64,000 bases of DNA from assembly GCA_014359475.1 (NCBI GenBank), contig JACIZI010000013.1, positions 1-64,000 on the forward strand. Reading direction: 5' to 3'. A model generated the notes under the pieces. The model saw nothing but the letters and a program-made list of their open reading frames with translations, did no database searches and was not told where the DNA came from. Source of the stretch: Marinobacter sp. GTDB taxonomy: Bacteria > Pseudomonadota > Gammaproteobacteria > Pseudomonadales > Oleiphilaceae. The translations under genes were made by a program, and so were the position numbers. This document shows positions 1 through 64,000 of this stretch, piece after piece; within the stretch, counting starts at the first letter, position 1, and each line of letters opens with the position of its first letter.

Positions 1-117
1 TCGCAGATTTTCTGGATTTTGAGGCGCATAGTGGTTCTATGCAACGAAAAAGCCGGGAAATATGAGCCGTTTTCCCACCGGCGCAGTAGATTAGCCTTAA
101 GTCCGACAGGCTGCTAG
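1..117. repeat. MITE-like palindromic repeat, copy A (cut by window edge)
   Basis: From base 2 this stretch is almost identical to 6725-6841: the central block with the internal GCATAGTGGTTCTATGC hairpin, then a right arm ending in CCGACAGGCTGCTAG. The left half lies outside the window. Only a few bases differ between the copies. No transposase is encoded. The element ends 42 bp before the ctaG-like start. Confidence 0.8.
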
Positions 118-159
118 ACCTGACAATAGACAAGATTCGCCCATTTATCCGGTGGCCCG

Positions 160-996
160 ATGCTGCAAGCCCATTACCTGCTGCCTTACGACTTCTCACC
201 GGTAACCGTGTTCGGTTTCCTCGCCGTACTGGTGTTCTACCTCGGTGCACTGCCGCTGATGCCAAAGGGGGAGCGCCCCGGGCCGGTCGCCATTCCGGTT
301 TTCCTGCTGGGCCTACTGCTGTGTTACGCGGTCATGCAGACCCGGTTCGATTACTACTCCCAGTACATGTTTTTTGTACACCGGGGCCAGCACCTGATAC
401 TGCATCATCTTGGCCCTATCCTGATTGCACTGTCCAACCCACTGCCGGTGATGCGGTTCTGGCACCGTCAGCTCAGTCCGGGCGCCGCAAGCATGCTGGC
501 TCCCCTGGGATGGGTGTACCGGGTGCTCCAGCAGCCGTTTATTGCCTCGCTCCTGTTCGTGGGGCTGGTTTACTTCTGGCTTTACCCTCCCATCCATTTT
601 AACGCCATGCTCAGCCGTAACCTTTACTGGATCATGAACTGGAGCATGCTGCTCGATGGATTGCTGTTCTGGTGGCTGATCTTCGACCCGCGCTCTCCCC
701 ATACCAGCCGGGCCCTCGGTTACGGAAAGCGGATACTGCTACTGGCGCTGGTCGCAATCCCGCAAATGTTGCTGGGGGCCTGGATCGTTTTCAACCGGGG
801 CATGGTGTATGACGTTTACGAAGTCTGCGGCCGCGCCTGGCCCATGGCCCCGGAAACCGACCAGTTGCTGGGCGGCATGCTGACCTGGATTCCACCGGCG
901 ATGATGAGCATTCTGGGCATTCTGATTATCCTGCGCCGTGCCATGCATGACGATGTACCCCGGCGGAGCCGACAGACGAACGGAGAAATGGCCTGA
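160..996 (+). CDS. ctaG: CtaG-family (caa3_CtaG) cytochrome c oxidase assembly protein
   Basis: This 278-residue polytopic membrane protein has about seven hydrophobic segments and a His-rich stretch HRGQHLILHHLGP near residue 75, as in the caa3_CtaG family thought to help copper or subunit assembly of heme-copper oxidases. It is not the soluble-domain Cox11-type CtaG. Its stop overlaps the start of the SCO-like gene by one base, so the two are probably translated together. No oxidase subunit genes are in view; they may lie to the left. The ATG at 160 follows the MITE-like repeat closely, so any promoter lies in or beside that repeat. The family call is firm, the precise substrate is not. Confidence 0.82.
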   Translation: MLQAHYLLPYDFSPVTVFGFLAVLVFYLGALPLMPKGERPGPVAIPVFLLGLLLCYAVMQTRFDYYSQYMFFVHRGQHLILHHLGPILIALSNPLPVMRFWHRQLSPGAASMLAPLGWVYRVLQQPFIASLLFVGLVYFWLYPPIHFNAMLSRNLYWIMNWSMLLDGLLFWWLIFDPRSPHTSRALGYGKRILLLALVAIPQMLLGAWIVFNRGMVYDVYEVCGRAWPMAPETDQLLGGMLTWIPPAMMSILGILIILRRAMHDDVPRRSRQTNGEMA

Positions 997-1595
997 TGCG
1001 GTTACCAAGTCTTTTCAGACTGCAGATGATTTTAACCATAACGGTCCTGCTGGCCGCCTGCTCCGATTCCGGCCAGTGGCATGGCAAGGACATCAGCGGC
1101 CTGATGCCGGAACTGACCTTCGAGCTGACCAACGACCAGGGAGAAGCCGTAACCGCAGAACAGTACCAGGACCAGATTCGGTTACTGTTTTTCGGCTTTA
1201 CTTCCTGCCCGGATGTCTGCCCGGCCACTCTGGCAAAGCTGAACAAAGCGATCAGGGCCATGCCGGAACCACTCCGGACCGACGTTACGGCTCTGTTTGT
1301 CAGCGTCGATCCGCAGCGGGATACACCGGAGAAGATCGCCGCCTATGTGAATTTCTTTGGTGAACGGACGGTCGGGCTGACCGGTGATGAGCCTGCCCTG
1401 CGCAAGCTGGCCAAGCGCTATCGCACCACCTTCGGTTATGATAAACCGGACGAGCGGGGCAATTATGCGGTATCCCACAGTTCAGCGGTCTACGTTTTCG
1501 ACCGCCAGGGCAAGGCCCGGCTGCTGTTCCAGTCAGACCTGTCAGCCGACCAGATTGCCGAGGACCTGACGCAGCTGGCCCGCGGGGCGGGCTGA
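996..1595 (+). CDS. SCO1/SenC/PrrC-family copper chaperone
   Basis: A 199-residue exported thioredoxin-fold protein with a lipoprotein-type N-terminus (VLLAACSDS, lipobox LAAC near residue 22). The copper motif CPDVC in TSCPDVCPATL near residue 73 and the downstream His in AVSHSSAVYVFD are both present, so metal binding looks intact. SCO proteins deliver copper to the CuA site of cytochrome oxidase or act as thiol-disulfide reductases. Coupling with the upstream ctaG-like gene supports an oxidase-assembly role. It converges on the universal stress protein gene with only 15 bp between stop codons. Confidence 0.9.
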   Translation: MRLPSLFRLQMILTITVLLAACSDSGQWHGKDISGLMPELTFELTNDQGEAVTAEQYQDQIRLLFFGFTSCPDVCPATLAKLNKAIRAMPEPLRTDVTALFVSVDPQRDTPEKIAAYVNFFGERTVGLTGDEPALRKLAKRYRTTFGYDKPDERGNYAVSHSSAVYVFDRQGKARLLFQSDLSADQIAEDLTQLARGAG

Positions 1596-1617
1596 TTACC
1601 TGCGCTGAGGTCAGCCC
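1589..1617. terminator. Hairpin between convergent SCO and USP genes
   Basis: GGGCTGA at 1589-1595 pairs with TCAGCCC at 1611-1617. Each arm contains the TGA stop codon of one of the two convergent genes. No T-run follows, so a terminator role is only plausible. Confidence 0.35.
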
Positions 1618-2066
1618 TCTCCTTCTTCCGGTTCCGCCTTGTCGATGGGGGGCAACACCAGCACCGCACAATTGGCATTGACCGCAACGTACTCCACCGT
1701 AGCCTTACGCATGCTCCAGCGGCTGGCACCGCCCCGGGAAACCAGTACCATCAGATCAACACAAAGCTGCCCGGCCAGAGCAACCAGCTTCTCGCCGGCA
1801 CTGCCCGCCAGAACATGCAGGGTTGCTTCCCGGTTCAGCGGCAGATACTTGCGCGCCAGCAGGTCCAGTTTTTCCCGCACCTGAGCTTCCTTTTTCTCCG
1901 GCGCATCTTCCGTTACATGGGGAAAGAAACCGCCACTATCCGGGTGAAATACACTCACCATATGCAGGTCCCCGGAATCACCCAACAGATCCAGCGCAGC
2001 TTCCAGTGCCCGCTTGCCTTCACCATCGTCTTCCGGATCAATTGCGATCAACAGCTTCTGATACAT
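1611..2066 (-). CDS. Universal stress protein (UspA family)
   Basis: A 151-residue single-domain Usp protein: N-terminal strand YQKLLIAID, and a C-terminal region VSRGGASRWSMRK followed by NCAVLVLPP. The usual ATP-loop G-x2-G-x9-G-S/T pattern is degenerate here, so nucleotide binding is uncertain. Its start lies inside the 3' end of the BCCT transporter gene (29-bp overlap), so both are probably on one leftward mRNA. Usp domains are frequently paired with transporters, but the role here cannot be read from sequence. Confidence 0.88.
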   Translation of the reverse strand: MYQKLLIAIDPEDDGEGKRALEAALDLLGDSGDLHMVSVFHPDSGGFFPHVTEDAPEKKEAQVREKLDLLARKYLPLNREATLHVLAGSAGEKLVALAGQLCVDLMVLVSRGGASRWSMRKATVEYVAVNANCAVLVLPPIDKAEPEEGEG

Positions 2067-3657
2067 TGCCCCTCTCCTCTGATTGTTCGGGCATTGCTTC
2101 CACCTCTGGGAACACCTGCCCCCGGACCAGCTGATCCACGCTGTAGCCCCGGTAATCGGCTTGCAGCGCCCGGTATAGCGCCACCGCCATAAACAGCAAC
2201 AGAATGCAGAACGGCAATCCCAGGGTGGTGATCACGTTCTGCAAGGCATCCAGCCCACCCGCCAGCAGCAGGGTAGCCGCAATCACACCCTGCGCGACTG
2301 CCCAGAAAATCCGCTGGCGCACCAGTGAAGGCTGATCGTCACGTCGGGTCAGCATGTCGATCACCAGCGAGGCGGAATCCGACGAAGTGGTGAAGAAAAT
2401 GACGATGATCACCACACTCAATGCCGACGCAAACTCCGCAAAGGGAAACGCCTCCAGAAACGCAAATATCGCCACTGACGGGTCCTGCCGGACCTGCTCT
2501 GCCAGGGCAATCTCCCCGCTCATTTCCACCTGAATGGCGGAGATACCGAAGATGCCAAACCACACCAGGGTAAAGACAGTGGGTGCAAACAGTACGCCGG
2601 CAACAAACTCGCGAATGGTTCTGCCCCGGGAGATCCGCGCAATGAAAATGCCCACGTAAGGAGCCCAGGAAATGGTCCAGGCCCAGTAGAACAGGGTCCA
2701 CTGCCGCTGCCAGTCAGTTTCCTTATAGGTTTCTGTCCAGAACGCCAGCCAGGGCAAGGCGTCCAGGTAATCACCCACACTTTGCACCATGCCCTCGGCA
2801 ATAAACACCGTGGGCCCCACCCAGGCCACAAATCCGAGCAACACCATGGCCAGAATGATGTTGAGCTGCGACAGGCGGCGCACCCCCTTGTCCAGACCCA
2901 GCGCCACGGAGGCGGCCGCGACGCCGGCAATAACCGTGATCAGTAAAACCTGCACCCACCCGGCGTTGGGGACTCCGAACAGGTAGTTCAGACCACTGTT
3001 CAACTGCAGGGTGCCCAGGCCCAGGGAGGTTGCTACCCCGAACAACGTGCCCAGCACGGCAATCACATCTACCGCCCAGCCCCAGGGTCCGTATATACGT
3101 TCGCCCAGCATTGGGTAGAACAGGCTGCTGATACGCATCGGCAGGTTGTGCCGGTAGGCAAAATACCCGATCGCAAGACCTGGCAGGGCAAAAATGGTCC
3201 AGGTGTGCAGGCCGAAGTGATACAAAGCCAGCGTCATGGCGTCGCTGGCCGCCCGGGCGCTGCCCGGTTCCACCCCGTCAAAAGGCGGCCGGGCAAAGTG
3301 GGAGACCGGCTCCGCCACGCCCCAGAACATCAGAATGGTGCCGATACCGGCGGCAAACAGCATGGTAAACCAGGTGAGATTGGAATAATCCGGCCGGCTG
3401 TCATCCGCTCCCAGGCGAATGGTGCCGTAACGACTGACCGCAAGACCCAGCAGAAAAATCAGCAGGGAACTGACCGAAAGGATGTAAAACCACCCCAGGT
3501 GACGCGCCACCCAGCCGGTCACCTGCCCAAACGCACCGGCCACCTGCTGATCGAAGGGCACCGCCAGTGCCACAAACAGCACCGCGATACCTGCCGAAGT
3601 GAAGAACACTCCGGGAATGGTCTGTAGCCCCAGCTTTCGCTGCAACCGCTCCAGCAC
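2038..3657 (-). CDS. BCCT-family betaine/carnitine/choline transporter
   Basis: A 539-residue, 12-TM secondary transporter. The family signature in TM8 is clear (FYWAWTISWAPYVGIFIARI, around residue 325), as are the preceding DWQRQWTLFYW segment and the TTSSDSAS motif near residue 425. The family imports quaternary ammonium osmolytes such as glycine betaine using Na+ or H+, which fits a marine organism. The C-terminal tail is short, without the long regulatory extension of BetP. Substrate cannot be assigned from sequence alone. Confidence 0.93.
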   Translation of the reverse strand: MLERLQRKLGLQTIPGVFFTSAGIAVLFVALAVPFDQQVAGAFGQVTGWVARHLGWFYILSVSSLLIFLLGLAVSRYGTIRLGADDSRPDYSNLTWFTMLFAAGIGTILMFWGVAEPVSHFARPPFDGVEPGSARAASDAMTLALYHFGLHTWTIFALPGLAIGYFAYRHNLPMRISSLFYPMLGERIYGPWGWAVDVIAVLGTLFGVATSLGLGTLQLNSGLNYLFGVPNAGWVQVLLITVIAGVAAASVALGLDKGVRRLSQLNIILAMVLLGFVAWVGPTVFIAEGMVQSVGDYLDALPWLAFWTETYKETDWQRQWTLFYWAWTISWAPYVGIFIARISRGRTIREFVAGVLFAPTVFTLVWFGIFGISAIQVEMSGEIALAEQVRQDPSVAIFAFLEAFPFAEFASALSVVIIVIFFTTSSDSASLVIDMLTRRDDQPSLVRQRIFWAVAQGVIAATLLLAGGLDALQNVITTLGLPFCILLLFMAVALYRALQADYRGYSVDQLVRGQVFPEVEAMPEQSEERGNVSEAVDRN

Positions 3658-3792
3658 AATTGTCTCCCTGCCGAAAAATTTCCGGATAATACAGGTACGC
3701 TAACACAACCCGGGGACTGATTGACGGCAGCAGATCAATTCAGCAATGTTTCCTGTCTATAATGAAAGTCATGCAATGACTCCGGTGCGACC

Positions 3793-4242
3793 ATGAAAAT
3801 AGGCGAAGTGTCCAGAAAAGCAGGTATTCCGGTGGAAACCGTTCGATATTACGAAAAAATCGGACTACTACCCGAACCTGACCGGAACAGCAGTGGCTAC
3901 CGGACTTACCACAATGCCCATCTGGAACGGCTACTGTTCATCCGGCGCTGCCGTAACCTGGACATGGCTCAGGAAGAAATCCGCGAACTGATCCGGATGG
4001 CAGACGATCCGGAGGCCGACTGCAGCGATGTGGATGGCCTGCTGGCCAGACATCTGGCCCATGTGCGGGAACGACTGCAGGAGCTGCAAACTCTGGAGCA
4101 CACCCTTGAGCAGTTACAGGCATCCTGCTCGGCCGGACGAACCGTGAAAGAATGCGGCATTCTGGGCGGCCTGGAAGCCAACCCACCCACTCCATCCACC
4201 GGCCAGAACCATGTGCCAGGCACCCACGGCAATAGCCGTTGA
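3793..4242 (+). CDS. cadR: CadR/PbrR-type MerR-family heavy-metal regulator
   Basis: A 149-residue MerR regulator: winged HTH from residue 2 (IGEVSRKAGIPVETVRYYEK), a dimerisation coiled coil to about 115, and metal-thiolate cysteines at 77, 112 and 121, the arrangement of Cd(II)/Pb(II) sensors. The tail carries two His residues (NHVPGTHGNSR), recalling CadR tails. The target is very likely the adjacent CDF gene, whose promoter holds a MerR-type operator. A TATAAT at 3758-3763 is a candidate -10 for cadR itself. Pb, Cd and Zn selectivity cannot be separated by sequence. Confidence 0.9.
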   Translation: MKIGEVSRKAGIPVETVRYYEKIGLLPEPDRNSSGYRTYHNAHLERLLFIRRCRNLDMAQEEIRELIRMADDPEADCSDVDGLLARHLAHVRERLQELQTLEHTLEQLQASCSAGRTVKECGILGGLEANPPTPSTGQNHVPGTHGNSR

Positions 4243-4264
4243 TGGCCGGCCCACAAACCTGTGT

Positions 4265-4313
4265 TTGACCCTGTCGTCACTCTTGACCCTGTAGTAACTA
4301 CAGGTGTTTTACT
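4265..4313 (+). promoter_or_regulatory. MerR-type operator-promoter of the CDF gene, with duplicated half
   Basis: The -35 is TTGACC (4283-4288) and the -10 TTTACT (4308-4313) with a 19-bp spacer, the overlong spacing typical of MerR-activated promoters. The spacer contains the dyad CTGTAG-N3-CTACAG (4289-4303). An upstream copy of the left part, TTGACCCTGTCGTCAC at 4265-4280, repeats TTGACCCTGTAGTAAC at 4283-4298 with an 18-bp period. Confidence 0.85.
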
Positions 4314-4343
4314 GATCCCGAATTCATAAGGGAGAGTCGAACC

Positions 4344-4973
4344 ATGGCCTGTCGTTGCTCTGCACCGGAACCCAAACAGCCGGACCCCCGTTTCCGGGTG
4401 GCGCTCTGGATAGCCTTGTCGGTCAACCTGAGCATGTTCGTAGTGGAAGGCATTGCCAGCATGACCTCCGGCTCTGTATCGCTGCTTGCGGATGCCATCG
4501 ATTTCTTCGGTGACAGCGCCAATTACCTGTTATCGCTGACGGTGCTGTCCATGGGCATGATCTGGCGCGGCCGGGCCGCCATGGTCAAGGGCCTCACCAT
4601 GGGGGCGTTCGGCATCTTCGTGCTGGTGCGCGCCGGCTGGGTGGCCACCCAAGGCACCACACCGGAGCCGTTTACCATGGGAGTAATAGGACTGCTGGCA
4701 CTGGTCGCCAACATGGGGGTGGCCGTCATGCTGTTCCGTTTCCGCGAAGGCGATTCGGACATGCGCTCGGTCTGGCTCTGCAGCCGTAATGATGCCATCG
4801 GCAATATTGCCGTCATGGCGGCAGCCCTGGGGGTATTCGGCACCGGCTCGGCATGGCCGGATCTGATTGTTGCCGGTATCATGGGTGGTCTTGCCATCAC
4901 TGCAGGCTTCAGCGTGGTCCGCCATGCCCGGTCCGACATCCGGGAAGCCCGGCAGGCAAGCTGTACCACCTGA
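4344..4973 (+). CDS. Small CDF-type cation efflux protein
   Basis: A 209-residue membrane protein with about six hydrophobic segments. TM2 carries DAIDFFGD and TM5 SRNDAIGN, the positions of the metal-binding pairs in cation diffusion facilitators. The usual C-terminal cytoplasmic domain is absent: the chain ends about 20 residues after TM6. Cysteines cluster at the N-terminus (MACRC) with one at the C-terminus (SCTT), possibly metal ligands. It follows cadR and its promoter carries a MerR operator, so it is probably an inducible exporter of Cd, Pb, Zn or a similar ion. RBS AAGGGAGA lies about 10 bases before the ATG. Confidence 0.85.
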   Translation: MACRCSAPEPKQPDPRFRVALWIALSVNLSMFVVEGIASMTSGSVSLLADAIDFFGDSANYLLSLTVLSMGMIWRGRAAMVKGLTMGAFGIFVLVRAGWVATQGTTPEPFTMGVIGLLALVANMGVAVMLFRFREGDSDMRSVWLCSRNDAIGNIAVMAAALGVFGTGSAWPDLIVAGIMGGLAITAGFSVVRHARSDIREARQASCTT

Positions 4974-4988
4974 TATACGGAGTTTCAT

Positions 4989-5705
4989 TTGAAACCACTG
5001 GTCATCATCAAAACCGGCACCACCCATGCCAGCATCCGCGCCAGCCACCGGGATTTCGAGCACTGGTTTCTCAACCAGCTGCCGTCACCCCGGGAAGTCA
5101 AAGTGATCAACGTGGCCGCCGGGGAAAGCCCCGGCAACCCATGGGACTGGAGCGGCATTATCGTAACCGGTTCCCCGGCCATGGTGACCGACCTGGAAGA
5201 GTGGAGTGAGAGCACCGCAAAATGGCTGGTACACGCCGTCGCCCAACAGATTCCGGTGCTGGGAGTCTGCTACGGACATCAATTACTGGCTCACGCACTG
5301 GGAGGCGTTGTAGGTAATCGCACACAGGGCAGGGAATCCGGCACTCGGGAAGTGCGCCTGAACGACCAGGGAACCGACGACCTGCTGCTGGGCAGCCTGC
5401 CCCGCCAGTTCCCGGCACATCTCACCCACCAGCAATCAGTCCTGCAGTTACCGGAATCCGCCATTCGCCTGGCCAGCTCCGACCAGGAATCCAACCAGGC
5501 TTTTCGGGTAGGCCCACGGGCCTGGGGCGTGCAATTCCATCCGGAATTCACCGCCGACATCATGCGCGAATACCTGGCCATCCAGAAAAACAGCCTGCGG
5601 CAACAGGGCCAGGAGGCAGAGCAACTGATCGCAGAGGTTACCGATGCCCCGGAAGCGACCAGTCTGATCAGCACTTTCGCGAGGCTGGCGGCAAGACAGG
5701 ATTGA
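4989..5705 (+). CDS. Class I glutamine amidotransferase (GMP-synthase-like GATase1)
   Basis: A 238-residue stand-alone GATase domain. The nucleophile elbow GVCYGHQLLAHALGG (Cys near residue 97) and the HPE motif of the triad (VQFHPEFTADIM) are present, so the hydrolase is probably active. The family includes GuaA-like domains and gamma-glutamyl peptide or polyamine hydrolases. No synthetase partner is nearby. It starts 15 bp after the CDF gene, so it may be co-induced by metal, but no functional link is evident. It converges on the AEC transporter with a 6-bp gap. Confidence 0.85.
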   Translation: MKPLVIIKTGTTHASIRASHRDFEHWFLNQLPSPREVKVINVAAGESPGNPWDWSGIIVTGSPAMVTDLEEWSESTAKWLVHAVAQQIPVLGVCYGHQLLAHALGGVVGNRTQGRESGTREVRLNDQGTDDLLLGSLPRQFPAHLTHQQSVLQLPESAIRLASSDQESNQAFRVGPRAWGVQFHPEFTADIMREYLAIQKNSLRQQGQEAEQLIAEVTDAPEATSLISTFARLAARQD

Positions 5706-5711
5706 CCACCG

Positions 5712-6641
5712 TCAGCCCTGTCCCGGCATAAACAACGCCACCATCACCGGGATAAATACCAGCGCAAACAACGTACTGAGCAGGGCTGTACCCGCCGCCT
5801 GACGCGGGGCAGTATCCAGCAAGGTAGCGATCACCACCGTATTGGCGGCAATGGGGGTGATGGAAATCAGGAAAATGGCCTGATGCACTGCCGGCCTGTA
5901 GATGCCCAGCAGACCGGCATCCAGCCACCAGAACGTCAGCGCCACCAGTGGCCAGCTGACAAACTTGCCGAAAAACGCCAGCCCCGTGAACCGCACATTT
6001 CCCGCCAGGCCCCGGAAACTGAGAATCCCCATACCGATAATCATCATGCCCAGCACACTGTAGGCACCGCGCAGATTATCGAACAACGGCACCAAGACAT
6101 CCGGAATCGAAGCCCCGGAGAGGTTGAGCAAAACCGCCAGCAGAAATGCATACACGGAAGGCAGCCGCGCTACCCGGATCAGCGCATCTTTTAGCCCATA
6201 ACGCCCGCGAGCCGCCAGATAGAACCCCACCGAGTTCTCGAACAGCGTGGTGCCGAGCATGCACACGACATACAGCGCCAGCCCCTCCTGCCCGAACAGC
6301 AACAAAGCCACCGGAATACCAAAGTAGCCGGTGTTTCCGGTCCCCACCGCCAGCGGAATAATTGCCGCGCTTTCGTCCGTCACCCACCGCCTGGCCAGCT
6401 TCATATGCAGCAGCCCAATCGCCGAGCAGAGCCCGAGTACCAGGAAAGGCAGCAGAATCACCTCCGCCGGCAACGGTGCAGCCATCACCCCCGAAAACAC
6501 CACCGAAGGCGTCACAATGTACAACATCATCCCCGCAATGTGGCGGCCACTGACCTGCAGGTAGCGACCCGCCACCCAGCCAAGAACAACGGTCACATAC
6601 AGGGGAAGGAGTTTGTAAAGCAGGGCCAGCGCGGCGACCAT
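5712..6641 (-). CDS. AEC (auxin efflux carrier) family transporter
   Basis: A 309-residue, ten-TM protein with the family's internal two-fold arrangement. Recognisable features are VVLGWVAGRYL in TM1, the GNTGYFGIPVA motif near residue 105, and a C-terminal SITPIAANTVVIATLL segment corresponding to the second repeat. Bacterial AEC proteins carry organic acids such as malate or malonate; the substrate here is unknown. The gene stands alone on the minus strand, its 5' end 31 bp from the second MITE-like repeat copy. Confidence 0.88.
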   Translation of the reverse strand: MVAALALLYKLLPLYVTVVLGWVAGRYLQVSGRHIAGMMLYIVTPSVVFSGVMAAPLPAEVILLPFLVLGLCSAIGLLHMKLARRWVTDESAAIIPLAVGTGNTGYFGIPVALLLFGQEGLALYVVCMLGTTLFENSVGFYLAARGRYGLKDALIRVARLPSVYAFLLAVLLNLSGASIPDVLVPLFDNLRGAYSVLGMMIIGMGILSFRGLAGNVRFTGLAFFGKFVSWPLVALTFWWLDAGLLGIYRPAVHQAIFLISITPIAANTVVIATLLDTAPRQAAGTALLSTLFALVFIPVMVALFMPGQG

Positions 6642-6672
6642 AACGGGCTCCGGAGTGTCGAAAGCACGGATT

Positions 6673-6841
6673 CTAGCAGCCTGTCGGGCTTAAGTAATCG
6701 TCGCGAGCAAGGTGGGAAAGCGAGCGCAGATTTTCTGGATTTTGAGGCGCATAGTGGTTCTATGCAACGAAAAAGCCGGGAAATATGAGCCGCCTTTCCC
6801 ACCGGCGCAGCAGATTAGCCTTAAATCCGACAGGCTGCCAG
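6673..6841. repeat. MITE-like palindromic repeat, copy B (complete, about 169 bp)
   Basis: Terminal inverted repeats CTAGCAGCCTGTCGG (6673-6687) and CCGACAGGCTGCCAG (6827-6841) enclose a second inverted pair, GGTGGGAAAG at 6711-6720 against CTTTCCCACC at 6794-6803, and a central hairpin GCATAGTGGTTCTATGC. It sits between the divergent AEC and liuR genes in the same orientation as copy A, and both copies are followed by ACCTGACA. Confidence 0.85.
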
Positions 6842-6900
6842 CACCTGACAGAAACAATCCGATAAAAGGTGCTTGACGATGAAGTATCGCCAGCGCTAAG

Positions 6901-6916
6901 TTTACGTTAACGTCAA
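6901..6916 (+). promoter_or_regulatory. LiuR-type palindromic operator
   Basis: TTTACGTTAACGTCAA is a near-perfect 16-bp palindrome centred on GTTAAC, 15 bp before the liuR start. It fits the palindrome described for LiuR in gammaproteobacteria. A candidate -35 TTGACG lies at 6873-6878; no good -10 was found. Confidence 0.8.
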
Positions 6917-6930
6917 CGGAAAAAAGAAAG

Positions 6931-7317
6931 ATGACCGCAGCAGCCACCCGCCAAACCTACAGCATCAGTGAACTGTCCCGGGAATTCGACATCACCACGC
7001 GGACCATCCGTTTCTATGAAGAAGCAGACATGCTGCAACCGGAGCGGCAGGGCCAGGCCCGCGTTTACAGCGACCGCGACCGGATAAAACTGAAGCTGAT
7101 CCTGCGCGGCAAACGGCTGGGGTTCAGCCTGGCGGAGTCGCGGGAGCTCATTGAAATGTACGATCCGGCTTCGGATAACCGGCATCAGCTGGAGGCACTG
7201 CTGGGTAAGATCCGCGAGCGGCGGGAGGCGCTGGAGCGGCAGCTTCTCGACATACGGGCGATGCAATCCGAGTTGGATGAGGCGGAGTCCCGGTGTTTGT
7301 CGGCTCTTTCTGGATGA
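6931..7317 (+). CDS. liuR: LiuR, MerR-family regulator of leucine/isovalerate degradation
   Basis: A 128-residue MerR-family protein with HTH SISELSREFDITTRTIRFYE at residues 11-30, wing RVYSDRDR, and a C-terminal coiled coil. It has no metal-binding cysteine cluster, consistent with a regulator responding to an organic intermediate. Position directly before liuABCDE and the palindrome at 6901-6916 identify it as LiuR. Start ATG at 6931 follows a purine-rich AAAAAAGAAAG. Autoregulation is likely because the operator lies immediately upstream. Confidence 0.88.
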   Translation: MTAAATRQTYSISELSREFDITTRTIRFYEEADMLQPERQGQARVYSDRDRIKLKLILRGKRLGFSLAESRELIEMYDPASDNRHQLEALLGKIRERREALERQLLDIRAMQSELDEAESRCLSALSG

Positions 7318-7668
7318 CTGGTTCGTCTGGCAAAAAGCGGTCTCTTGTTGCGGGGGCAGGAAGCGGTCGGGTAGACCACAGTAAATGGCACCGCTTGTAT
7401 CCGGTCATTCGAAAAGTTACAGGTGCATAACAAAGATGCGGTGTTGGCGCGGACCGTACCGCTGGCATTGGGAGGGCAATAACGGAGTACATCAGAGGGG
7501 ATTGGGAAGCCCTTTCCAAAACCGTGGAGCGCCAGGGATGGCGCGACCCGAGCCCCCCAGGGACGGGTTTACGGGCGTGTTTTGGAAAGGGCTCCCCAAT
7601 CCCCTCCAGCCCCCGAAACCAACAGACACGGGCCCAAGACAAAAGACAACCACCAAGGACAAAACAAG
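7318..7668 (+). other. liuR-liuA intergenic region (351 bp)
   Basis: Bases 7318-7495 hold no gene or clear promoter that I can support. Bases 7496-7605 are the structured repeat described separately. The remaining 63 bases are A-rich leader ending in AAGGA at 7654-7658, a reasonable RBS for liuA. No second LiuR-type palindrome was seen, so liuA may depend on readthrough from the liuR promoter. Confidence 0.6.
7496..7605 (+). repeat. Structured palindromic repeat, family 1, copy 1
   Basis: An outer stem of about 27 bp (one mismatch) ends in CCAAAAC/GTTTTGG and encloses two arms. Arm 1 is GCGCC-AGGGAT-GGCGC (7529-7544). Arm 2 has two stacked CCC/GGG helices with loop AGGGAC (7559-7564) and a 3' bulge TTTAC (7568-7572). 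The core differs from copy 2 (20775-20884) at three bases while the outer stem differs in sequence yet stays paired. Confidence 0.9.
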
Positions 7669-8835
7669 ATGAGCAGCTACACCACTTTGAATTTCAGCCA
7701 CGGCGAAACCATCAATGCCCTCCGGGAGCAGGTCCAGCGGTTCGCGCGGGACAAGATTGCGCCGATTGCGGAGAAAACCGACCGGGATAATGCGTTCCCC
7801 AATGAACTGTGGAAACAGTTCGGCGATATGGGCCTGCTGGGGATGACGGTGAGTGAGGAATATGGCGGCAGCGACATGGGGTATCTGGCCCATGCGATAG
7901 CCATGGAGGAAATCAGCCGGGCATCCGCCAGTATCGGACTGAGTTACGGAGCCCACTCGAACCTGTGCGTGAACCAGATATTCCGCAATGGCACCCCCGA
8001 ACAGCGGGCAAAGTACCTGCCCGAACTGGTCAGTGGTGAGCATATTGGCGCGCTGGCGATGAGTGAACCCAATGCAGGGTCGGATGTGGTGAGTATGAAG
8101 CTGCGGGCGGATCGCAAAGGGGATCACTATGTGCTCAATGGCAGCAAGATGTGGATCACCAACGGGCCGGATGCCAATACCTATGTAATTTACGCCAAAA
8201 CCGATACCAGCAAGGGCGCCCACGGCATGACGGCGTTTATTGTCGAGCGGGAATGGAAGGGCTTTTCCACGGGGCAGAAGCTGGACAAGCTGGGAATGCG
8301 CGGCTCCAACACCTGCGAGCTGATTTTCGAGGATGTAGAGGTGCCTGCGGAGAACGTGCTCGGTGGCGAGAACCAGGGCGTGAAGGTACTGATGTCCGGC
8401 CTGGATTATGAGCGGGTAGTGCTGTCCGGCGGGCCCGTGGGACTGATGCAGGCCTGCATGGATGTGGTAGTACCCTATGTGCACGAGCGCAAGCAGTTTG
8501 ACCAGCCCATTGGCGAATTCCAGTTGATCCAGGCCAAGCTGGCCGACATGTACACGGAAATAGCCGCGAGCCGGGCCTATCTGTATGCCGTCGCCCAGGC
8601 CTGCGACCGGGGTGAGACCACCCGCAAGGATGCTGCCGGCGCCATTCTCTTCACTTCCGAGCGGGCCACAAAGATGGCACTGGAAGCTATACAGATACTC
8701 GGGGGTAACGGCTATATCAACGAGTACCCCACCGGCCGGCTGCTGCGGGATGCCAAGCTGTACGAGATCGGCGCCGGCACCCAGGAAATCCGCCGTATGC
8801 TGATTGGCCGCGAACTGTTCCGGGAATCCGCCTGA
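7669..8835 (+). CDS. liuA: Isovaleryl-CoA dehydrogenase
   Basis: A 388-residue FAD-dependent acyl-CoA dehydrogenase oxidising isovaleryl-CoA to 3-methylcrotonyl-CoA in leucine breakdown. Visible family motifs are [17 protein letters not shown] and [10 protein letters not shown] (FAD-binding middle domain), and [16 protein letters not shown] near the C-terminus. The base-bearing [14 protein letters not shown] region matches isovaleryl-CoA dehydrogenases, where the catalytic Glu sits near residue 250. The ATG at 7669 (MSSYTTLNF) is chosen over an in-frame ATG at 7582 because the latter lies inside the repeat. Stop and liuB start overlap in TGATG. Confidence 0.95.
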
Positions 8836-10442
8836 TGGCTGTTCTGCATAGCAAGGCCCAGCCCGGTTCCGACGAATTCCGCCAGCGCCAGGCGGCGATG
8901 CAGGCGCTGGTCGATGAGCTGCACAGCAAATTTGCCCAGGTCGCCAGGGGTGGCGGCGAAGCGGCCCAGCAGCGCCATGTGGAGCGCGGCAAGTTACTGC
9001 CCCGGGATCGCATTCAGCGGCTGCTGGATCCGGGATCGCCGTTTCTGGAGGTGGGCGCATTCGCCGCCGACGGCGTGTATGACGATTACGTGCCCTGCGC
9101 GGGTGTGGTCGCCGGCATTGGCCGGGTACACGGCATCGAGTGCATGATTGTCGCCAACGACTCCACGGTAAAAGGCGGCACCTACTACCCCCTGACCGTC
9201 AAGAAACACATCCGGGCCCAGACCATCGCCGAGGAAAATCACCTTCCCTGCCTGTATCTGGTGGATTCCGGCGGGGCCAACCTGCCCCAGCAGGATGAGG
9301 TGTTTCCGGACCATGAGCACTTCGGCCATATCTTTTACCGACAGGCCAACATGAGCGCCAAGGGCATCGCCCAGATCGCCGTGGTAATGGGGCTCTGTAC
9401 GGCTGGCGGTGCCTACGTACCCGCGATGGCGGATGAGAGCATCATGGTCAAGGACCAGAGCTCCATCTTCCTGGCCGGGCCGCCGCTGGTCAAAGCGGCC
9501 ACCGGCGAGGAAGTCAGTGCCGAAGCGCTTGGCGGGGCGGATGTCCACACCGCTATTTCAGGTGTTGCGGATCACTATGCCGCCACCGAGGCAGAAGCAC
9601 TGGAACGGGCCCGGCGTTGCATTGCCAACCTCAACTACCGGCGTCCGGAAAGCGTGCAGCGCCGCGCTCCCCGGGAGCCGTTGTACGATACCGGGGAACT
9701 GTACGGCATTGTGCCCGCGGACCTGCGCACTACCTACGATGTGCGGGAAGTGATAACACGTCTGGTGGACGGTTCCGAGTTCGACGAATACAAATCCCGT
9801 TACGGCGAGACCCTGGTGTGCGGCTTTGCCCACCTGTACGGCATGCCCGTCGGGATACTGGCCAACAACGGCATTCTGTTCTCCGAGTCTGCCCAGAAAG
9901 GCGCCAATTTTATCGAAATCTGCTGCCAGCGGGGCATCCCGCTGATCTTCCTGCAGAACATCACCGGTTTTATGGTGGGCAAGCAGGCGGAGCATGAAGG
10001 CATCGCCAAGCACGGCGCCAAGCTGGTAAACGCCGTAGCCTGCGCCCGGGTACCCAAACTCACGGTCATTATTGGCGGCAGCTTTGGTGCGGGTAACTAC
10101 GGCATGTGTGGCCGTGCCTACCGGCCCCGCTTCCTGTGGATGTGGCCCAATGCCCGTATTGCCGTCATGGGCGGTGAGCAGGCAGCCGGGGTGCTGGCCC
10201 AGGTCAAGCGGGCCGGCATCGAACGCAAAGGGGGCGCATGGTCGGACGAGGAAGAAACCCGTTTCCGCCAGCCGATAGTGGATCAGTTCGAGCGCCAGTC
10301 GAGCCCCTGGTACGCGAGCGCCCGACTCTGGGACGACGGTATCATCGACCCGGCAGACACGCGACGGGTACTGGGGCTCAGCCTCTCCGCCGCCCTTAAC
10401 GCACCCCTCGAGGAAACCCGCTACGGCGTTTTCCGGATGTAA
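8835..10442 (+). CDS. liuB: Methylcrotonyl-CoA carboxylase, beta (carboxyltransferase) subunit
   Basis: A 535-residue carboxyltransferase subunit with both crotonase-like halves: [12 protein letters not shown] and [13 protein letters not shown] in the N half, [26 protein letters not shown] and [20 protein letters not shown] in the C half. With LiuD it carboxylates 3-methylcrotonyl-CoA to 3-methylglutaconyl-CoA using biotin and ATP. Length matches the family. It overlaps liuA by one base and is followed by liuC after an 18-bp gap, so the operon is tight. Confidence 0.96.
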
Positions 10443-10460
10443 CCCCAGGAGCACCAGGCT

Positions 10461-11252
10461 ATGACTGATCAGGTTGTTCACTATGCAATGGATGCCCGGG
10501 GTGTTGTCCGGGTCACCCTGAACCGACCGGAAAAACGCAATGCGTTCAGTGGCGAAATCATCCGCCAGCTGGAACAAGCTTTCAACAAGGCCGCCGGCGA
10601 CCCGGCATGTCGGGTGCTTGTTCTCGCTGGCGAAGGCAAACATTTTTCCGCCGGTGCGGATCTGAACTATATGCAGCACAGCGCCACCCTGACGCCGGAG
10701 GAAAACCGCGAAGATGCCCGTGCTCTTGCCGCCATGCTGCAGGCCCTGGACACCCTTCCGAAGCCCACCATCGCCCGGGTACAGGGAGCGGTTTATGGCG
10801 GTGCGGTCGGGCTGGTCTGCGCCTGCGACGTGGCCATTGCCTCGGACGATGCCAGGTTCTGCCTGAGCGAGGCCCGGCTGGGGCTGGCGCCTGCCGCCAT
10901 CGGGCCTTATGTGGTGCGGGTTCTCGGCGAACGTCAGGCCCGTCGCTATTTTCTGACCAGTGAGGAAATCTCCGCCAGCGGTGCGGAAGCCTTCGGACTG
11001 GTTCACGATGTCACCTCCCGGGAATCCCTCGACGGCGTCATCGACATCCTGATCCAGCGACTGCTCGGCAACGGTCCCAATGCACTTACCGCCTGCAAGG
11101 AACTGATCGCCCGGTGCGGACAGTCCGCCCCGGATACGGATTTGGCCGAATACACCGCCGACCTGATCGCCGACCTCAGAACCGGCACAGAGGGACAGGA
11201 AGGCCTGAAAGCCTTTCTGGAGAAACGCAAAGCCAGCTGGGTGCAGGAGTAA
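10461..11252 (+). CDS. liuC: Methylglutaconyl-CoA hydratase (enoyl-CoA hydratase family)
   Basis: A 263-residue crotonase-fold protein. The oxyanion-hole segments are KHFSAGADLNYM (near residue 60) and VYGGAVGLVCACDVAIA (near 110). It hydrates 3-methylglutaconyl-CoA to HMG-CoA. Position between the two carboxylase subunit genes is the usual liu arrangement and supports this assignment over a generic enoyl-CoA hydratase. RBS is CCAGGAG shortly before the ATG. Confidence 0.93.
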   Translation: MTDQVVHYAMDARGVVRVTLNRPEKRNAFSGEIIRQLEQAFNKAAGDPACRVLVLAGEGKHFSAGADLNYMQHSATLTPEENREDARALAAMLQALDTLPKPTIARVQGAVYGGAVGLVCACDVAIASDDARFCLSEARLGLAPAAIGPYVVRVLGERQARRYFLTSEEISASGAEAFGLVHDVTSRESLDGVIDILIQRLLGNGPNALTACKELIARCGQSAPDTDLAEYTADLIADLRTGTEGQEGLKAFLEKRKASWVQE

Positions 11253-11255
11253 TTG

Positions 11256-13244
11256 ATGGCTAATCACAATATTCGCACTCTGCTGGTGGCCAACCGTGGC
11301 GAAATCGCCCTGCGCATCATGCGAACTGCGCAAAAAATGGGCATCCGTTGTATCGCGGTCTACTCCGAAGCAGACCATGACGCACCGTTTGTGCGCGCCG
11401 CCGACCAGTCATTCCCGATTGGCCCTGCTGCAGCCAGCGAGAGTTATCTGCGGGTGGACAAGATCCTCGACACGGCCCGCCAGTCCGGTGCTGACGCCAT
11501 CCATCCCGGCTACGGCTTCCTGTCGGAAAACACGCAGCTGGCAGAGGCCTGCGAACGGGAAGGCATTCACTTTATCGGACCACCCGCCTCCGCCATTGCC
11601 GCCATGGGCTCCAAAAGTGCTGCAAAAGCCCTGATGGAGAAAGCCGGTGTGCCGCTGGTCCCTGGTTACCATGGCGATGAGCAGAGCCCTGAGCAATTCC
11701 GCCAGGCTGCCGCCCGCATCGGCTACCCGCTGCTGATCAAGGCCAGCGCCGGGGGGGGTGGCAAGGGCATGCGGGTCGTGCGTGCAGCCGGCGAGCTGGA
11801 CGATGCTGTCGCTGCGGCCCAGCGGGAAGCGCAGGCCAGCTTCGGCGACCCTCATCTGTTGCTGGAACGCTACCTGGAAACGCCCCGGCATGTGGAGGTG
11901 CAGGTTCTGTTCGATCACCATGGCAAGGGCCTGTACCTGTTTGACCGGGACTGCTCGGTCCAACGCCGGCACCAGAAAATCATCGAGGAGGCCCCCGCAC
12001 CAGGCATTCCGGACGAAGTACGCCAGGCCATGGGCGAGGCCTCGGTTCGCTGTGGGGAGGCCATAGACTATGTGGGCGCAGGCACTGTCGAGTTCCTCTA
12101 TGAGCCCGGTGGCCACTTCTACTTCATGGAGATGAACACCCGTCTGCAGGTGGAGCATCCGGTCACCGAATGCATCACCGGACTGGACCTGGTGGAGTGG
12201 CAGATCCGTGTAGCCGAAGGGAACGCCCTGCCCTGGCAGCAACAGGACCTGGGCCATTCCGGCCATGCCATGGAAGCCAGGGTATATGCCGAAGATCCGG
12301 ACAACGACTTCCTGCCGGTTACCGGCACCCTCTACCACCTGACAGAACCGTCGGGACTGGCGGGCGTGCGGGTGGATTCCGGCGTGCGGCAGGGCCAGGC
12401 GATCACCCCCTGGTATGACCCCATGCTGGCCAAGGTGATTGCCTTTGGTGACACCCGGGACCAGGCACGCCAGCGCCTGATCGAGGCCCTGCAGCATTAT
12501 CGGGCCATGGGAGTCACCCTCAATACCGCCTTCGTGTGCCGGGTGCTGACACACCCGGACTTTGCCGAGGGCACGCTGACCACCCACTTTATCGAACATC
12601 ACCAGACTGACCTGTCACGGCCTGACTTTACCGGGCAGGAAAAACAGCAACTCAGCTGGCTGGCCTGGTATCAGACAAACCGAACCGATACCACTGAGCC
12701 CGGCCCCTGGGAGCTGGCGGACAGCTACCGCCTGGGTGGCCCGGCCCGCCAGCACTGCGAGTTGCGCGTCAACGGACAGGACAGCCTTCTCTGGTACAGC
12801 CTGCAGTCCGGCAACCAGGCACTGCTGTGGTCAGACAGCACCCAAGAGCCCGTGCCAGTGCGCTGGGAAGCGGCGCACACCGGAGATATCCGGGTGACAT
12901 TGCCAGAACGCAGGGTCACCCTCGCCTGGGCCAGCCACGGCGAACGGCTGGGGGTCTTTGCCGATGCCTGCCATTGGGAAGCCCTGGTCAATCACCCGGA
13001 AGAACAGCTGGCACAAACCGACTCCGATGGTGCCCTCAAAGCTCCCATGCACGGCCGCGTCACCAGCGTTGCCTGCAAGGCCGGCGACAAGGTCACCGCG
13101 GGCACTACTCTGGCCGCCCTGGAAGCCATGAAAATGGAGCACAGCCTCAAGGCACCGGCGGACGGCACCGTCACTGCCGTCCACTGCGCGGAAGGTGATA
13201 ACGTGGGTTCCGGCGACCTGTTGATTGAAATGGAAACGGAGTAA
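11256..13244 (+). CDS. liuD: Methylcrotonyl-CoA carboxylase, alpha (biotin carboxylase/BCCP) subunit
   Basis: A 662-residue biotin-dependent subunit: biotin carboxylase domain (LLVANRGEIALRIMR, then KASAGGGGKGMRVV ATP-grasp loop, then FYFMEMNTRLQVEHPVTE), a linker domain, and a C-terminal biotinyl domain with the biotin site ALEAMKMEHSLKAP. The TTG at 11253 is in frame, but the ATG at 11256 is preferred with GGAG at 11246-11249. It charges the carrier for LiuB. Length and domain order match the family. Confidence 0.96.
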   Translation: MANHNIRTLLVANRGEIALRIMRTAQKMGIRCIAVYSEADHDAPFVRAADQSFPIGPAAASESYLRVDKILDTARQSGADAIHPGYGFLSENTQLAEACEREGIHFIGPPASAIAAMGSKSAAKALMEKAGVPLVPGYHGDEQSPEQFRQAAARIGYPLLIKASAGGGGKGMRVVRAAGELDDAVAAAQREAQASFGDPHLLLERYLETPRHVEVQVLFDHHGKGLYLFDRDCSVQRRHQKIIEEAPAPGIPDEVRQAMGEASVRCGEAIDYVGAGTVEFLYEPGGHFYFMEMNTRLQVEHPVTECITGLDLVEWQIRVAEGNALPWQQQDLGHSGHAMEARVYAEDPDNDFLPVTGTLYHLTEPSGLAGVRVDSGVRQGQAITPWYDPMLAKVIAFGDTRDQARQRLIEALQHYRAMGVTLNTAFVCRVLTHPDFAEGTLTTHFIEHHQTDLSRPDFTGQEKQQLSWLAWYQTNRTDTTEPGPWELADSYRLGGPARQHCELRVNGQDSLLWYSLQSGNQALLWSDSTQEPVPVRWEAAHTGDIRVTLPERRVTLAWASHGERLGVFADACHWEALVNHPEEQLAQTDSDGALKAPMHGRVTSVACKAGDKVTAGTTLAALEAMKMEHSLKAPADGTVTAVHCAEGDNVGSGDLLIEMETE

Positions 13245-13248
13245 ACCT

Positions 13249-14145
13249 GTGGGACAAGACACCGCCACCATCGTGGAAATGGGCCTGCGGGACGGCCTGC
13301 AGAACGAACCGACACCGGTGCCCGCCGCCCTCCGGGCCGAATGGTTCAACGCCCTGGCGGACAGCGGCCTGAACCGTATCGAGGCCGGCAGCTTTGTATC
13401 CCCCAAATGGGTGCCGCAGATGGCAGACACCGACCAGGTGCTGGCACAGATCCGGCGCCGGGAAGGTCTCTCGGTGGAGGTGCTGGTCCCCAACAGTAAA
13501 GGACTGAACGGGGCCCTGCAGGCCGGCGCTGACGTGGTCTCGGTGTTTACCGCCGCCTCGGAAAGTTTCAACCAACGCAACATCAACTGCTCCATTGCCG
13601 AAAGCATCGAGCGCTTCCGCCCGGTGGTGGAGCAGGCCAAAACTGCCGGCAAGAAAGTGCGGGCGTATATCTCCTGTGTGGTGGGCTGCCCCTATGAGGG
13701 CAGAATCGAGCCAGGCCAGGTGGCCATGGTTTCCGAGCAGTTAATCGCACTGGGAGCGGATGAGTTGTCCCTGGGAGACACCATCGGCGTGGCCCGCCCC
13801 AGGGAGATCCACGCCCTGCTGGACGCCATCCTGCCCTCCTTACCGGTCAGCCAGCTCGGCCTGCACTGCCACGACACCCGGGGCCAGGCCATTGCCAACA
13901 TCTACGCCTCTCTGGAACGAGGCATCCGCACCTTTGACAGCGCCGTGGCAGGACTCGGCGGTTGCCCCTATGCCAAAGGCGCCACCGGCAACGTCGCCAC
14001 CGAAGATGTGCTATACCTTCTGGAAGGCGAAGGGATTGCCACCGGCATTGACCTCCCCGCCGTCGCCCGCCTGGGCCAACAGATATGCACAACACTGAAG
14101 CGCCCCAACCCTTCCCGCACCGGCCGGGCCCTGACCTCACAATAA
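13249..14145 (+). CDS. liuE: Hydroxymethylglutaryl-CoA lyase
   Basis: A 298-residue TIM-barrel lyase splitting HMG-CoA into acetoacetate and acetyl-CoA. It shows VEMGLRDGLQNE (metal/substrate region), GLHCHDTRGQA (metal-binding HxH region) and the catalytic-Cys loop GLGGCPYAKGATGN. GTG at 13249 with GGAG at 13238-13241 gives the family's usual N-terminus; an in-frame ATG at 13225 inside liuD has a poor RBS. No acetoacetate-activating enzyme follows in this cluster. Confidence 0.94.
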   Translation: MGQDTATIVEMGLRDGLQNEPTPVPAALRAEWFNALADSGLNRIEAGSFVSPKWVPQMADTDQVLAQIRRREGLSVEVLVPNSKGLNGALQAGADVVSVFTAASESFNQRNINCSIAESIERFRPVVEQAKTAGKKVRAYISCVVGCPYEGRIEPGQVAMVSEQLIALGADELSLGDTIGVARPREIHALLDAILPSLPVSQLGLHCHDTRGQAIANIYASLERGIRTFDSAVAGLGGCPYAKGATGNVATEDVLYLLEGEGIATGIDLPAVARLGQQICTTLKRPNPSRTGRALTSQ

Positions 14146-14231
14146 TCATTCATTAATAATATATCTTTATTCTCATGCCTTACCCCCTAAGAGGTAACTC
14201 CCCGGCTCAATAGTGGCGCCCCCGTCTTTCG

Positions 14232-14271
14232 TTGATAATCATCAATAGCTTCAGCGATACATCTTTATAAG
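14232..14271 (+). promoter_or_regulatory. FNR/ANR/DNR-type activator site and promoter of norCB
   Basis: TTGATAATCATCAA (14232-14245) is an exact match to TTGAT-N4-ATCAA. A candidate -10 TATAAG lies at 14266-14271, about the spacing expected if the site is centred near -41.5. FNR-type and DNR-type control share this consensus, so NO-dependent or oxygen-dependent control cannot be separated here. Confidence 0.88.
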
Positions 14272-14317
14272 CTGGTGGCGAAGTTGGTTAATCATAACGA
14301 CCACGGAGAGCAGACCA

Positions 14318-16193
<1,876 letters not shown>

Positions 16194-16202
16194 AAGCAAC
16201 CC

Positions 16203-16226
16203 GACCGGGGCCTCTGAGCCCCGGTC
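16203..16226. terminator. Hairpin after norB
   Basis: GACCGGGGC (16203-16211) pairs perfectly with GCCCCGGTC (16218-16226) around CTCTGA. Only ATTT follows, so it may stabilise norCB mRNA or attenuate rather than fully terminate, since accessory genes follow in the same direction. Confidence 0.5.
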
Positions 16227-16243
16227 ATTTCCGGACAACCACC

Positions 16244-17194
16244 GTGCAGGCAACAACCGTTAAACCCAAAGACAGACTACAGGACAAACGGCTCATCACC
16301 CGGGCCGCATTTTTTGCCCTGTTTCTGCTTGCACCGGCACTCAACATCTTTCGCTACGACCTGACGCAGACCCACTTTGTACTGTTCGGGTTTCCCCTGT
16401 CGTTCAACCTGAACCTGGACTGGGTGGTGAACAGCACGCCGAATGCAGTGGCCGGGCAGATCCTCATCTGGTTCATACTACCGCTTCTGATTCTGGTTCC
16501 CCTGGTCCTGTGGGTGGCCTGGAAATGGGGGCGCATCTATTGCGGCTGGCTCTGCCCCCACTTTTCCGTGGTAGAGACGATCAACCACCTGATGACCCGC
16601 ATCACCGGTCGCCCGACACTCTGGGAGGCGTTGAAAAAAGGCAAGCACGGCAAGGCGTTGCACTGGGCAGGCCTGGTCATTGTCTGCTCGTTGATCGGTT
16701 TCTCCTGGGCAATGGCCATGCTCTCTTATCTGCTGCCGCCACTGCCCCTCTACCAGGATCTGCTGACTGGCAACCTGGCCTTTCATCCCACGCTGTTTCT
16801 GGGGGTCGCCACCACAGTGTTCACACTGGATTTCCTGTTCGCCCGGCATCTGTTCTGCAAATATGGCTGCGCCTTCGGTGTGGTGCAGAGCATCGCCTGG
16901 ATGGCCAATGGACGTGGCCGCCTGGTGACCTTCGACACCAAGCGGGCCGCCGCCTGTCGTGACTGCACCAAAGCCTGTGACGAGGCCTGCCCCATGCGCC
17001 TGCCCACCCGTAGCCACAAACGGGCAAAGTTCAGCTGCACCCAATGCCTGCAGTGCGTCAGCGCCTGTCGGGAGGTCCAGAAGAACAATCCCGAAGGCAG
17101 CCTGCTGCACTGGGAGCCCGGCACACCCAGCCGCCAGACCGTGCTGATCCCGATTCGCCAGCTGGATTCTGAAAAAGCACACGGAGCAAGATAA
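16244..17194 (+). CDS. 4Fe-4S membrane polyferredoxin (NapH/CcoG-like) in the nor cluster
   Basis: A 316-residue protein with about five TM segments and a C-terminal double ferredoxin domain. Cysteine motifs are CGWLCP and CKYGCAFG in membrane-proximal loops, then CRDCTKACDEACP and CTQCLQCVSAC, enough for two [4Fe-4S] clusters. This layout is that of NapH, NosR C-termini and CcoG (RdxA). It starts with GTG at 16244 and ends 3 bp before norD, so it belongs to the nor operon. A role in electron supply or metal-centre assembly for NOR is inferred. A CcoG-type copper-reduction role would be odd, because NorB uses iron. Confidence 0.78.
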   Translation: MQATTVKPKDRLQDKRLITRAAFFALFLLAPALNIFRYDLTQTHFVLFGFPLSFNLNLDWVVNSTPNAVAGQILIWFILPLLILVPLVLWVAWKWGRIYCGWLCPHFSVVETINHLMTRITGRPTLWEALKKGKHGKALHWAGLVIVCSLIGFSWAMAMLSYLLPPLPLYQDLLTGNLAFHPTLFLGVATTVFTLDFLFARHLFCKYGCAFGVVQSIAWMANGRGRLVTFDTKRAAACRDCTKACDEACPMRLPTRSHKRAKFSCTQCLQCVSACREVQKNNPEGSLLHWEPGTPSRQTVLIPIRQLDSEKAHGAR

Positions 17195-17197
17195 ACC

Positions 17198-19024
17198 ATG
17201 GAAGAGTGGGTCGGCTACAAGTGGCACGAATACATCACCCGTCAGGCATTGGGGGAATTTCCCGAGTATGCCGTTACGCTGAAGGACGAGGCGCGTGTAC
17301 TGGGCATTCTGTTCCGTGCCCTGGGTGGCGACCCGGCCCTGTCTCTGGTGACCGCTGAACCACGACATTTCAGGGTACGTCGGCGGTTCCTGCACAAACT
17401 GGCCGGGACCCACCGTAAATTCGAGCTGGCCTGGCGGGACGACCAGAACCTCCGGCTTCCGGAGCGCATTGCCCTGTTCCCATCGGCCACTCTCAACCGG
17501 GAGCTCTACCTCTGGCTGGCCGCCCTGGCTGCCTCACCGGAACCCGACTCCAACGACTGGTTCCAGGCCAATCAGGCGATGGTGCAGGGCGTTCTTGAAC
17601 GCTGGCCGGGGCTGGAAGCCGTCTATCAGCGACTGGTCAGCGAAGCGCTGAGGTGGCGCCCGACCCCGGAAAGCCTGCCCTCGCAGGCAGAATCCAGACG
17701 CGAACAAGTCATTCGCCAGGCGCTGATCCATCCGGGCAGTGCCACCGTGCTTCCGGACGCCGGCACCGATCCCTGGCCGGTGATCCTCTGGCTGTATCCC
17801 GCCCTGGGGAACGGTAAAACATCAGGCCAGGCTTTCGGAGATGAAGATAACCAGTCCCGGCCCGGCGGTTTATCGAAGAAACACAAACGCCGGCAGGCGG
17901 AACGGGTGGAATCCTTCGACCGGGACCAGGGCCTGATGCTGTTCCGACTGGAAAGCCTGTTTTCCTGGGCGGAGTTCATCCCGGTGGACCGGGCCGGCGA
18001 CGACACCGAAGAAGACGATGCCGAGTCCGTCGCGGACGATATGGATATGATCTCGGTGTCCAGCGACCGCCGTGAAACCTCATCCTCCATCAAGTTCGAC
18101 CTGGACCTGCCATCGGAAGAGAACGACGACCTGCGCCTGGGCCCCGGCATTCACCTGCCCGAATGGGACTGGCGCAGCCAGAGCTACCGGGAAAAATTCT
18201 GTTGCCTGCAGCCCATGCTGGCCCGGGATGCGCAACCCGGCGAACTGCCCCAACACCTCCGACGCACCGGCAAACGCCTGCAACGGCAGTTCAGCGCGCT
18301 GAAGCCCCTGCGCCAGTGGCAGAATCGCCAGACGGAGGGGGATGAACTGGATCTGGACGCCTGCCTGGAACGGGCCGTGCAGCACCGCCAGGGCCGTGGA
18401 GAAATCGACCAGAAGCTGTTCCGCCGCTGCCTGCAAAGCCAGCGGGACCTTGCCTGCCTGGTGCTGGCCGACATCTCCCTGTCCACGGAAACCCACATCA
18501 ACAACCAGCAACGGGTTATTGATGTCGCGCAGGACGGCCTGTTGCTGCTCAGCGAAGCCCTGCAGGCGAGCCGCGACCCGTTCGCTGTCTTCGCCTTCTC
18601 ATCCCGGCGCAGGGACCATATCCGTTTCCACCACATCAAAAGCTTTGAGGAAAGCTACAACAGCACCATACGCGGACGCATCCAGGCCCTGGAGCCCGGC
18701 TACTACACCCGCATGGGGGCCGCCATCCGCCAGTCCATCAACCTGCTGAAAGTACGCCACGAACACCAGAAAATCCTGCTTCTGCTCACCGACGGCAAAC
18801 CCAACGACCTGGATCTGTACGAAGGCCGCTACGGCATCGAAGACACCCGCATGGCCGTTCAGGAGGCCCACAAGGCAGGCATTACCCCCTTCTGCGTCAC
18901 CATCGACGACGAAGCCAGTGACTACCTGCCCTACATCTTCGGCAGTAACCACTTCGTGGTGATCCGGGACCCGGCGCAGCTGCCCCTGCAACTGCCCAAA
19001 CTCTACCTCAACCTGACCCAATGA
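17198..19024 (+). CDS. norD: NorD, von Willebrand factor A protein for NOR activation
   Basis: A 608-residue cytoplasmic protein ending in a vWA domain. The MIDAS residues are visible: DxSxS in LADISLSTET near residue 430, and the later TDGKPND segment. The middle is acidic and low-complexity (about residues 265-300). NorD works with the MoxR-type ATPase NorQ, which is encoded here at 21264-22052, to insert the non-heme iron in NorB. Length matches NorD. It is followed at once by the norE remnant and norF. Confidence 0.93.
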   Translation: MEEWVGYKWHEYITRQALGEFPEYAVTLKDEARVLGILFRALGGDPALSLVTAEPRHFRVRRRFLHKLAGTHRKFELAWRDDQNLRLPERIALFPSATLNRELYLWLAALAASPEPDSNDWFQANQAMVQGVLERWPGLEAVYQRLVSEALRWRPTPESLPSQAESRREQVIRQALIHPGSATVLPDAGTDPWPVILWLYPALGNGKTSGQAFGDEDNQSRPGGLSKKHKRRQAERVESFDRDQGLMLFRLESLFSWAEFIPVDRAGDDTEEDDAESVADDMDMISVSSDRRETSSSIKFDLDLPSEENDDLRLGPGIHLPEWDWRSQSYREKFCCLQPMLARDAQPGELPQHLRRTGKRLQRQFSALKPLRQWQNRQTEGDELDLDACLERAVQHRQGRGEIDQKLFRRCLQSQRDLACLVLADISLSTETHINNQQRVIDVAQDGLLLLSEALQASRDPFAVFAFSSRRRDHIRFHHIKSFEESYNSTIRGRIQALEPGYYTRMGAAIRQSINLLKVRHEHQKILLLLTDGKPNDLDLYEGRYGIEDTRMAVQEAHKAGITPFCVTIDDEASDYLPYIFGSNHFVVIRDPAQLPLQLPKLYLNLTQ

Positions 19025-19025
19025 C

Positions 19026-19148
19026 CACACATGCAACGGCGACTACGACGGCAGCGACATGAACGGCATGGAATCCGGTGCCTCCTACTGGCACATGGTC
19101 GACCTGGTCTGGCTGGTGCTGTTTCCCATGGTCTATGTACTGGCATAA
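19026..19148 (+). pseudogene. norE: norE 3' remnant (heme-copper oxidase subunit III-like), 5' part deleted
   Basis: Directly after the norD stop an open frame reads ...GDYDGSDMNGMESG then ASYWHMVDLVWLVLF and ends at TAA 19146-19148. This matches the C-terminal end of NorE/subunit III proteins, which are about 190 residues long; here only about 40 codons remain. The first ATG in frame is at 19059, giving a 29-residue peptide. The norF gene follows intact 12 bp later with its own RBS. A large deletion joining the norD end to the norE end is the simplest reading; a sequencing or assembly error of that size is possible but less likely. Confidence 0.75.
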
Positions 19149-19160
19149 AGGAGCGCAACC

Positions 19161-19391
19161 ATGCTGACGGTATACCTCACCCTCCTGTTCTGCACCGCCC
19201 TGCCGGTCATCGCCCTGCAAACCGGCCTGGACAACCAGTGGCTGATGGGCCTCGTATTCGGCCTGGTGATCGTCAAGGCGCTGTTGCTGGTGGATCACTT
19301 TATGGAAATGAAGCATGCGCCAACGGGGTGGCGCATCGCCGCACAGGGGTGGGCACCGGTGGTGATTGTTGTGGTGGCGGCTTTTTTCTGA
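19161..19391 (+). CDS. norF: NorF-like small membrane protein (oxidase subunit IV-like)
   Basis: A 76-residue protein with three hydrophobic segments and the conserved central motif LLLVDHFMEMKHAP. This is the pattern of NorF and cytochrome-oxidase subunit IV-type proteins encoded next to norE. NorF affects NOR activity or assembly in Paracoccus. RBS AAAGGAG lies at 19147-19153. It is the last gene of the nor cluster. Confidence 0.85.
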   Translation: MLTVYLTLLFCTALPVIALQTGLDNQWLMGLVFGLVIVKALLLVDHFMEMKHAPTGWRIAAQGWAPVVIVVVAAFF

Positions 19392-19648
19392 GGGCATGGT
19401 CTGGTTATTAGATTGCTGAGGTACCGAACCAGTGTTAGCGTTAGAAAAGCATGATTTATAAACTACCCAGTCCGGAAACATGCAAATCCCGCATTCAGAC
19501 TGCCGATTGGCACGGAGCCCACTGCCCTTATTTGCATTGGGCAACAGCGGTAAATGGAATCCCACACCCCCTGAACTGGAAAGTTTAAGCGTATCCAATT
19601 AAGCTGCCAGGTCAATGGATTGTTGCACGGAAGCAGGAGGAAACAAGG

Positions 19649-20167
19649 ATGAGCAAACCTATCGTTTTACTGGGCGACCTGGGGCTGGACCACGACGGCT
19701 ACCCGCCCACGCCCGTTATCAGCGGCTCCCCCAATGTCATGGTCGACGGCAAGCCCGTCGCCAGAGTCGGCGACCAACTGGCCATGCACTCCAAGCCGTC
19801 TCACCCACCGCATCCGCGAGCGATTGCAGAAGGATCGTCCACCGTTATGATCAACGGTGTTCCGGCAGCCATCACCGGCGGCAAGGTCAGCTGCGGTGGC
19901 GTTACCGTTGGCAGCGGCAGCGTGGTCATTGGCGACAGCCCCGCAGCGGCGCCGTTTTCGGGCTCCACACCCCTGCCGAAAAGGCCTGAGGCTGCGCCAA
20001 TGGACGGCGAGAAAGCCGCCAAGAAGGTGAAAACAAACGCGGAATCTTCCAGGGCGCACAGCACTCCCCCGCCAGCCCAACTAAAGCAGAAAGAAGGGCC
20101 AACAGGCGAAACTACCACTGCCAACACCAGGCTGCAGCCGAAGAAGATTCCGGGGAACAAAGCGTAG
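19649..20167 (+). CDS. PAAR-domain protein (type VI secretion spike tip type)
   Basis: A 172-residue protein. Residues about 1-100 are a PAAR domain: repeated beta motifs with SPNVMVDGKPVARVGDQ, then HPPHPRAIAEGSSTVMINGV and SCGGVTVGSGSVVIGD, and the conserved His residues expected to bind Zn. The rest is a charged, low-complexity tail. No VgrG, Hcp or other T6SS gene is in the window, so it is an orphan cargo unit. RBS AGGAGGAAAC precedes the ATG. The tail ends at TAG 20165-20167, where another frame carries on into the LysM-like protein. Confidence 0.85.
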   Translation: MSKPIVLLGDLGLDHDGYPPTPVISGSPNVMVDGKPVARVGDQLAMHSKPSHPPHPRAIAEGSSTVMINGVPAAITGGKVSCGGVTVGSGSVVIGDSPAAAPFSGSTPLPKRPEAAPMDGEKAAKKVKTNAESSRAHSTPPPAQLKQKEGPTGETTTANTRLQPKKIPGNKA

Positions 20168-20196
20168 AACCAGGATTCCACATCGTCCGGCAACCC

Positions 20197-20532
20197 ATGA
20201 GCAAAGCTGAGCTTCTGACCCACCTGTACGGGGATGTCTCACTGAAGCCCAATCTGTTTGACGAACTGAATCCACAACTCGGTGAGCATATCCTGCCCGG
20301 ACAGATGGTCGTTCTTGGCGATCCCGAAGGACTCCAATGTACCGCCAAAGAACAGGAGCTCATGACAGCCGCAAAGCAGGTCAATGCCAAGGCCAGTGAG
20401 CTGACGGATGAGGAAGCGCAGTTCGCTGCTGACTATCACGATCTCATCGAAACCCCCTCTGTCAAGGTAGTTGGAACCTCACCTGATGTTAGACTCTCTC
20501 AACAAAGTGGGGCGAGACAGAGGTTTTCATGA
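20197..20532 (+). CDS. LysM-like N-terminal domain protein, candidate T6SS cargo component
   Basis: A 111-residue protein. The start resembles LysM-like modules attached to PAAR/effector proteins (LTHLYGD, ELNPQL, ILPGQMVVLGDP), followed by a short helical region. The frame stays open upstream of the ATG and reads GFHIVRQPM, a typical LysM opening, so the ancestral protein may have been joined to the PAAR protein or started further upstream. The remainder has no domain I recognise. Its stop overlaps the next small gene (ATGA). Confidence 0.6.
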   Translation: MSKAELLTHLYGDVSLKPNLFDELNPQLGEHILPGQMVVLGDPEGLQCTAKEQELMTAAKQVNAKASELTDEEAQFAADYHDLIETPSVKVVGTSPDVRLSQQSGARQRFS

Positions 20533-20693
20533 TTCGACACGTCCCTGTTTTTGGAAGGGATGTGGCTGAAAGAATTGGATCAGAGCCTGAGCCAGTTCCC
20601 TCCGGACTCAAGTGGACAGTAATTGCTCCGGTTTTTCTTTTTTATTTTTTTGGGTTTTCGTTTCTTCTTTCCGGGCTCCTGATGGAACACTGA
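20529..20693 (+). CDS. 54-residue single-TM protein coupled to the LysM-like gene
   Basis: Starts at the ATG overlapping the upstream TGA (ATGA, 20529-20532), which favours translational coupling. The N half is charged (MIRHVPVFGRDVAERIG). Residues about 28-52 form one strongly hydrophobic helix containing VFLFYFFGFSFLLSG, then EH and stop. No family recognised. In a PAAR/LysM setting, small TM proteins can be immunity proteins, holin-like accessories or adaptors; none is proven here. The T-rich coding of the helix is unlike neighbouring GC-rich genes. Confidence 0.55.
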   Translation: MIRHVPVFGRDVAERIGSEPEPVPSGLKWTVIAPVFLFYFFGFSFLLSGLLMEH

Positions 20694-20774
20694 TTCAATC
20701 ATCGTTGTCCGGAGCACCTTGGGGACCCTCTAAAGTAGCCAAGGACCATAGCGATATCACTGCAGTAAACAGCG

Positions 20775-20884
20775 ACCGGGCCGGGGGCGGCTTTCCAAAA
20801 CCGTGGAGCGCCAGGGAAGGCGCGACCCGAGCCCCCCAGGGATGGGTTCACGGGCGTGTTTTGGAAAGCCGCCCCCGGCCCGGT
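20775..20884 (+). repeat. Structured palindromic repeat, family 1, copy 2
   Basis: A perfect 27-bp outer stem (20775-20801 with 20858-20884) encloses the same two-arm core as copy 1: arm 1 GCGCC-AGGGAA-GGCGC, arm 2 with loop AGGGAT and bulge TTCAC. The outer helix begins ACCGGGCC here but AGGGGATT in copy 1, so the stems have changed together. It follows the PAAR cluster in the forward direction. Confidence 0.9.
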
Positions 20885-20923
20885 TGCCTGCACCCATACT
20901 GGCAGGCTAAATAACCGACAAAC

Positions 20924-21277
20924 TCAAAGCCACCGCTTGGGAAAATAAGGCATCCGATCCGACATAGCCTGGGCCATGGCAATAATCCCCCACAGCACAA
21001 ACGACGTGTGCAATACAATTGCCCACACCAGCGCAAAGGTCCAGAAGCCGCCTGTATTGCCCGACATAAACCAGGCCAGTGCCAGGCCAGAGCCTATCAG
21101 CACAGCCCCGATCACCGACATGAACGTGGCAGCCCGGGTATGAGCCCGGCGAATCTCAGGCATATCACCGGCACGGAAGAACTGCGCCAGCAACACGATA
21201 AAACTGATGATCGGCAAGATCAGCAAATTAAGCAGGTACCAGATAATTGGTACGACTGCTCCACTACCGGTTGTCAT
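20924..21277 (-). CDS. Small membrane protein co-transcribed with norQ, unknown function
   Basis: A 117-residue protein with three clear hydrophobic segments (about 8-33, 52-72 and 78-102) and a conserved-looking tail MAQAMSDRMPYFPKRWL. The ATG at 21277 overlaps the norQ end by 14 bp, indicating coupling; a longer frame upstream lies wholly inside norQ. I do not recognise the family. Its position at the end of the nirC-nirF-PhnD-norQ transcript suggests a denitrification accessory role, which is inference. Confidence 0.75.
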   Translation of the reverse strand: MTTGSGAVVPIIWYLLNLLILPIISFIVLLAQFFRAGDMPEIRRAHTRAATFMSVIGAVLIGSGLALAWFMSGNTGGFWTFALVWAIVLHTSFVLWGIIAMAQAMSDRMPYFPKRWL

Positions 21278-22052
21278 CCGGCTTTGTGAATACGGCATAC
21301 ACCACCTCCATGAGAGCAGAAACCGTTTCCTCGTCATCCGACAGGGGCTCAATCATGCCGGCCCGGCAGGCATCCACCGGTGGCAACCCGGCCCGGATCA
21401 GAAACGCTGTATTGATCAGCAGCCGCGTTGAAGCTGCCTCCTCCAGATCGTGATCTTTCAGGTTACGCAAGGCTTTCGCCAGTCCCACCAGTTGCGTGGC
21501 AAGATCCCGGTCGCAACCGGACTCTTCCATCACAATCGTCTGTTCTTCCTGCCCGGACGGGTAATCAAAGCGCAATGAGACAAAACGTTGCCGGGTACTG
21601 GGCTTCATGCCCTTCAGCAGGCTCTGGTAACCCGGATTGTAGGAAACCACCAGCATGAACCCCGGTGCCGCCGTCAGCAACTCACCGGTCCGTTCGATCG
21701 GCAGTTCCCGGCGATCATCGGCCAGCGGGTGCAGCACCACGGTGGTATCCTTGCGCGCCTCCACTACTTCATCAAGGTAGCAGATGCCCCCTTCCCGCAC
21801 CGCTTTTGTCAGGGGGCCATCCTGCCAGTAGGTCCCCTCCGGCCCGATCAAGTGTCGCCCCACCAGATCAGCAGCGGTCAGGTCATCGTGGCAGGCGACG
21901 GTGTAAACGGGCCGGCCAAGCTTCTCCGCCATGTAGCGGACAAACCGGGTCTTGCCACAACCGGTCGGCCCCTTGATCAGGACCGGAAGGCCGTTATCCG
22001 CGGCAGCCTGGAACAGCTCGATTTCATTGCCTGACGGCTGGTAAAACGTCAT
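21264..22052 (-). CDS. norQ: NorQ/NirQ/CbbQ-type MoxR AAA+ ATPase
   Basis: A 262-residue AAA+ protein: Walker A GPTGCGKTRF near residue 29, Walker B GGICYLDEVVEAR near 90, sensor-like VVSYNPGYQSLLKGMKPSTR, and arginine-finger region. With the vWA protein NorD it activates NO reductase. The ATG at 22052 (MTFYQPSGNE) is chosen over an upstream in-frame start at 22106. It is separated from norCBD by the PAAR cluster and sits in the nirC-nirF transcript, overlapping the PhnD-like gene by 4 bp. Confidence 0.93.
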   Translation of the reverse strand: MTFYQPSGNEIELFQAAADNGLPVLIKGPTGCGKTRFVRYMAEKLGRPVYTVACHDDLTAADLVGRHLIGPEGTYWQDGPLTKAVREGGICYLDEVVEARKDTTVVLHPLADDRRELPIERTGELLTAAPGFMLVVSYNPGYQSLLKGMKPSTRQRFVSLRFDYPSGQEEQTIVMEESGCDRDLATQLVGLAKALRNLKDHDLEEAASTRLLINTAFLIRAGLPPVDACRAGMIEPLSDDEETVSALMEVVYAVFTKPDDNR

Positions 22053-22843
22053 TGCACACCTTCCTTCGATGGAATCTCTCCGGGTGGCAGAAAACCGAAC
22101 ACCCAACCCGGAAATACTGAAAATTTCTGTCGGTCGTCTTCCCGCCTAAGCCCTGCCACTACTTGTTCACAGGACGCGAAAGCGCTGCTCCAGCGGGGGC
22201 CGCGATACCAGCCGGCCTGCACCGAAGGCTTCCCCGCCCAGGTCACGACCAGATCGTTTTTCTCCCGCAAAGGTTCCAGCCACCCGGCTTCGGCCACCGA
22301 CGCATGGGTATTGTTGTGCAGCAGCAAGCCGAGCGCAGACCCGTAATCCCCTGCGCCATAGAGCTGCTCAGGAGCCGGGTGTATTCCAGCGCGGGCCAGT
22401 GCAGCCAGCGGCAACTCGGCTCCCAGCGGATCAGGCCCGGTCACGATGGAAAGATCCCGGTCCACCAGTCCACTCAATGAGCGCACACCGGCCGTTCTGC
22501 GCGTTACCCAGACCGGCCGGGGTAACGCCAGATCACGATTCACGGCTATCAGTACCGGGTGGGGCTCGTCAGCCGGTGTACCGACGCGGAAAAGCATCGC
22601 TGCATCATCCGTGTCATTGTCGAACACCACCCGCAGCGAGCACCCTTGCTCACGCAACGACTTCTCAAGCCGGTTTCGGGCAACCTCCGGGTTGGCTTTG
22701 CCGGTCTCCACCGCCAGTACCGGATCTGATTGCTCATTGGCCCCGCCGGAGACGGGCAATCCGACTGCCAGCGTGGCTACTGCCAGAGTTATCGCGGGTC
22801 TACAAGCCAAGTGCGTGGGCCCGGTTGGTAAAAAAGATGCCAC
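22049..22843 (-). CDS. PhnD-like periplasmic binding protein inside the nir cluster
   Basis: A protein of about 264 residues with a hydrophobic export signal near residues 17-33 (PAITLAVATLAVGLPVSG) and a type 2 periplasmic-binding fold resembling PhnD-like proteins, for example RRTAGVRSLSGLVDRDLSIV and DYGSALGLLLHNNTHASVAEAG. No permease or ATPase is nearby, so it is not part of an evident ABC importer. The ATG at 22843 lies 44 bp inside nirF; a TTG at 22810 would give a more compact signal peptide. A link to heme d1 or NO metabolism is only suggested by position. Confidence 0.65.
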   Translation of the reverse strand: MASFLPTGPTHLACRPAITLAVATLAVGLPVSGGANEQSDPVLAVETGKANPEVARNRLEKSLREQGCSLRVVFDNDTDDAAMLFRVGTPADEPHPVLIAVNRDLALPRPVWVTRRTAGVRSLSGLVDRDLSIVTGPDPLGAELPLAALARAGIHPAPEQLYGAGDYGSALGLLLHNNTHASVAEAGWLEPLREKNDLVVTWAGKPSVQAGWYRGPRWSSAFASCEQVVAGLRREDDRQKFSVFPGWVFGFLPPGEIPSKEGVQ

Positions 22844-24017
22844 TGGGTTTTTCTGCCTCCAGCCTGGTGACCGGTTCCAGAGTCCGGGTGTTGTAGACCG
22901 TCACCCGATTGCTGTCCCGCGCGGATATCCAGACTTCTTCCCCCCGGGGGGTAAACTCCATATGCAGCACCGCCTCCCCCGGCTCCAGGGTGCGAATGAT
23001 TTCCCGGGTACGGGAATCAATCACCTGCACCACGTCGTTGCGGGGATGGGCAAAACTTACCCAGATCTGACGATTGTCGGGGCTGGCCATCACAAATACC
23101 GGCTGACCCTGCACGGGTATCCGGTCCTCCAGCGACCAGTTATTCATGTCCGCCACCAGCACCTGATGATGGCCCACCGCCGGCACAAAGGCCCGACCGT
23201 CGGCAATGGCCCAACCTTCAAGGTGAGGCATCTTGTAGACCGGCATTTGCTGTTCGCCCTTGCCGTATCCCGGCAGTATTTCTTGTACACCCTCCTCCGG
23301 GTTCCACAGGTCCAGCAGGGACAGACCGTCTTCCCCGAACAGGCCGGCGATGTAGTAACGCCCGTCCGGCGTAATCAATGCGTCATAAGGTGCCTCTCCG
23401 GCGTCGTAGCGTGTGACATTCATGCCTGCTGCGGCGCCCATATCCAGCGTCCAGATCTGGCCGGCATCGAACAGGCTGAACACAAAGAAGTTGCCCGGGG
23501 CGTCCACCAGCCCCACGGTCTTGGAGCGTCGGCTCGATCCATCGTCAGCTACGTAGGTGGCGGGTATGTCGGCAACCTCCTCCAGGGTGCGACTGTCAAA
23601 CACCTTGACGCCGCCGGGCTCATAGTTGGAAACCGCCACATGTCGGCCATCCTGGGAGATGGCACCACCAATACTGTTGCCCGACTGGAGGACCCGATTC
23701 ACCACGGAGCGTGTCAGAAGGTCGACTTTGGTCAGTCCGCCGTCCCGACCGAACACGTAACCGTACCGGCCATCCCGGGAATACACCACCGAGGCATGGG
23801 AGAGATCGCCCAACCCGGTAACACGTCCAAGCACTTCCCGGTCGGTGGTTTCAACCACCAGCACCGACCCGGTGGCCCGCTCGATGATCAGCCCCAGGTC
23901 ACCGGTTCCACGCAGCGCCGGTGCCGGTTCCACCGAGTCCTCGCCGGCTGGCATCATCTGGCAGCCGGACAGCAGAGCCAGGGCAAACATTGTGGTCAAC
24001 CAGTATGTGACCCTCAT
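22800..24017 (-). CDS. nirF: NirF, heme d1 biosynthesis lipoprotein
   Basis: A 405-residue periplasmic beta-propeller with a lipoprotein signal (LALLSGCQMM, lipobox Cys near residue 19). Blade repeats such as YSRDGRYGYVFGRDGG and ISQDGRHVAVSNYEPGG resemble the d1 domain of NirS and NirN. NirF acts late in heme d1 synthesis, in the conversion of the NirJ product toward dihydro-heme d1. It follows nirC leftward by 29 bp and overlaps the PhnD-like gene. Confidence 0.94.
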   Translation of the reverse strand: MRVTYWLTTMFALALLSGCQMMPAGEDSVEPAPALRGTGDLGLIIERATGSVLVVETTDREVLGRVTGLGDLSHASVVYSRDGRYGYVFGRDGGLTKVDLLTRSVVNRVLQSGNSIGGAISQDGRHVAVSNYEPGGVKVFDSRTLEEVADIPATYVADDGSSRRSKTVGLVDAPGNFFVFSLFDAGQIWTLDMGAAAGMNVTRYDAGEAPYDALITPDGRYYIAGLFGEDGLSLLDLWNPEEGVQEILPGYGKGEQQMPVYKMPHLEGWAIADGRAFVPAVGHHQVLVADMNNWSLEDRIPVQGQPVFVMASPDNRQIWVSFAHPRNDVVQVIDSRTREIIRTLEPGEAVLHMEFTPRGEEVWISARDSNRVTVYNTRTLEPVTRLEAEKPSGIFFTNRAHALGL

Positions 24018-24046
24018 GAAAACAGTTCCTCTTCGAAAGCGTGAAT

Positions 24047-24391
24047 TCAGTTCTCTGCGGCGCCCGGGCCCTGCACAAATGTACCGGACTTGAGGTGTCG
24101 GCTGATCCAGAGGACCTCCTCATCACTGAGCAAATCTTTCCAGGGCGGCATGGCGGTCCCACCCACGCCATCACGGATGATCGCGGCAACCGCTTCAACC
24201 GACAGCGCCTCAAGGTTCTCCGGTAATAATGCAGGCCCCAGTCCACCTTTCAGTGTCATACCATGACAGGAACCGCAGTCCTGCAGAACCATGTTGGTCA
24301 GTGCGCTGCCATCGGGCTCCGCCAGCACCTGCGCCGGTAACACATTGCCCAGGATCAGGGCCAACCCGAAGATAATTTTTTCAAAGCTCAT
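24047..24391 (-). CDS. nirC: NirC, periplasmic c-type cytochrome of nitrite reduction
   Basis: A 114-residue exported cytochrome c: signal peptide about 1-25 (MSFEKIIFGLALIL...), heme motif CGSCH, then GGLGPALLPENL and axial Met in GTAMPPWKDLLSD. NirC can reduce NirS or take part in heme d1 maturation. The ATG at 24391 is preferred; an upstream in-frame ATG at 24403 adds four residues. First gene of the leftward transcript, divergent from nirS. Confidence 0.9.
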   Translation of the reverse strand: MSFEKIIFGLALILGNVLPAQVLAEPDGSALTNMVLQDCGSCHGMTLKGGLGPALLPENLEALSVEAVAAIIRDGVGGTAMPPWKDLLSDEEVLWISRHLKSGTFVQGPGAAEN

Positions 24392-24540
24392 GACATTCCA
24401 CATTTCGCTACCGGCCTCATCCAGCCCCGATAATTTCAGGGTTACCGGTTACTACCGAGTCTGTCGAAATGTCCGGGCATGTGCGAGCACTCTTTGGGTA
24501 TACCACCGGCGGGGTACAGGTGCTGATAAAACGGGCAGTA

Positions 24541-24554
24541 ATGACTTTTATCAA
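24541..24554 (+). promoter_or_regulatory. FNR/DNR-type site upstream of nirS (imperfect)
   Basis: ATGACTTTTATCAA keeps a perfect right half (ATCAA) and a TGA left core of TTGAT-N4-ATCAA. It lies 63 bp before the nirS ATG, with a loose -10 candidate TATGGC at 24582-24587. The nirC start is about 150 bp away on the other side, so the site more likely serves nirS. Confidence 0.65.
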
Positions 24555-24604
24555 TGTTCTAAAACCTGATCAGGCGAACCCTATGGCTACTCTGCACAGA
24601 TTGA

Positions 24605-26341
<1,737 letters not shown>

Positions 26342-26376
26342 GACGGCAATAACAGGCTGAACCCGGAGGTGGTCTG

Positions 26377-26841
26377 ATGATACCTGACAGCACCAGCAGA
26401 AGACTGATCGACATGTACCAGCGCGGTCTGCCGGTTTGCGAACGGCCATACGAACAGATGGCCCGCGAACTGGGCACCAGCGAGGACGATGTGATCAGCC
26501 GCCTGCAATCCCTTCAGGAGAATCAGGTCATCAGCCGGGTCGGCCCGGTTTTCGAACACAGCCGGGCAGGTGCAAGCCTGCTGGCAGCCGTGGCGGCACC
26601 AGACGAGCAGATCGATCTGGTTGCCGCTACCATCAACCGTGCCCCGGGGGTAAACCACAACTACGCCCGGGAGCACACCTACAATCTCTGGTTCGTCATG
26701 ACAGCACCGGATGAAGACACTCTGGAAAATCGTCTGGACGAGCTGGAACACCAGCTTCAGCTGCCCATACTGCGGCTGCCGATGGTGGAGGGCTACCACA
26801 TTGATCTCGGATTCGCTATTGACTGGGAGGCAGTGACATGA
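26377..26841 (+). CDS. nirD: NirD, siroheme decarboxylase subunit (Lrp/AsnC-like)
   Basis: A 154-residue protein with an Lrp-type HTH domain (about 5-55) and an AsnC-like alpha/beta domain carrying VNHNYAREHTYNLWFV. NirDLGH proteins decarboxylate siroheme to didecarboxysiroheme in heme d1 synthesis; they are enzymes despite the HTH-like fold. The assignment as NirD rather than NirG is by position (nirD-L-G-H order). It overlaps nirL in ATGA. Confidence 0.88.
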   Translation: MIPDSTSRRLIDMYQRGLPVCERPYEQMARELGTSEDDVISRLQSLQENQVISRVGPVFEHSRAGASLLAAVAAPDEQIDLVAATINRAPGVNHNYAREHTYNLWFVMTAPDEDTLENRLDELEHQLQLPILRLPMVEGYHIDLGFAIDWEAVT

Positions 26842-27398
26842 GCCTCGCCAGCCAGACCCGGGCCAACCAGAGCACCTGGTTAAACACCGCACCCGACACC
26901 AGCGAGCTAGACCACATCAGCCCCTGGGGTCTTTTGCGCCTGCGCCAGCAACTGGAAATGGGCCTGCCCATTGCTCCGCGCCCGTATAAGGCGCTTGCGG
27001 AAAAAAGCGGCCTGACAGAGCAGCAGGTCATGGACGCAGTCCAGGCCTGGCAAGGCACCGGCATGATCAAACGCATCGGGCTGGTGGTGCGGCACCGCAC
27101 CCTGGGCTACACCGCCAACGCCATGGTGGTATGGGATGTACCGGACCAGCAGGTCTCAGAGCTGGGCAGGAGGCTGGCCGCGGCACCGTTTGTCACCTTG
27201 TGCTACCAGCGACCGCGCCGCCTTCCGGACTGGCCCTACAACCTGTTCTGCATGATCCATGGCACCGGCCGGGAGAGGGTTCTGCAACAGCTGGACAGCC
27301 TGGTCTCCGCACACAGTCTGGACGCAATACCCCGTGCCGTGCTGTTCAGCCCCCGGGCCTATCTGCAACGCGGAGGACGCTATGTCAGCAATGACTGA
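26838..27398 (+). CDS. nirL: NirL, siroheme decarboxylase subunit
   Basis: A 186-residue Lrp/AsnC-like subunit. HTH region KALAEKSGLTEQQVMDAVQ; second domain with VTLCYQRPRRLPDWPYNLFC, the form typical of NirL and NirH where NirD and NirG have HNYxREH. It pairs with NirD- or NirG-type subunits. The start overlaps the nirD stop and its end overlaps nirG. Confidence 0.88.
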   Translation: MSLASQTRANQSTWLNTAPDTSELDHISPWGLLRLRQQLEMGLPIAPRPYKALAEKSGLTEQQVMDAVQAWQGTGMIKRIGLVVRHRTLGYTANAMVVWDVPDQQVSELGRRLAAAPFVTLCYQRPRRLPDWPYNLFCMIHGTGRERVLQQLDSLVSAHSLDAIPRAVLFSPRAYLQRGGRYVSND

Positions 27399-27882
27399 AG
27401 CAAGCCAGAAGCCGGACACCCATACTGACAAGCCTGTCTTTACCGACACCGAACGGGCGATCATCAACCGGCTACAGGAAGGGCTGCCCCTGACCCGCTA
27501 TCCCTATGCGGATGTCGCCGCCGAACTTCAGATCGACGAAGCCACACTGCTCAGCCATCTCAAGGCGATGCTCAGCACGGGCCTGCTGACCCGCTTCGGC
27601 CCCATGTTTCACGCGGGGGAAATGGGCGGCGGTCTGACCCTGGCGGCGATGCGCATTCCGGAGTCGGAATTTGCACGGGTAACAGAGCAGGTCAACAGCT
27701 TCAGCGAGGTGGCCCATAACTATCGCCGGGAGCACGAACTCAACATGTGGTTTGTGCTGGCCACGGAAACACCGGAAGGCATTGCCGACACCATCCACCG
27801 TATTGAATCGATGACCGGCTTCCGGGTTTACAACATGCCCAAAGAGGAAGAGTTCCATGTCCACCTCCACTTCTCCGTCTGA
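27382..27882 (+). CDS. nirG: NirG, siroheme decarboxylase subunit
   Basis: A 166-residue NirD/NirG-type subunit with VAHNYRREHELNMWFVLATE matching the NirD signature. The ATG at 27382 is chosen because GGAGGA at 27372-27377 is a strong RBS at proper spacing; the frame is open further upstream within nirL but lacks an RBS. It overlaps nirL by 17 bp and nirH by 26 bp. Confidence 0.88.
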   Translation: MSAMTEASQKPDTHTDKPVFTDTERAIINRLQEGLPLTRYPYADVAAELQIDEATLLSHLKAMLSTGLLTRFGPMFHAGEMGGGLTLAAMRIPESEFARVTEQVNSFSEVAHNYRREHELNMWFVLATETPEGIADTIHRIESMTGFRVYNMPKEEEFHVHLHFSV

Positions 27883-28396
27883 GCGATTCAGTAACCAACA
27901 GGTGGATGCTGTAGACCGGGAACTGATCCTGGCCACCCAGTCCGGCCTGCCACTGGTCAGTGACCCCTGGAAACAACTGGGAGACCAGCTTGGTCTTAGC
28001 CCCGATAAGGTGCTGGCCCGCTTCCGGCGCATGAGCGAACGGGGTGTTATCCGCCGGGTGGCGGCGGTGCCGGACCATTACCGGCTGGGTTATCGTTTCA
28101 ACGGCATGACCGTGTGGGACGTGGCGGACCAGAGCATCAGCGAGCTGGGCGCACAGGTGGGCGAACTGCCCTTCGTCAGTCACTGTTACCGGCGGCCACG
28201 CCACCTGCCCTACTGGTCATTCAACCTGTTTGCCATGGTACACGGCACCACCCGGGAAGAGGTGGAAGACAAGGCTGCGAAAATCAGGGACCTGCTTGGC
28301 GCCGACTGCAGGGGCGGCACGATCCTGTACAGCTCCGCCATCCTGAAGAAAACCGGGCTGCGGCTGCGACGGTCCGGCACCGCCTCCGGAGGCTAA
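27857..28396 (+). CDS. nirH: NirH, siroheme decarboxylase subunit
   Basis: A 179-residue NirL/NirH-type subunit with FVSHCYRRPRRHLP-like text (VSHCYRRPRHLPYWSFNLFA), parallel to NirL. All four subunit genes overlap, consistent with stoichiometric assembly of NirDL and NirGH heterodimers. The tail KKTGLRLRRSGTASGG is basic. A 107-bp gap then separates it from nirJ. Confidence 0.88.
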   Translation: MSTSTSPSERFSNQQVDAVDRELILATQSGLPLVSDPWKQLGDQLGLSPDKVLARFRRMSERGVIRRVAAVPDHYRLGYRFNGMTVWDVADQSISELGAQVGELPFVSHCYRRPRHLPYWSFNLFAMVHGTTREEVEDKAAKIRDLLGADCRGGTILYSSAILKKTGLRLRRSGTASGG

Positions 28397-28503
28397 TTGA
28401 CTACACCGATTTACCCCGCCATCTACCCCACCGAAGGTATGGATAAGCGCGGGCAAAAAGCCAATAGTAAAAGCAGAAACACCGAGGGCACAGAGGATTC
28501 GCC

Positions 28504-29700
28504 ATGTTCAGAATGACCCGCTATATCAAAAGCCTGATAAACCCGGCACCGGTACGCCCGGTTCCGAAGCCCTCCGGCCCGGTGGTGATCTGGAACCTGA
28601 TCCGACGCTGCAACCTGACCTGCAAGCACTGCTACTCCATATCCGCCGACGTGGACTTCAAAGGTGAGCTGAACACAGCGGAAGTCTACGCCGTGATGGA
28701 CGACCTGAAAGCCTACGGTGTGCCGGTACTGATCCTTTCCGGTGGCGAACCGCTGATGCGCCCGGACATCTTCGATATATCCCACCGGGCCAAGGCCATG
28801 GGTTTCTATGTGGGCCTGTCCACCAACGGCACCCTGATTACCGACGACAATATCGGCAAGATTACCGAGGTGGGCTATGACTACGTGGGCATCAGCATTG
28901 ACGGCCTGGGAAAGACCCACGACGAGTTCCGCCAGAAGAAAGGGGCCTTTGCTGAGTCCATGAACGCAGTACGCCTGTGCAAGGAAGCCGGCATCAAGGT
29001 GGGGTTGCGCTTCACCCTCACCCAGGACAACTTCCCCGAATTCCCGGACATGCTGACGATGCTGGATGAGCACGATATCGACAAGTTCTACCTGTCGCAT
29101 CTCAACTATTCCGGCCGGGGCGGCCGCAACCGCAAGCGGGATGCCTGGTACGACATGACCCGCCAGGCCATGAACATGCTGTTCGACCACTGTCACCGGG
29201 AGCTGCTCAACGGCATCGAGCGGGAATACGTCACCGGCAACAACGATGCGGACGGTCCCTTCCTGCTGCAGTGGGCCGAGGAGCATTATCCAGATCAGGC
29301 GGAAGCCCTGCGGCAGCGCCTGACCAACTGGGGCGGCAATTCTTCCGGGGTCAATATTTCCAACATCGACAACCTGGGCGAGGTGCACCCGGATACCTTC
29401 TGGTGGGACTACAACCTGGGCAATGTGCGCCAGCGGCCCTTCTCGGAAATCTGGTCCGACACCTCCGACCCGCTGATTGCCGGCTTCCGTCAGACCCCGC
29501 GCCCGGTCAAGGGGCGCTGCGCCGCGTGCCGGTACCTGCCAATCTGCAACGGCAATACCCGGGTGCGGGCCTACAACGTGTCCGGCGATTTCTGGGAGGA
29601 AGATCCCGGCTGTTACCTCACCAACGAAGAAATCGGCGTAGCCGAAGCCCCCAGACGGGTGGCCACGCCAGTCACGGAAATACCGGTCGCCAACCTCTGA
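28504..29700 (+). CDS. nirJ: NirJ, radical SAM heme d1 biosynthesis enzyme
   Basis: A 398-residue radical SAM protein. The cluster motif CNLTCKHC is at about residue 36, followed by ILSGGEPLMRPD. A C-terminal SPASM-like cysteine set (CAACRYLPICNG, then GCYL) could hold a second cluster. NirJ removes propionate side chains from didecarboxysiroheme. The preceding 107-bp spacer has no strong promoter and holds a GAAACACCGAGGGCACAGAGG segment of unknown origin. Confidence 0.95.
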   Translation: MFRMTRYIKSLINPAPVRPVPKPSGPVVIWNLIRRCNLTCKHCYSISADVDFKGELNTAEVYAVMDDLKAYGVPVLILSGGEPLMRPDIFDISHRAKAMGFYVGLSTNGTLITDDNIGKITEVGYDYVGISIDGLGKTHDEFRQKKGAFAESMNAVRLCKEAGIKVGLRFTLTQDNFPEFPDMLTMLDEHDIDKFYLSHLNYSGRGGRNRKRDAWYDMTRQAMNMLFDHCHRELLNGIEREYVTGNNDADGPFLLQWAEEHYPDQAEALRQRLTNWGGNSSGVNISNIDNLGEVHPDTFWWDYNLGNVRQRPFSEIWSDTSDPLIAGFRQTPRPVKGRCAACRYLPICNGNTRVRAYNVSGDFWEEDPGCYLTNEEIGVAEAPRRVATPVTEIPVANL

Positions 29701-29718
29701 CCGGCCGAGGAGCCTGCC

Positions 29719-30576
29719 ATGAACAGCAGCACACGAAAAAAATGCCTGGTGGAATTCCAGCTGGCCGAGCAACCTCTGCGGGTTGGTGAAGTCGCCATTG
29801 TCGGCACTGGCCCGGGCGACCCGGGGCTGCTGACCTTGCGCGCCCTGATGCTGATCCGACAGGCGGATGTGGTGGTCTACGACCGGCTGGTCTCCCCCCA
29901 GATCATGGAACTGGTGGGACCCGGTACCGAGCGCATTCATGTGGGCAAGGCCAGTGGCTGCCATTTTGTACCCCAGGATGAAACCAACGACCTGCTGGTA
30001 AAGCTGGCCATACAGCAACGCCGGGTGGTACGCCTGAAAGGCGGCGACCCTTACATTTTCGGTCGGGGCGGCGAGGAAGCCGAGTTTCTGGTCGACAACG
30101 ATATCGACTTCCAGGTGGTGCCGGGCATCACCTCTGCCGCCGGCTGCGCCTCCTATTGCGGCATTCCCCTTACCCACCGGGACTATGCCCAGAGCGTCAC
30201 CTTCGTCACCGGTCACCGCAAGGCGGATCAGTCGCTGGATCTGAACTGGCAGGCGCTGGCGGCACCGGGCCAGACCCTGGTGTTCTACATGGGCCTGCAC
30301 AATGCCCCCGGCATCAAACGGGAACTGATGGCCCACGGCGTACCCGGTACCTGCCCGGTCGCCCTGGTGGAACGGGGCACCACCCCGATGCAGCACATGA
30401 GTATGACCAGCCTGCTGGAGCTGGAGGCCACCATTGACCGGGAAGATTTCCAGCCACCCACGCTGATTATTGTGGGGGATGTGGTGCGGCTGGCCGACAA
30501 ACTGACCCATCCGGTCGAGGCCGGCTGGGACAGCGCCCTGGTCGCACCGCTGGCCGCCGGTGGTCGAACCGCCTGA
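29719..30576 (+). CDS. nirE: NirE, uroporphyrinogen-III C-methyltransferase
   Basis: A 285-residue SAM-dependent methyltransferase making precorrin-2 for siroheme and heme d1. Motifs: VGTGPGDPGLLTLRAL near residue 28, VYDRLVS, RLKGGDPYIFGRGGEEAEFL near 105, and PGITSAAGCASYCGIPLTHR. It has only the methyltransferase domain, unlike CysG. It sits between nirJ and nirN with short gaps. Confidence 0.95.
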   Translation: MNSSTRKKCLVEFQLAEQPLRVGEVAIVGTGPGDPGLLTLRALMLIRQADVVVYDRLVSPQIMELVGPGTERIHVGKASGCHFVPQDETNDLLVKLAIQQRRVVRLKGGDPYIFGRGGEEAEFLVDNDIDFQVVPGITSAAGCASYCGIPLTHRDYAQSVTFVTGHRKADQSLDLNWQALAAPGQTLVFYMGLHNAPGIKRELMAHGVPGTCPVALVERGTTPMQHMSMTSLLELEATIDREDFQPPTLIIVGDVVRLADKLTHPVEAGWDSALVAPLAAGGRTA

Positions 30577-30616
30577 ACGATCGCAACGAGCATTAACCAG
30601 ACAACCGGAGTTCCCC

Positions 30617-32113
30617 TTGCAAATCAAAGCCCTGCTGGCATCTGCCATGACCGCCATATCGCTGGTTTCCGTCACTGCACAGGCAGAGGAAGCCAATTCT
30701 ACAGAAGCCCTGTATCAGCAACACTGCGCTTCCTGTCACGGTGGTGATCGGCTGGGAGGCATGGGGCCGGCCCTGCTGCCGGAGAATCTCTCACGGCTCC
30801 GCAAGGACGAGGCTCACAAGGTTATCCGCGAGGGCCGCCCAGCCACACAAATGCCCGACTTCGGGAACACGCTCTCGGACAAGGAGGTGAGCGCCCTGGC
30901 GGAATTCATCTACCAGTCGCCGGACACTGCACCTACCTGGAAGCGTGCGGACATAAAACAAAGCCACCGGGTACCCCATCCCCTGGGTTCCCTGCCGGAC
31001 AAACCGGTGTTCGAAGCGGATCCGATGAACCTGTTTCTGGTGGTGGAGCTGGGCGACCATCATGTCACCCTGCTGGATGGCGACCGGATGGAGCCGATCC
31101 ACCGATTCCCCAGCCGCTACGCCCTGCACGGCGGGCCCAAGTACAGCCCGGACGGTCGCTACGTGTACTTCGGCTCCCGGGACGGCTGGATCACCAAGTA
31201 CGACATCTACAACCTGAAAGCCGTGGCGGAGGTCCGCGCCGGCATCAACATGCGCAACATCGCGGTTTCGGCGGATGGCAAGCATGTGCTGGCGGCCAAC
31301 TACCTGCCCCATACGCTGGTTCTGTTTGATGCGGACAATCTGGAACTGATGGAGATCATTCCGGTGGAGAACGACAGCGGCGAAAGCTCACGGGTCAGCG
31401 CCGTTTACGCAGCGCCCCCCAGGAACAGCTTTATTGCCGCCCTCAAGGACATTCCGGAGGCGTGGGAAGTTACCGTAGAGAACGGCGAGGCTCAGGTGCG
31501 ACGCATGGAAACCGATACCTGGCTGGACGATTTCTTTTTTGATCCCGGTTACGAGCACCTGATCGGTGCTGCGCGGGATGGCAAGCATGGTCTGGTGATC
31601 GACCTGGATACCGGCAAGACCGTCTCAGAGCTGCCCCTGCCGGGCATGCCCCACCTGGGTTCGGGCATTACCTGGGAATACCAGGGCCGGCGGGTAATGG
31701 CCACACCTCATTTCCGCATCAACGCGGTCTCCATCATCGACATGGACAACTGGGAAGTCATCAAGACCCTGGAAACCGAGGGGCCGGGCTTTTTCATGCG
31801 CAGCCATGAAAACTCTCCCTATGCCTGGGTGGATGTCTTCTTCGGCCCCAACAAGGACAAGGTTCACGTGATCGACAAACAAACCCTGCAGATCGTCAAA
31901 ACCCTGCAACCGGCGCCGGGCAAGGTGGCTGCCCATGCAGAGTTCGACCGCTACGGGGAAAAACTGCTGCTGAGCGTCTGGGACAAGGAGGGTGCCGTGA
32001 TCGTCTATGACGCAGATACGCTCAAAGAGCTGAAGCGAATCCCGATGAACAAGCCATCCGGCAAATACAATGTCTGGAACAAGACCCACTACGAGGAAGG
32101 CACCAGCCACTGA
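30617..32113 (+). CDS. nirN: NirN, c-type cytochrome and heme d1 maturation enzyme
   Basis: A 498-residue periplasmic NirS paralogue: signal peptide (QIKALLASAMTAISL...QA), cytochrome c domain with CASCHG, then a d1-type propeller with PHLGSGITWEYQGR and FMRSHENSPYAWVD. NirN oxidises dihydro-heme d1 to heme d1. TTG at 30617, six bases after CCGGAG, gives a clean signal peptide; the frame is open to 30560 inside nirE but that extension is not signal-like. Confidence 0.92.
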   Translation: MQIKALLASAMTAISLVSVTAQAEEANSTEALYQQHCASCHGGDRLGGMGPALLPENLSRLRKDEAHKVIREGRPATQMPDFGNTLSDKEVSALAEFIYQSPDTAPTWKRADIKQSHRVPHPLGSLPDKPVFEADPMNLFLVVELGDHHVTLLDGDRMEPIHRFPSRYALHGGPKYSPDGRYVYFGSRDGWITKYDIYNLKAVAEVRAGINMRNIAVSADGKHVLAANYLPHTLVLFDADNLELMEIIPVENDSGESSRVSAVYAAPPRNSFIAALKDIPEAWEVTVENGEAQVRRMETDTWLDDFFFDPGYEHLIGAARDGKHGLVIDLDTGKTVSELPLPGMPHLGSGITWEYQGRRVMATPHFRINAVSIIDMDNWEVIKTLETEGPGFFMRSHENSPYAWVDVFFGPNKDKVHVIDKQTLQIVKTLQPAPGKVAAHAEFDRYGEKLLLSVWDKEGAVIVYDADTLKELKRIPMNKPSGKYNVWNKTHYEEGTSH

Positions 32114-32175
32114 TGCACACCGACTATTCCGGGCCTTCCTGTCAGCGCACTATCCGGGCAATCAATGACGGTAAG

Positions 32176-32187
32176 TGACTAAAGTCA
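32176..32187 (+). promoter_or_regulatory. Crp/Fnr-family-like palindrome before the regulator gene
   Basis: TGACTAAAGTCA has the form TGAC-N4-GTCA, a variant of the FNR-family core. A possible -10, AATACT, lies at 32213-32218, putting the palindrome near -40. It may be an autoregulatory site; nothing beyond the pattern supports it. Confidence 0.45.
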
Positions 32188-32248
32188 TTTAACTGGCATG
32201 CGGAATATATGAAATACTGTACCCACTCAGTGCATCGAGGTATATGCA

Positions 32249-32932
32249 ATGGATCAGGATTTTACTAACCGGCCGGCATCGTCGCCCTGTTTACTTTCCA
32301 GCGGTGAGCCGGACATCCGTACGCCAGCGTCAGCCGGTGCGGACGAGAGTCTGATCAACAGCCTCAGCCGCAGTTTCGGAATACACCTGCGGAAGGACGC
32401 CTCCCGGGAACAACATTTCCTGGCGGACCTGGCCCGGCTGTTCCATAAACGTACCGTGGACGCGGAAACATCTCTGGAACGGCACGAGCACCGCTGGGCC
32501 AACGTCTATCTGATCCAGTACGGTATTCTGAGGCTCTTCCGGGAAGCGCCCACAGGCCGGGTCGCCATTCACCACTTCTTCAGCGAAGGTGACATTGTGT
32601 GGCCGGTATTCGGACGCACCCGCACCCAGCGAAACACCCTGTGCCTGACCTCGGTAACACCCGCCACACTGTGGGTAGCAGACTTCAGCGCCTTCCGGAA
32701 TGCAGTTCGTTCCCGGGGCGAAGGGGCCTGGGCAGGCTTTGCCCTCTCTCTCACCGAGGAACTGGCTGAACTGACCAGTATGCGGGAATTCCGCAAGCAG
32801 ACGATGCCGGCAAAGGAGCGATACCGAATTCTTCTGGAAGAATACCCGGAACTGGTACGCCGGGTGCCGGACAACCAGCTGGCTTCCTGGCTGGGGGTGG
32901 TGCCGGCAACCTTTTCGCGCCTGAAAAAGTAA
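32249..32932 (+). CDS. Crp/Fnr-family transcriptional regulator
   Basis: A 227-residue protein: N-terminal about 55 residues non-conserved, then an effector-binding beta-roll (HRWANVYLIQYGILRLFRE, FFSEGDIVWPVF), a dimerisation helix, and a C-terminal HTH VPDNQLASWLGVVPATFSRL ending at the chain end. It lacks the N-terminal cysteines of FNR, so it is not an iron-sulfur oxygen sensor. The HTH differs from typical DNR/NNR, so a heme-NO DNR role is uncertain. It lies 135 bp after nirN in the same direction and is a fair candidate for nir/nor control. Confidence 0.8.
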   Translation: MDQDFTNRPASSPCLLSSGEPDIRTPASAGADESLINSLSRSFGIHLRKDASREQHFLADLARLFHKRTVDAETSLERHEHRWANVYLIQYGILRLFREAPTGRVAIHHFFSEGDIVWPVFGRTRTQRNTLCLTSVTPATLWVADFSAFRNAVRSRGEGAWAGFALSLTEELAELTSMREFRKQTMPAKERYRILLEEYPELVRRVPDNQLASWLGVVPATFSRLKK

Positions 32933-32940
32933 GGGGAAAC

Positions 32941-32963
32941 GGGCCGGCGGCTTGCCCCGGCCC
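32941..32963. terminator. Hairpin between convergent regulator and wrbA
   Basis: GGGCCGG (32941-32947) pairs with CCGGCCC (32957-32963). No T-run on either side, so termination by this hairpin alone is uncertain. Confidence 0.4.
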
Positions 32964-32971
32964 GGAAGGCA

Positions 32972-33571
32972 TCAACCGTGCAGTTTGGCGGCAATCCCGG
33001 CCACGTGGCGGCCCTGGAAGCGGGCGATGGTCAGTTCCTTCTCGCTCGGCTGCCGTGAGCCGTCACCGCCGGCAATGGTGGACGCACCATAGGGCGTACC
33101 GCCATTCACTTCCGAAATATCAAAGAATTCCGGGATACCGTACCCCAATGGAACCAGAATCATCCCGTGGTGAGCCAGGGTGGTCCAGAAGGACGTGATG
33201 GTGTGCTCCTGCCCCCCTCCGGTGCCGGTTGACACAAACACACTGGCTACCTTGCCATGCAGCTTGCCTTCGGCCCACAGGCCACCGGTCTGATCCAGGA
33301 AGGTGCGCATCTGACCCGCCATGTTGCCGAAGCGGGTCGGGGTGCCGAAGATGATGGCATCATAGCTCGCCAGCTCTTCCGGGGTCGCCACTGGCGCTGC
33401 CTGGTCGTTCTTGCCGCCGGCATTGAGAAAAGCTTCTTCCGCCATGGTCTCTGGCACCCGCTTGATCACAACGTCCACGCCGTCAACACTGCGCGCGCCC
33501 TCGGCCACGGTGTTGGCCATAGTTTCGATGTGGCCGTACATGGAATAATAAAGCACCAAAACCTTTGCCAT
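32972..33571 (-). CDS. wrbA: WrbA-type NAD(P)H:quinone oxidoreductase
   Basis: A 199-residue flavodoxin-fold enzyme reducing quinones by two electrons. FMN-binding pieces: [14 protein letters not shown] at the N-terminus and [20 protein letters not shown] near residue 78, then [13 protein letters not shown]. The ATG at 33571 starts with [10 protein letters not shown], the family norm; the longer frame upstream is non-conserved. It stands alone, convergent with the Crp/Fnr-type gene. Confidence 0.93.
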
Positions 33572-33739
33572 AACTGGATTCTCCCTGATGGTGTTAATGA
33601 CGAGAACAGCATAGCCGGAGCCGCCGGAATTCAAAACCGGAAGATTTCCGCCGGATCATTCAGTTTTTCTGAACATGCTTAAAGTGATCTTCATGACAAC
33701 AGATTGCGCACAGGTGTACGCTGGAATAACATATTCACC

Positions 33740-34441
33740 ATGAATGAAGCGGATTTTCCCAACATGAGCAATACCCCTTCGCAGGCCGGAAATCACACGA
33801 ATACCATCCATCACAGGATTGAGGAGTGGCTGAACAGTGCCACCCACGGTCTGGCCGCACTGTTAAGTGTAATAGGTACCGTGGCCCTGATTGTCGGGGC
33901 CACTCAGCAAGCCGATGCCTGGAAGATTGTCAGTTTCAGCATTTTCGGAGCTTCGCTGATTCTGCTGTACATGGCATCCGCCCTTTACCACGGCACACGA
34001 CGACCAGAACTGAAAAGGGTCTTCAAGACCCTCGACCATTGCGCGATTTTCCTGCTGATCGCCGGAACCTACACACCCTTCCTGCTGGTCAACATGCGCG
34101 GCACCGTGGGCTGGACGCTGTTCGCGGTGATCTGGTCGCTGGCCCTGACCGGCGTGGTCCTGAAAGTGATCTTCAAGAACCGCTACAAGCTGGCACGGGT
34201 GGGCATCTACGTCGCCATGGGCTGGCTGATTACCTTTGCTTCCTCAGACCTGGTAGCCAGCCTCAGCGAAACTGCGTTGTACCTGACCATCATTGGCGGG
34301 GTGGTCTACACCGCCGGTGTGGCTTTCTACCTGGCGGACCGCATTCCCTACATGCACGCCATCTGGCACCTGTTCGTCATCGGCGGCAGCGCCTGCCATT
34401 TCAGTGCCATCTATTTCGGCGTTCTGCCCTACACCGCCTGA
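33740..34441 (+). CDS. Hemolysin III family (PAQR-type) membrane protein
   Basis: A 233-residue, seven-TM protein. Family motifs: SATHGLAALLSVIG at TM1, SALYHGTRRPELKRVFKTLDHCAIFLLIAG spanning TM2-3 (quoted region about residues 86-115), and HAIWHLFVIGGSACHF near the C-terminus, holding the conserved metal-type Ser/His/Asp set. Function in bacteria is unclear, possibly lipid-related hydrolase activity. Possible starts are TTG 33704, ATG 33740 or ATG 33764; 33740 is chosen for the GGAATAAC upstream. Confidence 0.85.
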   Translation: MNEADFPNMSNTPSQAGNHTNTIHHRIEEWLNSATHGLAALLSVIGTVALIVGATQQADAWKIVSFSIFGASLILLYMASALYHGTRRPELKRVFKTLDHCAIFLLIAGTYTPFLLVNMRGTVGWTLFAVIWSLALTGVVLKVIFKNRYKLARVGIYVAMGWLITFASSDLVASLSETALYLTIIGGVVYTAGVAFYLADRIPYMHAIWHLFVIGGSACHFSAIYFGVLPYTA

Positions 34442-34491
34442 ATACGCCGGAGCGCCTTGCCAATGCGAGCAGGTGGCCAGTCAGTCCGAGC

Positions 34492-34510
34492 GCCGCTGAT
34501 CATCAGCGGC
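34492..34510. terminator. Perfect 9-bp hairpin between convergent genes
   Basis: GCCGCTGAT (34492-34500) and ATCAGCGGC (34502-34510) flank a single C. Such a tight palindrome may form a cruciform or a larger hairpin with the flanking GAGC/GCTC bases. Lies between the hemolysin III and SirB2-like stops. Confidence 0.4.
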
Positions 34511-34524
34511 CGCCGCTCAGACCA

Positions 34525-34896
34525 TCAGAACGGCTTGGCCATGGCCAGGTGAAAGATGGCCGTCACCTGCACCAGGGCAAGGACCGAGGCAGTGATACGC
34601 ACCGGTTTGGTGGCAGTCTGCTTCATGGCAAACACCCCGGCGATAATGTACCCGAACAACAAAACGATCTTGGCGATCAGCCAGCCCGGCATATCCGAAG
34701 CGTATCCGGCCACGAACAGCAGCGAAATGGCCGCCACCAGCAACACCGTGTCATTGATATGCGGAATGAAACGAAGCGGTGTCTGCCGCCAGCCGGGCCG
34801 ACCCACCATATCCAGCAACAGGCGCAGCGCAAACAGCACCACCGTGAGATAGGCAGTGGTCATGTGAAGGTGCTTGAGAATCAGATAGCTACTCAT
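34525..34896 (-). CDS. SirB2-family small membrane protein
   Basis: A 123-residue protein with four TM segments and the family opening YLILKHLHMTTAYLTVVLF, then RFIPHINDTVLLVAA. SirB2-family proteins are widespread and poorly understood; some contain heme-ligand-like His residues, seen here as KHLHM and PHIND. The ATG at 34896 (MSSYLILK) is chosen over upstream in-frame starts that add a non-conserved segment. Divergent from nnrS across 121 bp. Confidence 0.85.
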   Translation of the reverse strand: MSSYLILKHLHMTTAYLTVVLFALRLLLDMVGRPGWRQTPLRFIPHINDTVLLVAAISLLFVAGYASDMPGWLIAKIVLLFGYIIAGVFAMKQTATKPVRITASVLALVQVTAIFHLAMAKPF

Positions 34897-35017
34897 AGGT
34901 TCGTCCGTCAGGCTCGGGTTTGACGACATTCTACGCAAAGATACCGACTGATGGGTATATTCCCCTCCCCCGCCAGCCTTTAACATATATTCATTATATT
35001 TTTATTGGAGATTGACC

Positions 35018-36196
35018 ATGCCATCCCAGCCCCCTCTGCCCGCAGGGCCTTCAGTCCGACAATTGTTCAGCTACCCGTTCCGGGTGTTTTTCCTGTCACT
35101 GGCAGTAATGGCAATTCTCGCCATCCCCCTGTGGGTTGCCCTGGTCACCGGCCGCATCAGCCTCCCGCTGGCCATGCCTGCGCTGTACTGGCACCAGCAT
35201 GAAATGCTGTTCGGTTTCCTTTCCGCCGGTATCGCGGGCTTCCTGCTCACGGCGGTCTGTGTCTGGACAGGTACCGAGCGCACCCACGGCACCCGGCTGT
35301 TGCTGCTCTGGCTCGTCTGGCTGGCCGGACGTGTCCTGCTGGTCGCCGGAGGCCAGCTTCCCGAGTTTCTGGTGCAGATCGTCAACCTGGCGTTTCTGCC
35401 CCTGGTGATGCTGGATGCCGGCTGGCGCATCCGGCGGGCCCGCCAGCTTCGTCAGATGGTACTACTGGTGGTGCTGGGACTTCTGTGGCTGATGCAGGTG
35501 GGTTTTGTTACCACGCTGGATACCCGATTCAGCCACGGAGCGCTGGTGATGGCTCTCGCCCTGATTGGCATCATCGGCGGACGTATCACACCCGCGTTTT
35601 CTGCCACCTGGCTGCGCCAGCATGGCCTGGACAGCAGTGTTGTGCGGGTGATACCACGCCTCGACATGGCCAGCCTGGCCAGTCTGATTGCGCTGATGGG
35701 TGCGCTGGTAGCGGGAATTGATCTGTTATCCGGCCTGCTGGCATTGCTTGCCGGAGCACTCATCCTGGTGCGCCTGGCCGGCTGGAAAGGCTGGCGTTTC
35801 CGCTCCGAACCCCTGCTCTGGATTCTGCACCTGTCCATTCTCTGGGTGCCGGTTGCCCTGTTCCTGCTGGCCGGCACCCTGCTGGCAGGCTGGCCCTCCA
35901 CCGCCTGGAGTCACGCGGCAGGCACCGGGGCCGTCGGCGGCCTGATCCTGGGGGTCATTGCCAGGGTATCCCTGGGACACACCGGCCGGCCCCTGGTTCT
36001 TCCCGGCGGTATGGTTGCGGCGTTTATCCTCATCCATCTGGCTGCACTGGTGCGGGTGCTGACGGCCCTGGAGATTATCCCCTGGCACCCCGGTGTCGGC
36101 AGCAGCAGCCTGTTCTGGATGCTGGCCTACGGCATTTTCCTGGTCCGCTACGGGAACATTCTGGCCAGTCCCCGGGCTGACCGGAAACCCGGCTGA
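35018..36196 (+). CDS. nnrS: NnrS-family heme-copper membrane protein
   Basis: A 392-residue protein with about twelve TM segments. Family signs: FSYPFRVFFLSL, YWHQHEMLFGFLSAGIAGFLLTAV (about residues 54-77, with HxHE-type ligands) and GGRITPAFSATWLRQ. NnrS lowers nitrosative stress and is commonly under NNR/NsrR control with denitrification genes. The ATG at 35018 with TTGGAG at 35005-35010 is preferred to TTG at 35012. No FNR-type palindrome was found upstream. Confidence 0.92.
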   Translation: MPSQPPLPAGPSVRQLFSYPFRVFFLSLAVMAILAIPLWVALVTGRISLPLAMPALYWHQHEMLFGFLSAGIAGFLLTAVCVWTGTERTHGTRLLLLWLVWLAGRVLLVAGGQLPEFLVQIVNLAFLPLVMLDAGWRIRRARQLRQMVLLVVLGLLWLMQVGFVTTLDTRFSHGALVMALALIGIIGGRITPAFSATWLRQHGLDSSVVRVIPRLDMASLASLIALMGALVAGIDLLSGLLALLAGALILVRLAGWKGWRFRSEPLLWILHLSILWVPVALFLLAGTLLAGWPSTAWSHAAGTGAVGGLILGVIARVSLGHTGRPLVLPGGMVAAFILIHLAALVRVLTALEIIPWHPGVGSSSLFWMLAYGIFLVRYGNILASPRADRKPG

Positions 36197-36244
36197 TTTG
36201 TGCCGGGTATCAACTAAAGGTCAATAGCCAAATGCTGAGAAAGA

Positions 36245-36272
36245 GTTACAGTAGCTGAAATTATTCTGTAAC
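36245..36272. promoter_or_regulatory. Inverted repeat upstream of fabA
   Basis: GTTACAG (36245-36251) and CTGTAAC (36266-36272) form a perfect 7-bp inverted repeat with a 14-bp AT-rich centre, ending 12 bp before the fabA ATG. It could bind a repressor of unsaturated fatty acid synthesis or form an RNA hairpin over the RBS region. It does not match the FadR or FabR consensus known to me. Confidence 0.4.
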
Positions 36273-36284
36273 GGGGATTCCGGC

Positions 36285-36797
36285 ATGATTCACGCTGACC
36301 ACTACAACAAGGATGACCTGATCCGCTGCGGTCACGGCGAACTGTTCAAAGGGGACATGCGATTACCCACCAACGAAATGCTGATGTTCGACCGCATCAC
36401 CCACATCGCCGAAGGGGACGGCCTCTACGGTAAGGGTAGCCTGGTGGCGGAACTGGATATCAACCCCGACCTGTGGTTTTTCGGGGTACATTTCGAGGGT
36501 GACCCGGTGATGCCCGGCTGCCTGGGCCTTGATGCCATGTGGCAGCTGGTCGGATTCTACCTCGCCTGGGGCGGTGGCCAGGGCAAGGGTCGGGCTCTGG
36601 GTGCCGGAGAAGTGAAATTCTTTGGCCAGGTTCTGCCCGAGAACAAGCTGGTTCGCTACCACCTTGATATCAAGCGACTGGTCAGACGCAAACTGACCAT
36701 GGCCATTGCCGATGGTCGCATGGAAGTGGATGGTCGCGAAATCTACACAGCCAGGGACCTGCGGGTCGGGCTGTTCCACTCAACAGACGATTTCTAG
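36285..36797 (+). CDS. fabA: 3-hydroxydecanoyl-ACP dehydratase/isomerase
   Basis: A 170-residue hot-dog enzyme that dehydrates 3-hydroxydecanoyl-ACP and isomerises the trans-2 to the cis-3 product, the branch point of unsaturated fatty acid synthesis. Active-site His lies in [20 protein letters not shown], with the Asp in the same segment. Length matches E. coli FabA. It is followed after 10 bp by fabB, the usual fabAB pair. Confidence 0.97.
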
Positions 36798-36807
36798 GAG
36801 TCATAAC

Positions 36808-38025
36808 ATGCGCCGTGTCGTTGTTACCGGCATGGGGATAGTCTCCAGCCTTGGCACCAATATCCGGGAAGTGACCCGGTCACTGAAAGAGTCCCGCTCC
36901 GGTATAGCTTTCAGCGAGGAAGCGCGGGATAACGGACTGCGCAGTCATATCACCGGGCATATTGACCTGAACCTGTCCGAGCTGATTGACCGCAAGCTCT
37001 GGCGTTTCATGTGCCCGGCTTCCGGCTACACTTACCTGGCCATGCGCGAAGCCATTGAGCAATCCGGCCTGGAAGAAGCAACCATCAAGGCAGACACCAC
37101 CGGCCTGATTTTCGGCACTGGCGGTGCCTCCACGGTGGAATTGATTGACGCCATCGACACCCACCGCAACAAGGGCATCCGTCGGGTAGGCCCGTACCGC
37201 GTACCGCGCACCATGGGCAGCGCCATCAATGCGTCCCTGGCGACAGCTTTCGGCATCCGGGGCGTTAACTACGGCATCACCTCCGCCTGCGCCACCAGTG
37301 CCCACAGCGTCGGGCATGCAGCGGACCTGATCGCCCTGGGTCGCCAGGATGTGATGTTTGCCGGCGGCGGCGAGGACATTCACTGGACCCTGAGCCTGAT
37401 GTTCGATGCCATGGGTGCTCTGTCCACAAAATACAACGACACCCCGGAGAAAGCCTCCCGCACCTATGACTCGGACCGGGACGGTTTCGTTATATCCGGT
37501 GGCGGTGGCGTACTGGTACTCGAGGCGCTGGAACATGCCCAGGCCCGGGGCGCCAACATCATTGCCGAACTGGTGGGCTTTGGTGCCACCTCGGATGGTG
37601 CGGACATGGTCGCCCCCAGCGGTGAAGGTGCGGTGCGCTGCATGCAGCAGGCCATGAAAAACCTGGACCAGCCAATCAGCTACATCAACAGCCATGGTAC
37701 CAGCACACCGGCAGGCGACATCACCGAGCTGAAAGCCATCCGGGACACCTTTGGCGAGCAGATGCCACCGGTGAGCTCCACCAAACCCCTGAGCGGTCAC
37801 GCTCTGGGCGCTGCCGGAGTCCATGAAGCGATCTACAGCCTGATCATGCAGAAAGAAGGCTTTATTGCACCTTCCTGCAATATCGATAACCTGGATCCGG
37901 ATGCCGAAACCTACCCACTGGTACGGGAACGGCAGGATAACGTCGACCTGCCCCTGGTGATGAGCAACAGTTTCGGCTTTGGTGGCACCAACGGTAGCCT
38001 GGTGTTCAGTAAATATCAGGGCTGA
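36808..38025 (+). CDS. fabB: Beta-ketoacyl-ACP synthase I
   Basis: A 405-residue condensing enzyme. Catalytic Cys in [14 protein letters not shown] near residue 163, His residues in [10 protein letters not shown] and [14 protein letters not shown]. The ATG at 36808 follows TAGGAG; the open frame runs further upstream inside fabA but that part is not conserved. It elongates cis-3-decenoyl-ACP, working with FabA. Confidence 0.97.
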
Positions 38026-38028
38026 AGA

Positions 38029-38060
38029 GCGGGGGCGGCAGATTACTGTGCCGCCCCCGC
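38029..38060. terminator. Strong hairpin between fabB and the AraC fragment
   Basis: GCGGGGGCGGCA (38029-38040) pairs perfectly with TGCCGCCCCCGC (38049-38060), loop GATTACTG. The AraC-fragment stop codon (TTA, 38043-38045 on this strand) sits in the loop. No T-run, but a 12-bp GC stem is a plausible bidirectional terminator. Confidence 0.6.
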
Positions 38061-38456
38061 ACTTCCGGCACTCAAGGAGTCTCTGAGTAACCTGAATTCA
38101 CCTGGCGGAGTGCCCATCCACCGTTTGAAAGCGCGACTGAAGGCACTCAGCTCCGAGAACCCCAGCAATTCGGCGATTTCCACCAGGGTACGATTGCCAT
38201 CCCCCAGATAACGCAACGCCTGCTCCCGACGCACCTGCTCCAACAGTGCCGCAAACGTCAGGTTTTCCTCCCGCAACCGCTTGTGCAGGGTGTAACGGCT
38301 CATGTTCAGCTGGGACGACACCTGCTCCACGCCAATGCGGCCCTTCTCGAGTCCCGCTGTGATAAGCCCCGCAACCCGCTCGGCTAACGGTAATCCGGGT
38401 TGTTTTCCGGGTAATTCCATCCAATACCTCCTGAAAATGGCGCACCGGTCCTCCAC
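38043..38456 (-). CDS. AraC-family DNA-binding domain protein, probably truncated
   Basis: 137 residues consisting almost only of an AraC HTH domain: first HTH VEQVSSQLNMSRYTLHKRLR, second EIAELLGFSELSAFSRAFKRWMG ending in TPPGEFR. Family members of this type (AraC with an N-terminal arabinose-binding-like domain of about 200 residues) usually exceed 320 residues. The remaining linker KQPGLPLAERVAGLI looks like the native junction, so the sensor domain was probably lost. It may still bind DNA constitutively, or be a pseudogene. Confidence 0.7.
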   Translation of the reverse strand: MEDRCAIFRRYWMELPGKQPGLPLAERVAGLITAGLEKGRIGVEQVSSQLNMSRYTLHKRLREENLTFAALLEQVRREQALRYLGDGNRTLVEIAELLGFSELSAFSRAFKRWMGTPPGEFRLLRDSLSAGSAGAAQ

Positions 38457-38588
38457 GTTACTCCCTCACGGTAAAAAACAACAGTTGCAAAGATATTTCG
38501 GCCCGATTGCCGCAGCCGATGCGCCCGACAGCCTCTGTTTTGGCGCCTGACGCCCCCATTGCGGTATAATCGACGCACTTGGAGATTA

Positions 38589-38621
38589 ATACCTGACTAT
38601 TTTACTCTGGTATTGTATAAT
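38589..38621 (+). promoter_or_regulatory. suf promoter overlapped by an IscR type 1-like site
   Basis: The 25 bp at 38589-38613 begin ATACCTGACT and end TGGTAT, agreeing with the E. coli IscR type 1 consensus (ATA-SYY-GACT...RRS-TAT) at nearly every position. The same bases contain a -35 CTGACT (38593-38598), and TATAAT lies at 38616-38621 with a 17-bp spacer. Cluster-loaded IscR would therefore block RNA polymerase. A second inverted pair, ACTCTGGT/ACCAGAGT, spans 38604-38634. Confidence 0.8.
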
Positions 38622-38670
38622 CACTCACCAGAGTTTACTTATACGATGAGAGATAAACGGAGCGACGACC

Positions 38671-40119
<1,449 letters not shown>

Positions 40120-40155
40120 CAGAATTCAGACGTTCAAACGAGAGAGACGCTATAC

Positions 40156-40923
40156 ATGCTGAGCATCAAAGACCTGCACGCTTCCATTGAGGGCAAAGAG
40201 ATCCTCAAGGGCATCAACCTTGAGATCAGGGCCGGGGAGGTTCACGCCATCATGGGGCCGAACGGCTCGGGCAAGAGCACCCTGTCCCAGGTACTGGCAG
40301 GTAACGAGGCATTTGCAGTGACCTCCGGAGAGGTCACCCTTAACGGCGAAAATCTGCTGGAACTGGAAACCGAAGAGCGCGCCCGCGAGGGTATCTTCCT
40401 GGCATTCCAGTATCCGGTGGAGATTCCCGGCGTGAGCAACCTGCAGTTCCTGCGCACGTCGGTGAACGCCATGCGCACGCATCGCGGTGAGAAAGAAATG
40501 AATGCGGCGGAGTTCATGAAGCTGGCGAAAGAAGTCTCAAGGCAAGTGGACCTGGATCCGGCGTTTCTCAAGCGCGGCGTGAACGAAGGCTTCTCCGGTG
40601 GCGAGAAGAAGCGCAACGAACTCATGCAGGCGCTGCTGCTGCAGCCGAAGCTGGCGATCCTGGACGAAACCGATTCCGGCCTGGATATTGATGCACTCAA
40701 GGTAGTAGCCGATGGGGTCAACGCCCTGCGTGCCGAAGACCGGGCCATTATGATGGTGACCCACTACCAGCGGCTGCTGAACCACATCGTGCCGGATTAC
40801 GTGCATGTGCTGGCAGGTGGCAGAATCATCAAGTCCGGTGGCCGGGAACTGGCTCTGGAACTGGAAGAGAAAGGTTACGGCTGGCTTGGCATCAAAGAAG
40901 ACGCAGCTGAAGCAGCCAACTGA
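40156..40923 (+). CDS. sufC: SufC, ABC-type ATPase of the SufBCD complex
   Basis: A 255-residue ATPase: Walker A GPNGSGKST, Q-loop region FLAFQYPVEIPGV, signature GFSGGEKKRNE, Walker B LAILDETDSGLDIDA, H-loop MMVTHY. It lacks transporter partners, as expected for SufC, whose ATPase cycle reshapes SufBD during cluster assembly. Confidence 0.97.
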   Translation: MLSIKDLHASIEGKEILKGINLEIRAGEVHAIMGPNGSGKSTLSQVLAGNEAFAVTSGEVTLNGENLLELETEERAREGIFLAFQYPVEIPGVSNLQFLRTSVNAMRTHRGEKEMNAAEFMKLAKEVSRQVDLDPAFLKRGVNEGFSGGEKKRNELMQALLLQPKLAILDETDSGLDIDALKVVADGVNALRAEDRAIMMVTHYQRLLNHIVPDYVHVLAGGRIIKSGGRELALELEEKGYGWLGIKEDAAEAAN

Positions 40924-40935
40924 GGAGGTCGCAGA

Positions 40936-42222
40936 ATGAAACAGGCACCCACGCTTTCTGCCGCCTTCCTGCATCCGGCCGGCTCCAGCCTGCCGGAGCC
41001 GTTGCTGGCCCTGCGCAAGGAAAGGGGTACGGCGCTGGTGGACATGCCACTGCCCACCCGCAAGACCGAAAACTGGAAATACTCCAGCAAGTACCTGAAG
41101 CTGTCCGACGAGATGGCCATTTCCCTGCCGGCGCAAGGCAAGACCGGCAGCAGCCTGGCGGTTCCCGGCTACAAGGTGGTATTCCGCAACGGCATCATGA
41201 TTCCGGAGGCCAGCGATTATCCGGATCTGGATGGCATCATGATTTCCCGCTTCGGGGATCTCAGCGATGCCACCGCCGCGGATCTGGCAGCAAAACTGGA
41301 CGGCACCCTGAATCGCAATACAGTGCAGCTGGCCGGTCTCAACTCCGCCCGCTTCGAGGACGGCCTGCTGATCAGCCTGTCCCCGAACGCAGTAATGGAC
41401 CAGCCCCTGTTCATCATCCACGAAGTGGATGCGGATGCCAGCGGCTCGGCGTTCCCCCGGGTGTTCGTGGAGGCAGCACGGCACAGTCAGTTTACCCTGG
41501 TGGAAGAGTACATCTCTGCCGGCAGCGAGCCGGTGATGGTGAACACGGTCACCGAATTTGTCCTGGCCGATAGCGCGCAAGTAACCAGCATCCGCCTTAA
41601 TACCGAGGGCGAGAACGTGCAGCATATCGGTGCCACCGGTGTCCGCCAGCAACGCAACTCCCGCTTTGCAAGCCACTGCGTTGGCTTTGGCGGCCCACTG
41701 CGCCGCCATGACCTGCAGGTCCGGCTGGAAGGTGAAGGCGCAGAATGCAAGCTCAATGGCGTGGTGGTCACTCAGGGCAAACAGCACTATGACAACCACA
41801 CGACCATTGAGCATGTGGCGGCCCACTGCAACAGCGAGGAGACTTACCGCAATATTGCAGCGGATCAGTCCCACGCTGTGTTCAACGGCCGCATTCACAT
41901 CCACCAGGATGCCCAGAAGTCCAACGCGAATATGAACAACAAGAACCTGCTGCTTTCCACCGGCGCGGAGATCGACACCAAGCCGGAACTGGAAATCTAC
42001 GCGGACGATGTGAAATGCGCCCACGGTGCCACCATCGGCCAGCTGGACGAAGCATCCCTGTTCTACCTGGTATCCCGGGGAATCAGTCGTCGGCAGGCCA
42101 ACGTACTGCTGACCATGGCGTTCATCAACGAACTGGTGCAACAGATTCCGGTGGAGGCCGTGCGGGACACAGCAACCAAACGGCTGAACCAGTTTTTCGA
42201 CAGCACCTTCGAGGAGGCGTAA
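40936..42222 (+). CDS. sufD: SufD, Fe-S cluster assembly subunit
   Basis: A 428-residue SufB paralogue. N-terminal helical part TRKTENWKYSSKYLKL, then the beta-helix, and the typical C-terminus SRGISRRQANVLLTMAFINE with conserved His/Cys region YADDVKCAHGATIGQLDE. It pairs with SufB on SufC. Gap to sufC is 12 bp, to sufS 6 bp. Confidence 0.96.
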   Translation: MKQAPTLSAAFLHPAGSSLPEPLLALRKERGTALVDMPLPTRKTENWKYSSKYLKLSDEMAISLPAQGKTGSSLAVPGYKVVFRNGIMIPEASDYPDLDGIMISRFGDLSDATAADLAAKLDGTLNRNTVQLAGLNSARFEDGLLISLSPNAVMDQPLFIIHEVDADASGSAFPRVFVEAARHSQFTLVEEYISAGSEPVMVNTVTEFVLADSAQVTSIRLNTEGENVQHIGATGVRQQRNSRFASHCVGFGGPLRRHDLQVRLEGEGAECKLNGVVVTQGKQHYDNHTTIEHVAAHCNSEETYRNIAADQSHAVFNGRIHIHQDAQKSNANMNNKNLLLSTGAEIDTKPELEIYADDVKCAHGATIGQLDEASLFYLVSRGISRRQANVLLTMAFINELVQQIPVEAVRDTATKRLNQFFDSTFEEA

Positions 42223-42228
42223 GCAGCC

Positions 42229-43482
<1,254 letters not shown>

Positions 43483-43495
43483 CGGAGGTGGAACC

Positions 43496-43852
43496 ATGAC
43501 AGCTGAAACCTTCACTCCCACAGTCGGAGTTACCATGACACCGGCAGCGGTCAAGCATGTCCGCAAACAGCTGGAGAAGAAGCCCGAAGCCCTGGGAATC
43601 CGCCTGGCCATCCGGAAAAGCGGATGTTCCGGTTTCAAATACGAAACCCAGTGGGTAGAGGAAGCCAGCCAGGATGAAGACGCAATCTTCACCGTGGATG
43701 GTGTGGAGATTTTCGTGCGCAAAGAGCATCTCGCGATGGTCAACGGCACCGAGATCGACTTCGTCACCGAAGGGGTGAACTCCATGTTTGCCTTCCGCAA
43801 CCCCAACGCCACCGCCGAATGCGGCTGCGGCGAGAGCTTCACAGTGGCGTAG
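43496..43852 (+). CDS. sufA: SufA/IscA-type Fe-S carrier
   Basis: A 118-residue HesB/IscA-fold carrier. The three ligand cysteines are present: RKSGCSGFKYE, and CGCGESF at the C-terminus. The ATG at 43496 follows GGAGGTGGAA; the frame is open upstream within sufS. A hairpin repeat (43869-43944) lies between it and sufT. It delivers clusters to apo-proteins. Confidence 0.93.
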   Translation: MTAETFTPTVGVTMTPAAVKHVRKQLEKKPEALGIRLAIRKSGCSGFKYETQWVEEASQDEDAIFTVDGVEIFVRKEHLAMVNGTEIDFVTEGVNSMFAFRNPNATAECGCGESFTVA

Positions 43853-43868
43853 AGAACGGATTGAATTA

Positions 43869-43944
43869 GCCGCGGAATCCGCGGAAATACGCGGAAGAAA
43901 ACTGATTGCTTTTCCCTTCCGCGTTCTTCCGCGGATTCCGCGGC
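43869..43944. repeat. GCCGCGGAA hairpin repeat, family 2, copy a (sufA-sufT spacer)
   Basis: Arms of about 29 bp, starting GCCGCGGAATCCGCGG and ending CCGCGGATTCCGCGGC, pair with two mismatches around an 18-base loop. It fills most of the 124-bp sufA-sufT gap. Copies b (44529-44688) and c (59499-59635) share the arms. Confidence 0.85.
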
Positions 43945-43976
43945 AAAATAGTATTGAAACCAAGAGCTGATTCAAC

Positions 43977-44519
43977 ATGCAGGAACGGGAAGTCGTACTG
44001 ACAAAGCGCGAGGTAGAGGCCCGGCTGGTGCCCGCGGGTACGGAGATCATGATTCCGTCGGATACCTTCGTGACCATCACCCAATCCCTGGGCGGGAGCT
44101 TTACCGTCGCGGTCAACGGCAACCTGGCGCGGATTGAGGGGCACGATGCCGATGCCCTGGGTAAACAGCCCCTGGAAAGCAGTTTCGAGACACCGGAAGA
44201 CGGCACTGTAAACGAGAACCAGGTATGGGAAGCCATGCGCAATTGCTACGACCCGGAAATTCCGGTCAACGTGGTGGACCTGGGCCTGATCTACGAGTGC
44301 CGGATAGAGAACGGCACCGAAGACGGCAACCACGTGTACATCAAAATGACCCTGACCGCCGCCGGCTGTGGCATGGGGCCGGTGATCACTGATGACGTGA
44401 AGCGCAAGGTGGAACATGTGCCCAACGTGGACAAGGTGACGGTAGAACTCACCTTCGATCCGCCTTGGAACAACGACATGCTGACCGACGAAGCCAAACT
44501 CGAACTCGGCATGCTTTAA
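43977..44519 (+). CDS. sufT: SufT, Fe-S maturation protein (MIP18/DUF59 family)
   Basis: A 180-residue protein: N-terminal extension (VPAGTEIMIPSDTFVTITQS) then a DUF59 domain with YDPEIPVNVVDLGLIYE and MTLTAAGCGMGPVITDDV, whose Cys is the typical one of this family. SufT-type proteins help mature Fe-S enzymes. It is separated from sufA and sufE by hairpin repeats. Confidence 0.93.
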   Translation: MQEREVVLTKREVEARLVPAGTEIMIPSDTFVTITQSLGGSFTVAVNGNLARIEGHDADALGKQPLESSFETPEDGTVNENQVWEAMRNCYDPEIPVNVVDLGLIYECRIENGTEDGNHVYIKMTLTAAGCGMGPVITDDVKRKVEHVPNVDKVTVELTFDPPWNNDMLTDEAKLELGML

Positions 44520-44528
44520 GGATTATGA

Positions 44529-44688
44529 GCCACAAAAACCGCTGAAGAACGCGGAAAGAAAAAATGACATAGATAGGCCACGGACGACACGGAAAAACAC
44601 GGACGAACTGAAGTAAAATACTGGATTTGTCCGTGCCGTCCGTGGCTGGTTTTATTTTTTGTCCGCGTTCTTCCGCGGATTCCGCGGC
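44529..44688. repeat. Nested hairpin repeat, family 2, copy b (sufT-sufE spacer)
   Basis: The outer right arm (44662-44688) equals the copy-a right arm; the left arm (from 44529) is eroded but still pairs over GAAGAACGCGGA. Nested inside is a second hairpin, GGCCACGGAC... at 44576 against ...GTCCGTGGC ending at 44646. The whole 200-bp sufT-sufE gap is filled by it. Confidence 0.8.
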
Positions 44689-44719
44689 AAAAACTCATTC
44701 AATAGACAAGTACACCGAT

Positions 44720-45181
44720 ATGGCTGCCAGCAAAGAGTTGTTTCTGGAAAACCCCTTGGGCAAAGACACCACGCTGGAAGACGTTCTGGACGGCTTCGAG
44801 TTTCTGGATGACTGGGAAGAGCGTTATGCCTTCATCATCGACCTGGGCAAGCAGCTACCCGACTTTCCTGATGACCAGCGGATTGAAGAGAACTACGTGC
44901 ACGGCTGCCAGAGCCAGGTCTGGCTGATCAGCCACTACGACGAAGACAGCGGCAAGCTGTACCTGCTGATCGACTCGGACGCGCTGATCGTGCGGGGGCT
45001 CGCGGCCATCATCCTGGTGGCGCTGAACGGCAAGAGCCCCCGGGACCTGCTGGCCACCGACGTGGACGAGCTGTTTGAGCAACTGGACCTGTTTCGCCAC
45101 ATATCTCCGACTCGCGGGAACGGGCTGCGGGCCATGGTGGGGAAGATCCGGGATATTGCCGCTGCACAGGCCGCCGGCTGA
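44720..45181 (+). CDS. sufE: SufE, sulfur acceptor for SufS
   Basis: A 153-residue SufE: acceptor Cys in NYVHGCQSQVWLIS, with DWEERYAFIIDLGKQLP near residue 32 as in the family, and an RGLAAIILVALNGKSPRDLL helix. The ATG at 44720 is used; an in-frame start at 44627 would begin inside the repeat. It takes persulfide from SufS Cys to the SufBCD scaffold. Confidence 0.95.
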   Translation: MAASKELFLENPLGKDTTLEDVLDGFEFLDDWEERYAFIIDLGKQLPDFPDDQRIEENYVHGCQSQVWLISHYDEDSGKLYLLIDSDALIVRGLAAIILVALNGKSPRDLLATDVDELFEQLDLFRHISPTRGNGLRAMVGKIRDIAAAQAAG

Positions 45182-45205
45182 TTCCCGGCGGCGGAGTATT
45201 GACCG

Positions 45206-46261
45206 TCAGTAAACCACCGCATAGTCACCGGCCCGCACGTTAATGGCACTTCCATACTGGGGCATCCAGGCCTGCGCCCGATCCAGGGTAATGCTGTGAA
45301 CATGCAAGGACACATCGGTTTCCCAGAGTTCGGGCGGACGCTCCGGATCACCCAGAGAGTGCTCGGCTCTGACCAGCTCCATATGCTCCCCGGGCAGCAG
45401 ACCCGAGTTGGTACCAACATCCAGCACCAGGTCTTTACCATCCACATCGAGAATCTTCACCATCAGCGGCTGGCATTCAATGTCCCGGATGACCTTTTCC
45501 ACCATCCCGTCAATCAACTTGTCCGCCATGGCACCGAAATCACTGGCGAAAAACCGGTCACTGCCGAACGCCACCCGGTCCCGGGCATCGAAGCCCCACC
45601 GGCCTGAGCCGGAGAAACGTTCCTCCACCAGAACCCGGCCGGTGTAACCGTCATGAACGATAAGGTCCACCACCAGTGAGCGGTTGCTGTCCTTGCCGAA
45701 AAGCGCGCCCTTCAGCCGGCTGGCGTAGGAACTTCCCCAACTGAGCCGGTCACTGACCTCAATGTTACGGATCACCCCCGACACCACGAACTGTGCCCCC
45801 ATCTCGCGACTGACCGGGGAATAACGGGCAAGACGATTACCGGCGGCGTGTGCAGTGGGAGCCATAGCCAGACTGGCAAACATTTGCCGATCCGGTGCAG
45901 CCAGGGGAATGACTCTGCCGGTTTCCCGCAGTCTCTGGTACACCAACCGGGACAGCTGCTCACCGGCCCGGTAAAGCCCGCCCAGATCCCCCTGATGGGC
46001 TGATTCCAGCTCGAATCCGGCAACCACAACCTTCTTGCGATAGTTGGGTGCGACCCGCTTCGGACACTGTTTCGAGGGCTGAAATGCCTTGCGGCCCTGC
46101 TCCTTGCGAATCTGTGCAGAGAGCCGGTCCAGAGGGGCCTGGTAACCGCCCACCTGCCGGGTGATCACCAGGTGGGTGGCCGGCTCCGGTTCGTGGTCAT
46201 GGGCCACGCCTGCCACGGGCATCAGAAACGCGGCCGACAGCAAAACAGCAGATAATTTCAC
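45206..46261 (-). CDS. FlgT-like exported protein
   Basis: A 351-residue protein with a signal peptide (MKLSAVLLSAAFLMPVAGVAH). The middle (about 75-250, KVVVAGFELESAHQGDLGGL, QFVVSGVIRN) resembles the FlgT middle domain, and the end (about 265-351, LVLDVGTNSGLLPGEHMELV) the C-terminal domain. FlgT forms the H-ring of some flagellar motors in marine bacteria. No flagellar genes are adjacent and the typical FlgT N-domain is not obvious, so the assignment is by domain likeness only. Confidence 0.65.
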   Translation of the reverse strand: MKLSAVLLSAAFLMPVAGVAHDHEPEPATHLVITRQVGGYQAPLDRLSAQIRKEQGRKAFQPSKQCPKRVAPNYRKKVVVAGFELESAHQGDLGGLYRAGEQLSRLVYQRLRETGRVIPLAAPDRQMFASLAMAPTAHAAGNRLARYSPVSREMGAQFVVSGVIRNIEVSDRLSWGSSYASRLKGALFGKDSNRSLVVDLIVHDGYTGRVLVEERFSGSGRWGFDARDRVAFGSDRFFASDFGAMADKLIDGMVEKVIRDIECQPLMVKILDVDGKDLVLDVGTNSGLLPGEHMELVRAEHSLGDPERPPELWETDVSLHVHSITLDRAQAWMPQYGSAINVRAGDYAVVY

Positions 46262-46506
46262 AGCATTGACTCCCTCACATGACCCTCACGCTCAGGCCGC
46301 AAAAGCAGTTTACTGAACCCCATGAAAGATCCGTGCCACAAGTTCCATGTTATCCGTTCGATCACTTCCGGCAGGTAACCCCCTGCCCTTCTTTTACATC
46401 AACCATACAATCCGTAACCCCATACGTAGTGCCCGCAGGCGCCAAGTGGATTAATCTTGTCGATATGCAATACTTAAATAAACGTTAACCGTCCCCAGGA
46501 TTTCAG
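46262..46506. other. Divergent intergenic region (245 bp)
   Basis: No gene, RNA or strong repeat is apparent. AT-rich bases at about 46446-46495 are the likely promoter area of the TraF-like gene, but no hexamer pair is convincing. Confidence 0.4.
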
Positions 46507-47850
46507 ATGAAACCTCAAAGACTGGCTCGAATTTCTCTTGCTATCGCTCTGGCTTCCAGTTCCACCGCTGCTCTGGCCAGTCCTTCTTCCTTTATGTCTG
46601 CCCGCTCCTTCGCCATGGGTGGGACCGGCGTAGCGGTTTCCCACCCGGTGATGGCCGGCAGCAGCAACCCGGCGATGCTGGCCTCTGACCAGCACGAGTG
46701 GGCCGACGATTTCGGGATGGTCTTTCCGATTCCTTCGATTAACGCCCGCTATGCAGATGAGGAAGAGGCCATTGACCAGGTGGATGATATACAGGACTTG
46801 ATTGATACGGTCGATCAGCAGATCGCAACGCTGGAAAGCACCCCTGATGGTGCCAGCATAGAAGCCTTGGGCGCCAGCGCCGCTGACCTGCGTGACCGAC
46901 TGGTGAACTTTAACAAGGATAACGCCCGGGTTAACGCCGGCCTGGGCCTCGGGTTCGCGGTGCCCGGCAAGACCTTCTCTGTGGGTGTAGTCGCGAGTGC
47001 AAACCTTACTGCAACTGTGAGGGGGGAGCTGGACAAGGATGATGAAGATTTCCTTAACGATGTCGTGAGAATTTCACAGGATGCTAACAGTGATGCCACT
47101 ACTAAAGCTCTGGCGCTGGAGGCGCGTATCAATGCAGAACAAAACGCAGAAGGAGAGATTCAGCTCGACTCCCGTGGCCGTGCTCTTGCCTCAGCCGTTG
47201 CTGAGGTTGGCATCAGCTTCGCCCACGCCCTGCAACTGAATAACGGCCAGATTCTGCAGCTGGGCATCACTCCGAAGTACGTCGAGCTGCGCACTTTCCA
47301 GTACACCGAAACCGTTTCCGACTTCGAGGAAGACGAGTTGGACAACGATCAATACCAGACCGACAAGAGCGGCTTCAACCTGGATATCGGTGCCGCCTAC
47401 GCCTTCGGTGAGAATAACCAGTGGAACGCCGGGTTGGTGGTCAAGAACCTGATCCCCATGGAGCTTGACTCGGCAGCCAGTCGTCAGGATCTCGGCGAAA
47501 AGGTACGCACCCTGGAGCTCAACCCCATGGTCACCGCCGGCATCGCCCACAAGAGTGAGTTCCACGTGCTCACCGCCGAGCTGGACCTGACCAAAAACGA
47601 AGCCTTCGGTTTTGAGGATGACACCCAGTGGCTGGCACTCGGTGCCGAATTCGATGCCTGGCGCTGGGCCCAGCTGCGTGCCGGTGTGCGCCACAACCTC
47701 GCCAGCAATGATGACAATACAGGTATTGAGGAGAAAACCCAGTTCACCGCCGGTCTCGGGCTGAACGTCTTCGGCCTGCGCGCAGACCTCGGTGGCATGG
47801 TGAGTGATGCCGACCTGGGTGCAGCGCTGGAAATCGGCTTCGCATTCTGA
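46507..47850 (+). CDS. TraF-like (PF13729-type) outer-membrane beta-barrel protein
   Basis: A 447-residue exported protein: signal peptide cleaved after ALA (about residue 24), then SFAMGGTGVAVSHPVMAGSSNPA, a sequence shared with FadL-like and TraF_2 proteins. A coiled-coil-like insert lies around 85-130, and beta strands alternate toward a terminal aromatic residue (ALEIGFAF), typical of outer-membrane barrels. Such proteins are often annotated as conjugal transfer TraF, but no conjugation genes are here. Function unknown. Confidence 0.75.
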   Translation: MKPQRLARISLAIALASSSTAALASPSSFMSARSFAMGGTGVAVSHPVMAGSSNPAMLASDQHEWADDFGMVFPIPSINARYADEEEAIDQVDDIQDLIDTVDQQIATLESTPDGASIEALGASAADLRDRLVNFNKDNARVNAGLGLGFAVPGKTFSVGVVASANLTATVRGELDKDDEDFLNDVVRISQDANSDATTKALALEARINAEQNAEGEIQLDSRGRALASAVAEVGISFAHALQLNNGQILQLGITPKYVELRTFQYTETVSDFEEDELDNDQYQTDKSGFNLDIGAAYAFGENNQWNAGLVVKNLIPMELDSAASRQDLGEKVRTLELNPMVTAGIAHKSEFHVLTAELDLTKNEAFGFEDDTQWLALGAEFDAWRWAQLRAGVRHNLASNDDNTGIEEKTQFTAGLGLNVFGLRADLGGMVSDADLGAALEIGFAF

Positions 47851-47871
47851 GCCATCGCAGAAATGACCGGC

Positions 47872-47894
47872 CTGCAGGCCCTCCGGGCCTGCAG
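47872..47894. terminator. Perfect 10-bp hairpin after the TraF-like gene
   Basis: CTGCAGGCCC (47872-47881) and GGGCCTGCAG (47885-47894) flank TCC, followed by AAGTTTGT. Strong stem without a long T-run, 21 bp past the stop codon. Confidence 0.6.
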
Positions 47895-47945
47895 AAGTTT
47901 GTCCGTTCATGGCCAGGCAGGGCTCAAGTATGACAATAATAAACT

Positions 47946-50561
47946 ATGACCCGAACCAACACTGAAAACCTTTCTCACGTTATTCGAAGACTGCTGTTGC
48001 TGTGCATGCTTGCACTGACAACCGTAGCCGCCACCCTGACTATAGACACGGAATCCTCCCGCCAGAATCTGTCCAACACCATCCGCTACGTCGGCAGTGA
48101 GCAAAACACCCTGCCCGGGGAGATTGCATCCATTCCTGATGAACAATGGCAATCGGCTCCCGGCGAAATCAATTTCGGATACACCCGGCAACCGCACTGG
48201 TTCCGATTCACTCTGCGCAACACGTCAACCCGGAAACTGGAACGCTTGGTAGAACTGAAGTATCCGCTGCTCGATTATGTGGATTTCTACCGGCTTACTG
48301 ACGGTGGCGAGCCGGAACTGATCAACAGCACAGGGGATCACCGCCCTTTCAGTTCACGGATGTTCAAACACAAGCACTTCATTTTTCGGGTGGAAGTACC
48401 GGCCAACGAGTCCCGCACCTTTTTACTGAGAACCCAGACCGGCGGAGCCTTGCAGTTGCCACTCACTCTATGGGAAGAGTCTGCCTTCAACGACGAAAGC
48501 CGTTTTGCACTGATACTGGAGAGCATCTTCTACGGCATCATGCTGATTATGGCGATCTTCAACGTCCTGCTGTACTTCTCTTTCCGGGAAAAAGCCTATC
48601 TCTACTATGTGCTGGTCGCCGTTGCGACCACGTTGTTCGTCATGGCTCTGGAAGGCTCGGCATTCCAGTATCTGTTGCCCCGGTATCCGATGCTCAACGA
48701 GTTCCTGTTCCTGATGCTGTTACCAACGTCACTATTTACCCTATGCCTGTTTGCCCGGGAGTACCTGGACCTGAAACATCAGCATCCGCGCTGGAACCGG
48801 CTGTTTGAAATATTCCTCTGGGCCTGCGGGGCTGCATTCCTGCTGTCACTGATGTTGCCCTACCACTTGTCCACCCGAATCACCATAAGCCTGGCTGTCC
48901 CCATCGCCATCTCCAATCTGGTGCTGGGCTTATCTTTATGGCACAACAAGAAAAAGTCCGCCCGCCTGTTTGCGGTCGCCTGGATTGCCTTGCTGGTATC
49001 ACTGCTGGCCACAATTTTTAACAAGGCCGGATTTATACCTCCCAGCTTCCTGAGCCGCCATGGAATTCCCATCAGTAACGCTCTGCTGGTTCTGATGTTC
49101 TCCTTCGCCCTGATCGACCGTTTCTACCGTGAGCATAAGGCCCTGGACAAGGAACGGAGAACCGCACTGGATGCACTCAGACAGCAGCAGGAAGCCGAAG
49201 CGGCACTGGTGCATGCGTCTGTTCATAACGAAGTCACCGGACTGCCCAACCGCAGCCTGTTCGAGAAAGCGCTGGATGCGATCAGCTATCGGTCAGAAAA
49301 CGATACGTCTGCCGTTTTCCTGCTGCACCTGCAACGCTTTGATGATGTGAACAAGACGCTCGGCCACATGCATGCCGATGAGCTACTGCGTCAGTTTGCC
49401 CATCGCATGGACAGCGTTATCCTTGCCAGCCCGGTGGTATCGCCACTCGAGCGCACGGGCGACAAACCCTGCGCCGTTGCACACATCGAAGGAGTGACCT
49501 TCGCATTCGCCCTGAGCGGCGACAGCCACGACAGACTGCTCCGGGAAGCAGCCCTTCTGACCGAACAACTGGCGGAGCCGATCGAATTCATGGGGCTCTC
49601 CCTCGAGCTCCAGTTTATTGTCGGCAGCAGTGTCGTGAGCCCTGATAACTCAGACCCGCAAACCCTGCTGCGCCAGGCCTTTATTGCCTTTGACCAGCGC
49701 AGCGGCAACAGCATGCCGATTGCCACTTACAGGCCGGAAATGAACCCCTACAGCCCGCAACGACTGACCCTGATGACGGAGTTGCGGTACGCTATCAACC
49801 ACGCCGGTCTGGAACTGTACTTCCAGCCCCAGATCCACCTGAAATCCCAACGTGTGTCAGGCTTTGAGGCACTGATCCGCTGGAACCACCCGGAACGGGG
49901 CTTCATACCGCCGGACGAGTTCATACCGGTGGCAGAGAAAACCGGCCTGATAAAACCACTGACCCGCTGGGTAGTGAACCAGGCCCTTACCTTCTGCAGC
50001 GAGCTGGACAAGCGCGGTTGCGACGCCAAGGTATCAGTGAACATTTCCGCCGTAAATCTGCGGGAGCCGGGCTTCAGCGAGACAATCTGCAACCTGCTCT
50101 CGGACCAGCGTGTTGCGGCCCAGCGACTGGTACTGGAAGTCACCGAAACCGCTGCCATGGTAGACCCGGTGATGAGCCTGGGTGTGCTCAAGGCCCTGCA
50201 ACGAGCGCGGGTGCGGTTATCAATTGACGACTTCGGTACCGGCCACTCCTCCCTGGCCTATATCCGGAAGCTACCGGTTAACGAGATCAAGATCGACCGT
50301 TCGTTCGTGATGGAGATGGATACCAACCCGGATGACGCGACCATCGTGCGAACCACTATCAACATGTGCCATGACCTGGGCTACGACGTGGTTGCCGAAG
50401 GAGTGGAAAACGACGCCACCCAGTCCCTGCTCAGCCAGCTCGGCTGCGACTATATCCAGGGCTATCATGTGGCCAGGCCCATGAGCACCCGGGACGCGCT
50501 GCACTGGCTGGACACCTCCGACTGGGAGACCAGTTCCCGGAAAAGCGCGCCGACCCGGTAA
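47946..50561 (+). CDS. 7TM-DISM / degenerate GGDEF / EAL signalling protein
   Basis: An 871-residue protein: signal or first TM, a periplasmic 7TMR-DISMED2-like domain (about 40-175), seven TM segments (about 190-390), a GGDEF-like domain (about 425-590) and an EAL domain (about 605-855). The GGDEF signature is replaced by HIEGVTFAF, so cyclase activity is unlikely. EAL catalytic parts are intact: GFEALIRWNHP, SVNISAVN, EVTETAAM, IDDFGTGHSS, IKIDRSFV and VAEGVEN. It is therefore probably a membrane c-di-GMP phosphodiesterase sensing a periplasmic ligand. Confidence 0.9.
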   Translation: MTRTNTENLSHVIRRLLLLCMLALTTVAATLTIDTESSRQNLSNTIRYVGSEQNTLPGEIASIPDEQWQSAPGEINFGYTRQPHWFRFTLRNTSTRKLERLVELKYPLLDYVDFYRLTDGGEPELINSTGDHRPFSSRMFKHKHFIFRVEVPANESRTFLLRTQTGGALQLPLTLWEESAFNDESRFALILESIFYGIMLIMAIFNVLLYFSFREKAYLYYVLVAVATTLFVMALEGSAFQYLLPRYPMLNEFLFLMLLPTSLFTLCLFAREYLDLKHQHPRWNRLFEIFLWACGAAFLLSLMLPYHLSTRITISLAVPIAISNLVLGLSLWHNKKKSARLFAVAWIALLVSLLATIFNKAGFIPPSFLSRHGIPISNALLVLMFSFALIDRFYREHKALDKERRTALDALRQQQEAEAALVHASVHNEVTGLPNRSLFEKALDAISYRSENDTSAVFLLHLQRFDDVNKTLGHMHADELLRQFAHRMDSVILASPVVSPLERTGDKPCAVAHIEGVTFAFALSGDSHDRLLREAALLTEQLAEPIEFMGLSLELQFIVGSSVVSPDNSDPQTLLRQAFIAFDQRSGNSMPIATYRPEMNPYSPQRLTLMTELRYAINHAGLELYFQPQIHLKSQRVSGFEALIRWNHPERGFIPPDEFIPVAEKTGLIKPLTRWVVNQALTFCSELDKRGCDAKVSVNISAVNLREPGFSETICNLLSDQRVAAQRLVLEVTETAAMVDPVMSLGVLKALQRARVRLSIDDFGTGHSSLAYIRKLPVNEIKIDRSFVMEMDTNPDDATIVRTTINMCHDLGYDVVAEGVENDATQSLLSQLGCDYIQGYHVARPMSTRDALHWLDTSDWETSSRKSAPTR

Positions 50562-50591
50562 CCACGACCGTTTGCAATCGCCGCCGCCACA

Positions 50592-50606
50592 CCCCGATAA
50601 TCGGGG
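50592..50606. terminator. Short hairpin before cca
   Basis: CCCCGAT (50592-50598) pairs with ATCGGGG (50600-50606), followed by TTTG. Too tight a loop as written, so the effective stem is about 5-6 bp. Possibly a weak terminator for the EAL gene. Confidence 0.35.
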
Positions 50607-50634
50607 TTTGTGGCCAGCGGAGCAGACACTCACA

Positions 50635-51768
50635 ATGGAATTCTACCTTGTAGGCGGTGCCGTCCGGGATCAATTGCTGGGATTACCGGTAAAGGACCGG
50701 GACTGGGTGGTGGTGGGTGCCACTCCGGAACAACTGCTCGACCGGGGGTTCCGTCAGGTGGGTGCCGACTTTCCCGTTTTCCTGCACCCGGAAACCGGTG
50801 AGGAATACGCCCTGGCGCGCACCGAGCGTAAACAGGGGCAAGGCTACCACGGCTTCAGTGTCTACAGTGCTCCGGATGTCACCCTGGAGCAGGATCTGTT
50901 GCGCCGGGACCTGACCATTAACGCCATGGCGGAGGATGAGTCCGGCGCCCTGATTGATCCGTTCGACGGCGCAAAGGATATCAGGGAGCGCCTGCTGCGC
51001 CATGTCTCCGATGCCTTTGCCGAAGACCCCTTGAGAATCCTGCGCACCGCCCGCTTTGCTGCCCGCTTTCAGCCACTGGGTTTCCGGGTGTGTCCGGAAA
51101 CCATGGCACTGATGAAATCCATGGTCGCGGAAGGCGAGGTGGACCACCTGGTGCCTGAGCGGGTCTGGCAGGAACTGCGCCGCGCTCTGCAGGAACACTC
51201 CCCCACCACGTTTTTCCGGACATTGCGTCAGTGCGGTGCGCTGAAAGTACTGATTCCCGAGCTGGACCAAGCCCCGCAGTATGAAGCAGCGATGGGTTTT
51301 CTTGACGGCATCCGGGCGCACAGCGGCACTCTGGAGCAACGCTTTGCCGCCCTGCTCTCACCGCTGGGTCCGGACACCGCCCGTACCGTCGCAGACCGCC
51401 TGAAAGCCGGCAACGACTGCAAATCCCTGGCCAGGCTGGCCTGTAAGTTACGCGCTACACTGGTGGAAATCGCTGCTACCAACCCGGAACCTGCCACCAT
51501 TCTCGAGCTGCTCAACACCGCCGACTGCTGGCGCCGGCCGGAACGCTTCGCTCAACTGTGCGAGGTACTGGCCTGCACCCTGCCGGAACCCCTGCAGCCC
51601 CAAGCAGACCTGCTGCAGCGTGCGGCCAGGGCCTGCGATGCCGTCAATCCCCGGGAACTGATGGATCAGGGCATAAAGGGCAGGGCGCTGGGGCAGGCAA
51701 TCCAACAGGAACGCCTGCAACGCATAGCCCGTTTGATCAACGAACCGACCACCAAGGAGCAACCATGA
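50635..51768 (+). CDS. cca: CCA tRNA nucleotidyltransferase
   Basis: A 377-residue class II nucleotidyltransferase adding CCA to tRNA 3' ends. Motifs: YLVGGAVRDQLLGLPVKDRDWV at the N-terminus (GG and DxD), RRDLTINAMA, DPLRILRTARFAARF. It ends without the HD domain of the 412-residue E. coli form, so it is the short single-function type. The ATG at 50635 gives the family N-terminus. It overlaps folM-like in ATGA. Confidence 0.94.
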   Translation: MEFYLVGGAVRDQLLGLPVKDRDWVVVGATPEQLLDRGFRQVGADFPVFLHPETGEEYALARTERKQGQGYHGFSVYSAPDVTLEQDLLRRDLTINAMAEDESGALIDPFDGAKDIRERLLRHVSDAFAEDPLRILRTARFAARFQPLGFRVCPETMALMKSMVAEGEVDHLVPERVWQELRRALQEHSPTTFFRTLRQCGALKVLIPELDQAPQYEAAMGFLDGIRAHSGTLEQRFAALLSPLGPDTARTVADRLKAGNDCKSLARLACKLRATLVEIAATNPEPATILELLNTADCWRRPERFAQLCEVLACTLPEPLQPQADLLQRAARACDAVNPRELMDQGIKGRALGQAIQQERLQRIARLINEPTTKEQP

Positions 51769-52511
51769 CAACCAATGCCCCCGTCGCCCTGATCACCGGA
51801 GCGGCCCATCGTCTCGGTGCACAGACCGCCAGCGAACTGCACCACAAGGGCTGGTGCGTGGTGATCCATTACCGCAACCGGGAGGAGCAGGCCCGGGCGC
51901 TGGCCGACCGCCTGAATGAACAGCGCCCGGATTCCGCTTTCATTGTGCAGGGTGATCTGGAGCAGCAGGAGGACATCGGCCGCATTGCCCGGCAGGCAGT
52001 GAGTTGCACCGGCCGACTGGATGGCCTGGTAAATAACGCCTCAGCCTTCTTTCCAACCCCGGTCGGCGAAGCCAGCGAAGACGACTGGAATACCCTGATC
52101 AACGCCAACCTGAAAGCGCCCTTCTTTCTGGTGCAGGCCTGCCTGCCGGCGCTCCGTCAGCACCGGGGCGGCGTGGTCAACATAATCGACATCTATGCCG
52201 AGCGGCCGCTGGAGGAGCACCCCATCTACTGCGCCAGCAAGGCAGGCCTGGCCGCCCTTACCCGCTCCCTGGCAAAAGACCTGGCCCCGGAAATAAGGGT
52301 CAACGGCGTATCACCCGGCGCTATCCTGTGGCCGGAACGGGAAAGTGCCACGGCCCGGGAGCACATGGATCGTATTCTCGGCAAAACCCCGTTGCAGCGC
52401 ACCGGCGACCCGACTGACATCGCCCGCACCATCGCCTTCCTGTTATGTGATGCCCCCTACATTACCGGCCACATCATCCCTGTGGACGGGGGTCGCAGCC
52501 TGAGCATATAG
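51765..52511 (+). CDS. folM: FolM-like pteridine reductase (SDR)
   Basis: A 248-residue short-chain dehydrogenase. N-terminus VALITGAAHRLGAQTASELH is of the pteridine-reductase type; catalytic Asp-Tyr-Lys segment DIYAERPLEEHPIYCASKAG (Tyr and Lys of YxxxK); end GHIIPVDGGRSLSI. It would reduce dihydromonapterin or pterins with NADPH. Overlap with cca indicates one transcript. Other SDR functions are possible but less likely. Confidence 0.8.
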   Translation: MTTNAPVALITGAAHRLGAQTASELHHKGWCVVIHYRNREEQARALADRLNEQRPDSAFIVQGDLEQQEDIGRIARQAVSCTGRLDGLVNNASAFFPTPVGEASEDDWNTLINANLKAPFFLVQACLPALRQHRGGVVNIIDIYAERPLEEHPIYCASKAGLAALTRSLAKDLAPEIRVNGVSPGAILWPERESATAREHMDRILGKTPLQRTGDPTDIARTIAFLLCDAPYITGHIIPVDGGRSLSI

Positions 52512-52540
52512 CCCGAAGACTTTCTCCGACCAAAGCCCTT

Positions 52541-52569
52541 TTGGCCTGATCCGGGGAAAGCGCTACAAT
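52541..52569 (+). promoter_or_regulatory. Sigma70-type promoter upstream of the thiolase fragment and trmL
   Basis: TTGGCC (52541-52546) and TACAAT (52564-52569) with a 17-bp spacer. It would have driven the thiolase whose first codons remain at 52640 and now leads to trmL. Confidence 0.6.
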
Positions 52570-52639
52570 GCGTTCAGCCCCATCCTGCCACCGCGCCGGC
52601 CCCATGCCGGCACCAGGCCCAGATACCGGAGTGAATCCC

Positions 52640-52684
52640 ATGCAAGATGTCGTGATTGTTGCCGCCCGCGGCACTGGCCGTTGA
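52640..52684 (+). pseudogene. 5' fragment of an acetyl-CoA acetyltransferase (thiolase) gene
   Basis: ATG CAA GAT GTC... reads MQDVVIVAARGTGR then TGA. MQDVVIVAA is the start of many thiolases (usually continuing TRTA), and CCGGAGTGAATCCC in front is a good RBS region. The rest of the gene is gone; trmL begins 6 bp later. It is only 14 codons, so chance likeness cannot be excluded. Confidence 0.55.
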
Positions 52685-52690
52685 GCGCTG

Positions 52691-53155
52691 ATGCTGCACG
52701 TTGTTCTGTACGAGCCGGAGATACCGCCCAACACCGGCAATATCATCCGGCTGTGTGCCAACACCGGTTGTCAGTTACACCTGATTGAGCCACTGGGGTT
52801 CTCCCTGGAGGACAAACAGATGCGACGGGCCGGGCTGGATTACAGTGAGTACACCAGCGTAAAGATCCACCCCGATTACGCTGGTTTTCTGGAGACGGAG
52901 CAGCCCGGGCGGCTTTTCGGCCTGACCACCAAAGGCACCCGGCATTACCATGAAGCAGCCTTCCGGGATGGCGATTATCTGATGTTCGGACCGGAAACCC
53001 GGGGGTTGCCAGAAAAGGTGCGCAACGGACTGCCCGAACAACACCGGCTGCGGGTGCCCATGTGCCCGGAGAGCCGCAGCCTCAACCTTTCCAATACCGC
53101 CGCCCTGGTGGTTTATGAGGCCTGGCGGCAACTGGGTTTTCCCGGCTCGGTCTGA
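52691..53155 (+). CDS. trmL: tRNA (cytidine(34)-2'-O)-methyltransferase
   Basis: A 154-residue SPOUT methyltransferase. Family pieces: [39 protein letters not shown], and the knot end [21 protein letters not shown]. It methylates the wobble ribose of tRNA-Leu isoacceptors. It has no convincing RBS of its own and may use the GAGCGCTG region or be coupled to the upstream short frame. Confidence 0.95.
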
Positions 53156-53173
53156 ATTCAGTTTTCCGTAACG

Positions 53174-53199
53174 AAAAAACCGGCCTGAGCCGGTTTTTT
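53174..53199. terminator. Bidirectional intrinsic terminator between trmL and secB
   Basis: AAAAAACCGGC (53174-53184), loop CTGA, GCCGGTTTTTT (53189-53199). Perfect stem with A-run and T-run, so it works for both convergent genes. Confidence 0.95.
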
Positions 53200-53219
53200 C
53201 TGCGAAGCACTTGTGATAC

Positions 53220-53717
53220 TCAGTGCGTCTGCTCTTCCTTCGTCTCGCCGGCAGCCTCTTCCTGTTTGCGCTTGAGGGCCTGGGCATAAATGGCATCAAA
53301 ATTCACCGGAGCCAGCATCAGCGCCGGGAAGCTGCCACGGTTCACCGTGTTGTCGATGGCCTCACGGGCGTAGGTGAACAGAATATTCGGGCAGTAGGCA
53401 CCCAGCATCTGGCCCAGTTGCGGCGCGTCCATACCACTAATCACGAACACGCCGGCCTGCTGAACCTCCACAATATACGCCACCTTGTCGTCCAGCCTGG
53501 CGGTCACGGTCAGTGACAGAACCACTTCATACTGGTTGTCGCTGATCTTGTTGTGGGAGGTGTTAAGGTCCAGGCTCACCTGAGGCTTCCACTGCTCCTG
53601 GAACAACAGCGGCGAGTTGGGTGACTCGAACGACAGATCTTTTACGTAGATACGCTGCAGGGCGAACTGCGGCTGGTTCTGTTCTCCGTTGCCGGCAGCT
53701 TGCTGATTTTCAGCCAT
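53220..53717 (-). CDS. secB: SecB, protein-export chaperone
   Basis: A 165-residue Sec[35 protein letters not shown] and [20 protein letters not shown] are highly typical. Acidic C-terminal tail (GETKEEQTH). The ATG at 53717 (MAENQQ) is used; an upstream in-frame start at 53750 adds a non-conserved part. It keeps precursors unfolded and hands them to SecA. Confidence 0.97.
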
Positions 53718-53847
53718 GATAAATCCTTTCCTTTGTCTGTGGGTGCTCAAATCACCCGTATTTTCGTCTCGGGTACGGATGCAGTGTACCCTGCCCCGGT
53801 GTGCTGATGTAAAACAGTGCGACAGTTACCCGATCAATTCAAGAAGG

Positions 53848-54264
53848 TTATTTTTTCACCAGGGGCAGATTGGCCGCTTTCCAGTCTGCAATACCACCGT
53901 TCAGGCGAATCACATTCTGATAGCCCTCGGCGTTAAGCTGCTTCACTGCCATGGCAGAGTGCTGCCCCATTTTGTCCGCCACAATAATTTGCTTCTCTCC
54001 GTGCTTTTTCAGCTCGGAAGCCCTTTCTTTCAGACTGTTCAGCGGGATATTGATGGCACCGGTGATGCGCCCCTCATTGAAATCCTTGCGATCGCGGATG
54101 TCCACCACCACCGCCTGGTCCCGGTTGATCAGGTTCACCGCGCCCTGGGCTGAAATCTTCTTGCCGCCCCGGCGGGATTCAAGAACCAGAATCCCCAGCA
54201 AAAACGCGACAAACAGCGACACCAGGATGTAGTGGTTAACAACAAACTCGAACAACCTTTCCAT
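53848..54264 (-). CDS. YibN-type membrane-anchored rhodanese-like protein
   Basis: A 138-residue protein: one N-terminal TM (about 10-28), basic ESRRGGKK, then a rhodanese domain (AVVVDIRDRKDFNEGRITGA, then QLNAEGYQNVIRLNGGIADW). The active-site loop reads IIVADKMGQHSA, with no Cys where rhodaneses carry it, so sulfurtransferase activity is unlikely. The neighbourhood gpmI / yibN / secB is conserved in gammaproteobacteria, but grxC, normally between yibN and secB, is missing. Confidence 0.88.
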   Translation of the reverse strand: MERLFEFVVNHYILVSLFVAFLLGILVLESRRGGKKISAQGAVNLINRDQAVVVDIRDRKDFNEGRITGAINIPLNSLKERASELKKHGEKQIIVADKMGQHSAMAVKQLNAEGYQNVIRLNGGIADWKAANLPLVKK

Positions 54265-54429
54265 GATATTACCCTGCTGAATATTTTGGCCGGATTATAC
54301 ACACCCGCGGCGGGGGACAGAAGCCGGCAGCGGCCTGCGAATGATAAGGGTTCCGTAGCCCCGCAACGGCAAAAGGAGTAGAATCATCACACCCGTTAAA
54401 ACCCACTCGACTGATGCCGGACTGAAGTA

Positions 54430-55983
54430 ATGACTGACACGCGCAAGCCCACCGCACTGATCATTCTGGATGGCTGGGGCCATCGCGACCCCGCTGAGGA
54501 CAATGCCATCAGCAACGCGAACACCCCTTTCTGGGACAAAGCCTGGCGCGAACGCCCGAAAGCCCTGATCAACACTTCCGGCATGTTTGTCGGCCTGCCC
54601 CAGGGGCAGATGGGCAACTCTGAGGTCGGTCATATGAATCTCGGTGCCGGTCGTGTGGTCTACCAGAGCCTGACCCGCGTCGACAAGGATGTGGAAGACG
54701 GCACTTTCGGCAAGAACCCGGTAATCTGCGCTGCAATCGACAAGGCGATCAGTGCCGGCCGTGCCGTGCACCTGATGGGGCTGCTGTCCCCCGGTGGCGT
54801 ACACAGCCACGAAGACCATATTCTTGCTGCAGCGGAAGTGGCTGCAACACGGGGTGCCAAAGAAGTCTATATCCATGCCTTCCTGGACGGTCGCGACATG
54901 CCTCCCAGAAGTGCCAGGCCCTCGCTTGAAAAGGCAGCGGCAAAACTGAAAAGCCTGGGCGTGGGCCGCGTGGCCTCCATCGTTGGCCGTTATTTCGCCA
55001 TGGACCGGGACAACCGCTGGGAGCGGGTGGAAGAAGCCTACAACCTGGTGACCCTGGGAGAATCCGAGTTCGCTGCAGCCGATCCGCTGTCCGCTCTGGA
55101 CCAGGCCTACGAGCGTGGTGAGAACGACGAGTTCGTCAAGGCCACCCGGATCCACACCGCGGGCGAGCCGGACGGCCTGATCAACGATGGTGACACGGTG
55201 CTGTTCATGAACTTCCGGGCCGACCGCGCCCGGGAGATGACCCGGGCATTCGTGGAGCAGGATTTCGCTGGCTTCAGCCGTCGCAAGCACCCGCAGCTTG
55301 CAGACTTTGTGATGCTGACCGAATACGCCGCCGACATTGACACCGGTTGCGCCTACCCCCCCGAACAGCTGGCCAACGGCCTTGGGGAATATGTCTCAAA
55401 GCTGGGCAAACGGCAGCTGCGCATTGCCGAAACAGAGAAATACGCCCACGTCACCTTCTTCTTCAACGGCGGAATGGAAACACCATTTGAAGGTGAGGAC
55501 CGCATACTGGTGCCGTCTCCCAGGGTAGCCACCTACGACCTGCAGCCCGAGATGAGCGCGCCGGAAGTCACCGACAAGCTGGTGGAAGCCATCAGGAGTG
55601 GCAAGTACGACCTGGTGGTGTGCAACTACGCCAACGGCGACATGGTGGGCCACACCGGTGATCTCCAGGCCGCCATCAAGGCAGCCGAATGCATTGATCA
55701 ATGTTTGGCGCGGGTCGCCGGTGCCCTGGAAGAAGTCGGCGGCGAAGCGCTGGTCACCGCAGACCACGGCAACTGCGAACAGATGACCGATCCCAATTCC
55801 GGGCAGGTGCATACGGCTCATACCACCGGGCCGGTGCCATTGATCTACCTGGGCGACCGCAAGGTGACCCTGAAGCAGGATGGCAGCCTCAGCGACGTGG
55901 CACCCTCCCTGCTCACTCTGATGGGCCTGGAGCAGCCAGCAGAAATGACCGGACACAGCCTGGTTAACCTTGCATCCGAATGA
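54430..55983 (+). CDS. gpmI: Cofactor-independent phosphoglycerate mutase (iPGM)
   Basis: A 517-residue Mn-dependent mutase interconverting 3- and 2-phosphoglycerate. Metal and phosphoserine sites: [25 protein letters not shown] (Ser near residue 65), [10 protein letters not shown], and [13 protein letters not shown] toward the end. Full length. It starts the gpmI-envC-ctpA-yibQ series. Confidence 0.96.
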
Positions 55984-57148
55984 TCTTCTCCCGCCCCGGC
56001 CAGGGAGCCGGCTGGTTCCGCTGGGCCTGACCTGTCTGTTGCTGTTGCTGGCGCTGACGGCTCCGGCAGCAGCGCAGGACGTATCCCCTGCCGACATCCG
56101 GGAACTGAAAGAGCAGATCGCGGAAATCGATGAATGGCTGGAAGATGCCGAAGAAGACCGCTCCGGCCTGGAGCAGGAACTGCTGCGGCTCGACAGGCAG
56201 GTCAGCCGTCTGGTCCGGGAACGTCGTGAGCTGAACAGCAGGATCCGCGCAAAGGAACAGGAGCTGGCCGACCTGCAACAACGGCAGCGGCAACTCACCG
56301 AGCGGCTCGACTCCCAGCGGGAAAGCCTGAAACGCCAGATCCGCAGCGCCTGGATGGAAGGCGACGCCCCCGCCCTCAAGGTGTTGCTGAACGAGGTGGA
56401 CCCGGACCAGATCGCACGCACCATGACCTACTACGAATACCTCAGCCAGGACACGGTGCAGCGGCTCGAAGCATTCAACAGAACCCTTCAGGAACTTCAG
56501 CAAACCCGCCAGGAACTGCAAGAGACTACCACCCGTCTCGCCACCCTGGAGCGGGATGTGGCCAGCCGGCAGCAGGAGCTGCAGAGCAGCAAACAGCAAC
56601 GACAGCAGACGCTGGCACAACTGGAGGGCCGCATCGACCGTCGCCAGAACCAGCGACAGTCACTGGAGGCGGACCGCAAACGCCTGGAACGGCTACTCAA
56701 AGAAGTTCAGGAAGCCATCGCCAGCATTCCCGCACCCAACGAGTCCGAACCGTTCCGCTCGCTGCGCAACAGGCTGCCCTGGCCGACTTCCGGAAAGATC
56801 ATCAAAGATTTCGGGGAGGCCATGGCCCAGGGCAAGTTGCGCCAGAATGGCCTGCTGATCAGCACTGGAAATGAGCAGGAGGTAAAAGCCGTACACTACG
56901 GCCGGGTGGTATTTTCCAACTGGCTGAGGGGGTTCGGGCTGATGACTATTATCGACCATGGTGACGGCTATATGACCCTTTACGGCCACAACAACAGCCT
57001 GCTGGCCAGCCCCGGGGACTGGGTAGCCGCCGGCGAAGCCATCGCCATTTCCGGCAATACCGGCGGCACGGATGAACCGGCCAGCTATTTCGAAATCCGC
57101 GTCAACGGCGAGCCCTCCAACCCGAAAAAGTGGCTGGCCCGTCAATAA
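55970..57148 (+). CDS. envC: EnvC-like murein hydrolase activator
   Basis: A 392-residue exported protein: signal peptide ([17 protein letters not shown]), long coiled coil (about 40-255) and a C-terminal LytM domain. The LytM site is degenerate: the first Zn-ligand motif is replaced by [16 protein letters not shown], while TLYGHNNSL persists, as in activators of amidases. It would activate AmiA/B-type enzymes in cell separation. The likely start is TTG 55970, overlapping gpmI by 14 bp; no ATG fits the signal peptide. Confidence 0.88.
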
Positions 57149-57252
57149 CGCCTCAAGACCTATGCACCCGGGTGCTGACAAACCGGGCCGCTAACGCCAT
57201 ACTGTGGCCAGGCTCAGCCATTAATTCAGTGATCGAACAACAGGATACGTGA

Positions 57253-58677
57253 ATGAGACGGGTCATTTTCCAGAATATCAACCACACGCTCTGCCGCTTT
57301 ACCCTGGCCGCTTTGCTGCTTGCCCTGCCCGGTCTGAGCTACAGCCAGCAAACCGATGACCAGACAGAGCAGTTACTCAAGGGCGTTGATTCCGACGAAC
57401 GGGTCGAAATCAGACTCCCGGACCCGGAGAAGCAACTGCCACTGGATGACCTGCGCAAGTTCACGGAAGTCTTCAGCCGCATCAAAGATGCCTATGTTGA
57501 AGAAGTCAGTGACCAGCGGCTGCTGGAAAGCGCCATTAAGGGGATGCTTTCGGATCTCGATCCACACTCTACCTATCTGGCACCTGATGAGTACGAGCAG
57601 CTTGAAGAAAGTACCACCGGCGAATTCGGCGGCCTCGGCATTGAAGTGGGAATGGAAGACGGCTTCGTCAAGGTCATTGCCCCGATTGACGACACCCCCG
57701 CACAACGTGCCGGTGTCCAGGCCGGCGACCTGATCATCAAACTGGGTGACCAGCCGGTCAAGGGCATGTCCTTACAGGATGCGGTGGAGGTCATGCGCGG
57801 CAAACCCGGCACCACGCTCACTCTGACCATTATGCGGGAAGGCGAGAGTGCGCCGATCGAGATTGATGTGGAGCGGGCTATCATCACCGTACGCAGCATC
57901 AAATCGCGGCTGATCGAAAACGGCTACGGCTATGTACGAATTACCCAGTTTCAGGCCCAGACCGGCGATGACTTTACCAGGGCCGTGAAAGAACTGGAAA
58001 ACAAGAACCAGGGAGCGCTGGACGGCCTGATCATCGACCTGCGCAACAATCCCGGCGGGGTGCTCCAGGCAGCGGTAGAAGTCTCCGATGCGCTGCTGGA
58101 TCAGGGACTGATTGTTTACACCGAAGGGCGCATACAGAGCTCAAGACTGCGCTTCACTGCCAATCCGGGAGATGTGACTGGCGGCACTCCGATCGTGGTA
58201 CTGATCAACGCAGGCTCTGCGTCCGCCTCGGAGATTGTTGCCGGTGCTCTGCAGGATCAGGAGCGGGCCGTGGTAATGGGCACCCAGTCCTTCGGCAAGG
58301 GCAGCGTTCAGACAGTGATTCCGCTGGATGAAACCCACGCCATCAAGATGACCACCGCGCGCTATTTCACCCCGGACGGCCGCTCAATTCAGGCCAAAGG
58401 AATCACCCCGGACATCGAAGTGAAACCGGCCCGTCTCACGGAGCTGGACAGCCAGCCGTTCTTTACCGAAGCCGACCTGAGTGGTCACCTGGAAGGTGAG
58501 GACGAGAACACCAGTCAGCCCTTGAACCCCTCCAGTGCAAAGAACAAAGCCAGCAATACCTCACCTATCGACAGGGATTACCAGCTGAAGTCCGCCCTCA
58601 ATCTGCTCAAGGGTATCAGCATCGTCAATCGCCAGTCGTCCACCGGCAAAACCGTGACAAAGGGCAGTGACGATTGA
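57253..58677 (+). CDS. ctpA: CtpA-type S41 carboxy-terminal processing peptidase
   Basis: A 474-residue periplasmic protease: signal peptide, PDZ domain (about 100-185, FGGLGIEVGMEDGFVKVI) and S41 domain with catalytic Ser in INAGSASASEIVAGALQD and Lys in SFGKGSVQTVIPL. Length fits CTP-3 type. The C-terminal 60 residues are Ser/Asn/Thr-rich and disordered. Stop overlaps the yibQ start (TTGA). Confidence 0.93.
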   Translation: MRRVIFQNINHTLCRFTLAALLLALPGLSYSQQTDDQTEQLLKGVDSDERVEIRLPDPEKQLPLDDLRKFTEVFSRIKDAYVEEVSDQRLLESAIKGMLSDLDPHSTYLAPDEYEQLEESTTGEFGGLGIEVGMEDGFVKVIAPIDDTPAQRAGVQAGDLIIKLGDQPVKGMSLQDAVEVMRGKPGTTLTLTIMREGESAPIEIDVERAIITVRSIKSRLIENGYGYVRITQFQAQTGDDFTRAVKELENKNQGALDGLIIDLRNNPGGVLQAAVEVSDALLDQGLIVYTEGRIQSSRLRFTANPGDVTGGTPIVVLINAGSASASEIVAGALQDQERAVVMGTQSFGKGSVQTVIPLDETHAIKMTTARYFTPDGRSIQAKGITPDIEVKPARLTELDSQPFFTEADLSGHLEGEDENTSQPLNPSSAKNKASNTSPIDRDYQLKSALNLLKGISIVNRQSSTGKTVTKGSDD

Positions 58678-59492
58678 GATACCTGGCACTCCTGGTCACC
58701 CTGCTGCTCAGTACGACCACACTCGCGAAAGACAGGTCCGCTGAAGAGCAACTGCCCCCGGTCATTGCCATCATCATAGATGACATGGGGCACAACCTGA
58801 CCGAAGGGGAGCGATTGATCCGCATGGATCAGCCGCTGACCCTCGCCTTCCTGCCCTTTCGCCGGCACACGGTTTCACTGGCCCGTTATGCCCATCGGCG
58901 CGACAAGGAAATCATGCTGCATGCCCCCATGGCCAATACCCGAAACTTTAACCTGGGGCCGGGTGCACTGGAGCCCGACATGGACCGGCAGCAGCTGGTC
59001 GCCAGCCTGCGCCGCTCCCTGCAGTCCATTCCCTATGTGCAGGGGGTAAATAACCACATGGGCAGCCTGCTTACCCAAATGCGGGAACCCATGGACTGGG
59101 TCATGGAAGAGCTCTACCGCTACCCGCTGTATTTTGTGGATAGCCGTACCATTGCTTCTTCAGTGGCCGCCAACACCGCCGGTGAGCATGCCGTGCCCGC
59201 CCTGAGCCGGGACGTGTTCCTGGACCACGAGCAGAGCACCGAATATGTAGACAGGCAATTCCGGGAACTGATCCGCCTGGCCCGCCAGAACGGCACGGCC
59301 ATCGGCATCGGCCACCCCCACAGAGTCACCGTGGATTACCTGGAAAAACACCTGCCATTGCTGGATGAACAGGGCATCGCAATCGCTACCGTTAGCGGTG
59401 TCTGGGCAATGCGAAACAGCAATCAGGAGATGTTTGCGGAAGGAGATAAGCAGCCGGTTTCGCCGATGGTGGCGAGGGGCAAAGAGGAATGA
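58674..59492 (+). CDS. YibQ-type divergent polysaccharide deacetylase
   Basis: A 272-residue exported protein: signal peptide RYLALLVTLLLSTTTLAKD, then PPVIAIIIDDMGHNLTEG with the Asp pair, LHAPMAN, NNHMGSLLTQ (metal-binding HxxxS type), FVDSRT, and GIGHPH. The NodB-like fold of this family is divergent and substrate unproven. TTG at 58674 overlaps the ctpA stop; this gives a proper signal peptide. Last gene before the family 2 repeat. Confidence 0.88.
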   Translation: MRYLALLVTLLLSTTTLAKDRSAEEQLPPVIAIIIDDMGHNLTEGERLIRMDQPLTLAFLPFRRHTVSLARYAHRRDKEIMLHAPMANTRNFNLGPGALEPDMDRQQLVASLRRSLQSIPYVQGVNNHMGSLLTQMREPMDWVMEELYRYPLYFVDSRTIASSVAANTAGEHAVPALSRDVFLDHEQSTEYVDRQFRELIRLARQNGTAIGIGHPHRVTVDYLEKHLPLLDEQGIAIATVSGVWAMRNSNQEMFAEGDKQPVSPMVARGKEE

Positions 59493-59498
59493 TTTTTG

Positions 59499-59635
59499 GC
59501 CGCGGAAACCGCGGAAGGACGCGGAAAAGAAAGAATGTTTAGCGACGGATGGACACGGACTGGTTTTTGTCCGTGTCTAATTAATCGTTAATCTTTAATC
59601 TTTTCTTTTCCGCGTTCTTCCGCGGTTTCCGCGGC
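59499..59635. repeat. Nested hairpin repeat, family 2, copy c (yibQ-hisF gap)
   Basis: Outer arms start GCCGCGGAAACCGCGG and end CCGCGGTTTCCGCGGC; the central base pair differs from copy a (A-T in place of T-A) so pairing is kept. Nested inside: GACACGGAC (59552-59560) with GTCCGTGTC (59569-59577). It lies between the convergent yibQ and hisF genes. Confidence 0.85.
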
Positions 59636-59647
59636 AAGAAAATCCTT

Positions 59648-60421
59648 TCAGTCACGAACTTCAATACCCTGCGTCTTCATAAACGCCTTGGCTTCAGGAA
59701 TCGTGTGCTGCCCGAAGTGGAAGATGGAAGCGGCCAGCACGGCATCAGCACCGCCTTCAGTCACTCCGTCGGCCAGGTGCTGAAGTTCTCCCACTCCACC
59801 TGAGGCAATCACCGGCACGGAGACCGCATCGCTGATGGCGCGAGTCAGGCCCAGGTCGAACCCGACCTTGGTGCCATCCCGGTCCATGCTGGTCAGCAGC
59901 AGTTCGCCGGCGCCCATGTCGACCATTTTGCAGGCCCATTCCACGGCATCCAGGCCGGTCGGTTTGCGGCCACCGTGGGTGAAGATTTCCCACCGGGGCG
60001 CTTCGTTTTCTTCGCTTACCCGCTTGGCATCAATGGCCACCACAATGCACTGGCGGCCGAACCGTTCGGCGGCTTCGTGAACAAACTCCGGATTGAACAC
60101 TGCCGCGGTGTTGATGGATACCTTGTCGGCCCCGGCGTTGAGCAGCTTGCGGATATCTTCCACGGTGCGCACACCACCGCCGACGGTCAGCGGAATAAAT
60201 ACCTGGGCCGCCATGCGCTCGACGGTTTCGTAGGTGGTATCCCGGCTTTCGTGACTGGCGGTGATGTCCAGGAAGGTAATTTCGTCCGCGCCCTGCTCGT
60301 TGTAGCGGCGCGCGACTTCCACCGGGTCGCCGGCATCACGGATATCCACGAAGTTAACGCCTTTGACCACGCGCCCCTTATCGACATCCAGGCAGGGAAT
60401 GATGCGTTTTGCCAGTGCCAT
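59648..60421 (-). CDS. hisF: HisF, imidazole glycerol phosphate synthase cyclase subunit
   Basis: A 257-residue TIM barrel: [18 protein letters not shown] with catalytic Asp11, [29 protein letters not shown] and [11 protein letters not shown] (Asp130 region about DAKR). It closes the imidazole ring using ammonia from HisH. It lies 9 bp after hisA on the leftward transcript. Confidence 0.97.
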
Positions 60422-60430
60422 GATCGGTCC

Positions 60431-61168
60431 TCAGTGGTTCAGACTGTCGCAGTAGGCCTGGGCTTTGCTGACATCCAGCGTGCCCTCGTAGATGGCGCGA
60501 CCGGTGATGGCCCCGAGGATGCCCTTGTCGGCAACGGTGGCCAGGCGCTTGAGGTCGTCCATATTGGTCACGCCACCGGACGCGATCACCGGTATACCGC
60601 CCTCTTCCGCCAGCTGGGCGGTCGCTTCCACGTTTACACCCTGCATCATGCCGTCGCGGCTGATGTCCGTGTAAACAATGGCGTCGACACCGTCGCTGGC
60701 GAACCGTTTAGCCAGATCCACAGCCATGACTTCAGAGACTTCCGCCCAGCCATCGGTAGCCACGCGGCCGCCTTTGGCATCCAGGCCGACGATGATGTGG
60801 CCGGGGAACTGTTTGCACACCTGTGTAACAAATTCCGGCTCTTTGACCGCTTTGGTACCGATGATGACCCACTGCACACCGGCCTGCAGGTACGCTTCGA
60901 TGGTCTCTGCAGAGCGGATGCCGCCACCGATCTGGATGGGCAGGTCCGGGTGCTTTTTGGCGATGGCCTTGACGATTTCGCCGTTGACCGGCTCGCCAGC
61001 GAAGGCACCATTCAGGTCCACCAGGTGAAGACGGCGGGCACCGGCTTCGACCCATTTGGTGGCCATGTCGACCGGGTCGTCGCCGAAGACGGTGGAGTCG
61101 TCCATGCGGCCCTGGCGGAGTCTTACGCATTTGCCGTCTTTCAAGTCTATGGCAGGGATTATCAACAT
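60431..61168 (-). CDS. hisA: HisA, ProFAR isomerase
   Basis: A 245-residue TIM barrel paralogous to His[19 protein letters not shown] with Asp8, [20 protein letters not shown] and [11 protein letters not shown]. It performs the Amadori rearrangement of ProFAR to PRFAR. Its 177-bp upstream gap to hisH carries family 1 repeat copy 3. Confidence 0.97.
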
Positions 61169-61218
61169 ATCTCAAAGTCCTTGATACCGGAGTTCACAGT
61201 ACAAAGCCCGCGCTTCGC

Positions 61219-61316
61219 TGGGAGGGAGGCCTTTCCGGGACACGCGGTAAATACGTCCATGTACGCTCGACCAAAACATCCATGTTTTGGACGGTCCCGG
61301 AAAGGCCTCCCTCCCA
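61219..61316 (-). repeat. Structured palindromic repeat, family 1, copy 3 (hisH-hisA spacer)
   Basis: Read on the minus strand it starts with a 23-bp perfect outer stem ending GGGAC/GTCCC, then ACCGT, arm 1 CCAAAAC-ATGGAT-GTTTTGG (61271-61290 on this strand), CGAG, arm 2 with loop ATGGAC and bulge TTTAC, then CGCGTGT. Every helix differs from copies 1 and 2, but linkers, bulge and loops agree. It faces the direction of his transcription. Confidence 0.9.
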
Positions 61317-61345
61317 TCAAATCACTACTTCAGCGATGCCCGCGA

Positions 61346-61984
61346 CTAACGACCACTCCAGTTAGTAAAGTTTTTCAGTAACTGCAGTCCCGCCCGGGCG
61401 CTTTTTTCCGGGTGAAACTGGGCTGCGAAGATGTTGTCTTTGGCCACCGCGGCGGCCAGGTCTATGCCGTAGCGGGTGCGGCCGGCCATGTCGGGGTTGC
61501 CTTCGGCTTCCACGTAATAGCTGTGTACGAAGTAGAAGCGGTCGCCATCGGGTATGTCATGCCACAAGGGGTGGTCAACGGTTTGCCAGACCCGGTTCCA
61601 GCCCATGTGGGGGACTTTCAGGCGCTCGCCGTTTTCGCTGAGGTTGTCGCCAAAGTAGCGGACCTGTGACGGCAGCAGGCCGATGCCCTCTATGCCGCCG
61701 TTTTCTTCGCTGTGGGACATGATGGCCTGCATGCCGACGCAGATGCCGAGGAAGGGCCGGTCCCGGGAGACTTCCCGGACCAACTCGTCCACGCCCAGGC
61801 GGCGGATCTCGGCCATGCAGTCGCGGATTGCGCCTACGCCGGGGAGAATGACCCGGTCAGCTTCGCGTATCTGGTCGGCGTTGTCGGTAACCAGCACCCG
61901 CACATCCGGCGCTACGTGTTCCACGGCCTTGCGGGCGGAGTGCAGGTTGCCCATGCCGTAGTCGATTATGGCAACGGTTTTCAT
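61346..61984 (-). CDS. hisH: HisH, imidazole glycerol phosphate synthase glutaminase subunit
   Basis: A 212-residue class I glutaminase: [25 protein letters not shown], nucleophile LGICVGMQ, and His-Glu dyad in [13 protein letters not shown]. It supplies ammonia to HisF. The gene is separated from hisF by hisA and the repeat spacer. Confidence 0.97.
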
Positions 61985-62014
61985 AAAGCAGTGTTGTTCC
62001 CGTTTTCCGGACTG

Positions 62015-62608
62015 TTACAGGGCACCCTTGGTGGATGGGGTGATACCGGCCATCCGTTCGTCCATTTCGACGGCCACGCGCAGGGCACGGCCGAAGGCTT
62101 TGAACACCGTCTCAATCTGATGGTGGGTATTCTTGCCCTTCAGGTTGTCAATGTGCAGGGTCACCATGGAGTGGTTGACAAAGCCGTGGAAGAATTCCTC
62201 AAACAGATCCACGTCAAAGCCACCCACGGCTCCGCGGGTATAGGGTACGTTCATGGCCAGGCCGGGGCGGCCGGACAGATCGATGACTACCCGGGAGAGT
62301 GCCTCATCAAGGGGTACATAGGCGTGTCCGTATCGGCGGATGCCTTTCTTGTCGCCCACAGCCTCCCTGAATGCCTGCCCGAGAGTGATGCCAATGTCTT
62401 CCACCGTGTGATGGTCGTCGATGTGCAGGTCACCCTTGGCAACGATCTTCAGATCCACCAGACCATGGCGGGCAATCTGGTCCATCATGTGTTCCAGGAA
62501 CGGCACACCGGTGTCAAAGCTGGACTGGCCGGTGCCATCCAGGTTGATTTCGGCGGTAATCCGGGTTTCAAGGGTGTTGCGGTCTACCCTTGCTTTACGT
62601 TCGGCCAT
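62015..62608 (-). CDS. hisB: HisB, imidazoleglycerol-phosphate dehydratase
   Basis: A 197-residue dehydratase only, without the phosphatase domain of E. coli HisB. Mn-binding motifs [10 protein letters not shown] and later [15 protein letters not shown]; also [15 protein letters not shown]. The ATG at 62608 (MAERKARV) is used; an in-frame ATG at 62629 is non-conserved. First visible gene of the leftward his transcript. Confidence 0.96.
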
Positions 62609-62731
62609 GGGGACTCCCGATAACGGCATTCAGGTCGTGATTGCTGCTGTGCAGCACGGTTCAGGCGCACATTATATCGTGTCCGGAACCGTGCGTCCCG
62701 CAGCGGATTTCATGAGCGTAACGGGCCTGCC

Positions 62732-63193
62732 TTACAACGCCTTGCTGAGGTTGTCCATGTAACGATCAACCAGCCCGTTGAACTCGTGCTTAATCACCGG
62801 ACTGATGGCCAGCTTCAGGAAGCCGGGCAACGGTATGGTCAGCTCCGCACTGGTCTGGAATTTTACGGCAGTACACTTGTCACTTTTTGCCGTCAGGGTC
62901 CAGGAGCCTTTTACCACCCCATTGCCCTCACCTTCGACCGGCTCCCAGGTGATCTTTCCGTTTTCCCTGTCCGGGAAGTATTTGCAGGCATAGACTGTTT
63001 TGATGGAGTGCTTGTCCACGCCCACTTTTCCCATTTCCCAGCGGTAGACGTTATCGCCCAGATCCTCGAGCTTCTCCACCTTGGGAAAATAGCGCACCGA
63101 GCGGGGAATGTCCGCCAGCAGATCGAATACTTCATCATAACTGCCGGCAATCTCGATATCCCGGTTCAGCTCTATCGCAACAGTGACAGTCAC
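62732..63193 (-). CDS. SRPBCC-fold protein (polyketide cyclase/CoxG-like), unknown ligand
   Basis: A 153-residue START/SRPBCC-type protein: opening IELNRDIEIAGSYDEVFDLLADIPRSVRYFP (region about 7-37), then KVEKLEDLGDNVYRWEM and a C-terminal helix ISPVIKHEFNGLVDRYMDNL that would cap a hydrophobic cavity. Possible relatives bind coenzyme Q or lipids. Lone gene between hisB and asmA; no operon partner. Confidence 0.75.
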   Translation of the reverse strand: MTVTVAIELNRDIEIAGSYDEVFDLLADIPRSVRYFPKVEKLEDLGDNVYRWEMGKVGVDKHSIKTVYACKYFPDRENGKITWEPVEGEGNGVVKGSWTLTAKSDKCTAVKFQTSAELTIPLPGFLKLAISPVIKHEFNGLVDRYMDNLSKAL

Positions 63194-63388
63194 GGTGATT
63201 TACTCCCCGTTGTACTTGTAGGATCAGTTGTGGGCAAAACGTTATATGTAATAGAAGACCGCCGCCATTCTCTCGCATCAGACTGAGGTTGTCATATTTC
63301 TGCGCTTTTAATTTGTAACACCTGCGTTATCCTTGGTAGCAGTCACGTCTGTCCGGACGAATTCCATCAAAAACAGGAAGCCTGAACC

Positions 63389-64000
63389 ATGAAAGCCGTC
63401 CGTTATCTGATCTACACCCTGCTTGCTCTGGCGCTGCTCGCCATCATCGCAGTAGCCGTTGCAGTGACCGTGATCGATCCGAACACCTACAAGCCCCAGA
63501 TCGAAAAGGTGGTTGGTGACACCACCAACCTGGAGCTGGACCTGGCAGGGGATATAAGCTGGTCGTTCATCCCCCTGGGACTGGAACTCAATAATGTGGA
63601 AGCCAATCTGGAGGGTGAGCGGCTGGCCGCCCTGGAACAACTGGTGGCCCAGGTGGATTTCTGGTCACTGATTGCCATGTCACCCAGGGTGAACACCTTT
63701 GTACTGAAGGGTATGGATATCCGGCTTGAAGTGAACGAACAGGGCAACGGCAACTGGACGCGCATCATGCCGGAGCCATCGGGCGAAACGGGTGCCCCTG
63801 ACAAACCTGCCGAGCCCGCACAGGAGCCGGCACAGACAGCCGACGGTAGCACACCCCTGAATTTCAATGTGGACAATGTGCAAATCGCCAACGCCCGGGT
63901 GCACTACAACGACCGCACCACCGGGCAGCAGGTGACACTGGAAAATTTCACCCTCAATGCCGCCGATATCACCTTTGGTTCGGCCTTCCCGCTGGATATC
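63389..64000 (+). CDS. AsmA-family protein, 5' part (runs off the window)
   Basis: The first 204 residues of a long AsmA-like protein: N-terminal TM (RYLIYTLLALALLAIIAVAV), then VIDPNTYKPQIEKVV and NLELDLAGDISWSFIPLGLE, typical of AsmA starts. A Pro/Glu/Ala-rich stretch lies near residue 135. AsmA-like proteins form bridge-like lipid-transport structures toward the outer membrane. The 195-bp region before it has no clear promoter. Confidence 0.88.
   Translation, partial: MKAVRYLIYTLLALALLAIIAVAVAVTVIDPNTYKPQIEKVVGDTTNLELDLAGDISWSFIPLGLELNNVEANLEGERLAALEQLVAQVDFWSLIAMSPRVNTFVLKGMDIRLEVNEQGNGNWTRIMPEPSGETGAPDKPAEPAQEPAQTADGSTPLNFNVDNVQIANARVHYNDRTTGQQVTLENFTLNAADITFGSAFPLDI

Follow-up and report, generated by a model that had tools for sequence, protein, structure and literature searches.

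What is a sequence that recurs in the gaps between genes, folds each time into the same shape and keeps hardly any of the bases of its long outer stem? The question is raised by copy 1 of a repeat in the window, by which we mean the whole stretch of 64,000 nucleotides of a Marinobacter contig that was analysed. The window holds three copies (Table 1), and all of them lie where the original prediction had placed them; copy 3, however, reads in the minus-strand direction. Searching for the common skeleton as a pattern gives three matches in the window against a mean of 0.11 in shuffled sequences, and none of 100 shuffles reaches three. The predicted fold energies of copies 1-3 run from -68 to -89 kcal/mol, with folding z-scores of -7.4, -8.4 and -8.7, and because the opposite strands likewise fold strongly (-7.7 to -9.8), energy alone cannot pick the strand. 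Genes were called with a codon model trained on the window, and the names hisH, hisA and liuA come from Pfam matches and gene order. On the 3' side of copy 1 the acyl-CoA dehydrogenase gene is followed by a carboxyl transferase gene. The surroundings of copy 2 are a long gap, positions 19392-21263, in which no gene was called.

Table 1. Positions of the three copies and their parts, counted from the first base of the window
Feature	Position	Strand	Remarks
Copy 1, whole element	7494..7607	+	From the sequence; covariance model score 122.5 bits
Copy 1, setting	MerR-family gene 6931-7317; acyl-CoA dehydrogenase gene 7669-8835	both +	Element sense to both genes
Copy 1, outer stem, 5' side	7494..7520	+	Pairs with 7581-7607
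Copy 1, outer stem, 3' side	7581..7607	+	Pairs with 7494..7520
Copy 1, ACCGT segment	7521-7525	+	Its CG drawn as paired with the CG of CGAG
Copy 1, arm 1	7526..7548	+	Loop motif CAGGGATG at 7533-7540
Copy 1, CGAG between the arms	7549..7552	+	CG:CG pairing drawn from covarying pairs in other copies
Copy 1, arm 2	7553..7575	+	Loop motif CAGGGACG at 7558-7565; 3' bulge TTTAC
Copy 2, whole element	20773..20886	+	Arm 1 loop motif CAGGGAAG
Copy 2, core from ACCGT to CGTGT, with arms 1 and 2	20800..20859	+	
Copy 3, whole element	61213..61322	-	Between hisH (61346-61984, -) and hisA (60431-61168, -); operon-sense
Copy 3, arm 1	61270..61290	-	Loop motif CATGGATG at 61284-61277
Copy 3, arm 2	61245..61265	-	Loop motif CATGGACG at 61261-61254; bulge TTTAC

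Architecture and distribution of the element

The element is a three-way junction of about 110 nt (110-114 nt), built from an outer stem and two arms. The 5' half of the outer stem leads into an ACCGT-type segment and arm 1; a CGAG-type segment then connects arm 1 to arm 2, and CGTGT precedes the 3' half of the stem. Arm 2 carries a five-base bulge on its 3' side, often TTTAC or TTCAC. The outer stem is paired over 25-27 bp despite unlike sequences among the three copies, as had been claimed. The shared skeleton is likewise real, but the ACCGT and CGAG segments, described earlier as fixed linkers, are partly a short covarying helix. Across genera the two segments change together (ACCGT/CGAG, ACTGT/CAAG, ACCTT/AGAG, ACCAT/TGAG), the first two bases of the CGAG type covarying with the middle of the ACCGT type, which implies that the junction is made of base pairs and not of fixed linkers; the junction pair counts are consistent at two orthologous sites. 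The model pairs 30-85 and 31-84, invariant in the model alignment, are better drawn as 30-55 and 31-54.

Three copies make a far smaller family than the genome holds. A pattern search of the genome gave 44 extracted copies, and the 41 full-length ones were aligned and used to build a covariance model. The skeleton pattern matches 55 times in the whole genome of the window, against 12 times for the reversed pattern, and the covariance model matches 64 times at E<=2.4e-12, a figure that counts at least one element twice because two contigs end in it (the end of C5, and C18). Thus the original prediction was right that a repeat family exists and set its size much too low. Contigs end within outer stems at the end of G000:C5, with G000:C18:59593, and at the end of G000:C14, with the start of G000:C22, so hairpins of this kind evidently break draft assembly. 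C18 contains an exact copy of the final 90 bases of C5; the end of C14 resembles the start of C22 and, with one stem base different, is probably another double listing.

Beyond this genome, 60 of 61 sampled genomes of the genus have a match at E<=1e-8, with between none and at least 61 elements per genome. Matches were found in 47 of 145 genomes of the order (five of the same genus) and in 63 of 369 genomes of the class, both being lower bounds drawn from the best 25 and the best 10 candidates per genome, respectively. Among the matches listed are Marinobacter, Stenotrophomonas, Rheinheimera, Microbulbifer, Cellvibrio, Halopseudomonas, Aquisalimonas, Haliea and Zobellella. With 18 candidates scored per genome, no match came from 199 genomes of the large genus taken as the main Pseudomonas genus, an empty result that proves nothing on its own, and plasmids and phages gave no match to a single copy used as query, a search whose reach is limited by the variability of the stem.

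A comparison with Rfam, which had been suggested with the prediction, matched the element to none of the described families. At the gathering threshold the window gave no match; at a low threshold the surroundings of copy 1 gave seven sub-threshold matches, the best of them microRNA hairpin models and none a Csr/Rsm family, and 13 other loci gave four matches, none of them at an element. No prior description was recognised in the literature searched (titles and the beginnings of abstracts). Neither the Rfam copy nor this literature was found to contain the family. Judging from the aligned sequences, we hold with very high confidence that the copies belong to a genuine structural family of strand-constrained three-way-junction elements.

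Covariation, strand and loops

In the alignment of 41 copies, the share of paired cells is 96.6%, where shuffles give 71.2%; the covariation score of 0.651 compares with 0.167 in shuffles and at most 0.142 for slid structures, and both-sided changes occur at 30 pairs. Since copies within a single genome could be homogenised or copied from one another, sites orthologous between genomes were also examined. The hisH-hisA set of 14 sequences scores 0.629 (0.204 in shuffles) and the set of 17 loci downstream of liuA-like genes 0.534 (0.163 in shuffles). All three structures, those of the two orthologous sets by eye, were drawn in sight of their alignments and so are biased in their favour. Kinship alone may beat shuffles without any structure; the slid controls retain this relatedness and score far lower. 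Five measures were compared, and one of them, the count of additional pair types, did not stand out in two of the three sets, being as high in 56 of 500 shuffles for the 41 copies and in 198 of 500 for the his set. The helices thus covary at orthologous positions, contrary to the outcome that would have spoken against the original prediction, and its proposal that the fold is what selection, or some means of copying, acts upon is borne out by the 41 copies and by both orthologous sets.

The outer stem differs in sequence nearly everywhere among the 41 copies, yet its pairing is kept: Watson-Crick pairs fill 1000 of the 1066 cells at positions 1-26, and the remainder comprises 33 G-T, 3 A-C and 30 other mismatches. 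Pairs 1-16 have no G-T among 656 cells, and pairs 17-26 hold all 33; in a larger Marinobacter set the inner 16 pairs have 14 G-T among 2096 cells. The inner stem therefore appears to prefer strict Watson-Crick pairing. The imperfect pairs also tell the strands apart, because two equivalent DNA strands would predict as many G-T as A-C, and an excess of G-T implies that one strand is constrained when folded. Imperfect outer pairs number 81 G-T against 13 A-C in 131 Marinobacter copies and 89 against 32 in 88 copies of named records among the matches listed, tallies which omit 15 and 6 cut or long copies, respectively. On this evidence from the sequences, the folded form is constrained on the strand that bears the GGA loops; the constraint is most simply read as RNA, with a single DNA strand as the alternative. 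Eight pairs of copies with similar 3' flanks have an outer-stem likeness of 0.40, against an average of 0.44, which is suggestive and comes from too few pairs; the idea that stems change faster than flanks, based on these eight pairs only, was dropped.

Both loops read ANGGAY, closed mostly by a C-G pair, so that the motif is usually CANGGAYG. Across all 41 aligned copies neither arm departs from the C, A, GGA and last G of CANGGANG; N is free, and Y is T or C everywhere save in loop 1 of copy 2, whose CAGGGAAG is the sole motif with an A in that place among the 82 loop motifs. The 145 Marinobacter copies, which are distinct places with one in cut form, carry two CANGGANG motifs in 135 cases, one in 9 and none in 1, those with fewer than two including cut copies and a long variant. 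In 80 named loci from Marinobacter and other genera among the matches listed, 94 of 95 copies have at least two GGA inside the outer stem, a proportion that is partly built in, as the search pattern demanded the arm 2 GGA in at least one copy per locus. The copies of Microbulbifer and Saccharophagus have an altered closing pair in arm 1 and still hold GGA in the loop. The spacing from first to last ANGGA is 23-25 nt in 123 of the 128 distinct copies that have two or more. According to the published accounts, the consensus is CANGGAYG for RsmA and RUACARGGAUGU for CsrA, RNAs selected for binding have loops mostly of six bases, and structures of RsmE show an ANGGAN hexaloop on a dimer with two RNA-binding surfaces. 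A GGA in a loop of this hexaloop type is present in both arms of 41/41 aligned copies; the fit of the loops to the CsrA/RsmA consensus had gone unremarked before.

Two variations on the core were also seen. A long variant occurs at L271:2023-2214, L273:1980-2175 and L028:977-1169 (own genome), in which about 80 extra bases replace the arm 2 loop and several further hairpins are predicted; its segment motif is found at 9 of 315 loci, and arm 2 of the three long copies reads ATGGG or AGGGG, not ANGGA. Among the 41 copies of the window's own genome, a few types of arm 1 are joined to a few types of arm 2 in many combinations, as if cores swapped modules by gene conversion while stems remained local, and 3 of the 17 liuA-downstream orthologues have a different type of core inside similar outer flanks.

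Genomic setting and turnover of sites

All 145 Marinobacter copies are intergenic, with no overlap with a called gene. Among the 43 single copies flanked by tandem genes, 27 are sense and 16 antisense (p 0.13), and all singles with a called upstream gene are sense in 42 and antisense in 26 (p 0.07), the singles including some near contig or locus ends. The stop codon of a sense upstream gene lies 5-110 nt before the element in 34 of 42 singles. Motif searches found partners for none of 18 antisense singles, although one of these, L258:1998, does have a partial partner of the long-variant type. Where two copies are close neighbours (<400 nt), 31 of 32 cases in Marinobacter are ordered minus-then-plus, 50-204 nt apart, as are 12 of 14 in named records among the matches listed, the two plus-plus pairs lying in one locus. 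The divergent minus-plus order thus holds in 43 of 46 cases overall, some places perhaps being shared by the two sets.

The sites of the element turn over between species. The his region was matched in all 61 genomes of the genus, and the element stands between hisH and hisA in 14 of 30 loci examined, operon-sense in 14 of 14; in the 16 unoccupied loci the two genes overlap by 4 bases (10 loci) or are 23-41 bases apart (6 loci). Of 30 liuA-like loci examined, 20 have the element, 19 of these just downstream and 17 of the 19 in sense. The his and liuA sets represent one or a few insertions each and not independent events.

The flanks of 40 copies carry no strongly conserved tag, and some copies share flanks. 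Over 100 bases on the 3' side the composition is A 31, C 32, G 23 and T 14 per cent, a C/A-rich, T-poor stretch that resembles an unstructured Rho-loading region. An intrinsic terminator was rejected, as copy 1 lacks a hairpin followed by a T run and T makes up only 14% of the 3' flanks of the 40 copies. A 5' UTR element was rejected on account of the mixed gene context and the many copies past stop codons.

A candidate RNA ligand of CsrA, its rivals and its relatives

CsrA is thought to be restrained by a few dedicated small RNAs. On balance we lean towards reading the element, from its sequence, as a structured RNA module whose most likely ligand is a dimer of CsrA (RsmA). By closing the three-way junction, the outer stem would display two short hairpins side by side, and each ANGGAY loop, usually closed by C-G, would fit one RNA-binding face of the dimer. 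Each transcribed copy, whether 3' of genes or within operons such as his, would then hold one dimer, and dozens of copies together could form a scattered decoy coupled to the expression of many operons; in cis, the element could protect or expose its host mRNA. With a divergent pair, transcription in either direction would yield one sense copy. The minus-plus order, which puts the sense copy in the distal position every time, is the main feature that this best reading leaves partly unexplained. More tentatively, the elements may be a dispersed, self-spreading family of RNAs addressed to CsrA, so that the level of free CsrA would follow from how much unrelated operons are transcribed in total, and the element would persist by plugging into this regulator; divergent pairs would here let it function in either direction of transcription.

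Several observations weigh against CsrA as the ligand. The sense bias of 27 to 16 is weaker than would be expected of an mRNA element, the near-constant minus-plus order resembles the dimers of mobile palindromes, and the large Pseudomonas genus has no match in 199 genomes at the sensitivity used. Pseudomonas is known for its CsrA-family proteins (PMC7366521). As described, RsmU of Xanthomonas is a precedent for an RsmA-bound RNA cut out of an mRNA 3' UTR, and mutating all four of its GGA abolished neither RsmA binding nor the phenotype; GGA motifs alone therefore do not prove a binding mode. A csrA match is present in 313 of 369 genomes of the class, in 58 of 63 with elements against 255 of 306 without (p 0.085) and, among high-quality genomes, in 51 of 52 against 229 of 262 (p 0.025). 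One genome without a csrA hit has elements (G266, 98% complete in 270 contigs), the element at L251 keeping both loops, and four further element-bearing genomes without a hit are 67-88% complete. This co-occurrence is compatible with CsrA as the ligand and is not strong evidence for it.

It is unlikely, in our view, that the element is instead a non-autonomous mobile DNA recognised as a folded single strand, in the style of REP/REPIN dimers, with a transposase or nuclease binding at the loops and bulge and the resemblance to CsrA sites a coincidence. Such an origin would suit the high copy number, the strictly intergenic placing (0/145 in called genes), the presence or absence at the his site (14/30 loci occupied), the minus-plus order (31/32 in Marinobacter, 12/14 in named records among the matches listed), the mosaic of arm types, the flanks common to some copies and the want of a significant sense bias in single copies, and a single-strand DNA mechanism would likewise yield the G-T excess. 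The number of Y1 transposases, however, is unrelated to the number of elements over 61 genomes (Spearman 0.02, with element numbers of at least 61 at the top), and 17 of the 39 genomes with at least 45 elements have no Y1 transposase; mobilisation by Y1/RAYT enzymes finds no support in these numbers, and another enzyme is possible. Plasmids and phages gave no match to one copy as query, orthologous copies persist with compensated stems that a mere parasite would not need, and chance accounts poorly for ANGGAY in two otherwise unlike arms.

A barrier for RNA stability or processing, like the REP hairpins of 3' UTRs, which would block 3' exonucleases or set RNase cleavage between operon genes and have no role for CsrA, seems less probable still. 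The very stable fold of copies 1-3 (-68 to -89 kcal/mol), the position 5-110 nt past a stop codon in 34/42 sense singles, the presence within the his operon and the lack of a terminator signal at copy 1 all agree with it, but the conserved loops and junction, the spacing of 23-25 nt and the antisense copies are left unexplained. Last, the pairing of the outer stem could come from mutation, through template switching in long inverted repeats that corrects one arm from the other. Inner pairs that vary and are yet free of G-T at all 16 positions in 41 copies, as if intermediates were removed, and contigs that end inside hairpins, a sign of difficult palindromes, would fit such a process. We consider it very improbable: DNA correction does not distinguish the strands and would not be expected to yield more G-T than A-C, the covarying pairs of the short arms and the junction and the conserved loops are unaccounted for, and the larger set does hold 14 G-T among 2096 inner cells.

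If CsrA is the ligand, a two-site module present about 60 times per genome, the his operon included, would be a different way of setting free CsrA and a new connection between repeats and post-transcriptional control. RNAs that bind CsrA may thus be scattered as a set through the genomes of Marinobacter and many of its relatives, and no earlier account of such a set was found in the literature searched. Even without CsrA, a class-wide, strand-constrained structure at such copy number would need explaining.

Among known systems, the Csr/Rsm decoys (CsrB, CsrC, RsmX/Y/Z and RsmU), as published, share with the element several GGA in loops of the CsrA type. The element differs from them in its two sites, its fixed three-way junction and its variable stem of 26 bp, in its dozens of loci per genome and in having no Rfam match; RsmU, by its description, is reported from Xanthomonas only. 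The REP, BIME and REPIN sequences of the GTAG and CGTC families are likewise dispersed, hairpin-forming and often arranged in inverted pairs, and head-to-head dimers dominate most of these REP families in the published survey (PMC3733652). The element has such paired inverted copies (43/46) and lacks the short tagged palindrome: a REP unit spans 20-40 bp and bears a GTAG or CGTC tag, whereas the present unit, at about 110 nt, has two arms, ANGGAY loops and a 26 bp stem that varies. In P. putida KT2440, intergenic regions beside ISPpu8, one of them a long palindromic region, are described as targets of RsmA, RsmE and RsmI (PMC7937890). Identity with these regions is unsupported, as the large Pseudomonas genus, inferred to include P. 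putida, has no match in 199 genomes; going by their description, they probably belong to another family and may be a second, unrelated tie of Rsm proteins to repeats. The E. coli sRNAs from rRNA operons (PMC8144298), although reported from three loci and in a different setting, are like the element as we propose it to work, in that they interact with CsrA (in vitro) and are carried in another transcript.
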